Position numbers and translations under genes: made by a program
In this document: piece by piece, positions 1 through 64,000 of the stretch
Position numbering within the stretch: the stretch's first letter is position 1
Layout: each line of letters begins with the position of its first letter
Origin: Clostridia bacterium
Lineage (GTDB): Bacteria; Bacillota; Clostridia; Christensenellales; Borkfalkiaceae
Direction of reading: 5' to 3'
Length of the DNA stretch: 64,000 nucleotides
NCBI GenBank assembly: GCA_029059705.1
Contig: JAIDVM010000014.1
Location: 1-64,000 of the forward strand
The notes under the pieces: model-generated
What the model was told of the DNA's origin: nothing
What the model saw: only the letters and a program-made list of their open reading frames with translations
Databases searched by the model: none

Positions 1-25
1 AATTTTCCAGCTGTACTTTATTCAT
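1..25 (-). CDS. start of an unidentified gene running off the left edge
   Basis: On the minus strand an ATG (complement of 23-25) opens a frame reading MNKVQLEN before the window ends. It is supported by a good promoter (71-99) and by the repeat cassette (44-140) directly upstream, which in its second copy at 15663 also precedes a gene start. No strong Shine-Dalgarno is visible (a TTCGGGA lies nearby). Only eight residues are visible, so no function can be given; other start codons further left are possible. Confidence 0.4.
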
Positions 26-43
26 ATTTTTCCCGAATTTATG

Positions 44-140
44 CGTAAAATTACTGTTTATCGTACAATCATTATAACAAAACCACAATAAAAAAGCAAG
101 AAGAGCTAGAATATCTGCTCCTTGCTTTTATCCCTATGAA
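44..140 (-). repeat. terminator-promoter-leader cassette, copy A
   Basis: Reading on the minus strand from 140 to 44, this stretch aligns over its full length with 15663-15761. The shared blocks are TTCATAGGGATAAA at the start, CTTGCTTTTTT with TTGT in the middle, and TACGATAAACAGTAATTT with ACG at the end. Between the first and middle block is a stem-loop (AAAAGCAAG plus GAGC against GCTC-TT-CTTGCTTTT) followed by a T tract. The -35 of a promoter overlaps the T tract, and the last conserved block would be the beginning of the 5' UTR. The hairpin bases differ from copy B while pairing is kept. Confidence 0.8.
71..99 (-). promoter_or_regulatory. sigma-A promoter of the left-edge gene
   Basis: On the minus strand TTGCTT (complement of 94-99), a 17-base spacer and TATAAT (complement of 71-76). 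Transcription would start near 64, about 40 bases before the ATG at 25. The -35 hexamer is part of the T tract following the cassette hairpin. Confidence 0.65.
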
Positions 141-176
141 ATACAGCGTTAAAAGCGGCTTTTTTCTTTCATTTTG

Positions 177-205
177 TTGACATTAAACCGCGCTTATTAT
201 ATAAT
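177..205 (+). promoter_or_regulatory. consensus sigma-A promoter for ftsA-ftsZ
   Basis: TTGACA (177-182), 17-base spacer, TATAAT (200-205): an exact match to the vegetative consensus with optimal spacing. Start site expected near 212, giving a roughly 29-base leader with CGGAG (225-229) ahead of the ATG at 241. Confidence 0.85.
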
Positions 206-240
206 AGTGTCACATAAAAATTTTCGGAGCCTGTTTTTAT

Positions 241-1362
241 ATGCGCAGAAATTACGTTGCCGTTCTCGACGTCCGCTCTTCGGACGTCACTGCCGTCGTC
301 GGCGAACGCGGCGTCAACAACACTTTCATAATAAAACACAAAACAACCTGCGCTTACGACGGCTATGCCGAAGGCGAGCTGTTGGACGTAAACGGGTTTT
401 GTTCCGCCGTCTGCGAGGCGGTTAAAAGCACCCTTTCGGCGGCTTCGGGAATTAAAACTTTTTACGTTGGCGTTCCGGGCGAGTTTTTACAGCTCGTAAA
501 CGTGGACAAGTCCGTTTCGTTCAATTCGGCAAAGAGGATAACCCGCGGCGACGTCGAAGCTTTGGTTGCGTCGGCAACTCCCGCCGACGACGAAAAGTGG
601 AGGGTAATCCGCCATAGTTGCCTTTATTACGTGCTTTCGGACAAGCGCCGTTTAATCGACCCCGTAGGTTTGGTAAGCGAAAGTCTTTTGGGTAAATTCG
701 GCTTTTTCAAATGCTCAAACGCGTTCGTCGGTTGCCTTATGGACGCCTTCAAGCGGTTCAGGGAAATAACAAGCGTCAACTTAATTCCGATAAATCAGGC
801 TGAGGCAATGTATTTAATCGAGCCCGAAAAGCGCGACGAGTGCGCCGTTTTGTTCGATTTCGGCTTCATTTCTTCAACCTACAGCGTAATTTGCGGCAAC
901 GGCTTAATGTACAGCGAAGCGTTTTCGCTCGGCATAGGTCATATAGCCGCCCTCTTAATGTCTGATTTGGATATCCCTTACGAGGTGGCTTTAAAGTTCC
1001 TTTCAAAGGTAAATTTAAACGCAAAAGAAAAGCTTTCTTCAACAGAGGAGTGCGTTTTCGAAGGCAAAACCTACGAATTTTCCGCAATTGCGTTAAGGGA
1101 TAAAATAAGGGAAGGGCTTGACGGCGTTTGCGAAACGATAGAAGCGTGCACGCAAAGCTTTACGGGCAGAAATACCGAAGGCAAGCCGCTTTTTATCACG
1201 GGCGAAGGCATAAACGCGGTGCGCGGCACGGCGGAGCATATCTCGGGCAGGCTCGTTAAGAGCGTGGAGGTAATCGCGCCAAACGTTCCCTATTACGACA
1301 AACCGCAGTTTTCGTCGCTTTTCAGCTTGCTGAACGCTGCGCTTTGCGACAAAAATTCATAA
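241..1362 (+). CDS. ftsA: FtsA-like cell-division protein, short and divergent
   Basis: A 373-residue actin-fold protein placed directly before ftsZ, the usual position of ftsA. FtsA normally tethers FtsZ filaments to the membrane and recruits the divisome. The general FtsA outline is recognisable: an N-terminal VAVLDVRSSDVTAVVGE strand-loop-strand, a VNLIPINQAEAMYL segment, DFGFISSTYSV near residue 206 in place of the usual D-x-G-x-x-T phosphate-binding loop, a GIGHIAALLMSDL helix and a FITGEGINAVRG loop. It ends right after the core (FSSLFSLLNAAL), with no linker and no amphipathic C-terminal helix, and is shorter than the usual 400-420 residues. The family assignment rests on position plus these motifs; whether it binds ATP or membrane is uncertain. 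Confidence 0.75.
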   Translation: MRRNYVAVLDVRSSDVTAVVGERGVNNTFIIKHKTTCAYDGYAEGELLDVNGFCSAVCEAVKSTLSAASGIKTFYVGVPGEFLQLVNVDKSVSFNSAKRITRGDVEALVASATPADDEKWRVIRHSCLYYVLSDKRRLIDPVGLVSESLLGKFGFFKCSNAFVGCLMDAFKRFREITSVNLIPINQAEAMYLIEPEKRDECAVLFDFGFISSTYSVICGNGLMYSEAFSLGIGHIAALLMSDLDIPYEVALKFLSKVNLNAKEKLSSTEECVFEGKTYEFSAIALRDKIREGLDGVCETIEACTQSFTGRNTEGKPLFITGEGINAVRGTAEHISGRLVKSVEVIAPNVPYYDKPQFSSLFSLLNAALCDKNS

Positions 1363-1407
1363 ATTTATAAATAGAGAGAAAAAATTTTCTTTTAACGGAG
1401 GTTAAAA

Positions 1408-2721
1408 ATGTTTAACGATTTGGGCGGCAATAGCGAAAACGTCATCACCGGAAGAGCTAAAATAAAAGTAATCGGCGTCGGCGGCGCGGGTAACAACGCG
1501 GTCAACAGAATGTTGAGCGCGGGCATAACCAGCGCGGAATATTACGTAGTCAATACCGACAGCCAGATTCTCGCGCTTTCCGCATGCGAAAATAAAATCC
1601 AGATAGGCACCACTCTTACGAAAGGTCTCGGCGCGGGCGCCGACCCCGAAATAGGCAGAGCGGCGGCGGAAGAAAGCAAGGACGTCCTTACCGAAGCGGT
1701 TAAGGGAACCGACCTTTTGTTTATAACCGCGGGCATGGGCGGCGGTACGGGTACCGGCGCGGCTCCCGTAATCGCAAAAATCGCAAGGGATATGAAAATC
1801 CTCACTGTTGCGGTAGTAACCGAGCCTTTCAGCTTCGAGGGCAGAAAGAGAATGGAAAACACCGCAAAGGGGCTTGATAACCTTAAAAAATACGTCGATA
1901 CGTTAATAGTTATTCCCAACGACAAAATCCGCACGGTTGTTGCAAAAAGCACGCCTATGGCGGAGGCTTTGCGCGTTGCCGACGACATTTTAAAGCAGGG
2001 CATAAAGGGCATTGCCGAATTAATCGTAAATCCCTCGCTCATAAACCTCGACTTTGCCGACGTTAAAACCATTTTAAAGGACAAGGGCATAGCTCACCTC
2101 GGCGTGGGCGTTGCCAAGGGCGACAACAGAATTATAGAAGCCGTCCGCGTTGCTGTAAACAGCCCGCTTCTTGAAACGACTATCGAGGGCGCTCGCGGCG
2201 TAATTTTAAACGTTGTGGGCGGACAAGACCTCACGTTTGACGAGGTTGCCGACGCTGCCGAGCTTGTAAAGAGCGTGGTTGACGCCTCCGCGAACATAAT
2301 TTTCGGCGCGCGTATCGACCCCAACGTGCAGGACGAGGTTGAAATAACGGTAATCGCGACGGGCTTCCCCGGTTACGACAACCGCCGCGAAGAGGAGCAA
2401 AAACGCGCGTATAACAACGGCGCGCTCTACGACAACGGCAATTACGGTGGCGGAAATTACGGCAACGGCTATCCCAGAATGTCCGTAAACCAGCCTTATT
2501 ATCCTCCCCAGCAGCCCGCGGCCCCCCAGCCTTATCAGCGCCCCGTTCAGCCTGTGCAACCCGTGCAACCCGTTCAACCGGTTCAGCAGCCCGCGCCCCA
2601 GCAGTATATCCCGCCCCGCGGCGCCGAGCCCGAAAGGGAGATAGAAAGACCTATCGATAAATCCTTGCCCAAATTCGTTGAAAAACTCCGCAACATCGGC
2701 AAGAAAAATAATAACGATTAA
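1408..2721 (+). CDS. ftsZ: cell-division GTPase FtsZ
   Basis: Tubulin-like GTPase that forms the Z ring. VIGVGGAGNNAVNRM at the N-terminus binds nucleotide, the tubulin signature GGGTGTG is near residues 111-117, and NLDFADVKTIL is the synergy (T7) loop that completes the GTPase site of the next subunit. The globular core ends around residue 325 and is followed by a long Tyr/Asn/Pro-rich linker including a tandem PVQ repeat (about residues 380-395), then a basic C-terminal peptide SLPKFVEKLRNIGKK matching the FtsA/SepF/EzrA-binding tail. AACGGAGG 7 bases before the ATG fixes the start. It lies 45 bases after ftsA and shares its promoter. A terminator hairpin follows at 2733. Confidence 0.98.
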   Translation: MFNDLGGNSENVITGRAKIKVIGVGGAGNNAVNRMLSAGITSAEYYVVNTDSQILALSACENKIQIGTTLTKGLGAGADPEIGRAAAEESKDVLTEAVKGTDLLFITAGMGGGTGTGAAPVIAKIARDMKILTVAVVTEPFSFEGRKRMENTAKGLDNLKKYVDTLIVIPNDKIRTVVAKSTPMAEALRVADDILKQGIKGIAELIVNPSLINLDFADVKTILKDKGIAHLGVGVAKGDNRIIEAVRVAVNSPLLETTIEGARGVILNVVGGQDLTFDEVADAAELVKSVVDASANIIFGARIDPNVQDEVEITVIATGFPGYDNRREEEQKRAYNNGALYDNGNYGGGNYGNGYPRMSVNQPYYPPQQPAAPQPYQRPVQPVQPVQPVQPVQQPAPQQYIPPRGAEPEREIERPIDKSLPKFVEKLRNIGKKNNND

Positions 2722-2732
2722 TAATTAAATAA

Positions 2733-2768
2733 AAGAAAAGCGTGCACGTTTCCGTGCACGCTTTTCTT
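2733..2768. terminator. bidirectional terminator between ftsZ and spoVG
   Basis: Perfect 16-bp stem (AAGAAAAGCGTGCACG against its complement) with a four-base loop TTTC. Runs of A on one side and T on the other let it serve both converging genes. Confidence 0.85.
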
Positions 2769-2811
2769 GTTGAATTCAGTATTAATTTAACTCACGAGAA
2801 AACCAAATGAC

Positions 2812-3075
2812 TTATTTTTTAAGTTCGTCATAGTAAGCCGTAAGGATTGCTTGTTTCAAATTTTCTCGGGTCTCGGTATTTAGCGGATGCGCAATATCCT
2901 TATATTCGCCATCATTAGTTTTTCTGCTGGGCATTGCAATAAACGCGCCGTCCGGTGAATCGATAACTTTGATGTCATGCACTACAAAGCAATCGTCAAT
3001 GGTAATCGAAGCCACCGCTTTAAGTTTATTGTCCTCCTTGTTAACTAACCTGATTCGTACATCTGAGATTTTCAT
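2812..3075 (-). CDS. spoVG: SpoVG family RNA/DNA-binding regulator
   Basis: 87-residue protein with the conserved SpoVG core: [11 protein letters not shown], a [22 protein letters not shown] segment and the closing [19 protein letters not shown] helix. SpoVG proteins bind nucleic acid and influence septation, sporulation and gene expression in Bacillota. The length is typical. GGAAGGTGA precedes the ATG. It is monocistronic, convergent with ftsZ, and has its own promoter at 3110-3138. Its presence points to Bacillota but does not prove that the organism sporulates. Confidence 0.95.
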
Positions 3076-3109
3076 GGTTCACCTTCCAGATAATACTTTC
3101 ATTACTTAC

Positions 3110-3138
3110 ATTGTATAATAAAAGATTTGTAATTTCAA
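3110..3138 (-). promoter_or_regulatory. promoter of spoVG
   Basis: Minus-strand TTGAAA (complement of 3133-3138), 17-base spacer, TACAAT (complement of 3110-3115), ending 35 bases upstream of the start codon. The elements look like sigma-A rather than sigma-H. Confidence 0.7.
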
Positions 3139-3222
3139 TAAAAATTTGAAAAATTTTTTATGTTTTTTTCTAAAATTTTCAATTTTCGTGCTATTTCGTC
3201 ATAAATTTTAATAAAATTTAAT

Positions 3223-4545
3223 ATGCAGAAAAGGATTTGGGAAAATTTAAGCAGTTTTTATTTAATAGGCATAGGCGGGGTAAGCATGAGCGGACTTGCA
3301 AAATTTTTACTCGCCAAGGGCAAAACCGTTGCGGGCAGCGACGCGTGCGCGGGCGATTACACCGCCGAGCTTATAAAATCGGGAATTAAAGTAAGCGTTG
3401 GCAACGTTTCCGAAAGTATCGCGGCTTACGACGCGGTAATTTACACCGACGCGATAAGGGAAGACAACCGCCAGCTTGCCGAAGCGAAAAGCCTTAAAAA
3501 AACTATATTCTCGCGCGGGCAGTTTTTATACGAAGTCAGCCGCACGTTTAAAACTGTCGTCGCAGTTTCGGGTTGTCACGGCAAAACTACCTGCACGGCA
3601 ATGCTTGCGCATATATTCTCCGCGGCAAACAAGCAATTCTGCGCGCATATCGGCGGCAGGGATAAAACGTTTTCCAACACTTATTATTGTGGAAATTCCT
3701 ATTTTTTAACCGAAGCGTGCGAATATAAAAAGAATTTCCTTTTGTTAAAGCCAGATATCGGCGTGGTGCTCAATTCCGACGCCGACCATCTGGAATGCTA
3801 CGGCAACAAAGAAAATTTAACAGCCGCCTACCGTCAGTTTTTGTCGGGCGCGGGAGTTTCCGTCGCTCCTTTCGGCGACAAGGTCGCGGGCGGAATAACC
3901 TTCGGTTACAGCAAAAACGCCGATTATCACGCAAAAAACGTAAAATCAATCGGCGGCTTTTACAGCTTTACGGCGTGCGAGGGCGCAAGCGAACTCGGCA
4001 GCATAAAGCTTTCCGTCTACGGCAAACACAACGTTTTAAACGCGCTTGCGGCAATTGCGGTTGCCCGTTCCGCGGGCATACCCTTCAACCTTGCAAAGGA
4101 GGGAATAACAGCCTTTTCGGGTGTGGAGCGCAGGTTCGAAATAATAGGCACGGTAAACGGCGCGCCTGTTATCGCGGATTACGCCCATCACCCCAACGAA
4201 TTGCGCGCAACCATAAAAACCGCAAAAAAGTTGACCTCGGGCAGGCTTTTCGTCGTGTTCCAGCCGCACACCTATTCGCGCACAAAAAATCTGTTTAAAG
4301 ACTTCGTTAAAGCGCTTTCTCCGTTAAACAATCTGTTAATTTACCGCACGTTTGCCGCCCGTGAATACTTCGACGACGCGGGCAGCGCGCTTACGCTTTC
4401 GCAAAGCCTTAAAAAATCGAAATACGCCGACGACCCGCTGAGTTTAAGCGATTATTTTTCGCTCGCAAAGCAAGGGGATACCGTGCTCGTTCTCGGCGCG
4501 GGCGATATCTACGATATCGCAAAGTCCGTTCTCAAAACAATTTAA
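3223..4545 (+). CDS. murC: UDP-N-acetylmuramate--L-alanine ligase
   Basis: Cytoplasmic Mur ligase adding L-Ala to UDP-MurNAc with ATP in peptidoglycan precursor synthesis. The N-terminal Rossmann loop GIGGVSMSGLAKFL, the P-loop GCHGKTTCTAML, the carbamoylated-Lys region EACEYKKNFL, a DADHLECYG metal/nucleotide segment and FQPHTYSRTK in the C-terminal domain are in family order. The 440-residue length is normal. There is no clear Shine-Dalgarno: the preceding bases are very AT-rich, so the mRNA may have a very short leader. It sits between ftsZ and ftsK in an envelope/division cluster. Confidence 0.95.
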   Translation: MQKRIWENLSSFYLIGIGGVSMSGLAKFLLAKGKTVAGSDACAGDYTAELIKSGIKVSVGNVSESIAAYDAVIYTDAIREDNRQLAEAKSLKKTIFSRGQFLYEVSRTFKTVVAVSGCHGKTTCTAMLAHIFSAANKQFCAHIGGRDKTFSNTYYCGNSYFLTEACEYKKNFLLLKPDIGVVLNSDADHLECYGNKENLTAAYRQFLSGAGVSVAPFGDKVAGGITFGYSKNADYHAKNVKSIGGFYSFTACEGASELGSIKLSVYGKHNVLNALAAIAVARSAGIPFNLAKEGITAFSGVERRFEIIGTVNGAPVIADYAHHPNELRATIKTAKKLTSGRLFVVFQPHTYSRTKNLFKDFVKALSPLNNLLIYRTFAAREYFDDAGSALTLSQSLKKSKYADDPLSLSDYFSLAKQGDTVLVLGAGDIYDIAKSVLKTI

Positions 4546-4572
4546 AAACCGTAAATAACCGCCGTCATTTTG

Positions 4573-4601
4573 TTGTTATTTTTTTTAATAAATGTTATAA
4601 T
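4573..4601 (+). promoter_or_regulatory. promoter of ftsK
   Basis: TTGTTA (4573-4578), 17-base T-rich spacer, TATAAT (4596-4601), about 45 bases ahead of the ftsK start. Confidence 0.7.
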
Positions 4602-4642
4602 GCAATATGTATAAATATATTGTTTAACTCGCTTTTCGGAGA

Positions 4643-7600
4643 ATGACGGTGAAGGATAAAAATAACGGTAAAGAAAGAAAAACTTCATATATTTTCACGC
4701 GCGAAACCTTTGGCATGACGACGCTTTTATTCTGCGCCGTGGTTTTAATAATGCTTTTAACGCGCAATCTCGTGTTTGCGGACATAGGCAGCGCAATATG
4801 CACCTTTATGTACGGAACGTTCGGCTACGGCAGCTATTTGGTGCTTGCGGCGTTAAGCTATCTCGGCATATGGCTCGCGTTTGAAAAAAAGGTAAAAATC
4901 TCGTTTTTGCGCGCCTTGTGGATTTCGCTCACGCTGCTTTGCGTATTCATGCTCGCGCACGCCGCAACCACGGCAACCTATGTCATGGACGGCTACGGCA
5001 AATACATTTCCGACTGTTACGTAAACGCGGCAAAAGGCTGGTCGGGCTATACGGGCGGCGGCGTAATTTCCGCAATTCTGGTCTATCCCGTCGCAAAATA
5101 TCTCACTTTTATCGGCGCTTATATAATTTTCTCGGTTTTAACCGTTTTATTCGGCTATCTCACGTTCCTTTCGTTTAAAGGAAGAAAGGGCGCGGCAAAT
5201 AAGGCGACGGTAAACGTTCAAACCGAAAATGTAACCGCACAGCAACAGCAAAGCGTTGCTCAGCCCGTCGTTGAAGAACACGTTTCGGAAGCTCCCGCGC
5301 AGTATGCGCCCACGCACGCTCCCGCATATTCCGAAGAACCCGCGGCAAACGCAAACGACTTGTCGCAAAAGAACCTCGGCAGAAAAATTCTGTTCGAAAA
5401 CGGCGAATTTGCCGCCGAAAGCTACCGCAGAAATATGATTTTTAACGAAAGCTCATACTTCAACCGTCCCCAAGCGCCCCTCGCGAGCGAAGAGGACTAT
5501 TTGCGCAGCTTTACCGAAGGCGGAGCAAAAACCGACGTGCCTAAAAACGGCTACACCGAAAGCTATCAGCAAGAGGTTTACGATTCCCCCGCAAACTCCG
5601 CGCCAGTCAATTATGTTTACGACGAAAAGCCCGCAACCGAGTTCGGCAATTACGAAGACAATTATAACAATAACTCATATAACGAGCCTTATTCGCCCCC
5701 TTACGAGCAGCCCGCCGTGCCGCCCGTATACGAGCAAAAGCCCGAACCTTATCAGCCTGTAAGCTACGGCAACGCGGAGGACGATTATCCAGAATATACC
5801 GAAGGGGAGGAGTATAAGCCCAACGTTTACGGACAGGCTCCCGAAGCTCCTTACCGTTCCGAACGCATCGAAGAAGCTCCCGCAGAACCCGTAAACGAAA
5901 TAAGAAACGTGGGCTTTGGCGACCGTGAAGAACCCCGCAAAACGGAGGATATCCCCGCGGTAACCGACGAACAACCCTTTATGCGCCGCGAAAACCGCGC
6001 GGAGCAGCGGAGGAACAGCGAGCTGTTCGACAGCGACGAGCTTGACGACGAGGACGTGTTCGGCAGACCTTTAAGACGCGGCGCGCCCGAAGACTTGAAC
6101 GCGGGCGAACCCGTCCGCCGCACCGCGGAAGACCGCGCCCCCCGCGGCATACCCGAACAGCCGGGCATAACGGAAGAACGCCGCACCGTGCCTTTAAGAC
6201 CGGTAGAGCCGCCCAAACCCGCCGCGCCCGCGCAGCCCGCTCAAAGCGATGAGCCGCCCAAGCCCGAAGAAAAACCCAAACACATTTGGAAAAAGTACGT
6301 CCGTCCTTCCTTGGATTTGCTTGACGACTATCCCGAAAATTCCAACGTAAACACGGGCGAAATCGAGGACAACAAGCGCATAATAGTCGAATCCCTAGGC
6401 AGATACAGAATTGCTTCCGAGGTTTCAAACGTTACCATAGGCCCCGCAATTACGCGCTACGACGTAATTATTCAGGACAAAACCAAGGTTAAGGAAGCCT
6501 TAAAGTACCGCGACGCGATAGCAATGGAGCTAAGAAAGGACAACGTTACGGCTTACCTCAACTATACCAAGGGCGCGCTTTCGATAGAAGTTCCCAACAA
6601 CCGCCGCACGATTGTCGGGCTTAAAAGCATGCTCGCAAGCTCCAACTTTTTAAACAGCAAGCCGTACTCGCTCACGTTCGGGCTTGGTAAAAACGTCGAC
6701 GGCGACGTCGTTTGCCCCGACATAACCAAAATGCCCCACCTGCTTGTCGCGGGCACTACGGGCAGCGGTAAAAGTATCTGTTTAAGCGCGCTGCTCATAA
6801 GCTTGCTCTATAAATACGGCCCCGAAGAGCTTAGGTTAATTCTCGTTGACCCCAAACAGGTGGAATTCGTTTCCTACGACAAGCTGCCGCACTTAATGAT
6901 TAACGAAATTTTATACGAGTGCAACAAAGCAATAAAGGCTTTAAACTGGGCAATCAACGAAATGGAGCACCGCTACGCGCTGTTCAAGGAAATGACCGAA
7001 GCGGGCAGAGCAACCAAAACGCTCGACGAATACAACGCGCATCTTCCCGAGGGCGAAGAAAAACTGCCCAAAATCTTAATCGTCCTCGACGAGTTCGGCG
7101 ATTTGATGCTGCAAGCCAAAAAAGACATAGAAACGAGAATTATAAAGCTCGTTCAAAAGGCGCGCGCGGCGGGCATACATTTAATTCTCGCAACGCAGCG
7201 TCCCTCGGTCGACTGCATTACCGGTCTTATAAAGTCCAACCTTCCCACAAGAATAGGCTTTAAAGTAAACTCGTTCGACGACGCGAAAACCATTTTCGAC
7301 TTCGGCGGCGCCGAAAAGCTTTTGGGCAAGGGCGACTTGTATTACCGCTCGCCCGACGGCGCCGACCTTGCCAGAATTCAAGGTTGCTTCGTTGATACGC
7401 ACGAGGTGCAAAAAGTAACCGACTTCGTCAAAGCCAACAACGAAACGTATTTCGACCAAAGCGTTTCCGACTTTATCAACACCGTAGAGCAGGAGGAAAC
7501 GCCCGCCTCGCTTAGCAGCAGCGGCGACGGCGAAGAGGTAAACACCGACACCAAGATAGACGACACCTTTATAAAAGCCTTAAAATATTGCGTAACCTCA

Positions 7601-7780
7601 AACCAGGCGTCCGTTTCCATGATTCAGCGCCGTTTCCCCGTGGGCTATATAAAGGCGTGCAAAATTATCGACTGGATGGAAAAAATGAACTACGTAACCC
7701 AGTCCGAAGGCTCGAAACCGAGAAAAGTCTTGCTCTCGAAGGATGAGTTTTTAATGACGTTCGGAGACGTTGATGATTGA
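4643..7780 (+). CDS. ftsK: DNA translocase FtsK/SpoIIIE
   Basis: Membrane-anchored hexameric motor that pumps chromosomal DNA through the closing septum. The N-terminal 180 residues contain about four membrane segments; residues 185-550 are a Pro/Glu/Tyr-rich low-complexity linker, and the RecA-like motor follows with Walker A GTTGSGKS near residue 704 and Walker B KILIVLDEFGDLM near 813. The C-terminal gamma winged helix (SVSMIQRRFPVGYIKACKIIDWME) recognises chromosome orientation sequences. At 1045 residues it is longer than SpoIIIE because of the linker. The GGAG at 4638 leaves one base before ATG 4643 but seven before the in-frame GTG 4649, so translation more likely begins at GTG 4649. 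The end overlaps rimO. Confidence 0.95.
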   Translation: MTVKDKNNGKERKTSYIFTRETFGMTTLLFCAVVLIMLLTRNLVFADIGSAICTFMYGTFGYGSYLVLAALSYLGIWLAFEKKVKISFLRALWISLTLLCVFMLAHAATTATYVMDGYGKYISDCYVNAAKGWSGYTGGGVISAILVYPVAKYLTFIGAYIIFSVLTVLFGYLTFLSFKGRKGAANKATVNVQTENVTAQQQQSVAQPVVEEHVSEAPAQYAPTHAPAYSEEPAANANDLSQKNLGRKILFENGEFAAESYRRNMIFNESSYFNRPQAPLASEEDYLRSFTEGGAKTDVPKNGYTESYQQEVYDSPANSAPVNYVYDEKPATEFGNYEDNYNNNSYNEPYSPPYEQPAVPPVYEQKPEPYQPVSYGNAEDDYPEYTEGEEYKPNVYGQAPEAPYRSERIEEAPAEPVNEIRNVGFGDREEPRKTEDIPAVTDEQPFMRRENRAEQRRNSELFDSDELDDEDVFGRPLRRGAPEDLNAGEPVRRTAEDRAPRGIPEQPGITEERRTVPLRPVEPPKPAAPAQPAQSDEPPKPEEKPKHIWKKYVRPSLDLLDDYPENSNVNTGEIEDNKRIIVESLGRYRIASEVSNVTIGPAITRYDVIIQDKTKVKEALKYRDAIAMELRKDNVTAYLNYTKGALSIEVPNNRRTIVGLKSMLASSNFLNSKPYSLTFGLGKNVDGDVVCPDITKMPHLLVAGTTGSGKSICLSALLISLLYKYGPEELRLILVDPKQVEFVSYDKLPHLMINEILYECNKAIKALNWAINEMEHRYALFKEMTEAGRATKTLDEYNAHLPEGEEKLPKILIVLDEFGDLMLQAKKDIETRIIKLVQKARAAGIHLILATQRPSVDCITGLIKSNLPTRIGFKVNSFDDAKTIFDFGGAEKLLGKGDLYYRSPDGADLARIQGCFVDTHEVQKVTDFVKANNETYFDQSVSDFINTVEQEETPASLSSSGDGEEVNTDTKIDDTFIKALKYCVTSNQASVSMIQRRFPVGYIKACKIIDWMEKMNYVTQSEGSKPRKVLLSKDEFLMTFGDVDD

Positions 7781-9107
7781 TTTTACAAAGAAAAAATTCG
7801 GAATTATTTCGCTCGGCTGCGATAAAAACCGCGTTGATTCCGAAAAACTTTTGTCAATAATTAAATCGGCGGGCTGCGAAATTACCGACGATATAGCCGC
7901 CGTTCAGGTGCTGATAGTCAACACCTGCGCGTTTTTAAACTCGGCGCGCAAGGAAGCGATTGAAACGGTAATCGATTTCGCCGCATATAAAAGCGAAAAT
8001 CTCGAAAAACTTGTGGTTACGGGTTGTTTGCCGCAAAAATTTGTCAACGAAACCTTTCCCGCATTAACCGAAGCCGACGTCTTTTTGGGCACTAACGATT
8101 ACGATAAATTTTTCGAGGCCCTCGAAAAGTCCTATTCGGGCGACCGCATAAACTACGTGGGAACGGGTTCCGCCGCGTTTATTGCCGACAGAGTTGTAAC
8201 AACCCCGCAGCATTACGCTTATTTAAAAATCGCGGACGGCTGCAACAACCGCTGTACTTATTGCCTAATCCCCAAAATCCGCGGCAGATACGTGAGCTAC
8301 GCCATGGAAGACCTTTTAAAAGAGGCTGAGGAGCTTGGCGATGTTTCCGAGCTTATTTTGGTTGCGCAGGACGTAACCCGTTACGGAATAGATTTATATG
8401 GGCAAAAAAAATTAAAAACTTTTTTGCAAAACCTGACAACACTTGTCAACATTAATAGTGTAAGATTATTATACAGTTATCCCGATATGCTCGACGACGA
8501 GCTTATCGCCGAAATCCGCGACAATCCGAAGATAATTAAATATCTCGATATCCCGCTCCAACACAGCGAAAACGGCGTTTTAAAGCGCATGAACCGCCCC
8601 GCGGGAAGGGAAGAATATTTAAATCTTATTAAAAAACTGCGGAAAAATATTCCCGATATTGCGCTCCGTTCAACCTTTATTGCGGGTTTTGCGGGCGAAA
8701 CGGAAGAGGATTTTGAAAATCTTTGCACGTTTTTAAAGGAAGCCCAGCTAGATAACTGCGGGTTTTTCGCTTACTCGCGCGAGCCCGACACGCCCGCCTA
8801 TAAATTAAAGGGACAAGTTCCCGCGGCGGTTAAAAAGAGGCGCGTTAAGGCTTTGTATAGCGTTCAAAAGGAAATTTCGCGCAAAAAGCTTGAAAGGCGG
8901 GTTGGCACAACCTTAAAAGTTTTGTGCGACGGAATAGATTACGACAAAAACTGCTTTGTCGGCAGAGCATATTTTCAGGCTCCCGATATCGACGGAAAGG
9001 TGTATTTCAACGCTTATAACGCCGTTCAGGGCGAATATTACGACGTTTTAATCGAAAAATGCGACAGTTACGACCTTTACGGGCGCGAAAAGGATTACGA
9101 TTTATGA
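7773..9107 (+). CDS. rimO: ribosomal protein S12 methylthiotransferase RimO
   Basis: Radical-SAM enzyme that adds a methylthio group to an aspartate of ribosomal protein S12. It opens with the RimO-specific FGIISLGCDKNRVDSE, followed by the auxiliary-cluster cysteines (NTCAF, TGCLPQK), the radical SAM CNNRCTYC motif, LRSTFIAGFAGETEEDF and a C-terminal TRAM domain. ATG 7773 is seven bases after GGAG and overlaps the ftsK stop, so it is preferred over the TTG three bases earlier. The gene overlaps pgsA by ATGA. The second methylthiotransferase of the window, miaB, is at 29177. Confidence 0.96.
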   Translation: MIDFTKKKFGIISLGCDKNRVDSEKLLSIIKSAGCEITDDIAAVQVLIVNTCAFLNSARKEAIETVIDFAAYKSENLEKLVVTGCLPQKFVNETFPALTEADVFLGTNDYDKFFEALEKSYSGDRINYVGTGSAAFIADRVVTTPQHYAYLKIADGCNNRCTYCLIPKIRGRYVSYAMEDLLKEAEELGDVSELILVAQDVTRYGIDLYGQKKLKTFLQNLTTLVNINSVRLLYSYPDMLDDELIAEIRDNPKIIKYLDIPLQHSENGVLKRMNRPAGREEYLNLIKKLRKNIPDIALRSTFIAGFAGETEEDFENLCTFLKEAQLDNCGFFAYSREPDTPAYKLKGQVPAAVKKRRVKALYSVQKEISRKKLERRVGTTLKVLCDGIDYDKNCFVGRAYFQAPDIDGKVYFNAYNAVQGEYYDVLIEKCDSYDLYGREKDYDL

Positions 9108-9799
9108 ACGAGAACAACGAAAACAAGGAAATAGACAAAAACAGCCGCGCTTATAAATTTGCGGCGGGCAAGGGCGTTATGAACCTGCCCAACAAGCTTA
9201 CGATAAGCCGCGTTGTAATGATTCCCGTGTTCATTTTGTTTTTCTATCTCAACTTTACGGCGCACTATTTCGTCGCGCTTGCCGTTTTTGGGATTGCAAG
9301 CTTAACCGACCTTTTCGACGGAAAAATCGCAAGAAAGTACAATTTAGTAACCAATCTGGGCAAATTTTTAGACCCGATTGCGGATAAAGTGCTCGTTTTG
9401 TCGGCTTTGGTTGTGTTTTTGACCAAGCCCGAAATTTTCGTAGCTTCCGCGGGCATGGGCGAATGGACGTTAATAGTTGCCGGCTGTGGGGTTGCGGTTA
9501 TACTTGCAAGAGAGATTATAGTTAGCGGTTTCAGAATGGTTGCCGCGGGCGCGGGCATTGTAATTGCCGCCGATATTTTCGGAAAATACAAGACGGTTAC
9601 GCAGGATATTGCGGTGGTCGTGCTTTTGATTGGCGCGGGCGTTTGCGAGCTTTCGCAAATTATTGCGGGCGAAACCATAATTTTGTGCGGCGAAATAATC
9701 AATTATGTCGGGCTTGCGTTCTTTGCGGTTTCGGTGATTTTAACGGTTATTTCGGGCGTGAACTATATAATAAAGAATATCGAAGTTTTAAAGAGATGA
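9104..9799 (+). CDS. pgsA: CDP-diacylglycerol--glycerol-3-phosphate 3-phosphatidyltransferase
   Basis: Membrane enzyme making phosphatidylglycerophosphate, the committed step to phosphatidylglycerol. The CDP-alcohol phosphotransferase signature is complete: DLFDGKIARK, then GKFLDPIADK. It has an N-terminal hydrophilic extension (rich in Asn/Glu/Lys), then MNLPNKLTISRVVMIPVF and about five membrane segments. Start ATG 9104 overlaps the rimO stop (ATGA); the end overlaps cinA the same way, so rimO-pgsA-cinA are translationally coupled. The order pgsA-cinA-recA is common in Bacillota. Confidence 0.95.
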   Translation: MNENNENKEIDKNSRAYKFAAGKGVMNLPNKLTISRVVMIPVFILFFYLNFTAHYFVALAVFGIASLTDLFDGKIARKYNLVTNLGKFLDPIADKVLVLSALVVFLTKPEIFVASAGMGEWTLIVAGCGVAVILAREIIVSGFRMVAAGAGIVIAADIFGKYKTVTQDIAVVVLLIGAGVCELSQIIAGETIILCGEIINYVGLAFFAVSVILTVISGVNYIIKNIEVLKR

Positions 9800-10887
9800 C
9801 GGAAAAGGATAGGGGCTTGAAGAACTGTTTTTTGTGTTTAAGGAACAAAAAAATTAATTGCTTCGACCTTGAAAACAAATTAATAGACGAATTCGGCGGG
9901 GCGGGATATTATTTTGATAAAATTTCGCTTGTCGGTTACGACAATCCTGAAGGAATTACCGCGGCGATTAAGGACGCGTGCCAAAATTTTGAAAACGTTT
10001 TAATCGTTTGTCCCAAGGACATGGAAGAGGCGGTAAGCGGCTATGCGGGCAGGCTTTTGGGCGCGCAGTTTGATAATTTCGGCTTTCTGCATATGGAAAA
10101 ATCCGACGTTTTTATGTATTTTTCGGACATGGACACCCCCGCAAAACCTTCGGATTTTATCAAAATTTTAAATAAAAAGTACGAAAACAAATTTGATAAA
10201 TCTTTCATAAAAACCGTGGGTGCGCCCGAGGAAGTGATTTCCGTCGCGCTCGGCAAGGCGAAAAAAATTTGCGACGGTTTAGGCTTTAACATTAAGGACA
10301 GGTTCGGCGACTGCACCGTTGAAATAGTTTACGACGCGGCTTTGCCAAAGTCGGTTTACGACGGCGTTATGAGAACGCTTGTTTCCGAGCTTAAGGATTA
10401 TATTTACGCGCTTGAAGATATCACGCTCGAAGAAAGGCTGTTTCAGCTTTTAAAATTGAGGCGCATGAAAATAAGCGTTGCCGAATCGTTTACCGGCGGC
10501 GGCGTGAGCAAAAGGCTTGTTTCCGTTTCGGGCGTGAGCGAGGTCTTTTTCGAGGGCTTGAACACTTATTCAAACGAAGCGAAAGCCGAAAGGCTTGGGG
10601 TTGAAACCGAAACGCTTAGAAGGTACGGCGCGGTTTCCAAAGAAACGGCTTATGAAATGGCGGCGGGTTTGATTGCGGGCGGCAACTGCGACGTTGCGGT
10701 TGCGACGACGGGGATTGCGGGGCCGAAATCGGACAACACGCTTAAACCCGTGGGGCTTTTGTATATTGCGGTAGGCAAAAGGGACGGAATTTCCGTTTTC
10801 GAATACAATTTAAAAGGTTCGCGGGAAAGCATAACCGAAAGAGCGATTAACCTTGCGTTGTTTCTCGCTTACAAATTGCTTAAATAA
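9796..10887 (+). CDS. cinA: CinA-family protein with eroded N-terminal domain
   Basis: The C-terminal 160 residues form a standard CinA/PncC nicotinamide-nucleotide amidase domain (SVAESFTGGGVSKRLVSVSG, TYSNEAKAERLGV, VATTGIAGP). The N-terminal 200 residues sit where CinA proteins carry a molybdopterin-binding-like COG1058 pyrophosphatase domain, but the usual glycine-rich GGLGPT-DD-T motif is not seen and the domain is about 40 residues shorter. Only a weak resemblance remains (VLIVCPKDMEEAVSGYAGRL). The start ATG 9796 overlaps pgsA. The position before recA fits the late-competence locus cinA-recA. Amidase function is likely; N-terminal function is unknown. Confidence 0.85.
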   Translation: MTEKDRGLKNCFLCLRNKKINCFDLENKLIDEFGGAGYYFDKISLVGYDNPEGITAAIKDACQNFENVLIVCPKDMEEAVSGYAGRLLGAQFDNFGFLHMEKSDVFMYFSDMDTPAKPSDFIKILNKKYENKFDKSFIKTVGAPEEVISVALGKAKKICDGLGFNIKDRFGDCTVEIVYDAALPKSVYDGVMRTLVSELKDYIYALEDITLEERLFQLLKLRRMKISVAESFTGGGVSKRLVSVSGVSEVFFEGLNTYSNEAKAERLGVETETLRRYGAVSKETAYEMAAGLIAGGNCDVAVATTGIAGPKSDNTLKPVGLLYIAVGKRDGISVFEYNLKGSRESITERAINLALFLAYKLLK

Positions 10888-10913
10888 GAAAAAAATCACA
10901 GAGGTATAAATAA

Positions 10914-11915
10914 ATGAACGAAGAAAAATTAAAAGCTCTTAATTCCACAATCGCAATGATTGAAAAGCAGTACGGTAAGGGGGCGATTATGAAGCTCGGC
11001 GACGCTAACGTGAACACCGACCTTGAAATTATTCCCACGGGCTGCCTTTCACTTGACCTTGCTTTGGGCGTGGGCGGCGTTCCCCGCGGAAGAATTATCG
11101 AAGTTTACGGCCCCGAGTCTTCGGGTAAAACTACCATTGCGTTGCATATAATTGCGGAAACGCAGAAGGCGGGCGGCGTTGCGGCGTTTATCGACGCGGA
11201 GCACGCGCTTGACGCGCAGTATGCGCACGCTTTGGGCGTTGACACGAACGAGCTTTATCTTTCGCAGCCCGACACGGGTGAACAGGCGCTTGACATTTGC
11301 GAATCGCTTGTGCGTTCGAGCGCGGTTGACGTAATCGTTATCGACTCGGTTGCGGCGCTTACCCCCAAGTCGGAAATAGAGGGCGACATGGGCGACACGC
11401 ACGTGGGACTTTTGGCAAGGCTTATGTCGCAGGCTTTAAGAAAATTAACGGCTATTACAAACCGTTCGAAAACGTGCGTAATTTTTATTAACCAGCTCCG
11501 CGAAAAGGTCGGAGTTATGTTCGGAAACCCCGAAACTACCCCCGGCGGCAAGGCGCTTAAATATTTTGCGACTATCCGTCTCGATATAAGAAAGGCCGAC
11601 GCTTTAAAGGGTGACAGCGGAATTATAGGTAACCGCGCAAAGTGCAAGGTTGTTAAAAACAAGGTTGCGCCCCCTTTTAAGGTTGCGGAATTCGATATAA
11701 TTTACGGCGAGGGCGTTTCGCAGGAAGGCTGCCTTATCGACCTCGGCGTGGAATACGGGATTTTGAATAAGAGCGGCGCGTGGTTTAGCTATAACGACGA
11801 AAAGGTTGCCCAAGGCCGCGAAAAGATGCGCGAGCTTTTAAAGCAGAAGCCCGAATTGAAAGCGGAAATCGAGGCAAAAATAAGAGAGGCGCACAAGGCT
11901 GCCCAAGCGAAGTAA
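10914..11915 (+). CDS. recA: recombinase RecA
   Basis: ATP-dependent strand-exchange protein of homologous recombination and SOS induction. It carries the Walker A loop GPESSGKT, an intact MAW/L1 region ([14 protein letters not shown]), the L2 loop ([22 protein letters not shown]) and a C-terminal lysine-rich tail. The length of 333 residues is slightly short, from a trimmed C-terminus. AGAGG lies ahead of the ATG. The 26 bases after cinA leave no room for a separate promoter, and no LexA-type box is visible there, so expression probably comes from the upstream operon or from inside cinA. Confidence 0.98.
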
Positions 11916-11936
11916 AACGCATTTATCAGGTCGAAT

Positions 11937-13868
11937 ATGCAACACGGTTTTATTAAAGTCTGCGCGGCCACTCCCGAAATAAGGGTGGCGGACGTTGAAT
12001 TCAACACGAAAAATATTATTGCGGCGGTTAAGGAAAGCGCGGAAAACGGAAGTCAGCTTACCGTTTTTCCCGAGCTTTGCGTGTGCGGATATACCTGCGG
12101 CGATTTATTCAACCAGCCTACGCTTATTTCGGCGTGCGAAAGGGCGGTTGGCGAGATTTGCGAAGCCACGAGGGGCTTAAAAACCCTTGTGTTTGTGGGC
12201 GCGCCCGTTGCCGACGGAAGCAGACTTTATAACTGTGCCGTTGCAATATGCGACGGAAAAATTTTGGGCGTCGTGCCCAAAACGTATTTGCCGAACCACG
12301 GCGAATTTTATGAAAAGCGGCATTTTTTATCTGCGCCGACTACTCCGACGTACGTGGCAATTGCGGAAAATCAAGGCGTTTTGCTTGGCGCAAATATGAT
12401 TTTTTCGGCAAACAACTGCCCCGACTTTACCGTGGCTTGCGAAATTTGCGAGGATTTGTGGGCGCCGCAGTCGCCGTCTGCCGAGCATGCAAAGGCGGGG
12501 GCGAATATCATTGTAAATCTTTCGTGCAGCGACGAAACGGTGGGGAAAGCCGATTACCGTAAAAATCTGGTTAAGATGCAGTCGGCAAAGCTTGTGTGCG
12601 GTTATATTTATTGCGACGCGGGCGACGGCGAAAGCACCACGGACATGGTTTTTGCGGGGCACAATTTGATTTGCGAAAACGGTTCGGTGCTTGCTGAAAG
12701 CAAGCTTTTTGAAAACGGACTGATTTATTCCGAAATCGATATCAAGCTGCTTACGACTGAAAGGCGCAGGCTTTTAAGCTTTGACGGCGGCGAACGTAAA
12801 AGCGGGGAATGGGCGGCAAAGAACGGCTATTATATACAAGGCTTCGAAACCTTTGAAAACGGCGGCGGGCTGACGCGCAAATTTTCTAAAACTCCATTCG
12901 TGCCCGATGGCGGCGAAAAGCTGAAAGAGCGTATGGAGCTTATTTTGTCGATTCAGTCGAAGGGGCTTGAAAAGCGGTTGAAGCACGTCGGCTCGAAGTC
13001 GGTTGTGTTGGGCGTTTCTGGCGGGCTGGATTCGGCGCTTGCGCTGCTTGTTGCTTGCCGTGCGTTTAATTCGCTTAAAAAGGATAAAAAAGACATAATC
13101 GCGATTTCGATGCCCGCATTCGGCACCACGAAAAAGACGAAGAGCAACGCCTTGAAACTTATAGAAGCGCTTGGCGCGACGGCGAGGGTGATACCCGTGG
13201 GCGATACGGTTAAAAGGCACTTTAAGGACATTGGGCACGACCCCGAGGACATGAACGTGACCTTTGAAAACTCGCAGGCGCGCATGCGCACTATGGTTTT
13301 GATGGATATTGCCAACGACGAAAACGGGCTTGTGATTGGCACGGGTGATTTGAGCGAGTTTGCGCTTGGCTGGGCGACGTATTCTGGCGACCATATTTCG
13401 ATGTACGGCGTGAACGCTTCGGTGCCGAAAACGCTTGTTAAGCATTTGATTGCTTACGAGGCGGAAAAGCTGGGCGGCGAAGTTAAAAAGGTTTTAACGA
13501 GCATTTTAAACACGGAAATCAGCCCCGAGCTGCTGCCTCCCGATAAAAACGGCAACATTGCGCAGAAAACCGAGGACATAGTCGGCCCGTATATTTTGCA
13601 CGATTTCTTTATTTATTACGCGTTGCGGTATGCTTTTAAGCCCTCGAAAATCAAATTTTTGGCTTTAAAAACGTTTGACGGCATGTTTGACGAAAAGACG
13701 ATTGACAAGTGGTTAAAGAGTTTTTATAAGCGGTTTTTTATGCATCAGTTTAAGCGGTCGTGTATGCCCGACGGGGTTAAGGTCGGTTCGGTTTCGCTGT
13801 CGCCGCGTGGGGATTTGAGAATGCCTTCGGACGCTGTAGCAAAGCTGTGGCTTGACGATTTAAAATAA
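11937..13868 (+). CDS. nadE: glutamine-dependent NAD+ synthetase
   Basis: Converts nicotinate adenine dinucleotide to NAD+ with ATP and ammonia from glutamine. The N-terminal 290 residues are a nitrilase-fold glutaminase with the Glu-Lys-Cys triad in FPELCVCGY, VPKTYLPNHGEFYE and ACEICEDLW. The C-terminal synthetase has the P-loop LGVSGGLDSALALLV and the conserved GTGDLSEFALGWATYSGDH and YGVNASVPKTL. The 643-residue length is typical of the long, glutamine-using form. It follows recA by 21 bases and is closed by a terminator at 13876. Confidence 0.97.
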   Translation: MQHGFIKVCAATPEIRVADVEFNTKNIIAAVKESAENGSQLTVFPELCVCGYTCGDLFNQPTLISACERAVGEICEATRGLKTLVFVGAPVADGSRLYNCAVAICDGKILGVVPKTYLPNHGEFYEKRHFLSAPTTPTYVAIAENQGVLLGANMIFSANNCPDFTVACEICEDLWAPQSPSAEHAKAGANIIVNLSCSDETVGKADYRKNLVKMQSAKLVCGYIYCDAGDGESTTDMVFAGHNLICENGSVLAESKLFENGLIYSEIDIKLLTTERRRLLSFDGGERKSGEWAAKNGYYIQGFETFENGGGLTRKFSKTPFVPDGGEKLKERMELILSIQSKGLEKRLKHVGSKSVVLGVSGGLDSALALLVACRAFNSLKKDKKDIIAISMPAFGTTKKTKSNALKLIEALGATARVIPVGDTVKRHFKDIGHDPEDMNVTFENSQARMRTMVLMDIANDENGLVIGTGDLSEFALGWATYSGDHISMYGVNASVPKTLVKHLIAYEAEKLGGEVKKVLTSILNTEISPELLPPDKNGNIAQKTEDIVGPYILHDFFIYYALRYAFKPSKIKFLALKTFDGMFDEKTIDKWLKSFYKRFFMHQFKRSCMPDGVKVGSVSLSPRGDLRMPSDAVAKLWLDDLK

Positions 13869-13875
13869 AAAAATT

Positions 13876-13902
13876 AAGGCGGCCTTGCGGTCGCTTTTTT
13901 TG
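13876..13902 (+). terminator. terminator after recA-nadE
   Basis: Stem AAGGCGGCC against GGTCGCTTT (with G-U pairs), loop TTGC, followed by a run of T. Confidence 0.85.
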
Positions 13903-13911
13903 TATATTAAA

Positions 13912-13940
13912 TTGACAATTTATATAATTGGGTGTAAAAT
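13912..13940 (+). promoter_or_regulatory. promoter of rny
   Basis: TTGACA (13912-13917), 17-base spacer, TAAAAT (13935-13940). The leader is about 58 bases and ends in AGGAGG before the rny ATG at 14005. Confidence 0.8.
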
Positions 13941-14004
13941 GTAACTTAGATATAAATGCCCTTATGCGGGGAGTGTATATTAAAAAACAAATCAGGAGGC
14001 TTAA

Positions 14005-15621
14005 ATGAACTTATTGGCATTTGGCAGCCTGTTTCTTGCAGAAGACGGAGTTGTTCTCGGCCTTGGAATAGGGCTTGGAATTGCCGTTGTCGTTGCGTTG
14101 ATTGGCGGTTATTTTTTAGGAAGTTACCTTAACAAAAAGTCCACCGACAGAAAGCTGGGTGACGTTCAGGCGAGAACCCAAAAGATGATTGACGAAGCTT
14201 CAATTGAATGTAAAACTTTGAAGAAAGAGGCAATATTAGAAGCAAAGGAACAGGAACTGCAACTTAAAAACGAATTTGAAAGGGAAACCAGAGAGAAGAA
14301 AAACGAACTCCAAAAGCAGGAGCAAAGGCTTGTGCAGAGGGAGGAAATTCTCGATAAAAAAGAGGAAAACCTTTTAAAGCAGAACGCGGCTGTAGAGCAA
14401 CAGAAAAAAGACCTTTTAGCTAAGGAAAACGAAGTTAAAAGGACGCAGGAGAAAATAAATCATCAGCACGAGCTGATGGTGCAGGAGCTTGAAAAGGTTG
14501 CCCAACTGACGAAGGACGAGGCTAAAAAACTGCTGGCGGAGGAAATTCTTGACGAAACCCGCCACGACGTGGCTTTGCAGGTCAGAAACATTGAGCAGAC
14601 GGCTAAGGACGAGGCGACTGCCGAGGCGAAGAAGATTATTTCTTTGGCGGTTCAGCGCTGCGCGGCAGACCATGCTTCGGAAATAACCGTTTCCGTCGTG
14701 CCGCTGCCGAGCGACGACATGAAGGCAAGGCTTATCGGGCGCGAGGGAAGAAATATCCGCGCGATAGAGAACGCGACGGGAATCGAACTCATTATAGACG
14801 ATACTCCGGAAGTTGTTATTTTGTCGGGCTTTGACCCTGTAAGAAGGGAAATTGCAAGGCTTACGCTTGAAAAGCTTATATCCGACGGCAGAATTCACCC
14901 TGCAAGGATTGAGGAAACCGTTGAAAAGGTTAAGCGCGATATGGACCAAGAGATTAAGCAGGCGGGCGAAAGCGCGATGTTCGAAGTGGGTATTTTCGGG
15001 CTTCACCCCGAGCTTATTAAGCTTTTGGGAAGATTAAAGTACAGGACAAGCTACGGACAGAACGTTTATAAGCACTCGATAGAGGTTTCGCAGTTGGCGG
15101 GACTTATGGCGCAGGAGCTTGGGCTTGACGTTACGCTTGCTAAGCGCGCGGGACTTTTGCACGACATAGGCAAGGCGGTTGACCACGAGCAGGAAGGCAC
15201 GCACATTCAGCTTGGCGCAGACCTTGCTAAAAAGTACCGCGAGAGCAACAAGGTTATTAACGCGATTGCGGCGCACCACGGCGACGTTGAACCGACCACA
15301 ATCGAGGGCGTGCTGGTTGCGGCTGCCGACGCGATTTCGGGCGCTCGCCCCGGCGCAAGGCGCGAGACGGGCACGAATTACGTTAAACGTCTTGAAAAGC
15401 TTGAAGCGATTGCCGGCGACTTTAACGGCGTTGAAAAGTGCTATGCCATTCAGGCGGGCAGAGAGGTGCGCGTTATGGTTAAGCCCGAACAGATTGACGA
15501 CGCGCAGGCGGTGTTCCTTGCAAAGGATATTGCAAAGAAAATCGAGGCTGAGCTTGAATATCCCGGTCAGATTAAAGTAAACGTAATAAGGGAATTCCGC
15601 GCAAGCGAGTTTGCGAAATAA
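14005..15621 (+). CDS. rny: ribonuclease Y
   Basis: Membrane-bound endoribonuclease that initiates mRNA decay in Bacillota. A single N-terminal membrane segment ([24 protein letters not shown] written in parts: residues about 17-40) is followed by a long charged coiled coil (residues 45-200), a KH domain ([20 protein letters not shown]) and an HD phosphohydrolase domain ([13 protein letters not shown], then AIAAHHGD). The 538-residue length is normal. AGGAGG supports the ATG. It has its own promoter and is followed by two hairpins, the second belonging to repeat copy B. Confidence 0.97.
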
Positions 15622-15639
15622 TCAAAGTAAAATAAAAAC

Positions 15640-15662
15640 CCGCTCCGAGTTATTCGGGGCGG
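15640..15662 (+). terminator. hairpin downstream of rny
   Basis: Nine-base-pair GC-rich stem CCGCTCCGA / TCGGGGCGG with loop GTTAT. There is no T run behind it; the T-tract hairpin of repeat copy B follows directly, so the two may act as a tandem terminator for rny. Confidence 0.55.
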
Positions 15663-15761
15663 TTCATAGGGATAAAGCAGCGAGGAAAGATGGTTACAGC
15701 TTTCCTTGCTTTTTTGTTGTATTTTTGCTATACTGTAACTACGATAAACAGTAATTTAACG
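15663..15761 (+). repeat. terminator-promoter-leader cassette, copy B
   Basis: Plus-strand counterpart of 44-140. It begins with TTCATAGGGATAAA and contains the stem AAAGCA-GCG-AGGAAAG against CTTTCCT-TGCTTT with a T tract, then the promoter, then the conserved leader block TACGATAAACAGTAATTT. The stem bases nearest the loop differ from copy A (AGGAAAG/CTTTCCT here, GAGC/GCTC there) but pairing is preserved in both. It sits between rny and an AT-rich orphan gene. Confidence 0.8.
15706..15734 (+). promoter_or_regulatory. promoter inside cassette copy B
   Basis: TTGCTT (15706-15711), 17-base spacer, TATACT (15729-15734), matching position by position the promoter in copy A. Start site near 15741; the ATG at 15771 has GGAG eight bases upstream. 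Confidence 0.7.
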
Positions 15762-15770
15762 GAGAACATC

Positions 15771-16142
15771 ATGCAAGAAATCGCCGAAATGTTTAGTCAA
15801 TACAATAATAATACTTTGAAATGGATAGACTCCTTAAAAAAGTTAAAGCAATTAGAAGATGAGGAAAAAATCGTTTTATATGCTGGCACTTATTCTTTTG
15901 AAGAAGCATTAAGGCATCTTGATAGTGATGTGGCAAATTTTTATTTTTATACTTTGCCCGATAGGCAAGGATATCATTTTTTTACTAATCCATTTGGAAG
16001 TGAAGCAGTTATAATGATAGATAACGATATTTTTACATTCAAACATAAAAAATTGTATAACAAAAAACATTTAACTAATTGCTACTTCGGGGAGAAAGAT
16101 TTTAGAAGCGGTGAATATTTCAATTGTAAAAAGAAACGATAA
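15771..16142 (+). CDS. hypothetical protein, 123 residues
   Basis: I do not recognise this gene. The ATG at 15771 is chosen because ACGGAG precedes it; an earlier in-frame ATG (15690) lies inside the cassette hairpin upstream of the promoter. The protein begins MQEIAEMFSQYNNNTLKWID, is soluble, rich in Lys, Tyr and Phe, has no signal peptide or membrane segment, and ends in a basic NCKKKR tail. The gene is markedly more AT-rich than rny and padR on either side and uses A/T-ending codons, which suggests foreign origin. It is a single-gene unit bounded by cassette copy B and a strong terminator. Confidence 0.65.
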   Translation: MQEIAEMFSQYNNNTLKWIDSLKKLKQLEDEEKIVLYAGTYSFEEALRHLDSDVANFYFYTLPDRQGYHFFTNPFGSEAVIMIDNDIFTFKHKKLYNKKHLTNCYFGEKDFRSGEYFNCKKKR

Positions 16143-16178
16143 ATTTCAATTTAGCGTGCTAAACGTTAAAAAGTATAA

Positions 16179-16218
16179 CCCGCTATCTTCGTAAGCGAAG
16201 TATAGCGGGCTATTTGTT
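16179..16218 (+). terminator. terminator after the orphan gene
   Basis: Hairpin CCCGCTATCTTCG-TAAG-CGAAG-T-ATAGCGGG (one bulged T) followed by CTATTTGTTTGTT. It converges on the padR-like gene. Confidence 0.75.
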
Positions 16219-16263
16219 TGTTCACAAAAACATCATTTATTTGGAGCGGTTAATTTTGACCTT

Positions 16264-17769
16264 TTATTTGCTGAATACGTAGAACAGAATTGCAAATACG
16301 GGAATATTCAGCGCGACGAAGCAGGGAATTACTATCTTTGCGCACACGTCGCCTGCGGACGCGAAGTTGACGCTTAAAAGAAGGGACACGACGCAGATTA
16401 TTAAAATGGTTATTACGGTAAGTATAAACGACGCGGAAAGATAGGTTAGCGTTGCAGGTTTACGCGTGGCTTTGCCGCGGTCACTGAAAAACAGTATGCC
16501 GAAGATTAAAACCTGCGCGAAGGTGAGGGCGAGGATTACCATAGGGTAACCGATGCCGACGTTTAAATCCTTTTGGAAAACGAGGCAGAGCGCGAATTCC
16601 AAAAGCATTATCGCCGCAATAATGAGCGAGCATTTGAACAGCGTAGCGCCGCGGTTGTATTTCTTTCTGCGGGCGTTTTGCGCGGCGTGGTCGGTGTTGA
16701 CGGTTAAACCGTCCTTTTCAGCACGCGCGTGCGCGTCTTCGTAACGGTTTACGGGACGGGCGGGTTCGCGCTTTTCCGCGTAAACGGGTGCGGGCTGCTG
16801 CACGGGCTGTGCGGGTTGCCGACGCACGGTTTTTAAATAAAGATTGTTTACGAGATTTCTGTAATCGCGTTCCGCCTCGGGCTTGTTGTTGTAAATAAGC
16901 TTGTTCGTGTCGATATTCTCCGAGTAGGGAGTGGGAGGAGTTTCCTGCTTTTCGACGACGGGCTGCGAAATTAATTTAAGATAATTTTCGTGCAAAATTC
17001 TGCGCTGTTCTTCCGACATTTGAGGTTCGGGCTGAACGTAAACGGGTTGCTCGGCGGGTTGCTGTTCGGCAGCGGGCTGTGCGGGAGCTTGTTGAACAGG
17101 CTCTGCAACGGGAGCGGGTTGCGCGGGAATTTGCTCTGCCGCGGGTTGAGGTTGAACGGGTTGTTCGGGCACAGCGGCGGGAGGTGCGGACTGCTGTTCT
17201 GCGGCGGGCGCGGGTTGTTCCGTAACGGGCGCCGCGGGGTTGTCCGCTTGTTCGTTTTTCTCTTCTTCGTCGGCTTCGTCCCCGTCGTGTTCGTCTTTGA
17301 CGAGGGGCACGCGGCTTGTGTATTTTTTGAGTAATTTAAAGTCTACGGGGTTGGGCGCTGGTTGCGAAAAGTCGAAATTTCTGTCCGAAATAAGGTTGTC
17401 AATTACGGTGCGTGAATATTCCCATTCCGCCTGATTGCGTTCGGCGATTTCTCTGCCGCTGTCGGTAAGGGTGTAATATTTCCTTCTGCCGCCTTGCGAA
17501 ACCTCGTCGGTTTTCCAATATGCGTTTATGTAGCCCTGACTTTCCAAGCGCTTTAACGCGCTGTAAAGGGTGGGCTGCTTTAAGGTATATTGTCCGTGGC
17601 TTTTTTGTTCGATTTCCTCAATTATTTCATAGCCGTATTTGTCGCGCTCGTAGAGAGTGCGGAGAATTATCGTGTTGATGTGACCTCTTATTAAGTCGGA
17701 ACTTATATTGTTCTTTTGTTCTTCTTCGGAAGAGGCGGGGAGCTCGTCGGGATTCAATTCGTCGTCCAC
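16264..17769 (-). CDS. membrane-anchored PadR-family transcriptional regulator
   Basis: Residues about 20-125 are a PadR winged helix: ILRTLYERDKYGYEIIEEIE, TLKQPTLYSALKRLESQG and the GGRRKYYTLTDSGRE wing. A roughly 180-residue Pro/Gln/Ala/Glu-rich linker (160-345) follows, then a basic stretch and four predicted membrane segments (about 373-395, 405-427, 440-465, 475-499). Ordinary PadR repressors are 100-180 residues and soluble, so this 501-residue protein is a DNA-binding domain tethered to the membrane, presumably sensing something there. GGAGG lies nine bases before the GTG start. A palindrome in the promoter spacer suggests autoregulation. It is divergent from the acyl-ACP thioesterase gene. 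Ligand and targets are unknown. Confidence 0.85.
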   Translation of the reverse strand: MDDELNPDELPASSEEEQKNNISSDLIRGHINTIILRTLYERDKYGYEIIEEIEQKSHGQYTLKQPTLYSALKRLESQGYINAYWKTDEVSQGGRRKYYTLTDSGREIAERNQAEWEYSRTVIDNLISDRNFDFSQPAPNPVDFKLLKKYTSRVPLVKDEHDGDEADEEEKNEQADNPAAPVTEQPAPAAEQQSAPPAAVPEQPVQPQPAAEQIPAQPAPVAEPVQQAPAQPAAEQQPAEQPVYVQPEPQMSEEQRRILHENYLKLISQPVVEKQETPPTPYSENIDTNKLIYNNKPEAERDYRNLVNNLYLKTVRRQPAQPVQQPAPVYAEKREPARPVNRYEDAHARAEKDGLTVNTDHAAQNARRKKYNRGATLFKCSLIIAAIMLLEFALCLVFQKDLNVGIGYPMVILALTFAQVLIFGILFFSDRGKATRKPATLTYLSASFILTVITILIICVVSLLLSVNFASAGDVCAKIVIPCFVALNIPVFAILFYVFSK

Positions 17770-17796
17770 TTTATTTAACCTCCATATTTTGGAAAT

Positions 17797-17825
17797 ATTT
17801 TATCACATATTGCAGAATATGTCAA
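17797..17825 (-). promoter_or_regulatory. padR promoter with operator in the spacer
   Basis: Minus-strand TTGACA (complement of 17820-17825), 17-base spacer, TAAAAT (complement of 17797-17802). The spacer is almost filled by the perfect inverted repeat ACATATT-GCAG-AATATGT (17805-17822), whose ATGT/ACAT half-sites resemble PadR-family operators. Occupation would block RNA polymerase, so autorepression is a reasonable inference. Confidence 0.75.
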
Positions 17826-17844
17826 TAATTTGGTTGTATAAAAA

Positions 17845-17864
17845 GTACTATGTCACACATAATT
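17845..17864. promoter_or_regulatory. second inverted repeat in the padR-thioesterase spacer
   Basis: TATGT-CAC-ACATA (17849-17861) is a 5-bp inverted repeat within AGTACTATGT-CAC-ACATAATT. A nearly identical site with the centre inverted (GTG) lies at 53298-53317. The half-sites match those of the padR promoter operator. Function is inferred only. Confidence 0.4.
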
Positions 17865-17885
17865 GGCTAATTTGGGTGAAATTTA

Positions 17886-17914
17886 TGGACTTTTTGCGCG
17901 CAAAATGCTAAAAT
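17886..17914 (+). promoter_or_regulatory. probable promoter of the thioesterase gene
   Basis: TGGACT, 17-base spacer, TAAAAT (17909-17914) preceded by an extended TG element. The spacer contains the perfect 14-bp palindrome TTTTGCG-CGCAAAA (17892-17905), a possible operator. Start site near 17921 would give a leader of about 10 bases beginning at the GAGG ribosome binding site. Confidence 0.5.
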
Positions 17915-17930
17915 GGGCGCGAGGTTTTAC

Positions 17931-18665
17931 ATGTACAGACACATAAAAAATTACGAAATAAAATATATAGACGTAGACGCTTTCGACAATATAAAGGCTT
18001 CGGCTCTGTTGGGATTTATGCAGGAATCGGCTTGCCTTTCAGCCGACGAGCTGGGCTTTGGTTATGCGGATATCGCGCCGAAAAATTTGGGGTTTATCCT
18101 TGCCAACTGGTACGTTGACATGTTGCGCCCCGTAAGGCTTGGCGAGGAGCTTGAAATTCACACCTGGCCGTTAAAGCCCAAGCACCTTATATTTTTGAGG
18201 GATTTCGAATTTTACATCGGCGGCAAAAAGGTGGGCGTTGCTTCGGCGCGCTGGTGCATGATTGACACCGTAAGCTTTAAATTTTTGCCCGTGTGCGCGA
18301 ACTTCGAAGAGGGGTTTTTCGATAATTATAATACGGAAAGAAGCATTGAATTTTCAAGCTGGAAAATAGCGGATTGCGGGGGCAAGGCGCTTTCGCACTC
18401 GCGGCGCGTGGGGCTCAGCGATTACGACCACTATTTCCACGCAAACAATACCAAGTATGCCGATTTCATGACGGACGCGTTTTCGGTTGATGAACTTAGG
18501 GGGAAATATTTTAAGAGCTTACAGATTTCTTACGTTAAGCAATGCAAGGAAGGCGAAACGCTTGAAATTTTTAAAGCGCGCGGCGGCGACGGTTATTACT
18601 ATATCGACGGCAAGGCGGGCGAAGAGTTAAGGGTACAGTTTAAGGTGCTTTTAGATGAAATATAA
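17931..18665 (+). CDS. acyl-ACP thioesterase (FatA/FatB family)
   Basis: Double hot-dog thioesterase that releases fatty acids from acyl-carrier protein. Family features in order: N-terminal hot dog with DVDAFDNIKASALLGFMQESA, the WYVDMLRPVRLGEELEIHTWP strand and SARWCMIDT; the C-terminal half carries DYDHYFHANNTKYADFMTDAF with the conserved Asn and His of the active site. The 244-residue length is typical of bacterial members. GAGG lies 7 bases ahead of ATG 17931, favoured over an ATG at 17913 that lies inside the promoter -10. It is divergent from the membrane PadR regulator and overlaps the next gene by 11 bases. Confidence 0.9.
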   Translation: MYRHIKNYEIKYIDVDAFDNIKASALLGFMQESACLSADELGFGYADIAPKNLGFILANWYVDMLRPVRLGEELEIHTWPLKPKHLIFLRDFEFYIGGKKVGVASARWCMIDTVSFKFLPVCANFEEGFFDNYNTERSIEFSSWKIADCGGKALSHSRRVGLSDYDHYFHANNTKYADFMTDAFSVDELRGKYFKSLQISYVKQCKEGETLEIFKARGGDGYYYIDGKAGEELRVQFKVLLDEI

Positions 18666-19293
18666 GTATGAAGTTATACGCTCGGCGAGAAAGAGCATCT
18701 CGGTTTCGGTTTCGTCGTCGAATAAGATAACGGTGCGCTGTCCGTGGGGCGTGCGCCCAGAACAGATAGAAAGCTTTTTGGATTTGAAGGCGGACTGGAT
18801 TGAAAAGGTTATTTTGAACAACTCGAAAAAGCTTGCCGTGAATGACGACGTTATAGAGCTTAGGGAAATTTACGTTGAGGGCAGAAGGCTGCCGCTTGTG
18901 TTTGGCGATAAAGATGAAATAACCGCCGAGCGCGTGTGCGTTAAAAACGTTTCGCGGCTTTGCAAGCTGTTTGAAAGGCATTGCTTTCCCGAATTTTTAG
19001 CGAGGGTGAACGCTTACGCCGAAAAAGCTATGCTTTATCCCGCCTCCGTCGGGGTGAAGGATTATAAGGGGCGGTGGGGCTGTTGCGACGCGAAAAACAA
19101 CCTTATATTCAATTATAAGTTATTCATGCTGCCGCGGCATATTCAGGATTACGTGATTATTCACGAGCTTTGCCACACGCTGTGCCACAATCATTCGCCC
19201 GCGTTTTGGAAGCTCGTTTCGGATTTCGTGCCCGATTACAAAAAGGTAAGGGGCGAACTGAGAAATTACGATTTTTTGACGGCACTTTATTAA
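18655..19293 (+). CDS. YgjP-like zinc metallopeptidase domain protein
   Basis: 212-residue protein of the DUF45/YgjP (UTP pyrophosphatase/WrpP-like metallopeptidase) group. The zinc site is intact: IIHELCHTLCHNHSPAFWKLV, where HELCH gives two His ligands and catalytic Glu and the following His completes the site. Also diagnostic are RWGCCDAKNNLIFNYKL and the beta-rich N-terminus with WIEKVILNNSK. The start overlaps the thioesterase, so the two form an operon. The substrate of this family is poorly defined. Confidence 0.9.
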   Translation: MKYKYEVIRSARKSISVSVSSSNKITVRCPWGVRPEQIESFLDLKADWIEKVILNNSKKLAVNDDVIELREIYVEGRRLPLVFGDKDEITAERVCVKNVSRLCKLFERHCFPEFLARVNAYAEKAMLYPASVGVKDYKGRWGCCDAKNNLIFNYKLFMLPRHIQDYVIIHELCHTLCHNHSPAFWKLVSDFVPDYKKVRGELRNYDFLTALY

Positions 19294-19311
19294 ACTATCG
19301 GGGTTAATCGC

Positions 19312-19340
19312 TTGACTTGACGGAATTTAAGTTATATACT
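19312..19340 (+). promoter_or_regulatory. promoter of the carAB operon leader
   Basis: TTGACT (19312-19317), 17-base spacer, TATACT (19335-19340). Start site expected near 19347. No other promoter fits between the attenuator (ends 19508) and the carA ATG (19524), so carAB transcripts from here must read through the hairpin. Confidence 0.75.
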
Positions 19341-19370
19341 TAAAAAAGTACGGTTTACGGATAAAAAAAG

Positions 19371-19481
19371 ATGAAAACAATTTTTAAGATTGATTTTGCC
19401 GAAAACGGAATATCCGCACTCGACGGTTTTGATTTAACCGCCAAAAATTGTGATTTTGAAAATATTTTTTTAATTGACTGA
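19371..19481 (+). CDS. 36-residue leader peptide upstream of carA
   Basis: ATG 19371 opens a 36-codon frame (MKTIFKIDFAENG at the start, FENIFLID at the end) within the carAB leader transcript. It contains no Arg codon, which argues against arginine-specific ribosome stalling. The RNA is strikingly U-rich, with seven consecutive T at 19464-19470 just before the stop. The TGA (19479-19481) lies inside the 5' arm of the terminator hairpin at 19476. A ribosome reaching the stop would mask the arm. The Shine-Dalgarno is weak (ACGGAT). Interpretation as a regulatory leader is inference from layout. Confidence 0.6.
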   Translation: MKTIFKIDFAENGISALDGFDLTAKNCDFENIFLID

Positions 19482-19508
19482 TTTATTTTTTAAATCAGTC
19501 TTTATTTT
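19476..19508 (+). terminator. attenuator hairpin before carA
   Basis: Perfect 10-bp stem GACTGATTTA / TAAATCAGTC (19476-19485 and 19491-19500), five-T loop, then TTTATTTT. It lies between the leader ORF and the carA ribosome binding site, overlapping the leader stop codon. Confidence 0.75.
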
Positions 19509-19523
19509 AGTCAGAGGAAAAAA

Positions 19524-20603
19524 ATGAAAAGTAACGTAAAGGCTTATCTTACATTGCAGAACGGAAAACAGTTTCAAGGCTACCGCTTCGGGGCGGAAGG
19601 CGAGGTTTTGGGCGAGCTTGTGTTTACCACGGGCATGACGGGGTATATTGAAACGCTGACCGACCCGAGCTATTACGGGCAGATAGTTACGCAAACCTTT
19701 CCGCTTATCGGCAATTACGGAATGATTGAGAGCGACACGGAAAGCAAAAAGCCGTGGGTTTCGGCTTATATCGTTAGGGAGCTTTGCGAAGAGCCTTCGA
19801 ATTTCAGATGCGAAAAAACGCTTGACAAATATCTTGAAGAAAAGGGAATTGTGGGGCTTTACGGAATCGATACGCGCGAACTGACTAAAATCGTGCGTGA
19901 ATACGGCGTTATGAACGCGAAGATTACGGACAAGCCTTTAAAGGATACGGACGCGCTGTTGAAATATACGGTTAAAAACGCGGTTAAGAGCGTAACCTGC
20001 TCCGAGCCCGAATATCTGGGCGACGAAAAGGGGCTGAAAGTTGTGGTGTGGGACTTCGGCGCTAAGGACAATATCCCCAAAGAGCTTGTAAAGCGTGGTT
20101 GCTATTGCATAAAAGTGCCTTCGTTTTACACGGCGGAGCAAATTCTTGCGCTCAACCCCGACGGACTTATGCTGACGAACGGCCCCGGCGACCCCGCGGA
20201 GAACGTTGAAATTATTGAAAACCTTAAAAAGCTTGCGGGCAAGCTGCCCATTTTCGGGATTTGCCTCGGACATCAGTTGTTTGCGCTTGCGATGGGCGGC
20301 AAGACGATGAAGATGAAGTACGGACACCGCGGCGCAAACCAGCCCGTTAAAAATCTGGAAACGGGCAGGGTTTATATTTCGAGCCAAAACCACGGTTACG
20401 AGGTTATCGCTTCGAGCCTGCACGGCGTTGGGAAGTTGAGTTATATAAACGCGAACGACGGCACCTGTGAGGGCTTCGATTATCCCGAGCTGAACGCTTA
20501 TACCGTGCAGTTCCATCCCGAAGCTTGCGGCGGCCCGCAGGATTGTTCGTTTCTTTTCGACAGATTTATAAACAATATGAAAGGAGGCAAGTTCAATGCC
20601 TAA
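19524..20603 (+). CDS. carA: carbamoyl-phosphate synthase small subunit
   Basis: Glutaminase subunit that supplies ammonia to CarB for carbamoyl phosphate, the precursor of pyrimidines and arginine. The N-terminal CPSase small-chain domain (LTLQNGKQFQGYRFG, VFTTGMTGYIETLTDPSY) is followed by a class I amidotransferase with nucleophile Cys in FGICLGHQLFALAMGG and His/Glu in QFHPEACGGP. The 359-residue length is typical. AGAGGAAA precedes the ATG. It overlaps carB by 8 bases. Confidence 0.97.
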   Translation: MKSNVKAYLTLQNGKQFQGYRFGAEGEVLGELVFTTGMTGYIETLTDPSYYGQIVTQTFPLIGNYGMIESDTESKKPWVSAYIVRELCEEPSNFRCEKTLDKYLEEKGIVGLYGIDTRELTKIVREYGVMNAKITDKPLKDTDALLKYTVKNAVKSVTCSEPEYLGDEKGLKVVVWDFGAKDNIPKELVKRGCYCIKVPSFYTAEQILALNPDGLMLTNGPGDPAENVEIIENLKKLAGKLPIFGICLGHQLFALAMGGKTMKMKYGHRGANQPVKNLETGRVYISSQNHGYEVIASSLHGVGKLSYINANDGTCEGFDYPELNAYTVQFHPEACGGPQDCSFLFDRFINNMKGGKFNA

Positions 20604-23600
20604 GAGAGAAGATATAAGAAAGGTGCTTGTAATAGGTTCGGGCCCCATAGTTATAGGACAGGCGGCGGAATTCGATTATGCGGGCGCGCAGGCGTGCCGT
20701 GTTTTAAAGGACGCAGGCGTGAACGTGGTTTTGTGCAACAGCAACCCCGCTACGATTATGACCGACAAGGCGCTTGCCGACGAAATTTATCTGGAGCCGC
20801 TGACGGTTGATACCATTAAAAGAATTATTATAAAAGAGCGCCCCGACAGCCTGCTTGCGTCTTTGGGCGGGCAGACGGGCTTGACTTTGGGTTGCCAGCT
20901 TGCCAAATCGGGCTTTTTGGACGAGTACGGCGTTAAGCTTATCGGCGTTAATCTGGAATCGATAGACAGAGCCGAGGACAGAGAGCTGTTTAAAGAAACA
21001 ATGCAGAAGATTAACCAGCCCGTAGTGCCCTCGGACATAGCTTATACGGTTGACGAGTGCGTGGCGATTGCCGAAAAAATAGGTTATCCCGTAATAGTAA
21101 GACCGGCATACACGCTCGGCGGCGCGGGCGGCGGCGTTGCGAAGGACGAAAAGGAGCTTAGGGTTATTTCCAACAACGGACTTATGCTTTCGCCCATTAC
21201 GCAGGTTTTGATTGAAAAGTATATAGGCGGGTGGAAGGAAATCGAGTTCGAGGTGCTGCGCGACGGCGCGGGCAACGTTTTGACGGTTTGCTCGATGGAA
21301 AACTTTGACCCCGTGGGCATACATACGGGTGATTCGATTGTAATTGCGCCCGCCGTTACCCTTTCGGACAAGGAATATCAGATGTTGAGAACGGCTTCGC
21401 TGGATATTATAAGCGAGCTGAAAATCGAGGGCGGGTGCAACTGCCAGTTTGCGCTTAATCCCGACTCGTTCGAGTATTCGGTAATAGAGGTCAACCCGAG
21501 AGTTTCGCGCTCGTCGGCGCTGGCTTCCAAAGCTACGGGGTATCCCATTGCAAAGGTTGCAACGAAAATCGCGCTCGGTTATACCTTGGACGAGATTAAA
21601 AACGACGTTACGGGCAAGACCTACGCGTGCTTCGAGCCGACGCTCGATTACGTTGTTGTCAAGCTTCCCAAATGGCCGTTTGACAAGTTCCTTTATGCAA
21701 AAAGAAACCTTGGCACGCGCATGAAGGCGACGGGCGAGGTTATGGCAATCGGTACTAACTTCGAAACGGCGATAATGAAGGCGGTGCGCGGCGCGGAAAT
21801 TTCGACGGGTACGCTCAATTTGCCCAAAATTGCCGAGCTTTCGGACGAGGAAATTTACGCAAGACTTTCGGAAATGACGGACGAAAGGCTGTTTATCGTT
21901 TATCAGGCGTTAAAGCGCGGGGTTTCGGTTGACGAAATTTATGAAATAACGAAGATTGACGAGTGGTTTTTGAACAAGCTTAAAAACCTTTGCGACTTCG
22001 AGGCGGAAATCGCGGGCAAAGCGATTACGAGAGAGCAATATTTAAAGGGTAAAAAGCTTGGCTATCCCGACAAAGAAATGGAAAAATTTTCGGGCAACAA
22101 GCTGCCCGCGCACCGCGACGCGGTGTTTAAGATGGTTGATACGTGCGGCGCGGAATTTGCGGCGCAGACGCCTTATTTTTATTCCACCTACGACGAAAAG
22201 GAGCACGACGAGGCAAAGCCCTTTGTTGACAGAAGCACCAAAAAACGCATTGTGGTTATAGGCTCCGGCCCCATAAGAATTGGACAGGGGATTGAGTTCG
22301 ATTATTCCTCGGTGCATTGCGTTTGGTCGTTAAAGCGGCTGGGCTATGAAGTTATTATTATAAATAACAACCCCGAAACCGTTTCCACAGACTTCGATAC
22401 GGCGGACAGGCTTTATTTCGAGGCGCTCACTCCCGAGGACGTGCAAAACGTTTTGAACGTTGAAAAGCCCTACGGCGTGGTAATAACCTTTGGCGGGCAG
22501 ACGGCAATTAAGCTGTGCAGTTATCTTTATAAAAAGGGTGTGCGTATTTTGGGAACGCCCGCCGACAGCGTTGACCTTGCCGAGGACAGAGAAAGGTTTG
22601 ACGAGCTTTTGGAGCAGTTTGGAATTACGCGCCCCAAGGGTGTGACCGTAATGAGCAAGGCGGACGCCGTAAAGGCGGCGGAGAAGCTGGGCTATCCCGT
22701 GTTGCTGCGCCCCTCATACGTAATAGGCGGGCAGAATATGACCATAGCCTTTACGCAGAACGACATAGAAAGGTATATGGACGTAATACTTGCGCAAAAG
22801 ATTGAAAACCCCGTTTTGTGCGACAAGTATTTAATGGGCACTGAGCTTGAAGTTGACGCTATTTCGGACGGCGTGGACGTGCTTATTCCCGGAATTATGC
22901 AGCACATAGAGCGCGCGGGTGTGCATAGCGGCGACTCGATTGCCGTTTATCCGCCCTATAATCTGAGCGACGCGATGCTGAAAAAGGTTGTGGACATTTC
23001 AACAAAGCTTGCAATTTCGTTAAAGACGAAGGGCTTAATAAACATTCAGTATCTTATTTACAGAAACGAGCTTTACGTAATAGAGGTGAACCCGAGGGCT
23101 TCGAGGACTATTCCCTATATTTCCAAGGTTACGGGAGTGCCCATGGTTGACCTTGCGACAAAAATTTTGATGGGCGCAAAGCTGAAAAGGCTGGGCTACG
23201 GCACGGGGCTTTACCCCGCATCGCCCTACGTTGCGGTTAAGGTGCCCGTGTTCTCGTTTGAAAAACTCAACGACGTGAACTCGCAGCTCGGCCCCGAAAT
23301 GAAGTCCACGGGCGAGGTTTTGGGAATAGGCAAAACCATTGAAGAGGCGCTTTATAAGGGGCTTGTTTCGGCGGGCTTTAACATGCGCACTTCCACCAAA
23401 AACCGCCCAGCGGGAATTTATTTCACCATAAACGACCAGGATAAGTTCGAAATCGTAAATATAGTTAAAAAGTTTGCCGATTTGGGGCTTAACCTTTACG
23501 CCACGACGGGCACGGCGAACGTAATAAGAAGTCTCGGGCTCGAATGCACGGAGGTTGCAAGGCTTTCCTCAAACGAAGAGATATTCAAGCTGATGGACGA

Positions 23601-24615
23601 GGGAAAAATAGATTACGTCGTTTACACCGGCAAGACGGACGTTGAGTCAATATCCAACTATATAAGTTTGCACCACCATGCAATTTTACTTGGTATAACC
23701 GTTTTGACTTCGCTTGATACCACCAACGCGCTTGCGGACTGCATTGCGGGGCGGTATAACCAGTTTAACACCGAGCTTGTGGACATAAACAATTTGAGAA
23801 AGGAAAAACTTAAGCTTAAATTTTCGAAGATGCACAGCTGCGGAAACGATTATATTTTCTTCAACAACATGGACGGCGCGATAACCTGCCCCGAATCGAT
23901 TGCGATTAACTTTGCCGACAGACATTACGCAATCGGCGGCGACGGCGTAGTTATGATTGAAAAATCGAGCGTGGGTGCGGCAAAGGTAAACGTTTATAAC
24001 CGCGACGGAAGTCTTTCGGGACTTGCGGCAAACCCCATAAGGTGCGTTGCGAAGTATCTCTTTGACAACGGTTATGCGAGCGGGGAAATGAGCATTGAAA
24101 CATGCTGCGGCGTGAAAAAGCTTAGCGTAAGCTCGTTCAACGGCAAGGCAAGCTCGGTTTTATTGAATTTGGGAAAGCCCGAGCTTGATAAAAAACGCGC
24201 CGAAAAGATTGTTTACGACGGAAAGGAATTCAACGCCTATTACGTAAACGTCGGCAACCCGCATTGCGTAATTTTCTGCGACAAGGTTGAAAGCGTGGAT
24301 ATGGACGCATTGGGGCAAGCGGTTATTGAATCGAATTTATTTCCGCAAGGCGTGTTTGTGGAGTGCGTTAGGGTGGTAAACCACGTTACCGTTAAGATGC
24401 GCGTTTGGGAAAAGAATAACGGCGAAACGTGGGCGTGCGGCACGGCGGCTGCCGCGGCGGCGGTTGCCTCGGTTGCGAACGGTTATTGCGCTTACGGCGA
24501 AATCGTTACGGTTAAACTGAAAGGCGGCGACTTGTTCGTTAAATATGAAAAGGACGGCGAAATCGAGCTGGACGGCACGGTTAAGCTGTCGTTTGAGGGG
24601 TCAATCGAAATTTAA
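20596..24615 (+). CDS. carB: carbamoyl-phosphate synthase large subunit fused to a DapF-like domain
   Basis: Residues 1-1065 are a complete CarB: two ATP-grasp halves (GSGPIVIGQAAEFDYAGAQ and GSGPIRIGQGIEFDYSSVH start each half; EVNPRVSRSSALASK and EVNPRASRTIPYISK are the metal/ATP sites) and the C-terminal allosteric methylglyoxal-synthase-like domain. Without a stop, residues about 1072-1339 form a diaminopimelate epimerase fold: FSKMHSCGNDYIFF, ADRHYAIGGDGVV, VNVGNPHCVIF and TWACGTAAAA. CarB alone is normally near 1065 residues. In the DapF part the motif normally M-C-G-N-G-I-R-C reads LAANPIRC, so the first catalytic Cys is Ala (residue 1144), while the second (Cys in WACGT, near 1281) is kept. 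GGAGG sets the ATG. nifS follows with a one-base overlap. Confidence 0.93.
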   Translation: MPKREDIRKVLVIGSGPIVIGQAAEFDYAGAQACRVLKDAGVNVVLCNSNPATIMTDKALADEIYLEPLTVDTIKRIIIKERPDSLLASLGGQTGLTLGCQLAKSGFLDEYGVKLIGVNLESIDRAEDRELFKETMQKINQPVVPSDIAYTVDECVAIAEKIGYPVIVRPAYTLGGAGGGVAKDEKELRVISNNGLMLSPITQVLIEKYIGGWKEIEFEVLRDGAGNVLTVCSMENFDPVGIHTGDSIVIAPAVTLSDKEYQMLRTASLDIISELKIEGGCNCQFALNPDSFEYSVIEVNPRVSRSSALASKATGYPIAKVATKIALGYTLDEIKNDVTGKTYACFEPTLDYVVVKLPKWPFDKFLYAKRNLGTRMKATGEVMAIGTNFETAIMKAVRGAEISTGTLNLPKIAELSDEEIYARLSEMTDERLFIVYQALKRGVSVDEIYEITKIDEWFLNKLKNLCDFEAEIAGKAITREQYLKGKKLGYPDKEMEKFSGNKLPAHRDAVFKMVDTCGAEFAAQTPYFYSTYDEKEHDEAKPFVDRSTKKRIVVIGSGPIRIGQGIEFDYSSVHCVWSLKRLGYEVIIINNNPETVSTDFDTADRLYFEALTPEDVQNVLNVEKPYGVVITFGGQTAIKLCSYLYKKGVRILGTPADSVDLAEDRERFDELLEQFGITRPKGVTVMSKADAVKAAEKLGYPVLLRPSYVIGGQNMTIAFTQNDIERYMDVILAQKIENPVLCDKYLMGTELEVDAISDGVDVLIPGIMQHIERAGVHSGDSIAVYPPYNLSDAMLKKVVDISTKLAISLKTKGLINIQYLIYRNELYVIEVNPRASRTIPYISKVTGVPMVDLATKILMGAKLKRLGYGTGLYPASPYVAVKVPVFSFEKLNDVNSQLGPEMKSTGEVLGIGKTIEEALYKGLVSAGFNMRTSTKNRPAGIYFTINDQDKFEIVNIVKKFADLGLNLYATTGTANVIRSLGLECTEVARLSSNEEIFKLMDEGKIDYVVYTGKTDVESISNYISLHHHAILLGITVLTSLDTTNALADCIAGRYNQFNTELVDINNLRKEKLKLKFSKMHSCGNDYIFFNNMDGAITCPESIAINFADRHYAIGGDGVVMIEKSSVGAAKVNVYNRDGSLSGLAANPIRCVAKYLFDNGYASGEMSIETCCGVKKLSVSSFNGKASSVLLNLGKPELDKKRAEKIVYDGKEFNAYYVNVGNPHCVIFCDKVESVDMDALGQAVIESNLFPQGVFVECVRVVNHVTVKMRVWEKNNGETWACGTAAAAAAVASVANGYCAYGEIVTVKLKGGDLFVKYEKDGEIELDGTVKLSFEGSIEI

Positions 24616-25742
24616 TGGTTTATTTTGACAATGCGGCGACGACGAAGCCCGATGAAGAGTGCATTAAGCGCGCCGAAAAGTATTTATATAGCGATTTTTA
24701 TAATCCTTCCGCATTATACGCGGAAGGTTATAATATTAATCTGGAATTGCGCGAGGCGAGGAAAAATATTTTGTCGGCTGTTGCCGACGCGGAAAAGTTT
24801 GAGCTTGTTTTTACCTCTTGCGGGACGGAAGCCGACAACACGGCAATTTTCGGCGGCGGTCGCCGCGGAAACGTTGTAACGACGGCGGGCGAGCACTCGG
24901 CGGTGTTTGCGGCTGTGAACGAGCTGAAACAGCGGGGCTTAGAGGTGCGGTTTGCTAACTTAAATCCCGACGGGAGCGTGAATTTGGAGCATCTTTTAAG
25001 CCTTGTTGACGGAAAAACGTCGTTGGTTTCGGTTATTCACGTAAACAACGAAACGGGCGCGGTGAACGATATTGCCGCGATTGCTTCTAAGGTAAAGGCG
25101 ACAAACGCTTACGCTTTGTTTCATTCCGACGGAGTGCAGGCGTTTGGAAAAATTCCCTTTAAGCTGACGGGGAACATAGATATGTATTCGATAAGCGCGC
25201 ACAAAATAGGCGGAATTAAGGGCTGCGGTGCGCTTATTAAGCGGAAAAATCTTGTAATTAAGCCGCATATTTTCGGCGGCGGGCAGGAAAAAGGGCTTAG
25301 AAGCGGCACGGAAAACGTGTTCGGTATTAAAATTTTCGAGTTTGCGGCGGCTAAAAGACGCGCGGCAATAGAGGAAAATTACGAAAAAGTTTCAAAAATA
25401 AAAGCCGCTTTTCTTGGCGGGCTTGACGGCGGGCTTTTTACGGTTATTTCAGGTGAAAATTCCTCGCCGTATATCGCTTGCGTGGCGGCGGAAGGCGTGC
25501 GCGGCGAAACGGTTTTGCACGAGGCGGATGACAGAGGGTTGATTATCGGTACGGGTTCGGCGTGCTCTTCGAACGAAAAAAAGAGATTTTCGCGGACGAT
25601 TTTGGCTTGCGGGATTGGCGAAAGCCTTGCCGACGGGGTTTTAAGGATTAGTTTTTCGCCCGAAAACAGCGTGGAAGAAGCCCAAACCGCGGCAAAGCTT
25701 TTGAACGAAATAGTTGGCAACAGAAAAAGGATTATGGCGTAA
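24615..25742 (+). CDS. nifS: cysteine desulfurase (NifS/IscS type)
   Basis: PLP enzyme that takes sulfur from cysteine as a persulfide. It has the N-terminal YFDNAATTKPDEE, the PLP-binding Lys in ISAHKIGGIKGCGAL (near residue 197), and the catalytic Cys in GTGSACSSNEKKRF (near 316). The 375-residue length is typical. It is directly followed by thiI, and paired nifS-thiI genes usually supply sulfur for 4-thiouridine in tRNA, so that role is more likely than general Fe-S assembly. The start codon overlaps the last base of the carB-dapF stop. Confidence 0.93.
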   Translation: MVYFDNAATTKPDEECIKRAEKYLYSDFYNPSALYAEGYNINLELREARKNILSAVADAEKFELVFTSCGTEADNTAIFGGGRRGNVVTTAGEHSAVFAAVNELKQRGLEVRFANLNPDGSVNLEHLLSLVDGKTSLVSVIHVNNETGAVNDIAAIASKVKATNAYALFHSDGVQAFGKIPFKLTGNIDMYSISAHKIGGIKGCGALIKRKNLVIKPHIFGGGQEKGLRSGTENVFGIKIFEFAAAKRRAAIEENYEKVSKIKAAFLGGLDGGLFTVISGENSSPYIACVAAEGVRGETVLHEADDRGLIIGTGSACSSNEKKRFSRTILACGIGESLADGVLRISFSPENSVEEAQTAAKLLNEIVGNRKRIMA

Positions 25743-25744
25743 AT

Positions 25745-26899
25745 ATGGAAAAGGTAATTATTATCAGATATTCCGAAATTCATTTAAAGGGCAAAAACCG
25801 CGGTTATTTCGAGCGCGTTTTTTTGGTAAACCTTGAAAAGTCGCTTAAAGGCTATAAGCACGAAATCAAGCGGCAGAGCGGGAGATATTTGATTGAAAAC
25901 TTTAACGAAAGCGACGTTGACGAGATTTCGGACAGAATTAAGCGCGTTTTCGGCGTGCATTCTTACAGCGTGGCGTTAAAGGTTAAGTCCGATATGGAAG
26001 AAATTTATAACGCGGCTAAGGAAGTTTGCTTTGAAAGGGGGACTTTTAAGGTGAACACGCACCGCGCGGATAAGAAGTTTTGTTTGAATTCGATGCAGAT
26101 TAGCGCTGAAATAGGCGGCAGATTGCTTTCGGTGTTTAAAAATCTGGAGGTTGACGTACATAATCCCGATTTTGTAATCAATATTGACGTGCGCGAAAAC
26201 GGCACGGCGCTTGTATTTAACGAATTTTTTAAAGGCGCGGGCGGTATGCCCGTGGGAACTTCGGGCAAGGGGCTTTTGCTGATTTCGGGCGGAATAGACA
26301 GCCCAGTGGCGGGGCACATGATTGCAAAACGCGGCATGGTTGTGGATTGTATTCATTTCCACAGTTATCCTTATACCAACGCGCAGGCAAGGGATAAGGT
26401 TGTGGAGCTTGCAAAGGTGCTTTCCAAATACACTTGCGGTTTAAAGCTGAACGTAGTTTCGGTGACACACATTCAGGAAGAAATTCATAAAAAGTGCGAC
26501 GGCGAATATATGGTTACGCTTTTGCGGCGGTTTATGTTCAGAATTGCGGAAAGAATTGCTTTAAAAACCGGCGCGCAATGTTTGATAACCGGCGAAAGTT
26601 TGGGGCAGGTTGCAAGCCAGACGGTGGAGGGCATGACCTCTTCTAACAGCGTTGTTGAAAAGCTGCCCGTTTTAAGACCGTTGTGCGGGTTCGACAAGGA
26701 CGAAATAATCGAGCGCAGCCGCGACATGGGGGCTTACGAAATTTCCATTCAGCCCTACGAAGATTGCTGTACGGTATTTTTGCCGAAGCACCCCGTAATC
26801 AAGCCGCAGCTTGCCGCCGTTTTGGAAGAGGAAAGCAAGCTTGACGTTGAAGCGCTTTTGCAAGAGGCTTTAAACAGCGTTGAGGTTTTGCGCTTATAA
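25745..26899 (+). CDS. thiI: tRNA 4-thiouridine synthase ThiI
   Basis: Adds sulfur to U8 of tRNAs. The N-terminal ferredoxin-like and THUMP domains (residues 1-165) are followed by an adenylating PP-loop LLLISGGIDSPVAGHMIAKRG near residue 180, then LITGESLGQVASQT and the C-terminal QPYEDCCTVFLPKHP cysteines. The rhodanese domain found in enterobacterial ThiI is absent, as in other Bacillota, where the partner desulfurase delivers sulfur directly. It starts 2 bases after nifS, and its stop codon abuts the convergent PBP gene. Confidence 0.96.
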   Translation: MEKVIIIRYSEIHLKGKNRGYFERVFLVNLEKSLKGYKHEIKRQSGRYLIENFNESDVDEISDRIKRVFGVHSYSVALKVKSDMEEIYNAAKEVCFERGTFKVNTHRADKKFCLNSMQISAEIGGRLLSVFKNLEVDVHNPDFVINIDVRENGTALVFNEFFKGAGGMPVGTSGKGLLLISGGIDSPVAGHMIAKRGMVVDCIHFHSYPYTNAQARDKVVELAKVLSKYTCGLKLNVVSVTHIQEEIHKKCDGEYMVTLLRRFMFRIAERIALKTGAQCLITGESLGQVASQTVEGMTSSNSVVEKLPVLRPLCGFDKDEIIERSRDMGAYEISIQPYEDCCTVFLPKHPVIKPQLAAVLEEESKLDVEALLQEALNSVEVLRL

Positions 26900-29098
26900 A
26901 TCGAACCAGTCTTTTTTGACAATATCGGGCGCTTGCTCCTGAGGGGAAGAGCCGCTGTTTTTAAAATTTACCGACGGCAGGGAAATTTCCTTGCCGTATA
27001 TTTTATTTTTGCCGTCATTGTAGTAAGGCGTAACCGTGTAGGTGTGGTTTCCGCTTTCGGGTGCGTCGGTAAAGATTTTATCGATTTTTCCTTCAAAAAT
27101 GACTTTATTATCGCGTTTTACAATATATTCATAGTACTTCGCGTGACATAATTCAATATTTACGCCCTTTTCGGTGACCGCAATTGCGGGCGTTTGAATT
27201 GTGGGCGCGGAAAATTTGGTTGAAGTTTCTTTCGGCTTTGCGCCGCTTAAAACGCGGATAGACATTTGGTTTAGCTTGGGCGAAAGCGGGTCGCAAAGTA
27301 TGATTTTGTTGTTTTCGGTATACTCGTCGGCGTCTATTGAAATTTCTTCGGTGCCGCTTGAAACGTTTAATTTTTGCGGGGAATGCGAGGAATAGAGGTA
27401 GTTTAAAATTTCCTTTACATACCCGCAGCCCGCGCCTCCGCCGGTTATCGAAAGTCTTTTGTTATTTTTATCTCCGAGCCATACGCCTATCGTGTGCTCG
27501 GTGGTGTAGCTTATTGCATAGGCGTCGGTGTTGCCCTCTTCGGTGCCGCACGTTCCCGTTTTCGAGGCGATGTCGTAGGGGTAGTTTTTAAGTTTTTTAG
27601 CCGTTCCGCTTTTGGTGGTTTCCAAAAGCATGCCGTTAATAAGCGAGCACGCGCCGTCGGAAAAAACTCTGTTCTGGTAGCCGTCGTTTTTGTAAATCGT
27701 TTTGCCGTCCTTCGTGGTTATTTCTTTTATGAAGCGTGAGCGCGAATAAAATCCGCCCGAGGGAAAAACGGAATAGCAGTCGGCAAGTGTGTGCAAATCC
27801 AAGCCGTATTTCATGCCGCCGAGAGCCAAAGAGAGATTTTTTTCGTCGTTTTCAAGCTTAATTCCCATTCTCGAAAGGTATTTTTCGGAATTGGGAACGG
27901 TTAAGGCGTTTAAGGTTTTTACGGCGGGCACGTTGTAGCTGTGCGCGATGGCTTCGGTTACGGAAACGTAGCCGTGAAATTTTTTGTCGTAATTTTCGGG
28001 CGAGTAGCCGCCGAAATTTATTTTTTCGTCTAAAACCTTTGTGTGCGGGTTTATTAGTTTTTCGTCTATTGCGGGGGCGTATACGGCAAGGGGTTTAATT
28101 GTCGACCCCGGCTGCCGTTTTGCGCCGTTTATTGTGGATTTATAGGCGTTTACGCAGCCCTGCGAGGTAACGATTACCGAATTATCCGTTTCGAAGTCAA
28201 AATTTTCGATTTTTGCCTGCAGGTCGGGCTTTAAATAGGTTTTTATTTTACAGCCGCTCAAACCGTAGACGGGTACGCCCGTTTCTTCGAGCTCGTCTAA
28301 AACCGCGTTTAAATAATCGTAATTTTTTTCACCCGATACGGGCTTTTTTGCGTTTATCGGCTGTTTTATCGCCTCGTTATAGGTTGCTTCGTCGATATAT
28401 CCGCACGTCAGCATGGATTTTAACACCGTATTGCGGCGGTTTAAGCTTTTTTCGGGGTTTTTAAAGGGTGAAAAGTTGTTCGGCGAGGTTAAAAGCCCGA
28501 CGAGCGTGGCGCTTTCGGTTAAATTAAGCTCCTCGGCGCGCTTATCGAAGTAAAATTGCGCGGCGCTCTGCAAGCCGTAGCAGTTGTGCCCGAAGTAAAT
28601 TGTGTTTAAATACATTTCCAGAATTTCGTCCTTGGAATAGCGCCTTTCGAGCTTTTTGGTGAGCTTTATTTCGTTTAGCTTTCTTTTAATCGTTTTGTCC
28701 TGCGAAAGGTGGGTGTTTTTTATTAGCTGCTGGCTTATGGTGGAAGCACCCTCTTTAAAGGAGCCTGCGGCGATATTTTTGAAAAACGCCTTTACCATAC
28801 GCTTGTAATTTAAGCCGTTGTGCGAATAAAAGGTTCTGTCCTCCGAGGCAATGAAAGCGTCTATGGTGTAATCGTGCAGGTTTTCGAGCTTAACGCTCTT
28901 GTTTTTGCTTGAAAGCGAAGCGTTGACGACTACGTTTCCGTCGTCGTCGACTATGATAATGCTTTGGTCGGGGTTGATTAATTTGCTTTCGTCAAGCTTT
29001 GCGTCCTTTGTGATTATGAAAAACGCGGCGAACGCCGCGGCGATAACCGCGGTTATGCACAGCAATATAACGAGTGAAATTTTTAAAAACTTAGCCAT
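26894..29098 (-). CDS. class A penicillin-binding protein (bifunctional)
   Basis: 734-residue peptidoglycan polymerase and crosslinker. Start MAKFLKISLVILL is chosen because it begins the signal anchor (residues 5-27); the frame is open further upstream but that region overlaps the miaB promoter. The glycosyltransferase domain has the catalytic Glu in ASEDRTFYSHNG (near 86) and GASTISQQLIKN. The transpeptidase has SxxK in PGSTIKPLAVY (near 330), SxN in AHSYNVPA and KTG in ASKTGTCGTEEG (near 508). The last 100 residues look like a beta-sandwich (fibronectin-like) domain. It converges on thiI with a small overlap and is divergent from miaB. Confidence 0.93.
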   Translation of the reverse strand: MAKFLKISLVILLCITAVIAAAFAAFFIITKDAKLDESKLINPDQSIIIVDDDGNVVVNASLSSKNKSVKLENLHDYTIDAFIASEDRTFYSHNGLNYKRMVKAFFKNIAAGSFKEGASTISQQLIKNTHLSQDKTIKRKLNEIKLTKKLERRYSKDEILEMYLNTIYFGHNCYGLQSAAQFYFDKRAEELNLTESATLVGLLTSPNNFSPFKNPEKSLNRRNTVLKSMLTCGYIDEATYNEAIKQPINAKKPVSGEKNYDYLNAVLDELEETGVPVYGLSGCKIKTYLKPDLQAKIENFDFETDNSVIVTSQGCVNAYKSTINGAKRQPGSTIKPLAVYAPAIDEKLINPHTKVLDEKINFGGYSPENYDKKFHGYVSVTEAIAHSYNVPAVKTLNALTVPNSEKYLSRMGIKLENDEKNLSLALGGMKYGLDLHTLADCYSVFPSGGFYSRSRFIKEITTKDGKTIYKNDGYQNRVFSDGACSLINGMLLETTKSGTAKKLKNYPYDIASKTGTCGTEEGNTDAYAISYTTEHTIGVWLGDKNNKRLSITGGGAGCGYVKEILNYLYSSHSPQKLNVSSGTEEISIDADEYTENNKIILCDPLSPKLNQMSIRVLSGAKPKETSTKFSAPTIQTPAIAVTEKGVNIELCHAKYYEYIVKRDNKVIFEGKIDKIFTDAPESGNHTYTVTPYYNDGKNKIYGKEISLPSVNFKNSGSSPQEQAPDIVKKDWFDL

Positions 29099-29140
29099 TA
29101 AACTTAGTATTGATAAAATTAAAATATTGTTGCAAATCAA

Positions 29141-29169
29141 TTGAAAAAATTTGCAAAAAATTATATAAT
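29141..29169 (+). promoter_or_regulatory. promoter of the miaB-mutSL operon
   Basis: TTGAAA (29141-29146), 17-base spacer, TATAAT (29164-29169). The expected start site (about 29176) coincides with the ATG at 29177 and there is no Shine-Dalgarno, so the message is probably leaderless. Confidence 0.75.
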
Positions 29170-29176
29170 ATTGTAT

Positions 29177-30493
29177 ATGTCGAAATATTTTTACATAACA
29201 ACGTACGGTTGCCAGATGAACGTACACGAATCGGAAAAAATCGCGGGGATACTTTCGGAGCTTGGTTATGAACCGTGCGACGATATAAAAGACTGCGATA
29301 TCGCCGTTTTTAACACCTGCTGCATACGCGAAAACGCCGAAAACCACGCTTTCGGCAATATCGGTATGCTTAAAAAGCTGAAAGAGAATAACCGAAACCT
29401 TTTAATCGCGGTGGGCGGCTGCCTTACGCAGCAGATGGGCAAGGCTGACGTTTTGCACAAAAAATTTCCTTACGTCGATATAATTTTCGGCACGCACAAT
29501 TTAGGGAATTTAAAGGAGCTTATTTTAAAAAAGCAGAAGCAAAAGAAAGCCGTTATAGAGATTGAAGAGAGCGAGGGCACGGTTTGCGAGGGTGAAAAGC
29601 CTTTAAGGACAAGCTATCCCAACGCGTGGCTTAACATAACTTACGGCTGCAACAATTTTTGCAGCTATTGCATAGTGCCCTATGTCCGCGGCAGAGAGCG
29701 CAGCAGACGTTCGGAAAACATAATTAAAGAGGCGGAAGAGCTGATTGCGGCGGGCTATAAGGAAATTACGCTTTTGGGGCAGAACGTAAACTCGTTTGCA
29801 AACGGCTCGGACGATATTTCTTTCCCTGAGCTTTTAAAAAGAATTGCGGCTATCGACGGAAAGTTCAGGCTGCGCTTTATGACGAGCCACCCCAAGGATT
29901 TTTCGGAAGAGCTGGCAAAGGTAATTGCAGAAAACGGCAAAATTTGCAAAGCTGTGCATTTGCCTGTGCAAAGCGGCAGTAACGCCGTTTTAAAGGCGAT
30001 GAACAGAAAATACACCGCCGAAGATTACCTTAAAAAGGTGGAAATTTTAAGAAAATACGTTCCCGATTGCGCCATTACGACCGATTTAATCGTCGGATTT
30101 CCCAACGAGACGGAGGAAGACTTTGAGGATACTTTAAACCTCGTTAAAACGGTTGGGTTTGCCTCGGCGTTTACCTTCGTTTATTCCAAACGCGAGGGCA
30201 CGGTTGCCGCGAAAATGGACGGACAAATCCCCGAAGAGGTTTCAAAGCGGAGAATTATGAAATTAATCGAGCTTGTAAACTCGCTCACGCGCGAACAGAC
30301 GGTTAAATACGTGGGTAAAACGGTTGAAATTCTGTGCGAGGACTTCGATAAAAAGCGCGGGCTTTATCTCGGGCGCGACGAATACGGCAGAATGGCTTAT
30401 TTCCCTTCGGATAAAAACGTTATCGGCGAGTTCGTAAACGTAAAAATAAACGCGGCGAACGGTGTTTCGCTGACGGGCGAAAAGGTGGACTGA
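29177..30493 (+). CDS. miaB: tRNA-2-methylthio-N6-dimethylallyladenosine synthase MiaB
   Basis: Radical-SAM methylthiotransferase acting on i6A37 of tRNA after MiaA. It has the diagnostic YITTYGCQMNVHESEK start, the auxiliary cluster cysteines (NTCCIRENAE, GGCLTQQ), radical SAM CNNFCSYCIVPYVRG, TTDLIVGFPNETEEDF and a TRAM domain. ATG 29177 is chosen because the protein motif begins there and the promoter overlaps any earlier start. The partner gene miaA lies three genes downstream in the same operon. Confidence 0.97.
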   Translation: MSKYFYITTYGCQMNVHESEKIAGILSELGYEPCDDIKDCDIAVFNTCCIRENAENHAFGNIGMLKKLKENNRNLLIAVGGCLTQQMGKADVLHKKFPYVDIIFGTHNLGNLKELILKKQKQKKAVIEIEESEGTVCEGEKPLRTSYPNAWLNITYGCNNFCSYCIVPYVRGRERSRRSENIIKEAEELIAAGYKEITLLGQNVNSFANGSDDISFPELLKRIAAIDGKFRLRFMTSHPKDFSEELAKVIAENGKICKAVHLPVQSGSNAVLKAMNRKYTAEDYLKKVEILRKYVPDCAITTDLIVGFPNETEEDFEDTLNLVKTVGFASAFTFVYSKREGTVAAKMDGQIPEEVSKRRIMKLIELVNSLTREQTVKYVGKTVEILCEDFDKKRGLYLGRDEYGRMAYFPSDKNVIGEFVNVKINAANGVSLTGEKVD

Positions 30494-30494
30494 A

Positions 30495-33065
30495 ATGGCT
30501 CTTTCACAAATGATGCAGCATTTTTTTACGGTAAAGGAAAAGTATAAGGACTGCCTTATATTTTACCGTTTGGGCGATTTTTACGAAATGTTTTTCGACG
30601 ATGCGATAAAAGGCTCTAAGCTTTTAGACCTGACTTTAACGGGCAGGGACTGCGGGCTTGACCACCGCGCGCCCATGTGCGGCGTGCCCTATCACGCGGT
30701 GAATACTTACATTCAAAAGCTTGTTGCGCTTGGTGAAAAGGTTGCCATTTGCGAACAGATTGAAGACGCCGCAACCGCAAAGGGTATGGTTGCGCGCGAG
30801 GTTACAAAGGTTATTACGGCGGGCACGCTTGCCGCCGATTCTTTGGACGAAAAGACCAATAATTTTATTTGTTGCGCGGCTAAAAGCGAAAACTCGGTTG
30901 CGCTTGCCTGGGCTGATATCACCACGGGCGAGCTGACTGCGACGGAATTTTACGGCGACGACGGTTTGAAAAAGTGCGTTGCAATGATGATGAAGCTTGA
31001 CGTTAAAGAAATTATCTGCAACGACGAAATGCTGTTTGCCACAAAGGAATTGCCCGAGGTTACCCGCGGGGTGTTGCCGAGATTTTCGAGCTATCCCGAT
31101 TACGCCTTCGGCTATACTGCCGCCGAACGGACGCTTTTGGAGCAGTTTAACGTAAACACGCTTTCGGCTTATTCCGTGGCGGGCAAAAAGCTTGCCATTT
31201 CGGCAACGGGCGCGCTTTTGGAATATCTTAAAGAAACGCAGATGCACGCGCTGAAAAACATAGACACGGTTAAATATATCTTTAACGAAAAGTATATGCA
31301 GCTCGATTCCGCCGCCGTGAGAAACCTTGAAATAGTTAAAACCTTGGGTGAAAACGGCAAATACGGCTCGCTTTTGTGGCTTTTGGACAAGACAAGCACG
31401 GCAATGGGCGCAAGAATGCTGCATTCCGCAATATTAAACCCGCTTTACGACAAGCAAGCCATTAATTACCGTCTTGACGGCGTTGAAGAGCTTGTCGACG
31501 CAACGGTTGTGCGCTTGGGGCTTGCCGAGCTTTTAAAGGAAGTTAAAGACGTTGAGCGCATTGCGGGCAAGATTAGCTGCGGAACCGTGCTGCCGAGGGA
31601 TTGTCTTTCGCTTTCGCGCTCGCTCTCGGTTATTCCCAACATAAAATTCAATCTTTCGGGCTTTAATTCTAAAATTCTGAACGATATCGTGGGCGGGCTT
31701 TTTGAAATGGACGACGTGGTTTCGCTTATCGACAGCGCTATTTCGCCCGCGCCGCCCGCAAACATGAAGGACGGCGGTTACATAAAGGACGGCTACAACA
31801 AGCAGCTTGACGAGCTTAGAAACATAAAAAAGAACGGCAAGCAGGTTATTTTGGATATAGAATCGCGCGAGCGCGACAAAACCGGCATAAGAAATTTGCG
31901 TATAGGATATAACCGCGTATTCGGGTATTATATCGAGGTCACAAAGTCGTTTATTGATAAGGTGCCTTTGGAATATCAAAGAAGGCAGACGCTTGCCAAC
32001 GCCGAAAGATTTATTACGGACGAGCTTAAAGAGCTTGAACAAAATATAATTTCAAGCGAGGCGCTGTCCTTGCAGCTCGAAGCGGAAATTTATGGGCAGG
32101 TTAAGTCGGTTTTGTTTAACAATATCGACAAATTCAAGAGCATAGCTTCGAGCATTGCGCTTTTGGATATGCTTGCTTCGTTTGCCGAGCTTGCAAAAAC
32201 GAACAAATACGTGCGCCCCGAAATTCTTGAACCGCAGTTTCCGCTTGAAATAAGGGAAGGCAGACACCCCGTTGTTGAGGTTATTTCAAAGGAACGGTTT
32301 ATCCCCAACGACGTCTTGCTTGACGAGGGCGCAAACCGCACGGCTATTATTACGGGCCCCAACATGGCGGGCAAAAGCACTTATATGCGCCAGACGGCAA
32401 TTATAGTTATTATGGCGCACATCGGCTGTTTCGTGCCCGCAAAGTCGGCTAAAATTCCGCTTACGGACAGAGTATTTACACGCGTGGGCGCAAGCGATAA
32501 TCTAATTTCCGACCAAAGCACGTTTATGGTGGAAATGCTCGAGGTTGCGACGATTATCCAAAACGCGACGAAGAACAGCTTGCTTATTTTGGACGAGGTT
32601 GGAAGGGGAACTTCTACCTACGACGGATTAAGCATTGCTTGGGCGGTTATCGAGCACTTGAATTCGGTAATCGGCGCAAAAACGATGTTTGCAACGCATT
32701 ATCATGAGCTTACCGAGCTTGAAAACAAGTTGGAAGGCGTTAAAAATTATAAAATCGCCGTTAAGGAAATTAACGGCGGCGTTGTGTTTTTGCGAAAAAT
32801 TATGCGCGGCGGCGCAAACCGAAGCTTCGGCATAGAGGTTGCGGCTTTGGCGGGCATACCTTCGGTTGTCACCGACAGAGCGAAAAAGATTTTAAAGCTG
32901 ATTGAAAAGGGTGATATAAAGCACTCCTTGCCCGACGACAGCGACGAACCCGAAGCGCAGCAGTCGGAAGTGGAAAAGATTTTGGGCGAAGTTGATTTGG
33001 ATAACCTTTCGCCCATGCAGGCGTTTTTGCTTGTTTCCGACCTTGTCGAAAAGGTGAAAAGATGA
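30495..33065 (+). CDS. mutS: DNA mismatch repair protein MutS
   Basis: Recognises mismatches and recruits MutL. The mismatch-binding domain begins with the F-x-E-type loop in FYRLGDFYEMFFDDA. Core, clamp and lever domains follow, then the ATPase with Walker A TGPNMAGKSTYMRQ near residue 620, SDNLISDQSTFMVEM, Walker B LLILDEVGRGTSTYDG and FATHYHELTEL. The C-terminal region is acidic. The 856-residue length is standard for MutS1. It starts one base after the miaB stop and overlaps mutL (ATGA). Confidence 0.97.
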   Translation: MALSQMMQHFFTVKEKYKDCLIFYRLGDFYEMFFDDAIKGSKLLDLTLTGRDCGLDHRAPMCGVPYHAVNTYIQKLVALGEKVAICEQIEDAATAKGMVAREVTKVITAGTLAADSLDEKTNNFICCAAKSENSVALAWADITTGELTATEFYGDDGLKKCVAMMMKLDVKEIICNDEMLFATKELPEVTRGVLPRFSSYPDYAFGYTAAERTLLEQFNVNTLSAYSVAGKKLAISATGALLEYLKETQMHALKNIDTVKYIFNEKYMQLDSAAVRNLEIVKTLGENGKYGSLLWLLDKTSTAMGARMLHSAILNPLYDKQAINYRLDGVEELVDATVVRLGLAELLKEVKDVERIAGKISCGTVLPRDCLSLSRSLSVIPNIKFNLSGFNSKILNDIVGGLFEMDDVVSLIDSAISPAPPANMKDGGYIKDGYNKQLDELRNIKKNGKQVILDIESRERDKTGIRNLRIGYNRVFGYYIEVTKSFIDKVPLEYQRRQTLANAERFITDELKELEQNIISSEALSLQLEAEIYGQVKSVLFNNIDKFKSIASSIALLDMLASFAELAKTNKYVRPEILEPQFPLEIREGRHPVVEVISKERFIPNDVLLDEGANRTAIITGPNMAGKSTYMRQTAIIVIMAHIGCFVPAKSAKIPLTDRVFTRVGASDNLISDQSTFMVEMLEVATIIQNATKNSLLILDEVGRGTSTYDGLSIAWAVIEHLNSVIGAKTMFATHYHELTELENKLEGVKNYKIAVKEINGGVVFLRKIMRGGANRSFGIEVAALAGIPSVVTDRAKKILKLIEKGDIKHSLPDDSDEPEAQQSEVEKILGEVDLDNLSPMQAFLLVSDLVEKVKR

Positions 33066-35005
33066 GAAAGATTAACATTCTTACTAAAAACGTTTATAAC
33101 CGCATTGCAGCGGGCGAGGTTGTTGACAGACCTTATTCCGCCGTTAAAGAGCTGATTGAAAACAGCCTTGACGCGGGCGCGACGGAAATAGAAATTTATA
33201 TTGAGCGCGGCGGCAAAGACCTTATTAAAATAACCGACAACGGCGGCGGCATAGAGCGCGATGATATGCGCGCGGCGTTTTTGCCGCACGCCACAAGCAA
33301 GATTGCCGTTGCGGAGGATTTGGACAATATTTTAACGCTTGGCTTCAGGGGCGAGGCTTTGGCAAGCATTTCTTCAATTTCCAAAGTGGAAATAAAATCG
33401 GTAACGGCGGGCAATTCGGCTTATAAGATAACCTGCGAAGGGGGAAAAATAGGCGAAATTTTGCCGACTGCGCTTGAAAGGGGCACCGAAATAACCGTAA
33501 GGGATTTATTTTACAACACGCCCGTGCGCGCAAAATTCATGAAGACGGACAAAAAGGAAGAAACGGATATTACGGCGTTCGTAACGCGGTATATTTTGGG
33601 GAACCCGCAGGTTTCGTTTAAGTATTTCACCGACGGAAAGCTTGCGTTGCAGTCCTTCGGCGGCGGGCTTGACGAGGCGGTGGCGCAGGTTTACGGCGCA
33701 AAGGTTTTAAACGAGTGCTTTAAAATAGACGCGGAGAGAAACGGCGTGCGGCTGCGCGGGTTTATCGGCAACCAAAACTTTTTCAAGCCGACGAAAACTT
33801 ATCAAAGCGTGTTTCTTAACGGCAGATATATAGTCAATAACACTATTGCGACGGCAGTTTCGCAGGCTTATGCAAGCTACGCCATGAAAAGGCAGTTTCC
33901 TTTTTACATTCTTTTTATAGACGTGCCGCACGACAGCGTGGACGTGAACGTGCACCCGAGCAAGGCTGACGTGCGCTTTGTTGACAACAAATTTGTTTTC
34001 GGCAACGTTTACACGGTTATTTCGTCCATTCTGGACGGAAACGCGGTTGCCGCGGATTTTGTGGTTAATAACATAAAAAGCCCCGAAATCAAATCGACTT
34101 TTTATAAAACGCGCGGTTACGCGGTCAGCAACGTTAATAATATGGTAAAGAACTCGGAGCAACAGCCTGAAGAAGATTTGCAAAAGCTGATTGACAAATA
34201 TAAGCCCGAAATGAAGGTTGACACCTCTGAAGCGCGCGAAATTGCGGTTGCTGCCAAGACGGAAGAAAGCGAGCCGAGGGAATTCGATATTTTAAAGGAT
34301 TTGCCGCTTGACGAGCTTATGCCCAAAGCAACCAACAACATTTTGAGGGTAACCGACGACAGCGTGCCGCTTGCGTTCGGACCGACTTACGCAATGGATA
34401 ATTTCCCCGCAAAACAACAGGCAATCGATTATTCCGCATGCAAGTACAAGGGGAATTTGTTCAACACGTATTTGTTGTACGAATACGGCGAAACCGTTTA
34501 TATGATTGACCAGCATGCGGCGCACGAAAGGCTGATTTTTGACGGATTAATGAAAAAGCTTGAAGAAAGAAACATTGTTTGCCAGCCGCTTTTGGTGCCC
34601 TATATTTTTGAAACGAACGCTCAGGAAGAGCGGATTTTGGAAGAAAAGCTGCCCGTTTTGCGCTCGATGGGGTTTGGAATAGAGCCGTTCGGGGTTGGTT
34701 CCTACCGAATTGACGAGGTGCCCGTGGACTTGCAGGAAATTGACGTAAAAGAGTTTATGGGTGAAATTTTGGCGGATACCGAGGGTTTAAAGGACAAGGG
34801 GCTTGACGAAATTTTAAAGGACAGAATTGCCACGGCAGCCTGCAAGCATGCTGTAAAGGGCGGCATGCAGCTAACCGACGGCGAAATCGACGCGCTTTTT
34901 AAGCTGATTGACGGAAATATGGGGTTGAAGTGCCCGCACGGGCGCCCCGTTTGCGTGGCGCTCTCTAAGCGCGATATCGAAAAAATGTTTAAAAGGATAG
35001 TGTAA
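33062..35005 (+). CDS. mutL: DNA mismatch repair protein MutL
   Basis: GHKL ATPase that couples MutS to strand incision. The N-terminus has IAAGEVVDRPYSAVKELIENSLDAGA, DNGGGIERDD and LGFRGEALASISSIS; residues 330-430 are a variable linker. The C-terminal dimerisation domain keeps the latent endonuclease motif DQHAAHERLIFD (last acidic residue Asp instead of the usual Glu), AACKHAVKGG and CPHGRPVCVAL, as expected for an organism without MutH. 647 residues, typical. Confidence 0.96.
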   Translation: MRKINILTKNVYNRIAAGEVVDRPYSAVKELIENSLDAGATEIEIYIERGGKDLIKITDNGGGIERDDMRAAFLPHATSKIAVAEDLDNILTLGFRGEALASISSISKVEIKSVTAGNSAYKITCEGGKIGEILPTALERGTEITVRDLFYNTPVRAKFMKTDKKEETDITAFVTRYILGNPQVSFKYFTDGKLALQSFGGGLDEAVAQVYGAKVLNECFKIDAERNGVRLRGFIGNQNFFKPTKTYQSVFLNGRYIVNNTIATAVSQAYASYAMKRQFPFYILFIDVPHDSVDVNVHPSKADVRFVDNKFVFGNVYTVISSILDGNAVAADFVVNNIKSPEIKSTFYKTRGYAVSNVNNMVKNSEQQPEEDLQKLIDKYKPEMKVDTSEAREIAVAAKTEESEPREFDILKDLPLDELMPKATNNILRVTDDSVPLAFGPTYAMDNFPAKQQAIDYSACKYKGNLFNTYLLYEYGETVYMIDQHAAHERLIFDGLMKKLEERNIVCQPLLVPYIFETNAQEERILEEKLPVLRSMGFGIEPFGVGSYRIDEVPVDLQEIDVKEFMGEILADTEGLKDKGLDEILKDRIATAACKHAVKGGMQLTDGEIDALFKLIDGNMGLKCPHGRPVCVALSKRDIEKMFKRIV

Positions 35006-35006
35006 T

Positions 35007-35909
35007 TTGAAACAAATTGCTGTGATTTGCGGCGCGACGGCAACGGGGAAAACGCGGCTTGCCGTTGATTTGGCTTTAAAACTCAATACCGAAATTATTT
35101 CCGCGGACTCGCAGCTTATTTATAAAGGGCTTAACATAGGAACGGCAAAGCCTACACAAGGCGAAACGCGCGGCGTAAAGCACCATATGATTGATATTGT
35201 TGAGCCGAACGAAGCTTTCAGCGTGGGTGATTTTGCCGAAAAGGCGACGCCGGTTTTAAACAACCTTTTGTCCGCGGGGAAAGTTCCCGTAATTTGCGGC
35301 GGCACGGGGTTTTATATAAATTCGTTATTGTTTGATTTGGGTTACGGAAAGGCTGCCGCAGACGAGAGCGTGAGAAAGAAATACGCCGAATTTTTGTCTG
35401 AGCACGGCAAGGACGCGCTTTTTGAAAAACTGAAAGCGGTTGACCCCGAAGCGGCGGAAAAGCTGCACCCTAATGACGTAAAGAGAGTTGTACGCGCTTT
35501 GGAAATTTTTGAAGTGAGCGGCAGGAAAAAATCGGAGCAATGCGATAAGATGATTTCAAAATTTAATTATCTTGCCGTGGCGATAGATTTTCCGCGCGAA
35601 GAGCTGTATGACAGAATAAATAAGCGCGTTGACGAAATGTTTGATGGCGGTTTGCTTGAAGAGGTTGAAGGCTTGCTTAAACATGGAATTGACGAAAATT
35701 GCCAAAGTATGCAGGCAATCGGCTATAAAGAAGTGCTTCAAGGCTTAAAAAATGGGCTTAATCACAGTACTATGCGTAACATAATTAAACAAAACACTCG
35801 ACATTACGCCAAAAGACAGATTACTTTTTTTAAAAAATTCCCCGACATTGTGTGGTTAAAACCCGAAGAAGCCACGGCAGACAAAATTTTGGAGCTTATG
35901 AATGAATAA
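35007..35909 (+). CDS. miaA: tRNA dimethylallyltransferase MiaA
   Basis: Transfers a dimethylallyl group to A37 of tRNA, making the substrate of MiaB. P-loop CGATATGKTRLAVDLA, ISADSQLIYKGLNIGTAKP and the GGTGFYINSLLF segment are conserved. The 300-residue length is normal. The start is a TTG at 35007 with AGGAT eight bases upstream; no ATG fits. It overlaps the next gene by 8 bases. The miaB-mutS-mutL-miaA order links tRNA A37 modification and mismatch repair, a common grouping in Clostridia. Confidence 0.96.
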   Translation: MKQIAVICGATATGKTRLAVDLALKLNTEIISADSQLIYKGLNIGTAKPTQGETRGVKHHMIDIVEPNEAFSVGDFAEKATPVLNNLLSAGKVPVICGGTGFYINSLLFDLGYGKAAADESVRKKYAEFLSEHGKDALFEKLKAVDPEAAEKLHPNDVKRVVRALEIFEVSGRKKSEQCDKMISKFNYLAVAIDFPREELYDRINKRVDEMFDGGLLEEVEGLLKHGIDENCQSMQAIGYKEVLQGLKNGLNHSTMRNIIKQNTRHYAKRQITFFKKFPDIVWLKPEEATADKILELMNE

Positions 35910-37119
35910 TTTTGAATTTATCGAAAGCTGTGAAAAAAAGCTTGAAAAAAAGTTTAAAGCGGTGGACGATGTTGCGTATTTCAATCAGGTTAAGGTTTTA
36001 AATGCTTTCCGCGAATGTAACGTTGCAGTGCGGCATTTTAACGGCACCACGGGTTACGGTTACGGCGACGAGGGGCGCGACGTTTTGGGCAAGCTTTACG
36101 CAATGAGCTTCGGCGCGGAAAGCGGCATTGTTTCGCCGCACCTTTTGTCGGGCACGCACGCGCTGACGGTTGCGCTTTTCGGGCTTTTAAGACCGAACGA
36201 CACGCTTTTTTGCATAAGCGGCATGCCTTACGACACAATCCGCGGGGTAATTTTTGGCGAAAATAACGGTTCTTTAAAGGATTTTGGCGTGAATTTTGAG
36301 TGCTGCGGCCTTGACGAAAGCGGCAAATTCGATTTTGAGCTGATAAAAAAGAAGTTTAATAAGTCGGTAAAGGTCGTTTATATACAGCGGTCGCGCGGGT
36401 ATGAACTTAGGGATGCCTTTTCGTGTGAAGAAATAGGCGAAGCGTGCAAATTTGTGCGCTCGTTAGGCTTTAAGGGCTGTATTTTTGTTGACAACTGTTA
36501 CGGCGAGTTCGTTGAAAAACGTGAGCCTACCGAAGTCGGGGCGGATATTATCGTGGGTTCGCTCATTAAAAACGCGGGTGGCGGGCTTGCGCCTACGGGC
36601 GGTTATATCTGCGGCAAAGAAGAATATATCGATTTAATCGGAAAAAGACTGACCGCGCCTTCAATAGGGCTTGAGGTTGGCTCGTACGAGGGCGGTTACC
36701 GCATTTTTTATCAGGGATTATTCTCAGCCCCGCATGCAACCGCGCAAGCGTTAAAGTGCAGCCTTTTAATCGGGCAGGCAATGGGCGAGCTTGGTTATAA
36801 AAATTTCCCCGCGCTTGATAAAACGCCGCACGACATAACCCGCGCAATCCGGTTTGACAGCGCCGAAAAAATGGTTAATTTTATCCGCGAGGTGCAGTAT
36901 GCTTCGCCCGTGGACGGGTTTGTAACCTGCGAGCCTTGGGCTATGCCCGGTTACGACGACGACATAATTATGGCTGCGGGCACGTTTGTTTCGGGCGCAA
37001 GTATAGAGCTTTCCGCCGACGGCCCCGTCAAACCGCCGTATATCGCGTATTTTCAGGGCGGGCTAACTTACGAGCACGGCAAATACGCGCTTGAACGCAT
37101 TTTGAATAAAATAAGATAG
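35902..37119 (+). CDS. ynbB: YnbB/aluminium-resistance family PLP enzyme
   Basis: Type I PLP-dependent protein of the methionine gamma-lyase-like, so-called aluminium resistance family. It is recognised by NGTTGYGYGDEGRDVLGKLYA, ESGIVSPHLLSGTHALTVALFG, PLP-Lys region DIIVGSLIKNAGGGLAPTGGYI and the C-terminal EPWAMPGYDDDIIMAAGTF. The 405-residue length is typical. Its reaction is not well established, although the fold suggests C-S lyase chemistry. In many Bacillota it lies near miaA, hfq and glnR; here it ends the miaB operon. Confidence 0.9.
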   Translation: MNNFEFIESCEKKLEKKFKAVDDVAYFNQVKVLNAFRECNVAVRHFNGTTGYGYGDEGRDVLGKLYAMSFGAESGIVSPHLLSGTHALTVALFGLLRPNDTLFCISGMPYDTIRGVIFGENNGSLKDFGVNFECCGLDESGKFDFELIKKKFNKSVKVVYIQRSRGYELRDAFSCEEIGEACKFVRSLGFKGCIFVDNCYGEFVEKREPTEVGADIIVGSLIKNAGGGLAPTGGYICGKEEYIDLIGKRLTAPSIGLEVGSYEGGYRIFYQGLFSAPHATAQALKCSLLIGQAMGELGYKNFPALDKTPHDITRAIRFDSAEKMVNFIREVQYASPVDGFVTCEPWAMPGYDDDIIMAAGTFVSGASIELSADGPVKPPYIAYFQGGLTYEHGKYALERILNKIR

Positions 37120-37129
37120 TGGAAATTTT

Positions 37130-37237
37130 ATGAAAGACAATAAAGTAAGAATTTTGTGTGCTGTAACCGCGCTTAAATTTGTTCTTATTTTTACCAAAAT
37201 CAAAGAGACAAAGTCATTGCCCGAAGCTACCGAATGA
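37130..37237 (+). CDS. possible 35-residue ORF
   Basis: ATG 37130 opens a short frame (MKDNKVRILCAVTALKFV at the start) that ends with ATGA overlapping an in-frame start of the next region. A weak GTGGAAA precedes it. It contains a short hydrophobic stretch. No family is recognised; it may be non-coding spacer between ynbB and the acetyltransferase. Confidence 0.25.
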   Translation: MKDNKVRILCAVTALKFVLIFTKIKETKSLPEATE

Positions 37238-37272
37238 AAGAAACAAGAGCAAAACGTGTAGGAGGATGCTTT

Positions 37273-37776
37273 ATGAACTGCGAAATACGCGCGTGGCGGC
37301 TTGACGACGCGGAAGGGCTTGCGCGGCTTTTGAACAATAAAAAGATTTTGGATAATCTGCGCGACGGATTGCCTTATCCTTATACGGCGGACGACGCGAG
37401 GGATTACATAACCGCCATGCTCGGCGCGGATAAAAACTCGGTGTTTGCCTTTGCCGTTGTTTACGGCGGCGAAGTTGTCGGCAGCATTGGCATTTTTAGA
37501 CAAAGTAATATCCACTTTAAAACGGCGGAGCTGGGCTATTATATTAGTGAAAAGTTTTGGAACAAAGGAATTGCAACGGCGGCGGTTAAGCTTGCTGGCA
37601 GTTACGTTTTTGAAAACAGCGATATAATCAGAATTTACGCCGAACCGTTTGCAAGAAACAAGGCTTCGTGCCGCGTTTTAGAAAAGGCGGGTTTTGAATT
37701 TGAAGGAGTTTTGCGCGCAAACGCTGTAAAAAACGGCGTTGTCGAAGATATGAAGATGTACGCAATTATTAAGTAA
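37273..37776 (+). CDS. GNAT-family N-acetyltransferase (RimJ/RimL-like)
   Basis: 167-residue acetyl-CoA-dependent acyltransferase. The ribosomal-protein-acetyltransferase-like pattern is clear: IRAWRLDDAEGLARLLNN, ELGYYISEKFWNKGIATAAVK (acetyl-CoA-binding motif A), and AEPFARNKASCRVLEKAGFEFEGVLR (motif B). AGGAGG seven bases ahead of ATG 37273 makes this the start rather than the ATG at 37234. The substrate cannot be read from the sequence. Confidence 0.9.
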   Translation: MNCEIRAWRLDDAEGLARLLNNKKILDNLRDGLPYPYTADDARDYITAMLGADKNSVFAFAVVYGGEVVGSIGIFRQSNIHFKTAELGYYISEKFWNKGIATAAVKLAGSYVFENSDIIRIYAEPFARNKASCRVLEKAGFEFEGVLRANAVKNGVVEDMKMYAIIK

Positions 37777-37814
37777 TTTGCGGTTTAAAAAACATAGAAA
37801 AAAAGGTTGACTAA

Positions 37815-38048
37815 GTGTACAGAAATCGATATAAAGGAAATGATTATATAGAAAAGTTTCCTAAATTTAAAAAATGGATAAATGAATGCCGTTGTTGCCA
37901 TAAAAAGGGATATGCTCCTGATATGCCTGAACATATCGGGGGTGAGTATTCATTGGCGGCAGGGCAGATAAGAAAGTTGTTTTCCCCGCTAAATATTAAT
38001 AGTGACGGTTTATGCGAAGTTTGTGCAAAACTGAATAAAAAGGCATAA
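37815..38048 (+). CDS. small hypothetical protein with CxCC and CxxC motifs
   Basis: 77 residues starting at GTG 37815, with AAAGG about nine bases upstream. Four or five cysteines occur in two groups, NECRCCHKKGY and GLCEVCAKL, separated by about 40 residues, compatible with one zinc site. The rest is basic and soluble. I do not recognise the family. The gene is AT-rich compared with neighbours and ends directly before a strong terminator shared with groEL. Confidence 0.6.
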   Translation: MYRNRYKGNDYIEKFPKFKKWINECRCCHKKGYAPDMPEHIGGEYSLAAGQIRKLFSPLNINSDGLCEVCAKLNKKA

Positions 38049-38050
38049 AA

Positions 38051-38080
38051 AAGCCGCCGAGCGAAAACGCTCGGCGGCTT
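38051..38080. terminator. bidirectional terminator between the 77-residue gene and groL
   Basis: Perfect 13-bp stem AAGCCGCCGAGCG with loop AAAA and a T-rich tail (TAATTTATTTT); the A run on the other side serves the converging groL transcript. Confidence 0.9.
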
Positions 38081-38100
38081 AATTTATTTTAAGCCTTTAA

Positions 38101-39744
<1,644 letters not shown>

Positions 39745-39747
39745 TTA

Positions 39748-40032
39748 TTATTCGACTATTGCCAGTATGTCGCTCTGGCGGATAATAGTATATTCTTTGT
39801 CGTCGATTTTAACTTCGGTGCCGCTGTATTTTGCAAGCAGAACCTTGTCGCCGACCTTAACCTGCATTTTAACTTCCTTGCCGTCGACCACGCCGCCGGG
39901 GCCTACTGCAACAACCACGCACGTTGCGGGTTTTTCCTGCGAAGCGGCGGTGAGATAAAGCCCCGATTTAGTCTTTTCTTCGGCTTTTACGCCTTCTACG
40001 ACCACCTTATCGAATAAAGGTTTGATTGTCAT
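39748..40032 (-). CDS. groS: co-chaperonin GroES
   Basis: 94-residue heptameric lid of GroEL: MTIKPLFDKVVVEG, the mobile loop EEKTKSGLYL, VVAVGPGG and KVGDKVLLAKYSGTEVKIDDKEY. GGAGGTTC lies ahead of the ATG. No CIRCE element (TTAGCACTC-N9-GAGTGCTAA) is present in the upstream region, so HrcA control is not indicated. Confidence 0.97.
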   Translation of the reverse strand: MTIKPLFDKVVVEGVKAEEKTKSGLYLTAASQEKPATCVVVAVGPGGVVDGKEVKMQVKVGDKVLLAKYSGTEVKIDDKEYTIIRQSDILAIVE

Positions 40033-40095
40033 ATATGAACCTCCAAAATAATTTGCTTTTTTATTACAAATATTTTATAAACTTGCAAAAATAAA

Positions 40096-40110
40096 CTTAA
40101 ACACTTTAAG
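40096..40110. promoter_or_regulatory. inverted repeat between groES and the dCMP deaminase gene
   Basis: CTTAAA-CAC-TTTAAG, a perfect 6-bp inverted repeat with 3-base spacer, lies about 65 bases upstream of groES in its likely promoter region (weak TTTAAG...TATAAA). It could be an operator replacing CIRCE; this is inference from position. Confidence 0.35.
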
Positions 40111-40118
40111 GTAAAAAA

Positions 40119-40147
40119 TTGCAATTTTGTAAAATATATGCTAACAT
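40119..40147 (+). promoter_or_regulatory. promoter of the dCMP deaminase gene
   Basis: TTGCAA (40119-40124), 17-base spacer, TAACAT (40142-40147); the start codon at 40176 is preceded by GGGTGA. Confidence 0.55.
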
Positions 40148-40175
40148 AAAAATATAAAATCTTACGGGTGAATAT

Positions 40176-40628
40176 ATGGACAAGTGGGATAAAAGATTTA
40201 TGGATATGGCGGTGCGGATTGGCGAATGGTCAAGCTGCTATCAGGAAAACCGCCACGTCGGCGCGGTAATCGTTAAAAATAAGCGTATTATTGCTACGGG
40301 CTACAACGGCGCGCCGCAGGGAATTAAGAGCTGCGTTGACAAAAAAGAGTGTTTAAGAAAAAAAATGAACATAGAAAGCGGCACGCGGCACGAATTCTGC
40401 TACGCCGTTCATGCCGAGCAAAACGCAATTATTCAGGCGGCGCGGGTTGGTTGCAGTGTGGAAGGTTGCACCCTTTACTGCACGCACCAGCCGTGCGTTA
40501 TCTGCGCGAAAATTATAATAAATTCGGGCATTTCCCGCGTGGTTTACAAGGAAGGCTACCCCGACGAGTTTTCGTTGCAGCTCTTCAACGAAGCGGACGT
40601 AAAGCTTGAAAAATACGAGGAAGAGTAA
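40176..40628 (+). CDS. dCMP deaminase (ComEB-like)
   Basis: Zinc enzyme converting dCMP to dUMP for dTTP supply. The cytidine-deaminase fold zinc site is complete: HAEQNAIIQAA (His and catalytic Glu) and THQPCVICAKIII (two Cys). The N-terminal RHVGAVIVKNKRIIATGYNGAP is typical of deoxycytidylate deaminases. 150 residues. It begins a short + strand run with a lipoprotein gene 3 bases downstream. Confidence 0.93.
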   Translation: MDKWDKRFMDMAVRIGEWSSCYQENRHVGAVIVKNKRIIATGYNGAPQGIKSCVDKKECLRKKMNIESGTRHEFCYAVHAEQNAIIQAARVGCSVEGCTLYCTHQPCVICAKIIINSGISRVVYKEGYPDEFSLQLFNEADVKLEKYEEE

Positions 40629-40631
40629 ATT

Positions 40632-41054
40632 ATGAAAAAATTTTTTGCGGTTATTTTGTTTGCGGTATGCACCGTTTGCGCGGTTTTAGTAGGTTGTGCG
40701 CCCGACAATTACCGCGGATTAAAATTCGGAAAGTATTATCTTGAAAATTCAGACGATGTTTATATTGAAATAAAAGCCGACCACCGGGCATTTTTAAATA
40801 ATTTGGATTTTTCCGATTTAAACCCCGAGGAGTTTTGGGGAGGCGATGAAGACTGGGTGGAAGGTTATATAACCGTTGACGAAGTAATAGCCGCTATGCA
40901 TGGAGAAAAAGAATATTGGTACTTTGATGACGGGCTTTTATGTTTTGAAGTAAAAGCGAACGGTCCAATTGTCTTTCCAATTTCATTTGATTACAACGGA
41001 ACAAACGAACTAAAATCAAACTACAACGGCGATGTTTATATTTTAAGAAAATAA
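40632..41054 (+). CDS. small lipoprotein of unknown function
   Basis: 140 residues with a type II signal peptide: MKKFFAVILFAVCTVCAVLVGC, the lipobox being LVGC (cleavage before Cys 22). The mature part is acidic with many Tyr/Asp/Glu and no recognised domain. No clear ribosome binding site is seen; it may be translated by coupling with the deaminase gene. It is more AT-rich than its neighbours. Confidence 0.75.
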   Translation: MKKFFAVILFAVCTVCAVLVGCAPDNYRGLKFGKYYLENSDDVYIEIKADHRAFLNNLDFSDLNPEEFWGGDEDWVEGYITVDEVIAAMHGEKEYWYFDDGLLCFEVKANGPIVFPISFDYNGTNELKSNYNGDVYILRK

Positions 41055-41065
41055 GGAGTTTTTAT

Positions 41066-41587
41066 ATGCAAAATCCTATTATAACGTTTGAAATGGAAAA
41101 CGGCGGCGTTATTAAAGCCGAGCTTTACCCCGAAAAAGCGCCTAATACTGTCAATAATTTTATTTCGCTCGTAAAGAGCGGGTTTTACGACGGGCTTATA
41201 TTTCACCGCGTAATTTCGGGCTTTATGATTCAGGGCGGCGACCCCGCTGGCGTAGGTACGGGTGGTCCCGGTTATTCAATTAAAGGTGAGTTTGCCTTAA
41301 ACGGCTTTAAAAAGAACGACATAAAGCACCTCCGCGGCGTTTTATCTATGGCTCGCGCAATGAACCCCAATTCGGCGGGCTCGCAGTTCTTTATTATGCA
41401 TCAAAATTCCTCGCACCTCGACGGGCAGTATGCGGCTTTCGGCAAGGTTATAGAGGGAATGGAAGTCGTGGACAAAATTGCGGCAACAAAAACCGACTGG
41501 AACGACAAGCCCGTCAATCCTCAGACCATGAAAAAAGTAACCGTTGAAACCTTCGGCGCAGAATACGCGGCGCCCGTTAAATATTAA
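41066..41587 (+). CDS. cyclophilin-type peptidyl-prolyl isomerase
   Basis: Cytoplasmic prolyl isomerase (no signal peptide). The cyclophilin core is complete: ITFEMENGGVIKAELYPEKAPNTVNNF, FHRVISGFMIQGGDP (catalytic Arg), GVLSMARAMNPNSAGSQFFI and AFGKVIEGMEVVDKI. 173 residues. AAGGAG precedes the ATG. Confidence 0.95.
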   Translation: MQNPIITFEMENGGVIKAELYPEKAPNTVNNFISLVKSGFYDGLIFHRVISGFMIQGGDPAGVGTGGPGYSIKGEFALNGFKKNDIKHLRGVLSMARAMNPNSAGSQFFIMHQNSSHLDGQYAAFGKVIEGMEVVDKIAATKTDWNDKPVNPQTMKKVTVETFGAEYAAPVKY

Positions 41588-41602
41588 ACAGGAGAAACAC
41601 TT

Positions 41603-43036
41603 ATGGATAATTCCGTTTATCAAAATCCGCTAATCACAAGATACGCAAGCAAGGAAATGTCGCAAAATTTTTCCGACGAGAAGCGTTTTAAGCTTTGGAG
41701 AAAGCTTTGGATTGCGCTTGCCGAAAGCGAAATGGAGCTCGGGCTTAACGTTACACCCGCGCAGATTGCGGAAATGAAGAAAAACGCCGAAAATATAAAT
41801 TTTGAAGTTGCCGAAAAATACGAGCGCGAAGTAAGGCATGACGTTATGGCGCACGTTAAAGCGTTTGGCGAGCAAGCGCCTTTGGCAAAGCCCATAATCC
41901 ACCTCGGCGCGACGAGCTGCTTCGTCGACTGCAATTCCGAGGTTATGATAATCGCGGACGCGCTCGAAATAATAAAGGTTAAGCTTGTAAACGTAATGGA
42001 CAAGCTTGCAGCTTTTGCGCTCAAATATAAGGATTTGCCCGCGCTCGGCTTTACGCACTTGCAACCCGCCCAGCTTACAACCGTGGGCAAGCGCGCAACG
42101 CTTTGGCTGCAGGATTTGACGATGGACTATAACAACCTCGTCAACCTGCAAAATTCCATAAAACTGCGCGGCGTTAAGGGCACAACGGGCACGCAGGCAA
42201 GCTTTATGGAGCTTTTCGAGGGCGACGAAAACAAGGTTAAAGAGCTCGAAAAAAAGGTGGTTAAAAAGCTCGGTTACGACAAATTTTACGGTGTAACGGG
42301 GCAAACCTACCCCAGAAAATTCGATTACAACGTTTTGTGCGTGCTTTCGCAGATAGCTCAAAGCGCATACAAATTCTCAAACGATATCCGCATTTTGCAG
42401 AACATGAAGGAAATAGAAGAACCGTTTGAAAAATCGCAAATCGGCTCTTCGGCAATGGCTTACAAGCGCAACCCCATGCGCAGCGAAAGAATGGGCTCTT
42501 TGGCAAGGTTTGTTATATCTCTGCCGACGAACTGCGCCATAACCGCGGGCACGCAATGGTTTGAAAGAACGCTTGACGATTCGGCTAACAGACGCATTGT
42601 CAACGCCCAGGCTTTTCTTGCGCTCGACGGCATTTTGAACATCTATTTGAACGTTTCCGAAAATTTAGTCGTTTACGACAAGATTATCGCCCGCCACATT
42701 GCGGCGGAGCTGCCCTTTATGGCAACGGAAAACATTATTATGGAGTGCGTAAAAGCGGGCGGCGACAGACAGGACTTGCACGAAAAGATAAGAGTTTTAT
42801 CCATGGAAGCGGGCAAACACGTTAAGGTAGAGGGCAAAGACAACAACCTTATAGAGCTTATTAAAAAAGAAAAGCTGTTTGCAGCCGTTCACGGAAAGCT
42901 TGACGAAATTTTAGACGCGAAGAAGTTCATAGGAAGAGCGCCCTCGCAGGTTGTCGAATTTATCGAAAACGAGGTTAAGCCGATTTTGAACCAAAACGCC
43001 GCTTGCCTCGGCGTTAAGGGCGACGTTAAAGTTTAA
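41603..43036 (+). CDS. purB: adenylosuccinate lyase
   Basis: Cleaves SAICAR and adenylosuccinate in purine synthesis. The fumarase/aspartase fold is shown by HDVMAHVKAFGE, THLQPAQLTTVGKRATLW and the flexible signature loop GSSAMAYKRNPMRSERM carrying the catalytic Ser. The 477-residue length fits the larger PurB subgroup. AGGAG precedes the ATG. It is not next to other pur genes. Confidence 0.96.
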   Translation: MDNSVYQNPLITRYASKEMSQNFSDEKRFKLWRKLWIALAESEMELGLNVTPAQIAEMKKNAENINFEVAEKYEREVRHDVMAHVKAFGEQAPLAKPIIHLGATSCFVDCNSEVMIIADALEIIKVKLVNVMDKLAAFALKYKDLPALGFTHLQPAQLTTVGKRATLWLQDLTMDYNNLVNLQNSIKLRGVKGTTGTQASFMELFEGDENKVKELEKKVVKKLGYDKFYGVTGQTYPRKFDYNVLCVLSQIAQSAYKFSNDIRILQNMKEIEEPFEKSQIGSSAMAYKRNPMRSERMGSLARFVISLPTNCAITAGTQWFERTLDDSANRRIVNAQAFLALDGILNIYLNVSENLVVYDKIIARHIAAELPFMATENIIMECVKAGGDRQDLHEKIRVLSMEAGKHVKVEGKDNNLIELIKKEKLFAAVHGKLDEILDAKKFIGRAPSQVVEFIENEVKPILNQNAACLGVKGDVKV

Positions 43037-43067
43037 AAAAAGTTTAAATGTTAAATTTTAAAATTAA

Positions 43068-43096
43068 TTGACAGTCTCTAACATTCGTGATATAAT
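43068..43096 (+). promoter_or_regulatory. consensus promoter of the secreted esterase gene
   Basis: TTGACA (43068-43073), 17-base spacer, TATAAT (43091-43096): an exact sigma-A consensus with ideal spacing, 24 bases before the start codon. Confidence 0.85.
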
Positions 43097-43120
43097 AAAA
43101 GAAGCAAAAAAAAGGGGAAA

Positions 43121-45265
43121 ATGATGAAAAATAATATTTTAAAAAGATTACCTGTTTTAATATTATCGGTAATTATGCTTGTGTGTTCGGTTTTTATGGC
43201 TGCTTGCGGCGGCAATACGCCTCCCGGACAAGAAAATCCTCCTTCGGGTTCGGAAACGGAAAATCCCAATCCAAATCCCAATCCAAATCCGAATCCCGAC
43301 CCTAAACCCAACCCTAAACCCGAAGAACCGGTTACCCCGACGCCTGAAGAACCCGACGTTATATATATGGAGTACGGCGACGTTCTTAAACTGGGCGACA
43401 GCTCCGAAGACGATTCGATTGTATCGATAACGGGCGGTCAAACCGAGCTTACGGCTAAAAAAGTGGGTGAAACGACTTGCGTGATTGACGGCAAAAAAAT
43501 AAAAGTCGTTGTCCGTCCCGCCGTCGTTGACGTGGTGCTGTTCGTTGGTCAGTCCAACATGGTTGGCCGCGAAACGACAAAATATACGGTTGACATTCCC
43601 GCGGGGCAGGCTTACGAATATAAATCACTTTCAAATTCGCTCGATACCGTTAAAAATCCGAGCGGCGAATGGCTGAAAAACGGTGTAACCGAAGTATCCG
43701 GCTCGGTGAGCGCAGGTGCGAACGCCAGCGGTTCTTCGATAGTTCCGCAGTTTTGCGCAGATTACGTTGAAAATACGGGGCGTAAAATAGTTGCCGTTCA
43801 CACCGCAAAGGGCGGGCAGCAGATTTCGTATTTTGCACCGAACAGCAACAACAATAATATGTATCCCGTTATCGTGGAAAAATATAACAAATGCCTTGAT
43901 TATCTTGAAGAAAACCCCAACTTTACGGTTGGCAAAAAGTATTACGTAATGTTTCAGGGCGAATCTGACAGTTTGGCATCGAACACGATGGCAACAACAA
44001 GCAAGCATGAGTATAAGCAGACTTATATGAGCTTCCACAACGCCGTTAAACAAGAGTGCGGGTTTGAATTCGGCGCGCTCATTCAAACGGGCAGAAACTC
44101 TAATATCAGCTATCCGGGTATTATCGAAATAGCTCAGGCAAAGAACGAGCTTGCTTTTGAAAACGAAGATATAATCATGCTCGACCAAAAACCCGTTAAT
44201 TACTTTAATAAATATGGTTCGGAATATATGATATCCGACAATATTCATTATAACGTTAAGGGACTTCAAACGGTTGCAAAAGATAGCTGCGCGGCGCTTG
44301 TAAATTATCTCGGCTACGGCGACGAAGACAAGGCGGGCGTTGACCCCGTTGAGTATTTGCCTATGCCGAACGAAGTCGTATCGTTTGAATTGCCGTCAAC
44401 CATGAAGATGTATTTGTCGTTCGCCACAATACAAGAAGTGAACTACACGTTTGTCGGCACGCAGTTGTTTAACGGTTCAAATATTCCCACTATTCAGCCT
44501 ATGGATTCGAGAATTGTGTGGGCAAGCTCCGACGAGAGCACCGCAACGGTTGATAACGGAATAATTACCGCCAAGAAAACGGGACAGGTTACAATAACCG
44601 CTTATCCGCTCAATCACCAAAATATGTCTTCGACAATGACGGTAGAAATCAAAGAAGACAGGGCAAAAACCGTATACCGTTGGGATTTTGACAGCGACGT
44701 AAACGGCGTCAAAACCCTCAAGAACGACGACGGCGAAGTCACCAATACGAGTACCGTAACGGGAACAAAGCAGGCTACTTCAAAGAATCCGACGATTAAC
44801 GGAAAATACGTGGCTAATACAAGTAATTGCGTCGGTTGGAGTCTTTCGGAGAATATATCTTTGAGAGCGGACGAGGACTGGAGCTTAGAATGGTACGGCA
44901 AAAGCACGGTCACAAGCGGAAATAACGCCGGTATATTACTGAGCAATAATGATACTTATTTTATTACGTACCAGTTTGAGAGAGGTATATTCACTCGTTT
45001 CGGGACAGATACAACAGGTTTAAAGTTTTTGGAGAACCATACCAAACTTTCGGAAATATTCAATGATAACAAGTGGGAGCTGCGCCATTCAAAGGAAGGT
45101 AATATTGTTACGTTATACTTAAACGGTGAAGTAGTTACCACACGCACATGGCGCGATGCAAGCGGAAACAACGTTAATATGACGATAAACACACTGTTGG
45201 GGCGTTCTTCCGGTGCAAACTTTGTCGGCGAATTGGATTACATGCAAATCACTATCTATAATTAA
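43121..45265 (+). CDS. secreted lipoprotein carbohydrate esterase (SGNH/SASA type) with Big2 and LamG-like domains
   Basis: A type II signal peptide ends at lipobox MAAC (Cys about 29). A Pro/Asn/Lys-rich spacer with tandem NPNP repeats (43265-43330) follows, then a short beta domain and an SGNH hydrolase of the sialate-O-acetylesterase (DUF303, CE6-like) group: LFVGQSNMVGR with nucleophile Ser, VHTAKGGQQIS, MFQGESDS and catalytic Asp/His in ISDNIHYN. Residues about 425-510 form a bacterial Ig-like (Big2) domain (VWASSDESTATV, GIITAKKTGQVTITAYP), and 520-714 a concanavalin/LamG-like sandwich. It probably deacetylates acetylated glycans such as xylan or sialoglycans at the cell surface. ATG 43121 or 43124 after AAGGGG. 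Stand-alone unit with its own promoter and terminator. Confidence 0.85.
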   Translation: MMKNNILKRLPVLILSVIMLVCSVFMAACGGNTPPGQENPPSGSETENPNPNPNPNPNPDPKPNPKPEEPVTPTPEEPDVIYMEYGDVLKLGDSSEDDSIVSITGGQTELTAKKVGETTCVIDGKKIKVVVRPAVVDVVLFVGQSNMVGRETTKYTVDIPAGQAYEYKSLSNSLDTVKNPSGEWLKNGVTEVSGSVSAGANASGSSIVPQFCADYVENTGRKIVAVHTAKGGQQISYFAPNSNNNNMYPVIVEKYNKCLDYLEENPNFTVGKKYYVMFQGESDSLASNTMATTSKHEYKQTYMSFHNAVKQECGFEFGALIQTGRNSNISYPGIIEIAQAKNELAFENEDIIMLDQKPVNYFNKYGSEYMISDNIHYNVKGLQTVAKDSCAALVNYLGYGDEDKAGVDPVEYLPMPNEVVSFELPSTMKMYLSFATIQEVNYTFVGTQLFNGSNIPTIQPMDSRIVWASSDESTATVDNGIITAKKTGQVTITAYPLNHQNMSSTMTVEIKEDRAKTVYRWDFDSDVNGVKTLKNDDGEVTNTSTVTGTKQATSKNPTINGKYVANTSNCVGWSLSENISLRADEDWSLEWYGKSTVTSGNNAGILLSNNDTYFITYQFERGIFTRFGTDTTGLKFLENHTKLSEIFNDNKWELRHSKEGNIVTLYLNGEVVTTRTWRDASGNNVNMTINTLLGRSSGANFVGELDYMQITIYN

Positions 45266-45304
45266 TTTAGCGAGTTTTGCATAATCACAAAATAATTTAA
45301 AAGT

Positions 45305-45352
45305 AAAAAACGGTCGGAGTGGGCTTTAACGTCTGCCCCGACTGTTTTTTTG
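45305..45352 (+). terminator. terminator of the esterase gene
   Basis: AAAAACGGTCGG pairs with CCGACTGTTTTT across an imperfect inner region, followed by seven T. Confidence 0.7.
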
Positions 45353-45400
45353 TATTGTATGGCGGCATAAGTTTGACTTTGCGGCTTATATTGGTTAAAA

Positions 45401-45428
45401 TAAAAAAGCCCGTTCGTATGAACAGGCT
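45401..45428 (-). terminator. terminator of tRNA-Trp
   Basis: On the minus strand AGCCTGTTC-ATAC-GAACGGGCT followed by TTTTTT begins immediately after the encoded CCA. Confidence 0.85.
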
Positions 45429-45503
45429 TGGCAGGGGAGACACGATTCGAACATGCAACCGACGGTTTTGGAGACCGCGACTCTACCGTTGAGCTACTCC
45501 CCT
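45429..45503 (-). tRNA. trnW: tRNA-Trp (CCA anticodon)
   Basis: Minus strand. The acceptor AGGGGAG pairs with CTCCCCT; the D arm contains GCTCAACGGTAGAG, the anticodon arm GCGGT-CTCCAAA-ACCGT has anticodon CCA, and the T arm contains GTTCGAATC. Discriminator G and the CCA end are encoded (45429-45431). Length 75 bases with CCA. It is a single tRNA gene, antisense to the spacer upstream of proC. Confidence 0.95.
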
Positions 45504-45566
45504 AAAATTTACCTTAAAAATATATCACAGCTTAAATTTTTAGTCAACTGTTTTCGGAGATTTATT

Positions 45567-46379
45567 ATGAAAAAACAATATAAACTTGGCGTAATCGGAT
45601 GCGGCGGCGTTACCGAAACTATTTTAAAAGCCGTTGTGCTTTCGGACTTTATACGCGAGAAAAAAATTATCGTAAGCGATATTGACGAGGAAAAACTTGA
45701 TAAAGTCGATTATCTGGGTGTAAGAACTACCACCGACAACAAATATGCGGCGCAGAACAGCGATTATTTGATTATTGCGGTAGCGGCGGCTGATTTTTCC
45801 GCCGTTGCAAAAAGCCTGAAAGGCTATATCCCCGAAAAGGTTATTTCCGTAATCCCCGAAATGAAGAAAAGCGCGGTTAAAAACGCGCTGGGCGTGGGAA
45901 TGATTAAGGTTGCAAGGTGCATGCTTAACATGCCGAGCGCGATTGGCAGCGGCGCAGTTGGAATTGACATGACCGACTTTAACAAGGATACGGACGACAC
46001 GGATTTTATAAGCAACGTTTTTAACAGGCTCGGCACGGTTGTGAGCCTTGACGAAAGCAAGCTTGACGCGGTTGCGGGCGTGGCGTTAAACGGCGCGGCG
46101 CAAACTTTTATGTTTATCGACAGTTTAATCGACGCGGGTGTTAAGCAGGGCTTGCCAAAGAGCGAGGCGAAAATTTTGGCGGTGCAAACTGTTTTGGGGA
46201 GCGCGGAGCTTGTTTCGCGCGAGGAGCAGCCGCTTGAAGGGCTTTTAATGACGGCTTGCAACAACAACGCTGCGGCGCTTGAAACGGTTAAAGTATTGCA
46301 GGACGGCGGATTTAATAAGCTTGTCGGCGAAGCCGTTGAAGCGGGAATAAAAAAATTCAAAGAGCAGTCCGCAAAATGA
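45567..46379 (+). CDS. proC: pyrroline-5-carboxylate reductase
   Basis: Last step of proline synthesis using NAD(P)H. The N-terminal Rossmann loop KLGVIGCGGVTETIL, central KVARCMLNMPSAIGSG and the C-terminal helical dimerisation segment (GVALNGAAQTFMFIDSLIDAGVKQG, then EQPLEGLLMTACNNNAAAL) fit ProC. 270 residues. CGGAG ahead of ATG 45567 fixes the start; the frame upstream crosses tRNA-Trp. It overlaps rnhA (ATGA). Confidence 0.92.
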   Translation: MKKQYKLGVIGCGGVTETILKAVVLSDFIREKKIIVSDIDEEKLDKVDYLGVRTTTDNKYAAQNSDYLIIAVAAADFSAVAKSLKGYIPEKVISVIPEMKKSAVKNALGVGMIKVARCMLNMPSAIGSGAVGIDMTDFNKDTDDTDFISNVFNRLGTVVSLDESKLDAVAGVALNGAAQTFMFIDSLIDAGVKQGLPKSEAKILAVQTVLGSAELVSREEQPLEGLLMTACNNNAAALETVKVLQDGGFNKLVGEAVEAGIKKFKEQSAK

Positions 46380-46816
46380 AGAAAGTAATTTTATATACCG
46401 ACGGCGCGTGCTCGGGCAACCCAGGCGTTGGCGGCTGGGGCGCGGTGCTCATGTTTAAAGGCGCTGAAAAGCGCATTTCGGGCGCGGAAGCCGAAACCAC
46501 GAACAACAGAATGGAAATGACGGCGGTTATCGAGGGCTTAAAGTGCCTTAAAGAGCCGTGCGAGGTAGAGGTTTACAGCGATTCCGCATATACGGTAAAC
46601 GCTTTTAACGAGGGTTGGGTTTACGCCTGGGAGAAAAACGGTTTTAAAAAAGCCGACAACAAGCCCGTTTTAAACGAAGAGCTTTGGCGGGAGCTTTTAA
46701 GGCTTACGCGCGTGCACGATGTTACTTTTATTAAAGTTAAGGGGCACGCGGACAACGAATATAACAACATCTGCGATAAACTCGCAACGACCGCGGTTAA
46801 AAATTTTAAGGGCTGA
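46376..46816 (+). CDS. rnhA: ribonuclease HI
   Basis: Degrades RNA in RNA-DNA hybrids. Catalytic residues are in order: Asp in YTDGACSGNPG, Glu in NNRMEMTAVIEGL, Asp in VYSDSAY, and His/Asp in VKGHADNEYNNICDKLA. 146 residues, typical of the bacterial HI type. Overlaps proC. Confidence 0.96.
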   Translation: MKKVILYTDGACSGNPGVGGWGAVLMFKGAEKRISGAEAETTNNRMEMTAVIEGLKCLKEPCEVEVYSDSAYTVNAFNEGWVYAWEKNGFKKADNKPVLNEELWRELLRLTRVHDVTFIKVKGHADNEYNNICDKLATTAVKNFKG

Positions 46817-46856
46817 ATTATAAATTTCGTTAAAATTAAATATAATAATAGTGTTA

Positions 46857-47771
46857 ATGAAACACGCGGAAGTATTAAAACATTTAATCAACGTTTTGGC
46901 GGTCGTGCTTTTGAGTGCGATTGCCTTTCTTTTTACGGCTTACGGATTGCTGTATAAAAACGTGAACTTTATAATCGAGCACTTTGATTTGTTATTCTGG
47001 CTGACGGCGGGCGTTTGTTCCTTGCTTATCGTGCTGGGAATTTCGCTTTACGTTGCAAAAAAACGGTCTTTATATCGTCTGATTATATGCGCACTCGTTT
47101 TTTTGGATATATTTGCGGTAATTTTCTTTGCGATGTGCGCAACGGGTATGATTGCAACCGTGAACAGCGTTGAGGCGTTGCGGGAATATATCAGCGGGGC
47201 GGGCGGAATGGCGGCGCTGTTGTTTATTCTGTTCTGTTTTTTGCAGGTCGTGCTTTTGCCCGTGCCCGGCTCGGTAGCTGTTGCGGCGGGCGTGGCTATG
47301 TTCGGGCCGTTGCAATGCGCGCTTTACAGCTTTTTGGGAATTGTCGCGGGGTCGCTCGTTGCCTTTGCTGTGGGACGGTGGCTCGGCTATAAAGCGGTTT
47401 GCTGGATTGTCGGGCAAGAGGATTTGGATAAGTGGCTGAACAAAATGAAGGGAAAGGATTACCTTATTTTATCCTTAATGTTTTTGCTGCCGCTGTTCCC
47501 CGACGACGTTTTGTGTTTTGTGGCGGGGCTGTCTTCGATGACGTGGGCTTATTTTATAGTTATGATAATTATTACCCGCGCCGTTTCGGTGCTGTGGACG
47601 GCGTATTCCTTTGAATTGATACCCTTTACAACCTGGTGGGGACTGTTGATTTGGGCTGTAATACTTGCGCTTGTTGTGGCGGCATTCTGGCTGGTTTTAA
47701 AATATTCAGACCAAATCGACGGGTTTATCAAACAAAAATTCAAGCTTAAAAGCAGAAAGAAAAAGGACTGA
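46857..47771 (+). CDS. VTT/DedA-like (TVP38/TMEM64) membrane protein
   Basis: 304 residues with about eight hydrophobic segments. The VTT (SNARE-associated Golgi) domain is seen in LPVPGSVAVAAGVAMFGPLQCALYS, a GSLVAFAVGRWLGYKAV reentrant loop and LLPLFPDDVLCFVAGLSSM. Such proteins act in lipid transport or membrane homeostasis. The N-terminal 100 residues add three extra membrane segments. ATG 46857 lies 11 bases after a TATAAT (46841-46846) with no Shine-Dalgarno, so the mRNA may be leaderless; a GTG at 46851 is less likely. Confidence 0.85.
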   Translation: MKHAEVLKHLINVLAVVLLSAIAFLFTAYGLLYKNVNFIIEHFDLLFWLTAGVCSLLIVLGISLYVAKKRSLYRLIICALVFLDIFAVIFFAMCATGMIATVNSVEALREYISGAGGMAALLFILFCFLQVVLLPVPGSVAVAAGVAMFGPLQCALYSFLGIVAGSLVAFAVGRWLGYKAVCWIVGQEDLDKWLNKMKGKDYLILSLMFLLPLFPDDVLCFVAGLSSMTWAYFIVMIIITRAVSVLWTAYSFELIPFTTWWGLLIWAVILALVVAAFWLVLKYSDQIDGFIKQKFKLKSRKKKD

Positions 47772-47787
47772 CAAGTCCTTTTTTTAT
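47761..47787 (+). terminator. terminator of the VTT protein gene
   Basis: AAAAGGACT-GACA-AGTCCTTTT followed by further T; the stop codon lies in the loop. Confidence 0.85.
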
Positions 47788-47835
47788 TGTATACAAAAAT
47801 TAAAAAAGATTTTAAAATTATGCTTTGAAATTAGT

Positions 47836-47863
47836 TTGCTTTTATTTATTTTTTTGTTAAAAT
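47836..47863 (+). promoter_or_regulatory. probable promoter of the decarboxylase cluster
   Basis: TTGCTT (47836-47841), 16-base T-rich spacer, TAAAAT (47858-47863), 37 bases before the start codon at 47900, which has CGGGAG upstream. Confidence 0.5.
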
Positions 47864-47899
47864 GTTATTCGTAGGAAATTTGGAATTCGGGAGAATTTT

Positions 47900-49276
47900 A
47901 TGGATAAAATCAGCTTATTGCAAGAGCGTAAGCAACAACTTTTAAATGCGGGAAAGGGCGTAAGGGCGGATATTTCCGCTTTAATCGACGAGGACAGCTT
48001 TGTCGAGCTTTCGGCGTTCAGCTTTTCCAAAAACGAGTTTTACGGCGAAGACGCGGAGGGCGAAGGCGTAGTCTGCGGCTTTGCAACCGTGGGCGATTAC
48101 CCCTTTTATATAATCGCGCAGAACGGCGCGGTTTTGTCGGGCGGGGTGAGCAAAGCTAACTGCGAAAAGATTGAAAAGTGCTTAAATCAGGCGGAAAAGT
48201 CATCTACGCCCGTAATTTATCTGCTTTCGTCGCTCGGCGTGCAAATCGGCGAGGGCGTAAGCGTTTTGGAAGGGCTTGCAAAGCTCGTTTTAAAGGCTTC
48301 GCAGATGAAGGGAAGCATACCGCAGTATTTAATCGTAAACGGCGAAGTTTACGGACAAATCGCGCTATTGGCTGGACTGTGCGACTTTAACTTCTTTATT
48401 GACAAAAAGAGCGCGCTTGCGGCGAACAGCCCGCTTGTTATAACCGCTAAAAACGGCGCAAACGTTTCCAAATTCGAAATCGGCGGCGCAAAAGGGCTTG
48501 CAAACGCAAACCTTGCCACGTTCACGGTTAAGAACTTTGAAGAAATAAAGAAAAATATAGTTGAGCTTAACGAGCTCTTGTGCAAGCAGGTTATCGACTG
48601 CGGGGAGCTGAACGAGGTTTTGCCCGCGCTCGACAAAAAGGCGGATGCGAAGGGCGTTTTAAACGTTTTCGACAAGGGTTATGCGGTTGAGCTCGGCGCA
48701 ACCTATTCTCCTGAAATAAAGTGTGTTTTGGGCAGAGTGGGCGGCATTGCCGTTGCGGCGGCAATTTTCGACGGCGCGGACGGCGTTGAACTTAACGCGG
48801 CGAACGTTAGAAAGCTTAAGGATTTTGCCGAATTCGCAAGCTGCTACGAGTTGCCTTACGCAACTTTTGTAAACACGCTTGGCATAAAAGCGGATACGGC
48901 TACAAATAACAGCCTTGTTTTAAAGGAATTGGGCGAATACGTTTCGATACTCGACTGCATAGACGCGGCTAAAATTTCCGTAGTATACGGAAAGGCGATA
49001 GGGCTCGGTTACACCGTGTTTGCCGCTAAGTCGATGGGGTACGATTACAGTTACGCCTTTGCAAATGCTAAGATTGCGCTGTTTGACGATGTTCAGGGCG
49101 CGGAAATAGAGTTTGCGGGCGAGAAAAACGTTGACAAGGCTAAGCTTGCCAAAAAATACGCCGAAGAAAATTCCGACCCCGTAAATGCGGCGAAGGGCGG
49201 TTATATCGATAATATAATCCAGCCGTCGTTTGTAAAACGTTATTTAATAGCTTCCTTGCAGATGCTTTTAAAGTGA
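47900..49276 (+). CDS. divergent biotin-dependent carboxyltransferase (MmdA/12S-like)
   Basis: Crotonase-fold carboxyltransferase related to methylmalonyl-CoA decarboxylase alpha/transcarboxylase 12S, recognised by the N-terminal RADISALIDEDSFVELSAF and by LGRVGGIAVAAAIFDG at the start of the second half. It is shorter (458 against about 510), and the usual oxyanion-hole motifs are altered: the G-G-A-R-I-Q-E-G region reads LGVQIGEGV, the C-A-G-G-A region reads EVYGQIAL, and the second-half Y-G-G-A-Y region reads AIGLGYTVF. Acyl-CoA specificity and even activity are therefore uncertain. It is the first gene of a five-gene operon with OadG-, BCCP-, OadB- and OadA-type subunits. Confidence 0.8.
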   Translation: MDKISLLQERKQQLLNAGKGVRADISALIDEDSFVELSAFSFSKNEFYGEDAEGEGVVCGFATVGDYPFYIIAQNGAVLSGGVSKANCEKIEKCLNQAEKSSTPVIYLLSSLGVQIGEGVSVLEGLAKLVLKASQMKGSIPQYLIVNGEVYGQIALLAGLCDFNFFIDKKSALAANSPLVITAKNGANVSKFEIGGAKGLANANLATFTVKNFEEIKKNIVELNELLCKQVIDCGELNEVLPALDKKADAKGVLNVFDKGYAVELGATYSPEIKCVLGRVGGIAVAAAIFDGADGVELNAANVRKLKDFAEFASCYELPYATFVNTLGIKADTATNNSLVLKELGEYVSILDCIDAAKISVVYGKAIGLGYTVFAAKSMGYDYSYAFANAKIALFDDVQGAEIEFAGEKNVDKAKLAKKYAEENSDPVNAAKGGYIDNIIQPSFVKRYLIASLQMLLK

Positions 49277-49283
49277 GGAATTT

Positions 49284-49637
49284 ATGATTAACAATTTGTT
49301 GGCATTAATTAATCAGGAAGGAAGTTTGGATTTCGGCGAGGCGTGCATTTACGGACTTATCGGGTTTTTGGTAGTTTTTCTCGGAATCGTGCTTATTATC
49401 GTAATCATATGGCTTATCGGGCTGTTGATGCGCAAGACCAACAATCTTGAATTTCTTACAAAAATAGGCAAAAAGAAGAAAAAGAAAGACGAAAAATCCG
49501 CAGTGCAGGAAAGCGTTGCCGCGGAAGAGGAAATCCCCGCAGAGGTAAAGGCTGCGATAATAGCTGCTATTATGGCGTATTACACCAAGGAGCAGCCCAA
49601 GTGCGAATTTAAAGTAAAGAGAATTAAGAGGATTTAA
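49284..49637 (+). CDS. OadG-like gamma subunit of a Na+-pumping decarboxylase
   Basis: 117 residues. One membrane helix (about residues 20-47, GLIGFLVVFLGIVLIIVIIWL) is preceded by a short acidic N-terminus and followed by a Lys-rich stretch and a small C-terminal helix, the plan of OadG/MmdD subunits that hold the complex at the membrane. GAGG lies before the ATG. The context (BCCP, OadB, OadA downstream) makes the assignment firm despite low sequence conservation in this family. Confidence 0.8.
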   Translation: MINNLLALINQEGSLDFGEACIYGLIGFLVVFLGIVLIIVIIWLIGLLMRKTNNLEFLTKIGKKKKKKDEKSAVQESVAAEEEIPAEVKAAIIAAIMAYYTKEQPKCEFKVKRIKRI

Positions 49638-49648
49638 GGAGATATAAA

Positions 49649-50005
49649 ATGCGTAATTTTGTTGTAACGATTGACGGTAAAAGCTATTCTGTCGGCGTTG
49701 AGGAAGTAGGCGAAAGCGTTGGCGAGGTTGCAATCGCGCCCGCGGCGGCGGCTCCCGCAGAGACTCCCAAGGCGGTTAAGAGCGCGCCCGCAAACGGCGA
49801 AAAGGTTTTGTCGCCCTTCCCCGGACTTATTAAAAATATTTTGGTTGCGGACGGTGCGGCAGTTAAAAAGGATCAGCCTATCATAGTTTTGGAAGCTATG
49901 AAGATGGATAACGAAATCACCGCGCCCTGCGACGGAAAAATTTCCTTGAATACTTCTAAGGGCGCAAACGTTGAAACCAACGCGGTGCTTGCGGTTATAG
50001 GCTAA
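49649..50005 (+). CDS. biotin carboxyl carrier protein
   Basis: 118 residues. A short N-terminal segment, an Ala/Pro hinge (AIAPAAAAPAETPKA), then a biotinyl domain with the biotinylated Lys in VLEAMKMDNEI (near residue 84) and GKISLNTSKGANVETNAVLAVIG. It carries carboxyl-biotin between the carboxyltransferase and the beta subunit. AAGGAG precedes the ATG. Confidence 0.95.
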   Translation: MRNFVVTIDGKSYSVGVEEVGESVGEVAIAPAAAAPAETPKAVKSAPANGEKVLSPFPGLIKNILVADGAAVKKDQPIIVLEAMKMDNEITAPCDGKISLNTSKGANVETNAVLAVIG

Positions 50006-50016
50006 TCGGAGGGAGT

Positions 50017-51381
50017 ATGCAAAGTTTACTTGCAGTAAACTTTGGCGAGATATTCGGAAATTTATACGAGGCAATGGGTTTTGTTCAGGGTAGCGACTGG
50101 CAAAACTACGTTATGCTTTTAATTTCGTTTGTTTTAATGTATCTTGCCATAGTAAAAAAATTCGAGCCTATGCTGCTTTTGCCGATTGCTTTCGGAATGT
50201 TTTTAATTAACATTCCCGGCGCGGAAGGCGTGCTTTGGGGCAAATACGATTATAATACGACTGACGTTGTTTTGCTGGAAAACGGCAGCTATCTGTTTAC
50301 GAAAACGGGTGAAGTTCTTACGGCGAAAATCGGTGAAAACGGATTGCTCGAAGCGTTGCTCAATGCCGAAGGTAAAATTATTTTAACCCCCGTATTCGGT
50401 GAAGCCAACGAAATTTTAAAGTTTGTTGCCGACCACAGTTACGATTTGGTTACTCCGTCAAGCCGCGGCTTGTTGTGGTATTTATACTTCGGCGTAGACA
50501 AGGTAATTTATCCTCCGCTTATATTCCTTGGAATAGGCGCAATGACGGACTTCGGGCCGTTGATTGCAAACCCCAAGAGCATGTTAATAGGCGCGGGCGC
50601 GCAGCTCGGCATATTTATCGCGTTTATTCTGGCTTCGGTTTTGGGCTTTTCCGCGGCGGCAGCGGCGGCAATTGCAATTATCGGCGGTGCGGACGGACCC
50701 ACGGCGATTATGGTTACGTCAAAACTTGCGCCCGATTTGATTTCGGCAATAGCGGTGGCGGCGTATTCGTATATGGCACTGATACCCATTATTCAAAAGC
50801 CGTTAATGAGGTTGCTTACGACCAAAAAAGAGCGCGCAATAAGAATGAAACCGCTCCGTCAGGTAAGCAAGCTTGAAAAAATATTGTTCCCTGTAGTAGT
50901 TACTTTGGTAGTCGGCTTGATTTTGCCCGATTCGATAACTCTTTTGGGTATGCTGATGCTCGGCAATCTTATGAAGGAGTCGGGCGTAGTTGACAGACTT
51001 TCGTCGCAGGCGCAAAACGGTTTGATGAACACAATAACCATTTTCCTTGGCGTTTCGGTCGGTTGCAAGGCAAAGGGAAGCGTATTTTTAAGCCCCGAAA
51101 CGCTTGCAATTATAGGAATAGGTTTATTTGCGTTCATTCTCGGAACAATCGGCGGATTGCTGGTTGCAAAGCTTATGTGCCTTATTACAAAGGGCAAAAT
51201 TAATCCGTTAATCGGTTCCGCGGGTGTTTCCGCCGTGCCTATGGCGGCGAGAATTTCCGAGGACGTGGGCAGGGAATACGACCCGCAAAACCATTTGCTT
51301 ATGCATGCAATGGGACCCAACGTTGCGGGCGTAATAGGTTCTGCAATTGCGGCAGGATTCCTGCTTGCTTGTTTTGCTTAA
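50017..51381 (+). CDS. oadB: Na+-translocating decarboxylase beta subunit
   Basis: Polytopic membrane subunit that decarboxylates carboxybiotin and exports Na+. The conserved IIGGADGPTAIMVTSKLAP (near residue 221), FGPLIANPKSMLIGAGAQ and SAGVSAVPMAARISEDVG with the Na+/H+-pathway Asp and Ser are all present. 454 residues, longer than the minimal ~375-430 because of a soluble loop at about 75-145. OadB, MmdB and GcdB cannot be told apart by sequence alone; OadA downstream favours oxaloacetate. Confidence 0.93.
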   Translation: MQSLLAVNFGEIFGNLYEAMGFVQGSDWQNYVMLLISFVLMYLAIVKKFEPMLLLPIAFGMFLINIPGAEGVLWGKYDYNTTDVVLLENGSYLFTKTGEVLTAKIGENGLLEALLNAEGKIILTPVFGEANEILKFVADHSYDLVTPSSRGLLWYLYFGVDKVIYPPLIFLGIGAMTDFGPLIANPKSMLIGAGAQLGIFIAFILASVLGFSAAAAAAIAIIGGADGPTAIMVTSKLAPDLISAIAVAAYSYMALIPIIQKPLMRLLTTKKERAIRMKPLRQVSKLEKILFPVVVTLVVGLILPDSITLLGMLMLGNLMKESGVVDRLSSQAQNGLMNTITIFLGVSVGCKAKGSVFLSPETLAIIGIGLFAFILGTIGGLLVAKLMCLITKGKINPLIGSAGVSAVPMAARISEDVGREYDPQNHLLMHAMGPNVAGVIGSAIAAGFLLACFA

Positions 51382-51396
51382 ATTGAGGTTTATATC

Positions 51397-52824
51397 ATGG
51401 AAAATAAAAAAGTATTGATTACCGATACAATTCTGCGCGACGCGCATCAGTCGCATGCCGCTACGCGCATGAAATTTGACGAAATGGAGCCTATGTTGTC
51501 GCTTTTGGACGACGTTGGTTATTACTCGTTAGAGGCATGGGGCGGCGCTACCTTTGATAGCTGCCTAAGATTTTTGAACGAAGACCCTTGGGACAGACTT
51601 AGAAATTTAAAGAAATATCTTAAAAAGACGCCCATTCAGATGCTTTTGAGGGGACAGAATTTGCTCGGTTACCGCCATTATGCGGATGACGTTGTTGAAA
51701 AATTCATTGAAAAGTCCATTGAAAACGGCGTTGGCGTAATAAGACTTTTCGACGCGCTGAACGACCCGAGAAACCTTGAAGCTTCGGTTAAAGCTATTAA
51801 AAAGTACGGCGCAAAGGGCAAGTGCGTGTGCGAATGTGCAATTTCTTACACGACAAGCCCCGTGCATACTACGGAATATTTCGTTAAGCTTGCAAAGCAG
51901 TTCGAGGACATGGGCGCCGACAATATCTGCATTAAGGATATGGCTAACCTGCTGTTGCCTTTCACCGCATACGAGCTTGTAAAAGAGTTAAAAGCCGAGC
52001 TTCGCCACGAAACGAAAGTGCACTTGCATACGCACAATACTACGGGCACGGGCGACATGATTTATTTAATGGCGATTCAGGCGGGCGTTGATATTGTGGA
52101 TTGCGCTTTATCGCCCTTAGGAAACGGAACTTCGAACCCCGCAACCGAGCCGCTTGTGGCAACTCTTAAAGGAACGGAGTACGACACGGGTATAGAAATC
52201 GAAAAGCTGTTGCCCGCGGTTACGCACTTCAACAACGTTGCGGCGCGCTTGGAAAAAGACGGCTTCTTAAATCCCAAAGTAAGGCGCGTGGACATAAACA
52301 CGCTTTTGTATCAGGTGCCCGGCGGCATGCTTTCGAACCTCATGAACCAGCTTAAACAGGCGGGCAAGGAAGAAAAGCTTTTGGATTGCCTTGCCGAAGT
52401 GCCCAAGGTAAGAAAGGATTGCGGATATCCTCCGCTTGTAACTCCTTCCAGCCAGATTGTCGGCACGCAAGCCGTTTGGAACGTATTGCTCGGAAGATAT
52501 AAAACCGTAACGGCACAGTTTAAGGATTTGATTCTCGGCAAATACGGCGCGGTTTTGGGTGAAAAGGACAAGGAAGTTGTTAAGCTTTGCACAAAAGACG
52601 GCGAGGAAATAATAACCTGCCGCCCCGCGGATTTGCTTCAAAACGAAATGCAGACCTTAACGGATAAGGTTAAGGCTGACGGCTTCTATAATCAGGAAGA
52701 GGACGTTTTGTCCTACGCGTTGTTCCCCGAAGTTGCAACTAATTACTTTAAGTGGCGCAAGGCAAAGGAAACGGGCGTGGATAGCGACCTTGCTTCCAAT
52801 CCCAATAAAGTTTATCCCGTATAA
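51397..52824 (+). CDS. oadA: oxaloacetate decarboxylase alpha / pyruvate carboxyltransferase (5S-like)
   Basis: Carboxyltransferase that moves CO2 from oxaloacetate to biotin (or the reverse). The HMGL-like TIM barrel has ITDTILRDAHQSHAATRM (metal Asp), LRGQNLLGYRHYADDVV, the carbamylated Lys region ADNICIKDMANLL and metal ligands HLHTHNTTGTGD. The conserved carboxylase C-terminal domain (GGMLSNLMNQLKQAG, VTPSSQIVGTQAVWNVL) follows. 475 residues, without the attached biotin domain, which is encoded separately two genes upstream. Confidence 0.95.
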   Translation: MENKKVLITDTILRDAHQSHAATRMKFDEMEPMLSLLDDVGYYSLEAWGGATFDSCLRFLNEDPWDRLRNLKKYLKKTPIQMLLRGQNLLGYRHYADDVVEKFIEKSIENGVGVIRLFDALNDPRNLEASVKAIKKYGAKGKCVCECAISYTTSPVHTTEYFVKLAKQFEDMGADNICIKDMANLLLPFTAYELVKELKAELRHETKVHLHTHNTTGTGDMIYLMAIQAGVDIVDCALSPLGNGTSNPATEPLVATLKGTEYDTGIEIEKLLPAVTHFNNVAARLEKDGFLNPKVRRVDINTLLYQVPGGMLSNLMNQLKQAGKEEKLLDCLAEVPKVRKDCGYPPLVTPSSQIVGTQAVWNVLLGRYKTVTAQFKDLILGKYGAVLGEKDKEVVKLCTKDGEEIITCRPADLLQNEMQTLTDKVKADGFYNQEEDVLSYALFPEVATNYFKWRKAKETGVDSDLASNPNKVYPV

Positions 52825-52843
52825 AAAACGGAAAAAAGTTATA

Positions 52844-52870
52844 ACGGCGTGGGCGTTAAGTTCACGCCGT
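52844..52870 (+). terminator. hairpin between oadA and the flavoprotein gene
   Basis: 8-bp stem ACGGCGTG / CACGCCGT with an 11-base loop, ending nine bases before the next ATG. It has no T tract, so it may act as an mRNA-stability or translation-modulating stem rather than a terminator. Confidence 0.4.
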
Positions 52871-52879
52871 AAGGTTTAT

Positions 52880-54106
52880 ATGAAAAGAGTAGCGGTTATC
52901 GGTGGCGGCGCAGCCGGTCTTATGGCGGCTTATGCTGCGGCAAAAAACGGAAACGACGTCACCGTATTCGAGCAAAATGAAAAATGCGGCAAAAAAATAT
53001 ATATTACGGGAAAGGGAAGGTGCAACGTAACGCACGACTGTTCTCCCGAGGAATTTTTGCAAAACGTTGTAAGCAACCCCAGATTTCTGACGGGTTGCAT
53101 CTATAATTTTTCGCCCGAAAAGTGCGTCGAGTTTTTTGAAAACGGCGGATTAAAGCTTAAATTAGAGCGTGGGGGAAGATATTTTCCCGCAAGCGATAAG
53201 GCGAGCGACGTTACGAAATGTCTTGAAAATTATTGCAAAAACGAAGGCGTAGCCTTCAATTTTAACGAAAAAGTCTTAAATTTGCGCATTTTACATAGTA
53301 CTATGTGTGACATAATTACCACAAAAGGCGAATATGATTTTGATTGCGTCATCGTTTGTACCGGCGGAGTAAGCTATCCTTTGACGGGTTCGACGGGCGA
53401 CGGTTTCGAATTTGCAAAAAATGCGGGGCATAAAGTTATTGAGCTGAGGCCCGCGCTTTGCGGAATAAATCTTAAAGGCGGCTATTATAAAGATTTACAA
53501 GGGCTTACCTTAAAAAACGTTCGGCTCACCGTTTATAACGGCGATAAAAAGCTTGAAGAATTTTTCGGCGAGGCGCTTTTTACGCACTTTGGAATATCGG
53601 GGCCGATAGTTTTGTCTGCGTCGAGCTTGATTAACAGACTTGATTTAAACAACGTTAAGCTTTCGCTTGATTTAAAGCCCGCATTGAGTGAAGAACAGCT
53701 TGACAACAGAATTTTGCGAGATTTCGAAGCTTATAAAAACAAGTCGGTTTTTAACGGATTAAAGGATTTGCTGCCTGTTGCGCTTATTCCCGAAATTTTG
53801 AAAAGAAGCGGCGTTTCGGGCGAGAAAAAAGTCAATTCCGTGACGAAAGCGGAAAGAACGCGGATATTGACAAATATTAAAAATTTTGTTATGCTGACTG
53901 CGTCTTTGCGGGGCTTTTCCGAGGCGATAGTTACCGCGGGCGGGGTGGACGTTAAGCAGATAAACCCCAAAACAATGGAGAGTAAAATTATAAAAGGGCT
54001 GTATTTTTGCGGCGAAGTGCTTGACGTGGACGCGTTTACGGGCGGATTTAATCTGCAAATTGCGTTTGCGACGGGCTTTGCGGCGGGAAACGCCATAAAG
54101 GACTGA
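52880..54106 (+). CDS. HI0933/BaiN-like FAD-binding flavoprotein
   Basis: 408-residue flavoprotein of the aminoacetone-oxidase/BaiN group. The dinucleotide-binding motif VAVIGGGAAGLMAAYAAAKNG, YITGKGRCNVTHD, the mid-domain VIVCTGGVSYPLTGSTGDGFEFA and the C-terminal TAGGVDVKQINPKTMESK...GLYFCGEVLDVDAFTGGFNLQIA are all present (written here in parts). ATG 52880 starts the FAD motif; TAAGG lies ahead. The coding sequence contains the palindrome ACATAGTACTATGT (53293-53306). The gene is followed after 2 bases by aroH-cmk. Substrate unknown. Confidence 0.92.
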   Translation: MKRVAVIGGGAAGLMAAYAAAKNGNDVTVFEQNEKCGKKIYITGKGRCNVTHDCSPEEFLQNVVSNPRFLTGCIYNFSPEKCVEFFENGGLKLKLERGGRYFPASDKASDVTKCLENYCKNEGVAFNFNEKVLNLRILHSTMCDIITTKGEYDFDCVIVCTGGVSYPLTGSTGDGFEFAKNAGHKVIELRPALCGINLKGGYYKDLQGLTLKNVRLTVYNGDKKLEEFFGEALFTHFGISGPIVLSASSLINRLDLNNVKLSLDLKPALSEEQLDNRILRDFEAYKNKSVFNGLKDLLPVALIPEILKRSGVSGEKKVNSVTKAERTRILTNIKNFVMLTASLRGFSEAIVTAGGVDVKQINPKTMESKIIKGLYFCGEVLDVDAFTGGFNLQIAFATGFAAGNAIKD

Positions 54107-54108
54107 AT

Positions 54109-55116
54109 ATGAAAGCAATAAGAGGCGCAACGACCGTTGACAGCGACAACGCGGAGCAAATCCGCGAACGTGTGAGCGAGCTTTTAAACGAAATTAAAAA
54201 CAGAAACGCTATTAATTGCGATGACGTTGAGTGCATAACGTTTTCGAGCACCGACGATATCCGCTCGTTTTATCCCGCCAAAGCGGCGAGGGAAGCCGGA
54301 TTTTTTTCGTGCGCGCTTTTTTCGGCAATGGAGCCTAAAATCAGCGGTTCCCTTAAAATGTGCATAAGAGTTTTGATGTTCGCGGATATCGAAAAAAAGC
54401 CCGTGCCGGTGTATTTGCACGGCGCGGCGGTTTTACGAAAGGATTTGACGCAGAAAATCAACATTGCAATTGACGGACCCGCGGGCAGCGGGAAAAGCAC
54501 CATTTCAAAAATAATCGCAAAAAAGCTCGACATTCTGTGCCTTGATACGGGTGCAATGTACCGTGCCTGCGCCTTAAAATGCATAAAAGAGGGCGTCGAT
54601 TGCGCAGATGAGGAAAGCGTTTGCCCGATTATCGAAAAAATAAATCTCGAAGTTAAATATTCGGACGGCGTCCAGCATACCTATCTGGACGGTAACGACG
54701 TTTCAAGCGAGATAAGAACCCCCGAAATTTCAATGGCGGCTTCAACTGTTTCGGCGCACGGCTGCGTGCGTGAAAAAATGGTTGAATTGCAGCGTAAAAT
54801 AGCCGCTGAAAATTCGTGCGTGCTCGACGGAAGGGATATTGGAACCAACGTTTTGCCAAACGCGCAGTATAAGTTTTTTTTGACCGCGAGCGCGGAAATA
54901 CGCGCCAAGCGCAGACACGAAGAAATTTTAGCGTCGGGCAAAAACGTGCACTTCAACGAGGTTCTTGCCGAGCTTGTAAAGCGCGACGAACAGGACAGAA
55001 AGCGCGAAGTTGCACCGCTGATTATGGCAAAAGACGCCGTTTTGGTCGATTCGTCCAACATGTCGGTTGAAGAGGTTGCTGAATACATCGAAAGAAAATT
55101 GCAGGAAAAAATATAA
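54109..55116 (+). CDS. chorismate mutase (AroH type) fused to CMP kinase
   Basis: Residues 1-112 are a complete AroH-class chorismate mutase: Arg in IRGATTV, FYPAKAAREAGF, Glu in SAMEPKIS, Arg in KMCIRVLMF and Tyr in VYLHGAAVLRKDL correspond to the B. subtilis active-site Arg7, Glu78, Arg90 and Tyr108. Residues 117-335 are CMP kinase with P-loop IAIDGPAGSGKST (near 122), LDTGAMYRACALKC, DGRDIGTNVLP and RRHEE lid. One frame without internal stop joins prephenate synthesis to (d)CMP phosphorylation. Both domains appear catalytically intact. It starts 2 bases after the flavoprotein gene and overlaps plsC. Confidence 0.93.
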   Translation: MKAIRGATTVDSDNAEQIRERVSELLNEIKNRNAINCDDVECITFSSTDDIRSFYPAKAAREAGFFSCALFSAMEPKISGSLKMCIRVLMFADIEKKPVPVYLHGAAVLRKDLTQKINIAIDGPAGSGKSTISKIIAKKLDILCLDTGAMYRACALKCIKEGVDCADEESVCPIIEKINLEVKYSDGVQHTYLDGNDVSSEIRTPEISMAASTVSAHGCVREKMVELQRKIAAENSCVLDGRDIGTNVLPNAQYKFFLTASAEIRAKRRHEEILASGKNVHFNEVLAELVKRDEQDRKREVAPLIMAKDAVLVDSSNMSVEEVAEYIERKLQEKI

Positions 55117-55775
55117 TGTCCGAAAAGAAAGAAAAAGTTAAACCCACTAAACTCGAAAAGCGTTTTAAAAGGTGGCGCAGGCTTTACGCGTGCTGCCGCT
55201 GGCTTATGCCCGTTAAAAAATACGGTCATAAAGAGCCTTATAACAACGGGTCTTACGTTATTGTTGGCAACCACAAGAGCGGACTTGATATAATTCCCGC
55301 CGCGCTTGCAACCGATAAGCCCGTGCGTTTCATGGCAAAAAAAGACCTTTTCGAGCGCGGGATTATTAAAAAGCTGTGCGAGAGCATGGAGGTTATTCCC
55401 GTCAGCCGCGACGGAAACGACGTGCGGGCTGTTATGCAGGCGATGAAAGCGCTTAAAAACAGCGAAATAATCGCAATTTACCCCGAAGGCACGAGAAACA
55501 AAACCGACGAAATTTTTCTGCCCTTTAAAAGCGGCGCAACGATGCTTTCGATTAAAACGCGCTCGCCTATTATTCCCGTCGTGCACGCAAAAAAAATGAA
55601 GCTTTTTCACAGGGCGCACGTAATTTACGGCGAGCCGCTGGAATTTGCGGAGTTTTACGACAAAAAACCGACGGAAGAGGACATTAAAAAGTGCGACGAA
55701 ATTCTGCGCGGGGAAATGCTTAAACTCCACGCGCGGCTGCTTGAGGAAACGGCTAAAAAGAAAAAAAACAAGTAG
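55116..55775 (+). CDS. plsC: 1-acyl-sn-glycerol-3-phosphate acyltransferase
   Basis: Membrane-associated acyltransferase making phosphatidic acid. The catalytic NHxxxxD box is VGNHKSGLDIIPAA (near residue 52), with FMAKKDLFERGIIKKL, IAIYPEGTRNKTDEI and SPIIPVVHA blocks. The N- and C-termini are very Lys-rich. 219 residues. The cmk-plsC-ispH/rpsA order is conserved in many Clostridia. The ATG overlaps the last base of the preceding stop. Confidence 0.94.
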   Translation: MSEKKEKVKPTKLEKRFKRWRRLYACCRWLMPVKKYGHKEPYNNGSYVIVGNHKSGLDIIPAALATDKPVRFMAKKDLFERGIIKKLCESMEVIPVSRDGNDVRAVMQAMKALKNSEIIAIYPEGTRNKTDEIFLPFKSGATMLSIKTRSPIIPVVHAKKMKLFHRAHVIYGEPLEFAEFYDKKPTEEDIKKCDEILRGEMLKLHARLLEETAKKKKNK

Positions 55776-55781
55776 GATTTT

Positions 55782-57869
55782 ATGGAAGTTTTTCTTGCAA
55801 AGCACAGCGGATTTTGCGCGGGAGTTAAAAACGCCGTAAACACCGCAATGTCGCTTGACTGCAAAAACGCCTATGTGCTCGGCGAAATAATTCACAATCC
55901 CGACGTGGTGGAACAAATTCGCAAAAAGGGCCTAAAAACGGTTAATTCGCTTGAAGAAATTCCCAACGGCGGCACGGTGGTTTTCCGCTCGCACGGGGTG
56001 CCCGAAAATTATTACCAAATCTGCCGCGAAAGAAACATAAAGGTTGTGGACTGTACCTGCGGATTTGTAAAGCGCACGCAAAAGATAGTTAAAGAACAAT
56101 ATTCGGCGGGAAAGAGTATCGTAATAGTCGGCGAACCGTCACACCCCGAGGTGTTGGGTTTGTTGGGTTGGTGCAACGGCGAAGCAACGATTATTAACGA
56201 AATCGACGCAAATTTAAGCGATTTTGAAAAAAAAGAGTTGTGCGTGGTATGCCAAACAACGTTTTCTGCCGAAAAATTTGATAAAATTATAAAAAATATT
56301 AAAAAAGTTTGTGAAAAAACAGTTGCTGTTTTTAAGACTATTTGTTATACTACTGTGGAACGGCAGAAGGAAGTGGAAACGCTTGCCAAACGGTGCGACG
56401 CTATTTTGGTAGTGGGCGGACTGAACAGCAGTAATACTAACAAGCTGTACGAGCTTGCGTTAAAGCATTGCGCAAACGTTTTCAGGCTTGCAAACGCCGG
56501 CGATTTGGATTATTCCAAACTTAAAAATTATAAAAGTGCAGGTATCGTTTCGGGGGCGTCTACCCCGAACGAGCAAACCCGGGAGGTTCTCTTAAAGATG
56601 GAAGAAAACACAGAAGTCAAAGCAACTAACCCTATGGACGACGTAGTTGCTAAAATCGACAACGAGTCGAAGTTTAAGAAGGGTCAAACCGTTCAAGCCA
56701 CGATTTCGCAGGCTACGGACGACGGTTTACAGATTCTTCTGCCGTTCTCGAAGAAAGAAGTTGCTTTGAGCAAAGACGAGCTTGACTGCGAAGTTTACAA
56801 CGCGGCAGACTACGTCGGCAAAATCGGCGAAACTATCGAACTCCTTGTCGTGGAGCTTAAACCGAGCCTTAAACTCTCGCAGAAGATGATTAAGGTTTTA
56901 CAGCAGGAAGAGGCTTTGAGCGCCGAAATAGAGGCGGGCAAGGAATTTTCGGTTGTATGCACCGGCACAAACAAAGGCGGTTTGGTGGCTCAGCTCGGAA
57001 CCTACTCGGTGTTCGTCCCCGCAAAGGAAATCCGTCCCGGATTTGTTAAAGATTTAAGCAAATACGAAGGCAAAACGCTCAGACTTCGCGCAATCGAAAT
57101 CAAAAAGAGCGGCAGAAAGGAAATAATCGCTTCGCAGCGCGTTATATTGCAGGAAGAGCGCGACGCGAAAGACGCGGCTAAACAGGAAAAGGAAGAAGAA
57201 TTCTTTGCAAACATCGCTGTTGGCGACGTTGTAGAGGGTAAAGTTGAAAGAGTAACGGGCTTCGGCGCGTTTGTTTCGGTAAACGGTTTCGACTGCCTTG
57301 CGCACATTTCCGATTTAAGCTGGACGGGCGCGGAAGCGGTTACCGACGTTCTCGAAATAGGCAAAACCTATCAGTTTAAGGTTCTTAAAGCAGACAAAGA
57401 AAACAAAAAAGTTTCCATCGGATATAAGCAGCTTCAGCCCCAGCCCTGGGACCTTGTAGACGGCAAGTATAACGTGGGCGACGTTGTTCACGGCAAAGTC
57501 GTTCGCATAGTTCCTTTCGGCGCGTTTATCGAGGTTGAAAAAGGCGTTGACGGCTTGGTTCACGTTTCGCAAATCAGCCACGAGAGAATCGAAACCCCTT
57601 CGACCTGCCTTAACGTGGGCGACGAAGTCGACGCAAAAATTATTGCGGTTGACACCGATGCAAGAAAGATGAACCTTTCCATTAAGGCGCTTTTACCCGA
57701 AGGCGAAAAGAAGAGACCCCAGAGAGCTGAAAACGGCGAAGAAGCTCCCGCACGCAAAGGCCGCGCGCCCCGCAGAACGGACGACGACGAAGTTTCTTCG
57801 TGGAGCGAAGGCAGCATCGGCGGCACTTCCATTGCCGATTTGCTTGCAAACGCAAAAAACAACAAGTAA
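55782..57869 (+). CDS. ispH: bifunctional HMBPP reductase / ribosomal protein S1-like
   Basis: Residues 1-280 are IspH, the 4Fe-4S enzyme making IPP and DMAPP in the MEP pathway, with cluster cysteines in SGFCAGVKNAV, VDCTCGFVKRTQ and FKTICYTTVERQKE, plus SGASTPNEQT. Residues about 300-660 contain four S1 RNA-binding repeats (starting near 303, 385, 479 and 563, e.g. VGDVVEGKVERVTGFGAFV and VGDVVHGKVVRIVPFGAFI). A basic, Arg/Glu-rich tail ends the protein. This fusion is known in Clostridia and annotated as bifunctional. It closes the cmk-plsC operon before a strong terminator. Confidence 0.96.
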   Translation: MEVFLAKHSGFCAGVKNAVNTAMSLDCKNAYVLGEIIHNPDVVEQIRKKGLKTVNSLEEIPNGGTVVFRSHGVPENYYQICRERNIKVVDCTCGFVKRTQKIVKEQYSAGKSIVIVGEPSHPEVLGLLGWCNGEATIINEIDANLSDFEKKELCVVCQTTFSAEKFDKIIKNIKKVCEKTVAVFKTICYTTVERQKEVETLAKRCDAILVVGGLNSSNTNKLYELALKHCANVFRLANAGDLDYSKLKNYKSAGIVSGASTPNEQTREVLLKMEENTEVKATNPMDDVVAKIDNESKFKKGQTVQATISQATDDGLQILLPFSKKEVALSKDELDCEVYNAADYVGKIGETIELLVVELKPSLKLSQKMIKVLQQEEALSAEIEAGKEFSVVCTGTNKGGLVAQLGTYSVFVPAKEIRPGFVKDLSKYEGKTLRLRAIEIKKSGRKEIIASQRVILQEERDAKDAAKQEKEEEFFANIAVGDVVEGKVERVTGFGAFVSVNGFDCLAHISDLSWTGAEAVTDVLEIGKTYQFKVLKADKENKKVSIGYKQLQPQPWDLVDGKYNVGDVVHGKVVRIVPFGAFIEVEKGVDGLVHVSQISHERIETPSTCLNVGDEVDAKIIAVDTDARKMNLSIKALLPEGEKKRPQRAENGEEAPARKGRAPRRTDDDEVSSWSEGSIGGTSIADLLANAKNNK

Positions 57870-57887
57870 TTAAATAAATCAAAATTT

Positions 57888-57914
57888 AAGCCCGCAAATC
57901 TTGCGGGCTTTTTT
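57888..57914 (+). terminator. terminator after ispH-rpsA
   Basis: Perfect 10-bp stem AAGCCCGCAA / TTGCGGGCTT, loop ATC, followed by TTTT. Confidence 0.9.
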
Positions 57915-58023
57915 CGTTGTAAAATTTTTATAAAATAATTGCGGCAATTTCACTTTCGGGCAGTTTAAACGCGCCGTAACAAGGTTATTAAATAAATGTT
58001 AAAATTAATTTTGAGGTGGCTTT

Positions 58024-59859
58024 ATGAAAAGGGAAGGCAACATTAAAATTTCAAGCGAAAACATGATGCCCATTATTAAAAAATGGCTCTATTCGGATAA
58101 AGACATTTTTTTAAGGGAAATCGTTGCAAACGGCGTTGACGCGATAACCAAATTCAACAAGCTCGTGTCTTTGGGCGAGGCGGCGGCAGACGGCGAAGAG
58201 TATTGCATAAAAATCACAACCGACAAAAAGACTAAAACCCTTACCGTTGAGGACAACGGCATAGGCATGACCGAGGAAGAGGTTGAAAATTACATAACGC
58301 GCATAGCTTTTTCGGGAGCTTCCGACTTTTTGGAAAAGTATGAAAAGGCGGGCGGCGACGGAATAATCGGGCACTTCGGTTTGGGCTTTTATTCCGCTTA
58401 TATGGTTTCGGAAAAGGTTGAAATAATTACTAAATCCTACAAAGACGCTCCCGCCGTGCATTGGGAAAGCGACGGAAATTCAACTTATTCAATCGAAGAG
58501 TGCGAAAAAGAAGGGCGCGGCACAAAGATAATCATGCACGTTGCGGCTTCCGAAAAGGAGTTTTTGGAAGAGGGCATGGTTAAAGAGCTTGTGCGCAAAT
58601 ACTGCTCGTTTATGCCGTTTAACGTTTACGTGAATTATAAGGGCGACGGCAAGGACGAACCTTTAAATTCCACGCTGCCCTTATACGCAAAAAACCCCAA
58701 GGACTGCACGGACGAGGATTATAAAAAATTCTACACCGACACGTTTATGGACTTTAACGAGCCTATGTTTTGGGTGCACCTAAACATGGATTATCCGTTT
58801 AAGCTGAAAGGGATTTTATATTTCCCCAAGGTTAAAAACAAGCTTGAATTGGAGCGCGGCAAGGTTAAGCTTTATTGCAATCAGGTGTTCATTGCCGACA
58901 ATATAAAGGAAGTAATTCCCGAATTTCTGATGCTTTTGAACGGCGTAATCGACTGCCCCGACATTCCCCTAAACGTTTCGCGCAGCTTTTTGCAGAACGA
59001 CAGACAGGTGCAGAAAATAAGCAAGCACATAACCAAAAAGGTTGCGGACAAGCTTATTTCGCTATTTAAAAACGACCGCGAAAAATATGAAAGCGGTTGG
59101 GAGGATTTGGCGAACTTTGTTAAATTCGGCTGCATTAAAGACAACGATTTTTACGACAAAATCAAGGACGTTATAATTTATAAAGACGTAAACGGCAAAT
59201 ATTTAAGCCTTGCCGAGCTTTTGCCCGAAGAAAAGCCCGCAGAAACGGCGGAAACTGCCGATAACGGCGAAAAGAAGACCGAAAGCAAGCCCAAAACAGT
59301 TTATTACGTTTCGGACGAGGAACAGCAGGCGCAGTATATAAAGTTATTCAAAGACCAAGGCTTGAACGCGATTTTGTGCGATAACTTTATCGACCCGCAT
59401 TTTTTGAGCTTCCTCGAATATAAAACGCCCGATAAAATCAAGTTTGTTAGAATAGACGCCGACGTGGACGGCGCGCTTAAAGACGGCGAAAGCGCCGAGG
59501 ACAGCGTGCTTGCGGATATCTTTAAAACAGCGCTTGCGGACGATAAAATAAGCGTTAAATTCGAAAAATTGAAGAGCGCGGACGTGCCCGCCGTTATAGT
59601 TGTGGACGAGTATATGCGCCGTTACAGCGAAATGGGCAAATATTACGGCATGAGCGACGGCGAACCGAACAAGACGCTTATAGTAAACCTTGCCTGCCCC
59701 GTGGTTGCAAAACTGAAAGAGATTGACGAAGAAAAGCAAAGCTTTGTTGCGGGCTACGTTTATTCGCTTGCCTTGGCGTCGTTTAAAAAGCTTTCGCCCG
59801 AGGAGCTGGATAAATTCCAAAAAGACAGCTTAAAACTGCTCGACTGTTACACCAAATGA
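58024..59859 (+). CDS. htpG: Hsp90-family chaperone HtpG
   Basis: Dimeric ATP-dependent chaperone. The GHKL ATP site is present: LREIVANGVDAITKF (Asn-Asp-Ala region with Asn-Gly-Val-Asp-Ala instead of the usual Asn-Ala-Ser-Asp-Ala), VEDNGIGMTEEEVE, IGHFGLGFYSAYMV and GRGTKIIMHV. The middle domain has LPLNVSRSFLQND-type sequence (DIPLNVSRSFLQND). 611 residues, near the usual 620-630. GAGGTGG lies ahead of the ATG. Monocistronic between two terminators; no CIRCE is seen. Confidence 0.95.
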   Translation: MKREGNIKISSENMMPIIKKWLYSDKDIFLREIVANGVDAITKFNKLVSLGEAAADGEEYCIKITTDKKTKTLTVEDNGIGMTEEEVENYITRIAFSGASDFLEKYEKAGGDGIIGHFGLGFYSAYMVSEKVEIITKSYKDAPAVHWESDGNSTYSIEECEKEGRGTKIIMHVAASEKEFLEEGMVKELVRKYCSFMPFNVYVNYKGDGKDEPLNSTLPLYAKNPKDCTDEDYKKFYTDTFMDFNEPMFWVHLNMDYPFKLKGILYFPKVKNKLELERGKVKLYCNQVFIADNIKEVIPEFLMLLNGVIDCPDIPLNVSRSFLQNDRQVQKISKHITKKVADKLISLFKNDREKYESGWEDLANFVKFGCIKDNDFYDKIKDVIIYKDVNGKYLSLAELLPEEKPAETAETADNGEKKTESKPKTVYYVSDEEQQAQYIKLFKDQGLNAILCDNFIDPHFLSFLEYKTPDKIKFVRIDADVDGALKDGESAEDSVLADIFKTALADDKISVKFEKLKSADVPAVIVVDEYMRRYSEMGKYYGMSDGEPNKTLIVNLACPVVAKLKEIDEEKQSFVAGYVYSLALASFKKLSPEELDKFQKDSLKLLDCYTK

Positions 59860-59865
59860 TAATAA

Positions 59866-59901
59866 ATCCCATAGCGGCAAACGCCGCCGTGGGATATTTT
59901 T
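59866..59901 (+). terminator. terminator of htpG
   Basis: ATCCCAT-A-GCGGC, loop AAAC, GCCGC-C-GTGGGAT (one mismatch), followed by ATTTTTGTTTTT. Confidence 0.85.
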
Positions 59902-59951
59902 GTTTTTGCGTAAAAAACAAGAAAATAATTCCAATTTTTTATGTTTCGCTC

Positions 59952-59980
59952 TTGAAATGTTTATAATAGTGTGATAGAAT
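59952..59980 (+). promoter_or_regulatory. probable promoter of the glycogen operon
   Basis: TTGAAA (59952-59957), 17-base spacer, TAGAAT (59975-59980), which would start transcription about 3 bases before the glgB ATG. A TATAAT at 59962-59967 is an alternative -10 without a good -35. Confidence 0.45.
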
Positions 59981-59989
59981 AAATTAGGT

Positions 59990-61834
59990 ATGGAACACGG
60001 CAAAACGGCAGTTCGGCGGCTTGAAAAATTCCATAAAGGAACGGATTTTAAGGCTTATGAATTTTTCGGTTGCCATAAGGTTCGCGGCGACGTTTATGTT
60101 TTCAGAGTTTGGGCGCCGCACGCCAAATCCGTGCGCTTGTCAATAAACGGTAATTCCGCCGACATGCTGTTGCTTTCCGACGGCGAAAGCTTTGAAGCAG
60201 AGGCAAAATGCACCGCGGGCGACGTTTATTTTTATGAAATAGAAACGCTTGACGGAAGAGTTTTGCAAAAAGCCGACCCTTACGCTTTTAAGTCGGATTT
60301 CCCCAATTCGTTTTTTTCGCAGGTGTGCGATTTGACCGAGCCTTCGGAATATCCGCAGTTGTTTTCGCGCAGCAAAAAAGAAGAGCCCGTAAATATTTAC
60401 GAAGTTAATTTGCTTTCCTGGAATAAACACGCCGACGGCAGCTATTATACGTATAGGGAGCTTATTAAATCGCTGGTGCCATACGTTGCTGATTTGGGCT
60501 ATACGCACGTGGAATTTATGCCGGTTACGGAATATCCCTTCGACGGTTCGTGGGGATATCAGGTTACGGGATATTTTTCGGTCACTTCACGGCTCGGCAC
60601 TCCCGAAGAGTTTAAAGAGCTTGTAAACGCTTTCCATACGGCGGGAATTAAAGTTATTCTGGACTGGGTGCCCGCGCACTTTCCAAAGGACGACTGGGGG
60701 CTTTACGAGTTTGACGGGCAACCCCTTTACGAGTGCCCTTTGTGGGACAGAATGGAGCACAGCGGTTGGGGCACAAGGCGGTTCGATTTCGGAAAAGGCG
60801 GGGTTGACAGCTTTTTGCTTTCAAGCGCTTACTTCTTTTTCGATATTTACCGCATAGACGGTTTGCGCGTTGACGCGGTTGCTTCAATGCTCTATCTCAA
60901 TTACGACAGAGCGGAAGGGGATTTTACTCCCAATATTTACGGCGACAACCGCAATTTAGAGGCCATTGAGTTTTTAAAAAAGTTTAACGTCGTTATAAAA
61001 CGCGATTTTGCGGGAGCGGTTACCGTTGCCGAGGAATCGACCGCGTATCCTAAGGTGACCGCCCCGATTGAAGACGGCGGGCTGGGATTTGACTATAAAT
61101 GGAATATGGGCTGGATGAACGACGTTTTGTTTTATTGCCGCCAAGACCCGTATTTCCGCAATTATCACCATAACAAAATAACCTTTTCAATGGTTTACGC
61201 CTTTTCGGAAAAGTTTATATTGCCCCTTTCCCACGACGAAGTGGTGCACGTTAAAGGCTCGATTGTAAACAAAATGTCCGGCGAATACGAAGCTAAATTT
61301 GCGGGCGAGCGGGCGCTTTTGGGCTTTATGTTCGCTCACCCCGGAAAAAAGCTGAACTTTATGGGCTATGAGTTTGCGCAGTTTAAAGAATGGGATTATA
61401 CTGCGGGGCTTGATTTCTTTTTGGCGGATAAATACGAACTGCACGCAAAGATGAAAGACTTTGTGCGGGCGCTGAATTTATTTTATAAAAACAATCCGCC
61501 GCTTTACGAAATTGAGGACGGCTGGACGGGCTTTAAATGGCTTGTGGTGGACGACAGATATAACAACCTTATTGCCTTTTCGCGTTATTCCGAAAGCGGC
61601 GAAAGCGTGACGGCGGTAATTAACTTTTCGGGAATAGAGCTTACGGGCTATAAAGTGCCGATAGAAAAAGGCAGCTACCGTTTGGTTTTGAACACCGACG
61701 ACAAAGCCTTCGGCGGCAGCGGAAGGATAAGAAAAAAGGTTTATTTAACTGAAAAACAAACGGACGGTAACGGCGGATATTGCCTGAATTTGAATATCCC
61801 GCGGTTGTCCTGTATGTATTTAAAAAAAGATTAA
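59990..61834 (+). CDS. glgB: 1,4-alpha-glucan branching enzyme
   Basis: Creates alpha-1,6 branches in glycogen. An N-terminal carbohydrate-binding beta-sandwich ([15 protein letters not shown]) precedes the GH13 barrel with [23 protein letters not shown], catalytic Asp in [15 protein letters not shown], catalytic Glu in [10 protein letters not shown] and Asp in [12 protein letters not shown]. The 614-residue length is slightly short. No Shine-Dalgarno precedes the ATG; possibly leaderless. First gene of glgB-glgC-glgD. Confidence 0.95.
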
Positions 61835-61853
61835 TTTTTTGGGGGAATCAGCA

Positions 61854-63056
61854 ATGCTAAGAAAGAAGGAATGTGTTGCAATGCTGCTTGCGGGCGGACA
61901 AGGGTCAAGGCTCTACGCGCTTACCAGCAATATTGCAAAACCCGCAGTTTCGTTTGGGGCGAAGTACAGAATAATCGACTTTCCGCTCTCGAACTGCATA
62001 AATTCGGGAATCGACACCGTTGGCGTGCTCACGCAGTATCAGCCGCTCGTTTTAAATGAATACGTCGGCAACGGTCAGCCGTGGGATTTGGACAGAACGT
62101 TCGGCGGCGTGCATATTTTGTCGCCTTACGAGGCTAAAACCGACACGTCGTGGTATAAGGGCACGGCTAACGCGATTTATCAGAACATAAGGTTCATGAA
62201 GATGTACGACCCCGAATACGTTTTAATTCTTTCAGGCGACCACATTTATAAAATGGACTACGACAAGATGCTTGCGGCGCACAAGGCGGCAAACGCCGAC
62301 TGCACTATCGCGTGCATGCAGGTTCCTATGAAGGAAGCTTCGCGTTTCGGCATTTTGAATACGAGAAAGGACGGCAGCATCTACGAGTTCGAAGAAAAGC
62401 CCGCAAATCCCAAAAGCGATTTGGCGTCGATGGGTATTTATATCTTTACCGCTTCAAAGCTTTTCAAATATCTCGAGCTTGACGAAAAAGACCCCAATTC
62501 CGAAAAGGACTTCGGCAAAAACGTGCTTCCCGCAATGCTCAACGCGGGCGAAAAGATGCAGTCTTACCGCTTTGAAGGTTATTGGAAGGACGTAGGCACG
62601 ATAAGCTCGCTTTTGGAAGCGAACATGGACCTTTTGGGCGTAGTTCCCAACTTCGAGCTTTCGGACAGAGACCGCGTTATCCATTCGAGAAGCCCCTTGG
62701 CGCCGCCCGCTTACGTTGAAGGCGAGGTAATCAATTCGCTCGTTGCAACAGGCGGTGAAATAGAGGGTAAAGTCGTAAATTCGGTTATCGGCACGAATTG
62801 CGTAATCGAAAAGGGCGCGGAAGTTTGCGACAGCGTGCTTATGGGCAACATTACGGTTAAAGCGGGCGCAAAAATCAATTACGCTATTATAGACGAAGAA
62901 GTCACCATATGCGAAAAGGCGGTTATCGGCGCGCCCAAGGACGAAGCCGTTAAAGTAAAGAGCAAAACCTCCGGCATAACCGTTCTCGGAAGAGGAATAA
63001 CGGTTGGCAAGGGCAAAAAGGTTGACGCAGGCGAAATTGCGGACAAAAAGGTTTAA
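61854..63056 (+). CDS. glgC: glucose-1-phosphate adenylyltransferase, catalytic subunit
   Basis: Makes ADP-glucose for glycogen synthesis. The N-terminal nucleotidyltransferase has [43 protein letters not shown] and [10 protein letters not shown] (given in parts; P-loop Gly-rich at residues 11-18). The C-terminal left-handed beta helix hexapeptides follow from about residue 290. ATG 61854 is preferred, seven bases after GGGGGA, over a TTG at 61839. About 400 residues. It is followed by its paralogue glgD after 14 bases. Confidence 0.96.
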
Positions 63057-63070
63057 GGGGGAACAGAAAA

Positions 63071-64000
63071 ATGACATCAATAGTCGGCGTAATTTTTTCA
63101 AGCATAAACGAAGAAAACGTGCCCGAACTCACCAAATTAAGGTCGATGGGCTCGATACCTTACGGCGGAAGATACCGTCTTGTGGATTTTCCGCTTTCGA
63201 ATATGGTCAACTCGGGAATTACCACGGTTGGCATGATAACCAAAAACAACTATCAGTCGCTTATGGACCACCTCGGTTCGGGCAAGTACTGGGACCTTGC
63301 AAGAAAGGAAGGCGGGCTTATTTTGTTGCCCCCTTACAGCGGCGAGAGCGAAACGTTATATAAAAACCGCCTCGAAGCTTTAAAGGGCGCAACGGCTTTC
63401 CTTAAAAAGTGCAAAGAGGACTTTGTTGTGCTTGCCGACAGCGACGCGGTTTATAAGCTCGATTACAGCAAGGTAATAGATTACCACATTGAAAAGAATG
63501 CGGATATCACCATGGTTTACCACGAGCACGAATACGTTAAATCGCACTACAACATGGCTTTCGAAACCGCAAAGGACGGAAGGATAACCGACATAGAAAT
63601 CAATCCCACTTCAAGCGGCGTTAAAAAGAATTACATAAACGTAATGGTTGCGCGCACCTCGTATCTTTTGAGATTGATTCAGGACGCAATCCAGCACGGC
63701 TATACAAGCTTCGGAAGGGATATTTTAAGCCCCGGCGTAAAAACTTATAACCTTTATGCCTATAAATTTGAGGGCTATTACGCAAATATCAATTCGCTGT
63801 GCTCCTATTTCAACGCAAATATGGAGCTGCTCGATAAAGGCGTAAGAACCGAAATTTTCGGCGACAGAGCAATTTATACCAAGGTAAACGACAGCGCGCC
63901 AGCTAAATTTGCCGACACGGCAAAGGTTAAAAATTCGCTCATTGCCGACGGCTGCACTATAGAGGGAACGGTTGAAAACTGCGTGCTGTTCCGCGGCGTT
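63071..64000 (+). CDS. glgD: GlgD-like subunit of glucose-1-phosphate adenylyltransferase (partial)
   Basis: Start ATG 63071, reading open to the window edge (310 codons, C-terminus missing). It is a GlgC paralogue with the GlgD traits: a changed N-terminal loop (VGVIFSSINEENVPELTKLRSMGSIPYGGRYRLVDFPLSN, seen in parts) lacking the G-G-x-G-T/S-R-L catalytic motif, and ADSDAVYKLDYSKVI in place of the metal-binding site. GlgD forms a heterotetramer with GlgC and modulates it in Bacillota. GGGGGAA lies ahead of the ATG. Confidence 0.93.
   Translation, partial: MTSIVGVIFSSINEENVPELTKLRSMGSIPYGGRYRLVDFPLSNMVNSGITTVGMITKNNYQSLMDHLGSGKYWDLARKEGGLILLPPYSGESETLYKNRLEALKGATAFLKKCKEDFVVLADSDAVYKLDYSKVIDYHIEKNADITMVYHEHEYVKSHYNMAFETAKDGRITDIEINPTSSGVKKNYINVMVARTSYLLRLIQDAIQHGYTSFGRDILSPGVKTYNLYAYKFEGYYANINSLCSYFNANMELLDKGVRTEIFGDRAIYTKVNDSAPAKFADTAKVKNSLIADGCTIEGTVENCVLFRGV

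Follow-up and report, generated by a model that had tools for sequence, protein, structure and literature searches.

Among described systems, the closest to the locus reported here are integrons, in which promoter-less single-gene cassettes, each with a site at its 3' end, are captured behind a resident promoter beside an attI site and may stand in arrays. The crossover leaves one type of site at the promoter and the other at each cassette end. To our knowledge, integrons have been described mainly outside Clostridia. Hairpin-targeting insertion elements are also known, with IS1397 and ISKpn1 inserting in the loops of REP sequences. In the dif (pdif) modules of Acinetobacter, short Xer-type sites bound small gene modules that are moved in trans and have no recombinase of their own (PMC6449649, PMC13141974), and the rAID arrays of Bacteroidales, which adjoin a tyrosine recombinase, consist of short co-oriented immunity genes (PMC12247911).

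The DNA analysed here (the window) is a stretch of 64,000 nucleotides at the beginning of contig C6 of its source genome (G000; 1.51 Mb in 41 contigs). It holds two copies, A and B, of an element that we read, with a probability of roughly 85%, as a platform at which mobile single-gene cassettes dock and of which many more are scattered over the genome, an integron-like but distinct system. As far as sequence can tell, each of the integron traits above has a counterpart here, including the combination of a resident promoter, promoter-less single-gene cassettes and arrays that characterizes integrons. The cargo here, with GNAT, glyoxalase, PNPOx and WapI genes and many orphans, is similar to that of integrons as well. 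An integron, however, has one platform, with attI beside the integrase gene, whereas the attI-like sites here are dispersed, with many platforms per genome and usually one cassette each. Integrons come with IntI and long folded attC sites, whereas here no IntI is found over the cut-off and the cassette site is an 8-6-8 inverted repeat of about 20 bp, and the platform, unlike that of integrons, is MITE-like and seated in terminator loops.

The element shares with MITEs and hairpin-targeting elements that it is short, non-autonomous, bounded by terminal inverted repeats and inserted in hairpin loops, but it additionally bears an insulator, a promoter and a cassette docking core. With rAID arrays it has in common short co-oriented genes, conserved intergenic motifs and immunity-type cargo (WapI here). 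There, a tyrosine recombinase heads an array of immunity genes, whereas here single cassettes are dispersed, the cargo is mostly non-immunity and the hosts belong to a different phylum.

Two copies of a proposed platform

The original prediction had noticed that two intergenic stretches are alike, and they do align (copy A, 140–48 on the minus strand; copy B, 15663–15757 on the plus strand). Their shared 18-base block, TACGATAAACAGTAATTT, occurs exactly twice in the window, where 0.09 matches would be expected by chance even with three mismatches permitted, and TTCATAGGGATAAA likewise has exactly two occurrences there. The promoter geometry was also read correctly, with TTGCTT-17-TATAAT in copy A and TTGCTT-17-TATACT in copy B. 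The parts of the two copies are as follows.

15640–15646, plus strand: CCGCTCC, left half of the stem of the host's rny terminator, which platform B splits; exact complement of 16243–16249
15647–15676, plus strand: left end of platform B with TTCATAGGGATAAA, the class-1 terminal repeat, degenerate in copy B (sequence comparison)
15677–15715, plus strand: hairpin terminator of platform B, an upstream insulator; stem ..GAGGAAAG/CTTTCCTTGC, then T6 (sequence, hairpin alignment)
15706–15711, plus strand: −35 TTGCTT of copy B, overlapping the T run of the terminator (sequence)
15729–15734, plus strand: −10 TATACT of copy B after a 17-bp spacer, 5 nt upstream of TACGATAAA (sequence)
15741–15758, plus strand: 5' core of copy B, an attI-like junction; left arm ACGATAAA, centre CAGTAA, right arm TTTA (sequence comparison)
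15759–16139, plus strand: cassette of copy B; ACGGAG ribosome-binding site and orphan ORF (ORF 15771–16142, 123 aa)
16136–16157, plus strand: attC-like 3' core of the copy B cassette, ACGATAAA-TTTCAA-TTTAGCGT; one mismatch short of a perfect inverted repeat
16170–16215, plus strand: downstream terminator hairpin of platform B (AACCCGCTAT..ATAGCGGGCTATTTG) (sequence; homologues at other platforms)
16218–16242, plus strand: probable right end of platform B, degenerate (comparison with L031, L004 and L221)
16243–16249, plus strand: GGAGCGG, right half of the stem of the split rny terminator (sequence; permutation test on 30 platforms)
127–140, minus strand: left terminal repeat of copy A, TTCATAGGGATAAA (copy A/B alignment)
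88–126, minus strand: platform hairpin terminator of copy A, with −35 TTGCTT at 99–94 (sequence, hairpin alignment)
71–76, minus strand: −10 TATAAT of copy A (sequence)
47–64, minus strand: 5' core of copy A, ACGATAAA-CAGTAA-TTTT (motif search)
1–46, minus strand: start of the copy A cassette (MNKVQLEN..), cut by the contig end; whole in the relative L221

Because the window begins at a contig end, only eight codons of the copy A gene are visible. In the relative L221 the gene is whole, encodes 229 aa and is closed by a 3' core, and it was not found elsewhere in G000. As had been supposed, the downstream genes cannot be assigned: the 123-aa product of copy B has no match in Pfam or NCBIfam, and the copy A gene, judged in its whole form in L221, matches no family either. 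The sole Rfam match in the window is a tRNA gene at 45432–45503 on the minus strand.

An alignment of 27 class-1 hairpins, in which the copy B row is short and contributes nothing to the 3' arm, bears out the proposed covariation, with two-sided compensatory changes at four of eight stem pairs. TTCATAGGGATAAA, on the other hand, had been counted as part of this hairpin and is instead the left terminal repeat of the platform. The 18-base block is a common leader as proposed, but not a leader alone, since it appears to form the left part of a recombination core. A terminator acting as insulator together with a common promoter and leader is supported as an architecture, while co-regulation of the downstream genes finds no support beyond the common promoter. 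The earlier interpretation thus stands in part; it missed the 3' core, the independent movement of genes, the arrays, the terminal repeats and the host-terminator seat.

Further copies, which had been anticipated, are numerous. The 15-mer TACGATAAACAGTAA has five exact copies in G000, against none for a reversed-pattern control, and TACGATAAACAGTAATTTARCGG (up to three mismatches) occurs in 46 of 93 genomes of the genus, in up to 11 copies each, its reversed control matching in none of the 93. Other families of the order, as sampled, are essentially without the block. An exact search of 84,980 genomes returned 96 stretches, and the records listed from it are Clostridia or otherwise unclassified MAGs, plus three cultured species of Pumilibacteraceae, Pumilibacter muris, P. 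intestinalis and Anaerocaecibacter muris; the majority of the genomes compared are MAGs. Among 2.9 million viral contigs, 23 exact 16-mer matches were found, roughly the chance level as estimated.

Platforms, cores and cassettes

A platform runs from a terminal repeat through a hairpin terminator and the −35 and −10 elements to ACGATAAA-CAGTAA-TTTA, usually 5 nt below the −10. Several unrelated platform classes lie upstream of the block: class 1, to which copies A and B belong, consists of TTARCGGTGTATTTCATAGGGAT, a hairpin, TTGCTTTTTT and the −10, and class 2 begins with TTACCGTAATTCCCATAGGGAATTTA and is about 200 bp long. In a set of 105 sites that was not selected for a promoter, TATAAT (at most one mismatch) lies exactly 5 nt upstream of TACGAT at 71 sites, and TTG is found 17 bp further up from the −10 at 61. 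On the right, platforms finish with the reverse complement of their left end. Both termini carry the repeat in 30 platforms, a few of the right-hand ones being only weak matches. Short, multi-copy, non-autonomous and bounded by terminal inverted repeats, with no transposase gene inside, the platforms answer to the description of MITEs.

The flanks immediately outside these 30 platforms form duplexes with a mean energy of −15.7 kcal/mol, versus −8.4 kcal/mol for shuffled pairs, and 200 shuffles gave a minimum of −10.2 kcal/mol and none lower. As the outer flanks pair far better than shuffled ones, the platform is located within a host terminator loop. The split terminator halves seen in P. muris are AAGCACCCGTCG and CGACGGGTGCTT, and relatives without a platform have an intact terminator hairpin after rny. 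L215 is likely an empty platform, the single case seen. Two unusual forms were also observed: at L218 (G078:C127) the left terminal repeat is joined straight to the core and the promoter is absent, making it a deletion derivative of a platform, and at G000:C9:14629 a 3' core, platform terminator and right end follow a gene without a recognised 5' core, representing a decayed or unusual platform.

A second core, GATAAA-TTTCAA-TTTA, lies directly 3' of the cassette stop codon. A promoter stands at the expected place in 66 of 83 CAGTAA cores and in 8 of 67 TTTCAA cores, these eight being mostly AT-rich chance; in a minority of cores the promoter is missing or its spacing fits poorly. When the right flank is restored, the core becomes an inverted repeat, ACGATAAA-n6-TTTATCGT, and near-perfect inverted-repeat cores with either centre are almost confined to cassette-bearing genomes. 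The base following TTTA differs between 5' and 3' junctions, which places the exchange within the shared AATTTA and leaves the centre with the left arm. A core built as an 8-6-8 inverted repeat points to a tyrosine recombinase. The partner centres CAGTAA and TTTCAA differ at four of six bases, a degree of mismatch that is unusual for these enzymes, and a centre that always travels with the left arm would be compatible with one-strand exchange, no more; in integrons the recombining cassette site is single-stranded and folded.

The cassette is a single ORF after the core, preceded by RCGGAG and starting as RCGGAG-ATG. Tandem arrays of two to three genes are found at L146 (three genes), L145, L143, L157, L064, L076 and L023, the second gene beginning directly at TTTCAA-TTTA-RCGGAG. 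The 118 distinct first cassettes fall into 80 families, with Pfam matches to GNAT acetyltransferases, PNPOx, glyoxalases, alpha/beta hydrolases, GyrI-like proteins, Rce1-like proteases, ferredoxin-type proteins, an ABM monooxygenase and a WapI-type immunity protein; many cassette genes are orphans and immunity cargo is rare. Outside the window, the region G000:C6:68558–69613 (L094) holds a chromosomal relative of a cassette-borne VOC gene (MKLDGFGL..) with no recognised core. Among the sites listed, 16 are no more than 150 bp from a contig start and the cassette side is at the break in 15, a pattern to be expected of cassettes that differ within the population or occur repeatedly in the genome.

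Proposed exchange of genes between platforms

We propose that the platform, which is short, non-autonomous and bounded by terminal repeats, is seated in the loop of a host rho-independent terminator, and that it would supply two terminators, the first of them a hairpin that stops read-through, as well as a sigma-70-type promoter and, at about +1, an attI-like core. Judged from the −10, transcription would start at about ACGATAAA. The cassette would bring one promoter-less ORF with its own ribosome-binding site (RCGGAG) and an attC-like core, GATAAA-TTTCAA-TTTA, at its end, and a site-specific recombinase would join the two within the shared AATTTA. Joining at this place would keep the attI centre at the promoter and the TTTCAA centre at the 3' end of each cassette, and each first cassette is predicted to be expressed from the platform promoter with an identical 5' leader. 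More cassettes could be added in tandem and cassettes could be exchanged; if the system is active at present, GATAAATTTCAATTTARCGGAG is the junction sequence expected of swapped or tandem cassettes and of a putative circular intermediate.

The same gene occurs under different platforms. Homology in such pairs sets in near the 5' core, at −38 to +1, and stops at the 3' core, mostly at +12 to +18. The pair L155/L272 is 99.4% identical over 490 bp, from +1 to +14 of the 3' core, and further pairs share a gene under differing platforms at 95% (L217/L228), 97% (L045/L225) and 97.5% (L067/L253). Conversely, one host locus can carry different genes. Different genes stand behind rny in five genomes (G000, G008, G036, G099/L276 and G100). 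In another case, the pair L077/L253, identity is 94.6% over 1,049 bp and ends at +26, counted in bp beyond the core, after which the two are unrelated. In G021 a DUF6194 gene takes the second place of an array, whereas in G000 it comes first, behind CAGTAA. We infer from these comparisons that cassettes are mobile, and the modularity of genes and platforms favours the earlier idea of a family of mobile genes under a common element.

Genes might also be swapped by ordinary homologous recombination between common promoters and terminators, for which the roughly 200 bp common to platforms of one class could act as homology. This is very unlikely: unrelated platforms that exchange genes have only about 20–40 bp in common around the core, both cores are places where breakpoints cluster, the 3' core spans only about 16–20 bp, and exact junctions are kept in arrays. 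There is a slim chance that platform and gene form one non-autonomous transposon with passenger genes and no exchange at the core. The terminal repeats and the dispersed copies in terminator loops would suit such an element, but one gene is found under different platform classes, genes stand in tandem arrays, and different genes occupy one and the same platform and host locus, the breakpoints falling at the core; L077/L253, L155/L272 and L217/L228 contradict it.

A true integron whose IntI and attC array were lost in assembly or binning would account for the integron-like cargo and layout, and variable regions do get lost from MAGs. This explanation is hardly tenable and already largely contradicted, given that IntI (TIGR02249, NCBIfam cut-off) was found in none of 93 genomes and that cultured isolates retain the same dispersed layout. 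Moreover, the core alone is conserved among 21 internal and 91 terminal cassette junctions, amounting to about 21 bp at the internal ones, and the R''-L''-L'-R' palindrome of attC type is absent from those 21. A regulon, with the block as operator or leader for one regulator at independent promoters, would fit the fixed position of the block at the transcription start and its near-invariant sequence, but can practically be dismissed, as a block variant closes genes at their 3' ends and joins array genes without a promoter, and homology breaks at the block in both directions. Simple duplication of A and B, the alternative raised with the original prediction, is ruled out by unrelated downstream genes, the many further copies and the 80 families among 118 distinct cassettes.

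Candidate recombinases and significance

No recombinase could be tied to the core sites in a comparison of G000, the three isolates and cassette-free genomes. The tyrosine recombinases tested are XerC/D-like, under equivalog cut-offs. The sole family seen in G000 that also occurs, judged by size and match, in each of the three isolates is the housekeeping Xer, present as a single copy. It was rejected as ubiquitous: cassette-free genomes also carry it, and the distribution of the cores does not follow that of Xer. What leaves it a candidate is solely the use of Xer in trans by dif modules. Like pdif modules, the cassettes are small gene modules between short sites with no recombinase of their own. 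The sites flanking pdif modules are dif-like, 28 bp long and used by XerC/XerD. The cores here are, however, directly repeated, with arms that do not look like dif by eye, and near-perfect cores with these centres are almost absent from cassette-free genomes despite Xer there. The elements here are also chromosomal, and each platform provides a promoter and terminators. In G000, the L094 region mentioned above also places the housekeeping Xer shortly upstream of a lexA-like gene.

A 294-aa XerC-like family (alignment A2) has two copies in G000, at contig starts, and is also present in A. muris (L339); it was not recognised in the Pumilibacter isolates. It was rejected as the recombinase on two grounds: it appears to be missing from most motif-rich genomes, and it has a different site of its own, AAATAA-CTNNNNA-TTATTT. 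This site, whose centre is variable, follows a 294–299-aa XerC-like recombinase at L171 (G014:C3:88000–99000, at about 6340–8350) and is also present in the first 150 bases of G000:C4 and G000:C10; contigs often terminate exactly at it. At L171, two inverted copies with the identical centre CTATTGA flank what is possibly a TIR-domain gene and an opposed gene, and the locus may undergo phase-variable inversion or belong to a second cassette system. A XerC-like gene lies 340 bp upstream of the attI-like site at L143, one exception to the rule that these sites do not adjoin an integrase gene, and it may be due to chance. A further locus in P. muris (L359, G117:C3:33000–42000) resembles type I restriction-modification loci, with several specificity-like genes and a tyrosine recombinase, and is probably an invertible hsdS.

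No prior description of the cassette system was found in the literature searched, whose coverage mostly excluded subscription papers and preprints. We lean towards the view that the platforms and cassettes represent a new class of gene capture, a kind of dispersed integron. Its many attI platforms, MITE-like, equipped with promoters and seated in host terminators, would exchange single-gene cassettes from a pool common to the genus, using short double-stranded cores and a trans-acting recombinase unrelated to IntI, and would give one cell many independent expression slots. If this holds, cassette capture behind a resident promoter would have arisen more than once, and the platforms would be compact, modular natural landing pads for gene expression. 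Cultured hosts exist, making the system directly testable. For small-genome gut Clostridia, the system would explain how accessory genes are swapped one at a time, each served by a promoter and insulated from its neighbours.

Follow-up and report, generated by a model that had tools for sequence, protein, structure and literature searches.

The window analysed here is a stretch of 64,000 nucleotides from an assembly (1.51 Mb, 96% complete) whose genus, of the Coproplasma type, consists of uncultured Clostridia from the gut and is referred to below as g1. It contains carA and a carB gene with an additional domain, and a leader region precedes carA. The features and the basis of their assignment are as follows.

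19312-19340, forward strand: promoter of the sigma-70 type, TTGACT-17-TATACT (sequence and promoter layout in relatives)
19371-19481, forward strand: putative leader ORF of 36 codons with its TGA inside the hairpin (frame also open in relatives)
19424-19440, forward strand: weak candidate pause hairpin, CGGTT..AACCG (stem counts in g1 leaders)
19465-19471, forward strand: U7 tract, a candidate UTP-sensitive pause (sequence)
19476-19500, forward strand: terminator-like hairpin GACTGATTTA-TTTTT-TAAATCAGTC with the stop codon in its 5' arm (sequence, fold and pairing)
19501-19508, forward strand: U tract TTTATTTT of the predicted terminator (sequence; the tail seen most often in g1 is TTT[AC]TTTTA)
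19513-19517, forward strand: Shine-Dalgarno sequence of carA, AGAGG (sequence)
19524-20603, forward strand: carA, with its ATG at 19524 (Pfam CPSase_sm_chain and GATase)
20596-24615, forward strand: carB, continuing in frame into a diaminopimelate epimerase domain (Pfam)

The carB-DapF fusion protein has 1339 aa. Where related loci have both parts, the fusion and its linker are kept in every case (12 of 12).

A sequence-only reading of this DNA had described a promoter, a 36-codon leader ORF, a 10-bp hairpin, a U tract and the carA ribosome binding site in that order, and all of them are found as stated. The leader peptide would be MKTIFKIDFAENGISALDGFDLTAKNCDFENIFLID*, and its 36 codons include no Arg codon, as had been claimed. 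The TGA at 19479-19481 lies within the 5' arm of the 10-bp hairpin, and the seven consecutive U reported before the stop codon are present as a T7 run that ends 7 nt upstream of the TGA. The local fold at the hairpin is -12.1 kcal/mol (z -6.0), and none of 200 shuffles was as stable, with the stem being AU-rich and having three GC pairs. The window's copy of the candidate pause hairpin also has only three GC pairs. On its own, the promoter is at chance level (1 found, 1.8 expected in shuffles), and its support comes from the recurrence of the layout in relatives and not from the window sequence alone. The Shine-Dalgarno sequence of the leader ORF is poor, at -3.3 kcal/mol against a shuffled mean of -4.5. 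No Rfam family exceeded its threshold at the element.

Bacillota are thought to control their pyrimidine genes via PyrR, with transcription running ahead of translation. PyrR above the family cut-off was present in 0 of 37 genomes of g1. Among the 61 genomes searched, 15 had it, all of them among the 24 from other families of the order, and the sub-threshold matches resemble other phosphoribosyltransferases. The PyrR element RF00515, searched at E up to 1e-3 with stricter filters in force, was likewise absent from the 37 genus genomes, and 7 of the 24 others matched. The sequence-only reading had seen no PyrR-type element before carA, and the window segment indeed gave no RF00515 match up to E 10. 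A PyrR-RNA attenuator was rejected because neither PyrR nor RF00515 was found in any of the 37 genus genomes, nor RF00515 in the window segment.

The window genome retains the genes pyrB-pyrC-pyrF-pyrK-orf-pyrD (names from translations by inspection) and gave no match to argB. Its two OTCase-domain proteins are pyrB and a divergent paralogue, and the argF-class copy of about 175 bits, the class found beside carA in arg-type genomes, is missing. Because the pyr genes are kept and both the argB match and the argF-class copy are missing, carAB in this genome probably serves pyrimidines. The divergent carbamoyltransferase-like protein (L382, positions 2364-3338; 324 aa, OTCase_N) is kept in the window genome and in most leader-type relatives. 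A promoter, a hairpin and a T tract also stand before pyrB in 15 of 16 g1 operons read (L381, positions 4190-4314 on contig C2 of the same genome, and L395-L413). These pyrB hairpins with their T tracts mostly read ..CCGCTTTTTTTCTGCC and are preceded by short ORFs of variable length, and by its sequence the pyrB upstream element is a candidate for a second, differently built attenuator in this genus without PyrR.

We looked for the carA hairpin across g1. When the stem was required to be exact and the loop left free, 53 of 93 genomes matched, with one copy each except in G085, where it lies on two contig ends, and a reversed-pattern control gave no match. An exact search misses stem variants, so the junctions were read directly. 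Gene searches found argB in 58 and carA in 79 of the 93 genomes. Of 56 argB junctions fetched, one ends at a contig end past the 5' arm and was excluded; in all 55 complete junctions, the hairpin with its U-rich tail stands right at the stop codon of argB. Stem variants such as GGCTGA and GACTGG stay paired through G-U, and in some argB copies the stop codon sits 3-9 nt upstream, so that the 5' arm is non-coding. By our own reading of the search results, 51 of the 58 genomes with argB have carA downstream of it on one contig and strand, and the remaining seven look split by contig ends. The arrangement is an argB-argD-argF-carAB operon with the hairpin at the argB stop, in mid operon. Where no full argB match was found, the hairpin stands directly before carA in 19 of 22 regions; in the other three, argF precedes carA and the hairpin is missing. 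The element predates the carA leader, and in most of the genus the hairpin is at the argB stop. Since this hairpin is found at the end of argB within the arg-car operon, argB appears from the sequences to stand in for the short leader ORF in the arginine-making relatives.

A scan for the same element found 86 stretches. The carriers are Candidatus Coproplasma species or uncultured gut Clostridia, with the exception of 21 of the 80 loci listed, which belong to other organisms (Bacteroidota, Bacillus and others). We read these 21 as unrelated terminators because no arg or car gene could be recognised from the ORF ends next to them.

In two more genera of the family, g28 and g27, this hairpin is likewise found before carA, again with a short ORF that ends at GAC-TGA in the stem. 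In g28, promoter, leader ORF and hairpin are present in 17 of 20 carA regions read, and argF precedes the other three. In g27, the leader element was found in 2 of 19 regions (L326 and L340); 12 of the carA genes follow argF, and five (G461, G490, G498, G518 and G538) have neither leader, hairpin nor argF before them. At argB loci of g27, g28, g29, g128 and g131, the hairpin is at the stop in 33 of 35, with the stop codon within the stem as GAC-TGA or GGC-TGA; L367 differs in that its stop lies 14 nt upstream, and the stem of L257 is weak. The argB loci without the hairpin in G351 and G449 come from g28 genomes that have carA elsewhere behind its own leader. The hairpin is also missing at argB in G407, G418 and G454, which are g28 genomes of the same arrangement, and in G461. 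Altogether, argB that is not linked to carAB is without the element in all six genomes of this kind, which belong to genera where it is otherwise present. Among 23 argB junctions of other families read by eye, none has a stop codon in a hairpin with a U tract; in L275 and L285 a hairpin is present further downstream of argB. Because other-family junctions and unlinked argB copies are without it, the element looks, by sequence, to have arisen within the family and to accompany carAB. A strict rule that a shared argB-carA operon has the hairpin was rejected, as two g26 genomes and G055, of another family, have the operon without it.

The leader ORF and the hairpin, which the sequence-only reading had proposed to look for in close relatives, recur in relatives, and the stop position and promoter layout are kept. 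Among 38 carA leader elements, a TTGAC promoter with a 17-18 bp spacer lies upstream of the leader ATG in 35, at a distance of 8-57 nt (8-30 nt in all but one). No promoter was matched in L286; its ORF has 98 codons when counted from the longest start and 39 from the promoter-proximal ATG. The leader of L150 (G022) is unreadable because the contig end is too close, and L123 is cut after 16 nt. In 36 of the 37 readable leaders, the frame of the in-stem TGA is open from an ATG, which we chose as the furthest in frame; in the exception, L142, a ribosome would stop 4 nt earlier. Apart from that of L142, the stop offsets of the carA leaders were assigned from the hairpin, and the open frame is what was observed. 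In shuffled promoter-to-hairpin sequences of 35 leaders, an ORF as long arose with a mean probability of 0.005, and each of the other two frames stays open over this length in 2 of the 36 leaders. The Shine-Dalgarno sequences reach -4 kcal/mol or better in 17 of 17 g28 leaders and are weak in g1 (6 of 17).

The leader peptides are not conserved, and in five pairs of leaders the substitutions fall on all codon positions alike, as is expected if translation matters and the peptide does not. Sensing by a nascent peptide is disfavored by the same even spread. Attenuation through arginine codons was rejected, since the window leader has none and the others have few and unconserved ones. A motif [AG]ACGG lies 40-95 nt before the hairpin in 22 of 37 carA leaders, against 3.2 expected in shuffles, a count that may be inflated by kinship because related leaders are not independent; it also occurs at the matching place in argB.

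Two sister leaders, L142 and L143 (G096 and G097), are a recognisable 3' remnant of argB, with E values of 0.0013 and 0.059 by protein HMM and 3.7e-4 and 4.6e-3 by DNA HMM. Profile-profile comparison of the remaining leaders gave no match, and an argB ancestry of all leaders is unsupported because only these two exceed shuffles. In a carA tree, the argB-type genomes are basal in the genus and the leader label needs eight changes, at least two of which are forced by strongly supported branches; it is a quick tree in which 16 of 52 inner branches are weak. It is possible, if rather doubtful as a whole, that argB acts as the full-length leader ORF of the attenuator, that upon loss of arginine synthesis short ORFs take over the same stop, mostly unrelated to argB and in one lineage as its remnant, that the terminator stays with carAB, and that the stem binds an extra factor.

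The pairing of the stem was examined in 42 distinct arm pairs; L123, L352, L374, L256, L257 and L261 were left out by the arm parser. In total, 90.0% of stem cells pair, against 86.7% in shuffles (0 of 500 as high), and when the arms are slid by 1-3 columns at most 43.9% do. There were 21 cells with changes on both sides, whereas shuffles gave 5.8 and none of the 500 had as many. Four pairs have a both-side change, a count that is not decisive because 40 of 500 shuffles reach it. The stem pairing shows covariation. Within g1 alone, the 18 aligned carA leaders share ten identical pairs without covariation.

The core pairs C-G, U-A/U-G, G-C and A-U/G-U are paired in all 42 arm pairs, which span six genera, and C-G and G-C are unchanged in all of them. 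Those g1 argB copies that have their stop 3-9 nt upstream, and hence a non-coding 5' arm, share this near-invariance. A pyrBI-type model does not by itself require such a fixed stem sequence. A trans-acting factor, either an RNA-binding protein or an sRNA, that recognises the stem and controls termination in place of PyrR would account for the fixed core, also where the arm is non-coding. The loop, however, varies freely in sequence and from 0 to 10 nt in length, a dedicated factor would serve a single site since there is usually one copy per genome, and no candidate factor has been identified, so that we consider a trans-acting factor distinctly unlikely. The near-perfect palindrome of fixed sequence may also recall a DNA operator for a repressor. 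This is hardly credible, because the distance between the half-sites differs by as much as 10 bp, many changes retain RNA pairing through G-U, the U tract is on one side only, and the orientation to the gene is fixed.

In the leaders, the T content before the hairpin is 0.42, against 0.33 at g1 argB ends. Runs of at least five U occur in 16 of 18 g1 leaders (0.89) and 16 of 17 g28 leaders (0.94), and in 0.34 and 0.35 of the respective mononucleotide shuffles. The excess is only modest because 0.63 of T-matched 60-nt pieces of the window also contain such a run, and after this composition matching we lowered the weight of the U runs as proof of UTP sensing. At g1 argB ends, such runs are found in 0.16 against 0.11 expected. 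Since the argB type shows little U-run excess, UTP sensing may be a property of the leader type only. A stem with at least four GC pairs upstream of the hairpin is found in 8 of 18 g1 leaders (1.5 expected), and this is not general in g28 (5 of 17, 3.8 expected). UTP is suggested as the signal of the carAB attenuator by its anatomy and the pathway, and the U-rich leaders and the loss of the arginine pathway fit UTP sensing.

Alternatively, the attenuator might read the general translation status or arginine, with poor translation of argB or the leader letting the terminator form. The location of the argB type in an arginine operon and its scarcity of U runs point in this direction. We regard it as very unlikely, however, since the leaders have no conserved Arg codons, argB separated from carAB does not keep the element, and the leader-type window genome has neither an argB match nor an argF-class copy.

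The main rival is a constitutive partial terminator, weak and AU-rich, which in uncoupled Bacillota would lower downstream expression and set the ratio of gene products irrespective of the ribosome. In PMC7858274 and PMC13323073, B. subtilis or Bacillota are described as uncoupled and their terminators as lying close behind stop codons, usually by only a few nt according to PMC7858274. The three GC pairs of the stem and the mid-operon position at argB agree with this explanation. Against it, a short ORF that ends in the stem and has an unrelated peptide reappears after the arginine genes are lost, and a plain terminator needs none. Furthermore, the stop codon is placed exactly at GAC-TGA in the stem, whereas ordinary terminators begin 10-23 nt past the stop, a background that is small (5 found in 63 ORFs of the window genome and 3 in a second sample). 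We therefore consider a partial terminator unlikely.

We consider it slightly more probable than otherwise that the element attenuates the transcription of carAB by coupling it to translation, in the manner of pyrBI. In enterobacteria, pyrBI has a promoter, the short leader ORF pyrL, a U-rich tract and an overlapping terminator. The carA element has counterparts of all of these, the U-rich tract as a candidate pause site and the terminator as a predicted one, and likewise precedes a pyrimidine-pathway operon, a likeness drawn from sequence; its leaders run into the terminator region, and the ORF end appears to overlap the terminator. It differs in that it is found in Bacillota, belongs to carAB and not pyrBI, has its stop codon always at one position of the 5' arm, keeps a near-invariant stem and, in relatives, has full-length argB in the position of the leader. 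The sequences establish its anatomy, conservation, base pairing and linkage to carAB and the absence of PyrR from the genus; we infer termination, translation of the leader, masking by the ribosome and the UTP signal. RNA polymerase would start at the promoter, read the leader ORF and the U-rich stretch and then reach the intrinsic terminator. With plentiful UTP, the polymerase would outpace the ribosome, the hairpin would form, and transcription would stop before carA. With scarce UTP, the polymerase would pause in the U-rich stretch and the leading ribosome would catch up; standing at the TGA, it would cover the 5' arm and transcription would pass into carAB. In the arginine-making relatives, argB occupies the position of the leader ORF in the operon.

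The pyrBI-like interpretation of the sequence-only reading is supported in part, by the recurrence of the layout with unrelated peptides in three genera and by the lack of PyrR in the genus; it had missed the older argB-type form of the element and the near-invariant stem. We count against the model the poor Shine-Dalgarno sequence of the window leader, the modest U-run excess and its near absence in the argB type, the description of Bacillota as uncoupled, the invariant stem core, the argB..carA operons without a hairpin and the five g27 carA genes that have neither leader, hairpin nor argF.

Other known systems are less similar. PyrR-dependent pyr attenuators (RF00515) also have a terminator before pyrimidine genes; the present genus is unlike them in having no match to PyrR or to that element. 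The trp and his leader-peptide attenuators share a short leader ORF before a terminator, with translation being inferred here, but the carA leader has no run of regulatory codons and its stop lies inside the terminator stem. In the fungal arginine attenuator peptide, an upstream ORF precedes the carA homologue and the nascent peptide is the sensor. The upstream ORF before a gene for the small subunit of carbamoyl-phosphate synthase is common to both, whereas the leader peptides of the Clostridia are not conserved. According to PMC4824070, pyrBI has a 135-bp leader gene and pausing underlies its steep relation, an E. coli terminator a few bp past a stop codon is almost fully repressed by the ribosome, for which pyrBI depends on pausing, and amino-acid leader-peptide attenuators have their stop more than 20 bp from the terminator. 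Leader peptides are described as hardly known in Firmicutes, with a his leader proposed for Bacilli (PMC2965389), and E. coli carAB is controlled at its promoters (PMC6245113). A literature search that covered mostly titles and the openings of abstracts, and few subscription journals, did not bring up any description of a leader-ORF attenuator upstream of carAB in Clostridia.

The family offers a natural series in which the same terminator stands behind argB, behind a remnant of argB or behind short, unrelated ORFs, and the need for translation into the stem is therefore directly testable. In uncoupled Bacillota, UTP-dependent pausing might restore coupling locally. If the element depends on the ribosome, it would be a case, before carAB and in a genus of Clostridia that has no PyrR, of coupling set up at a single site, perhaps through such pausing.
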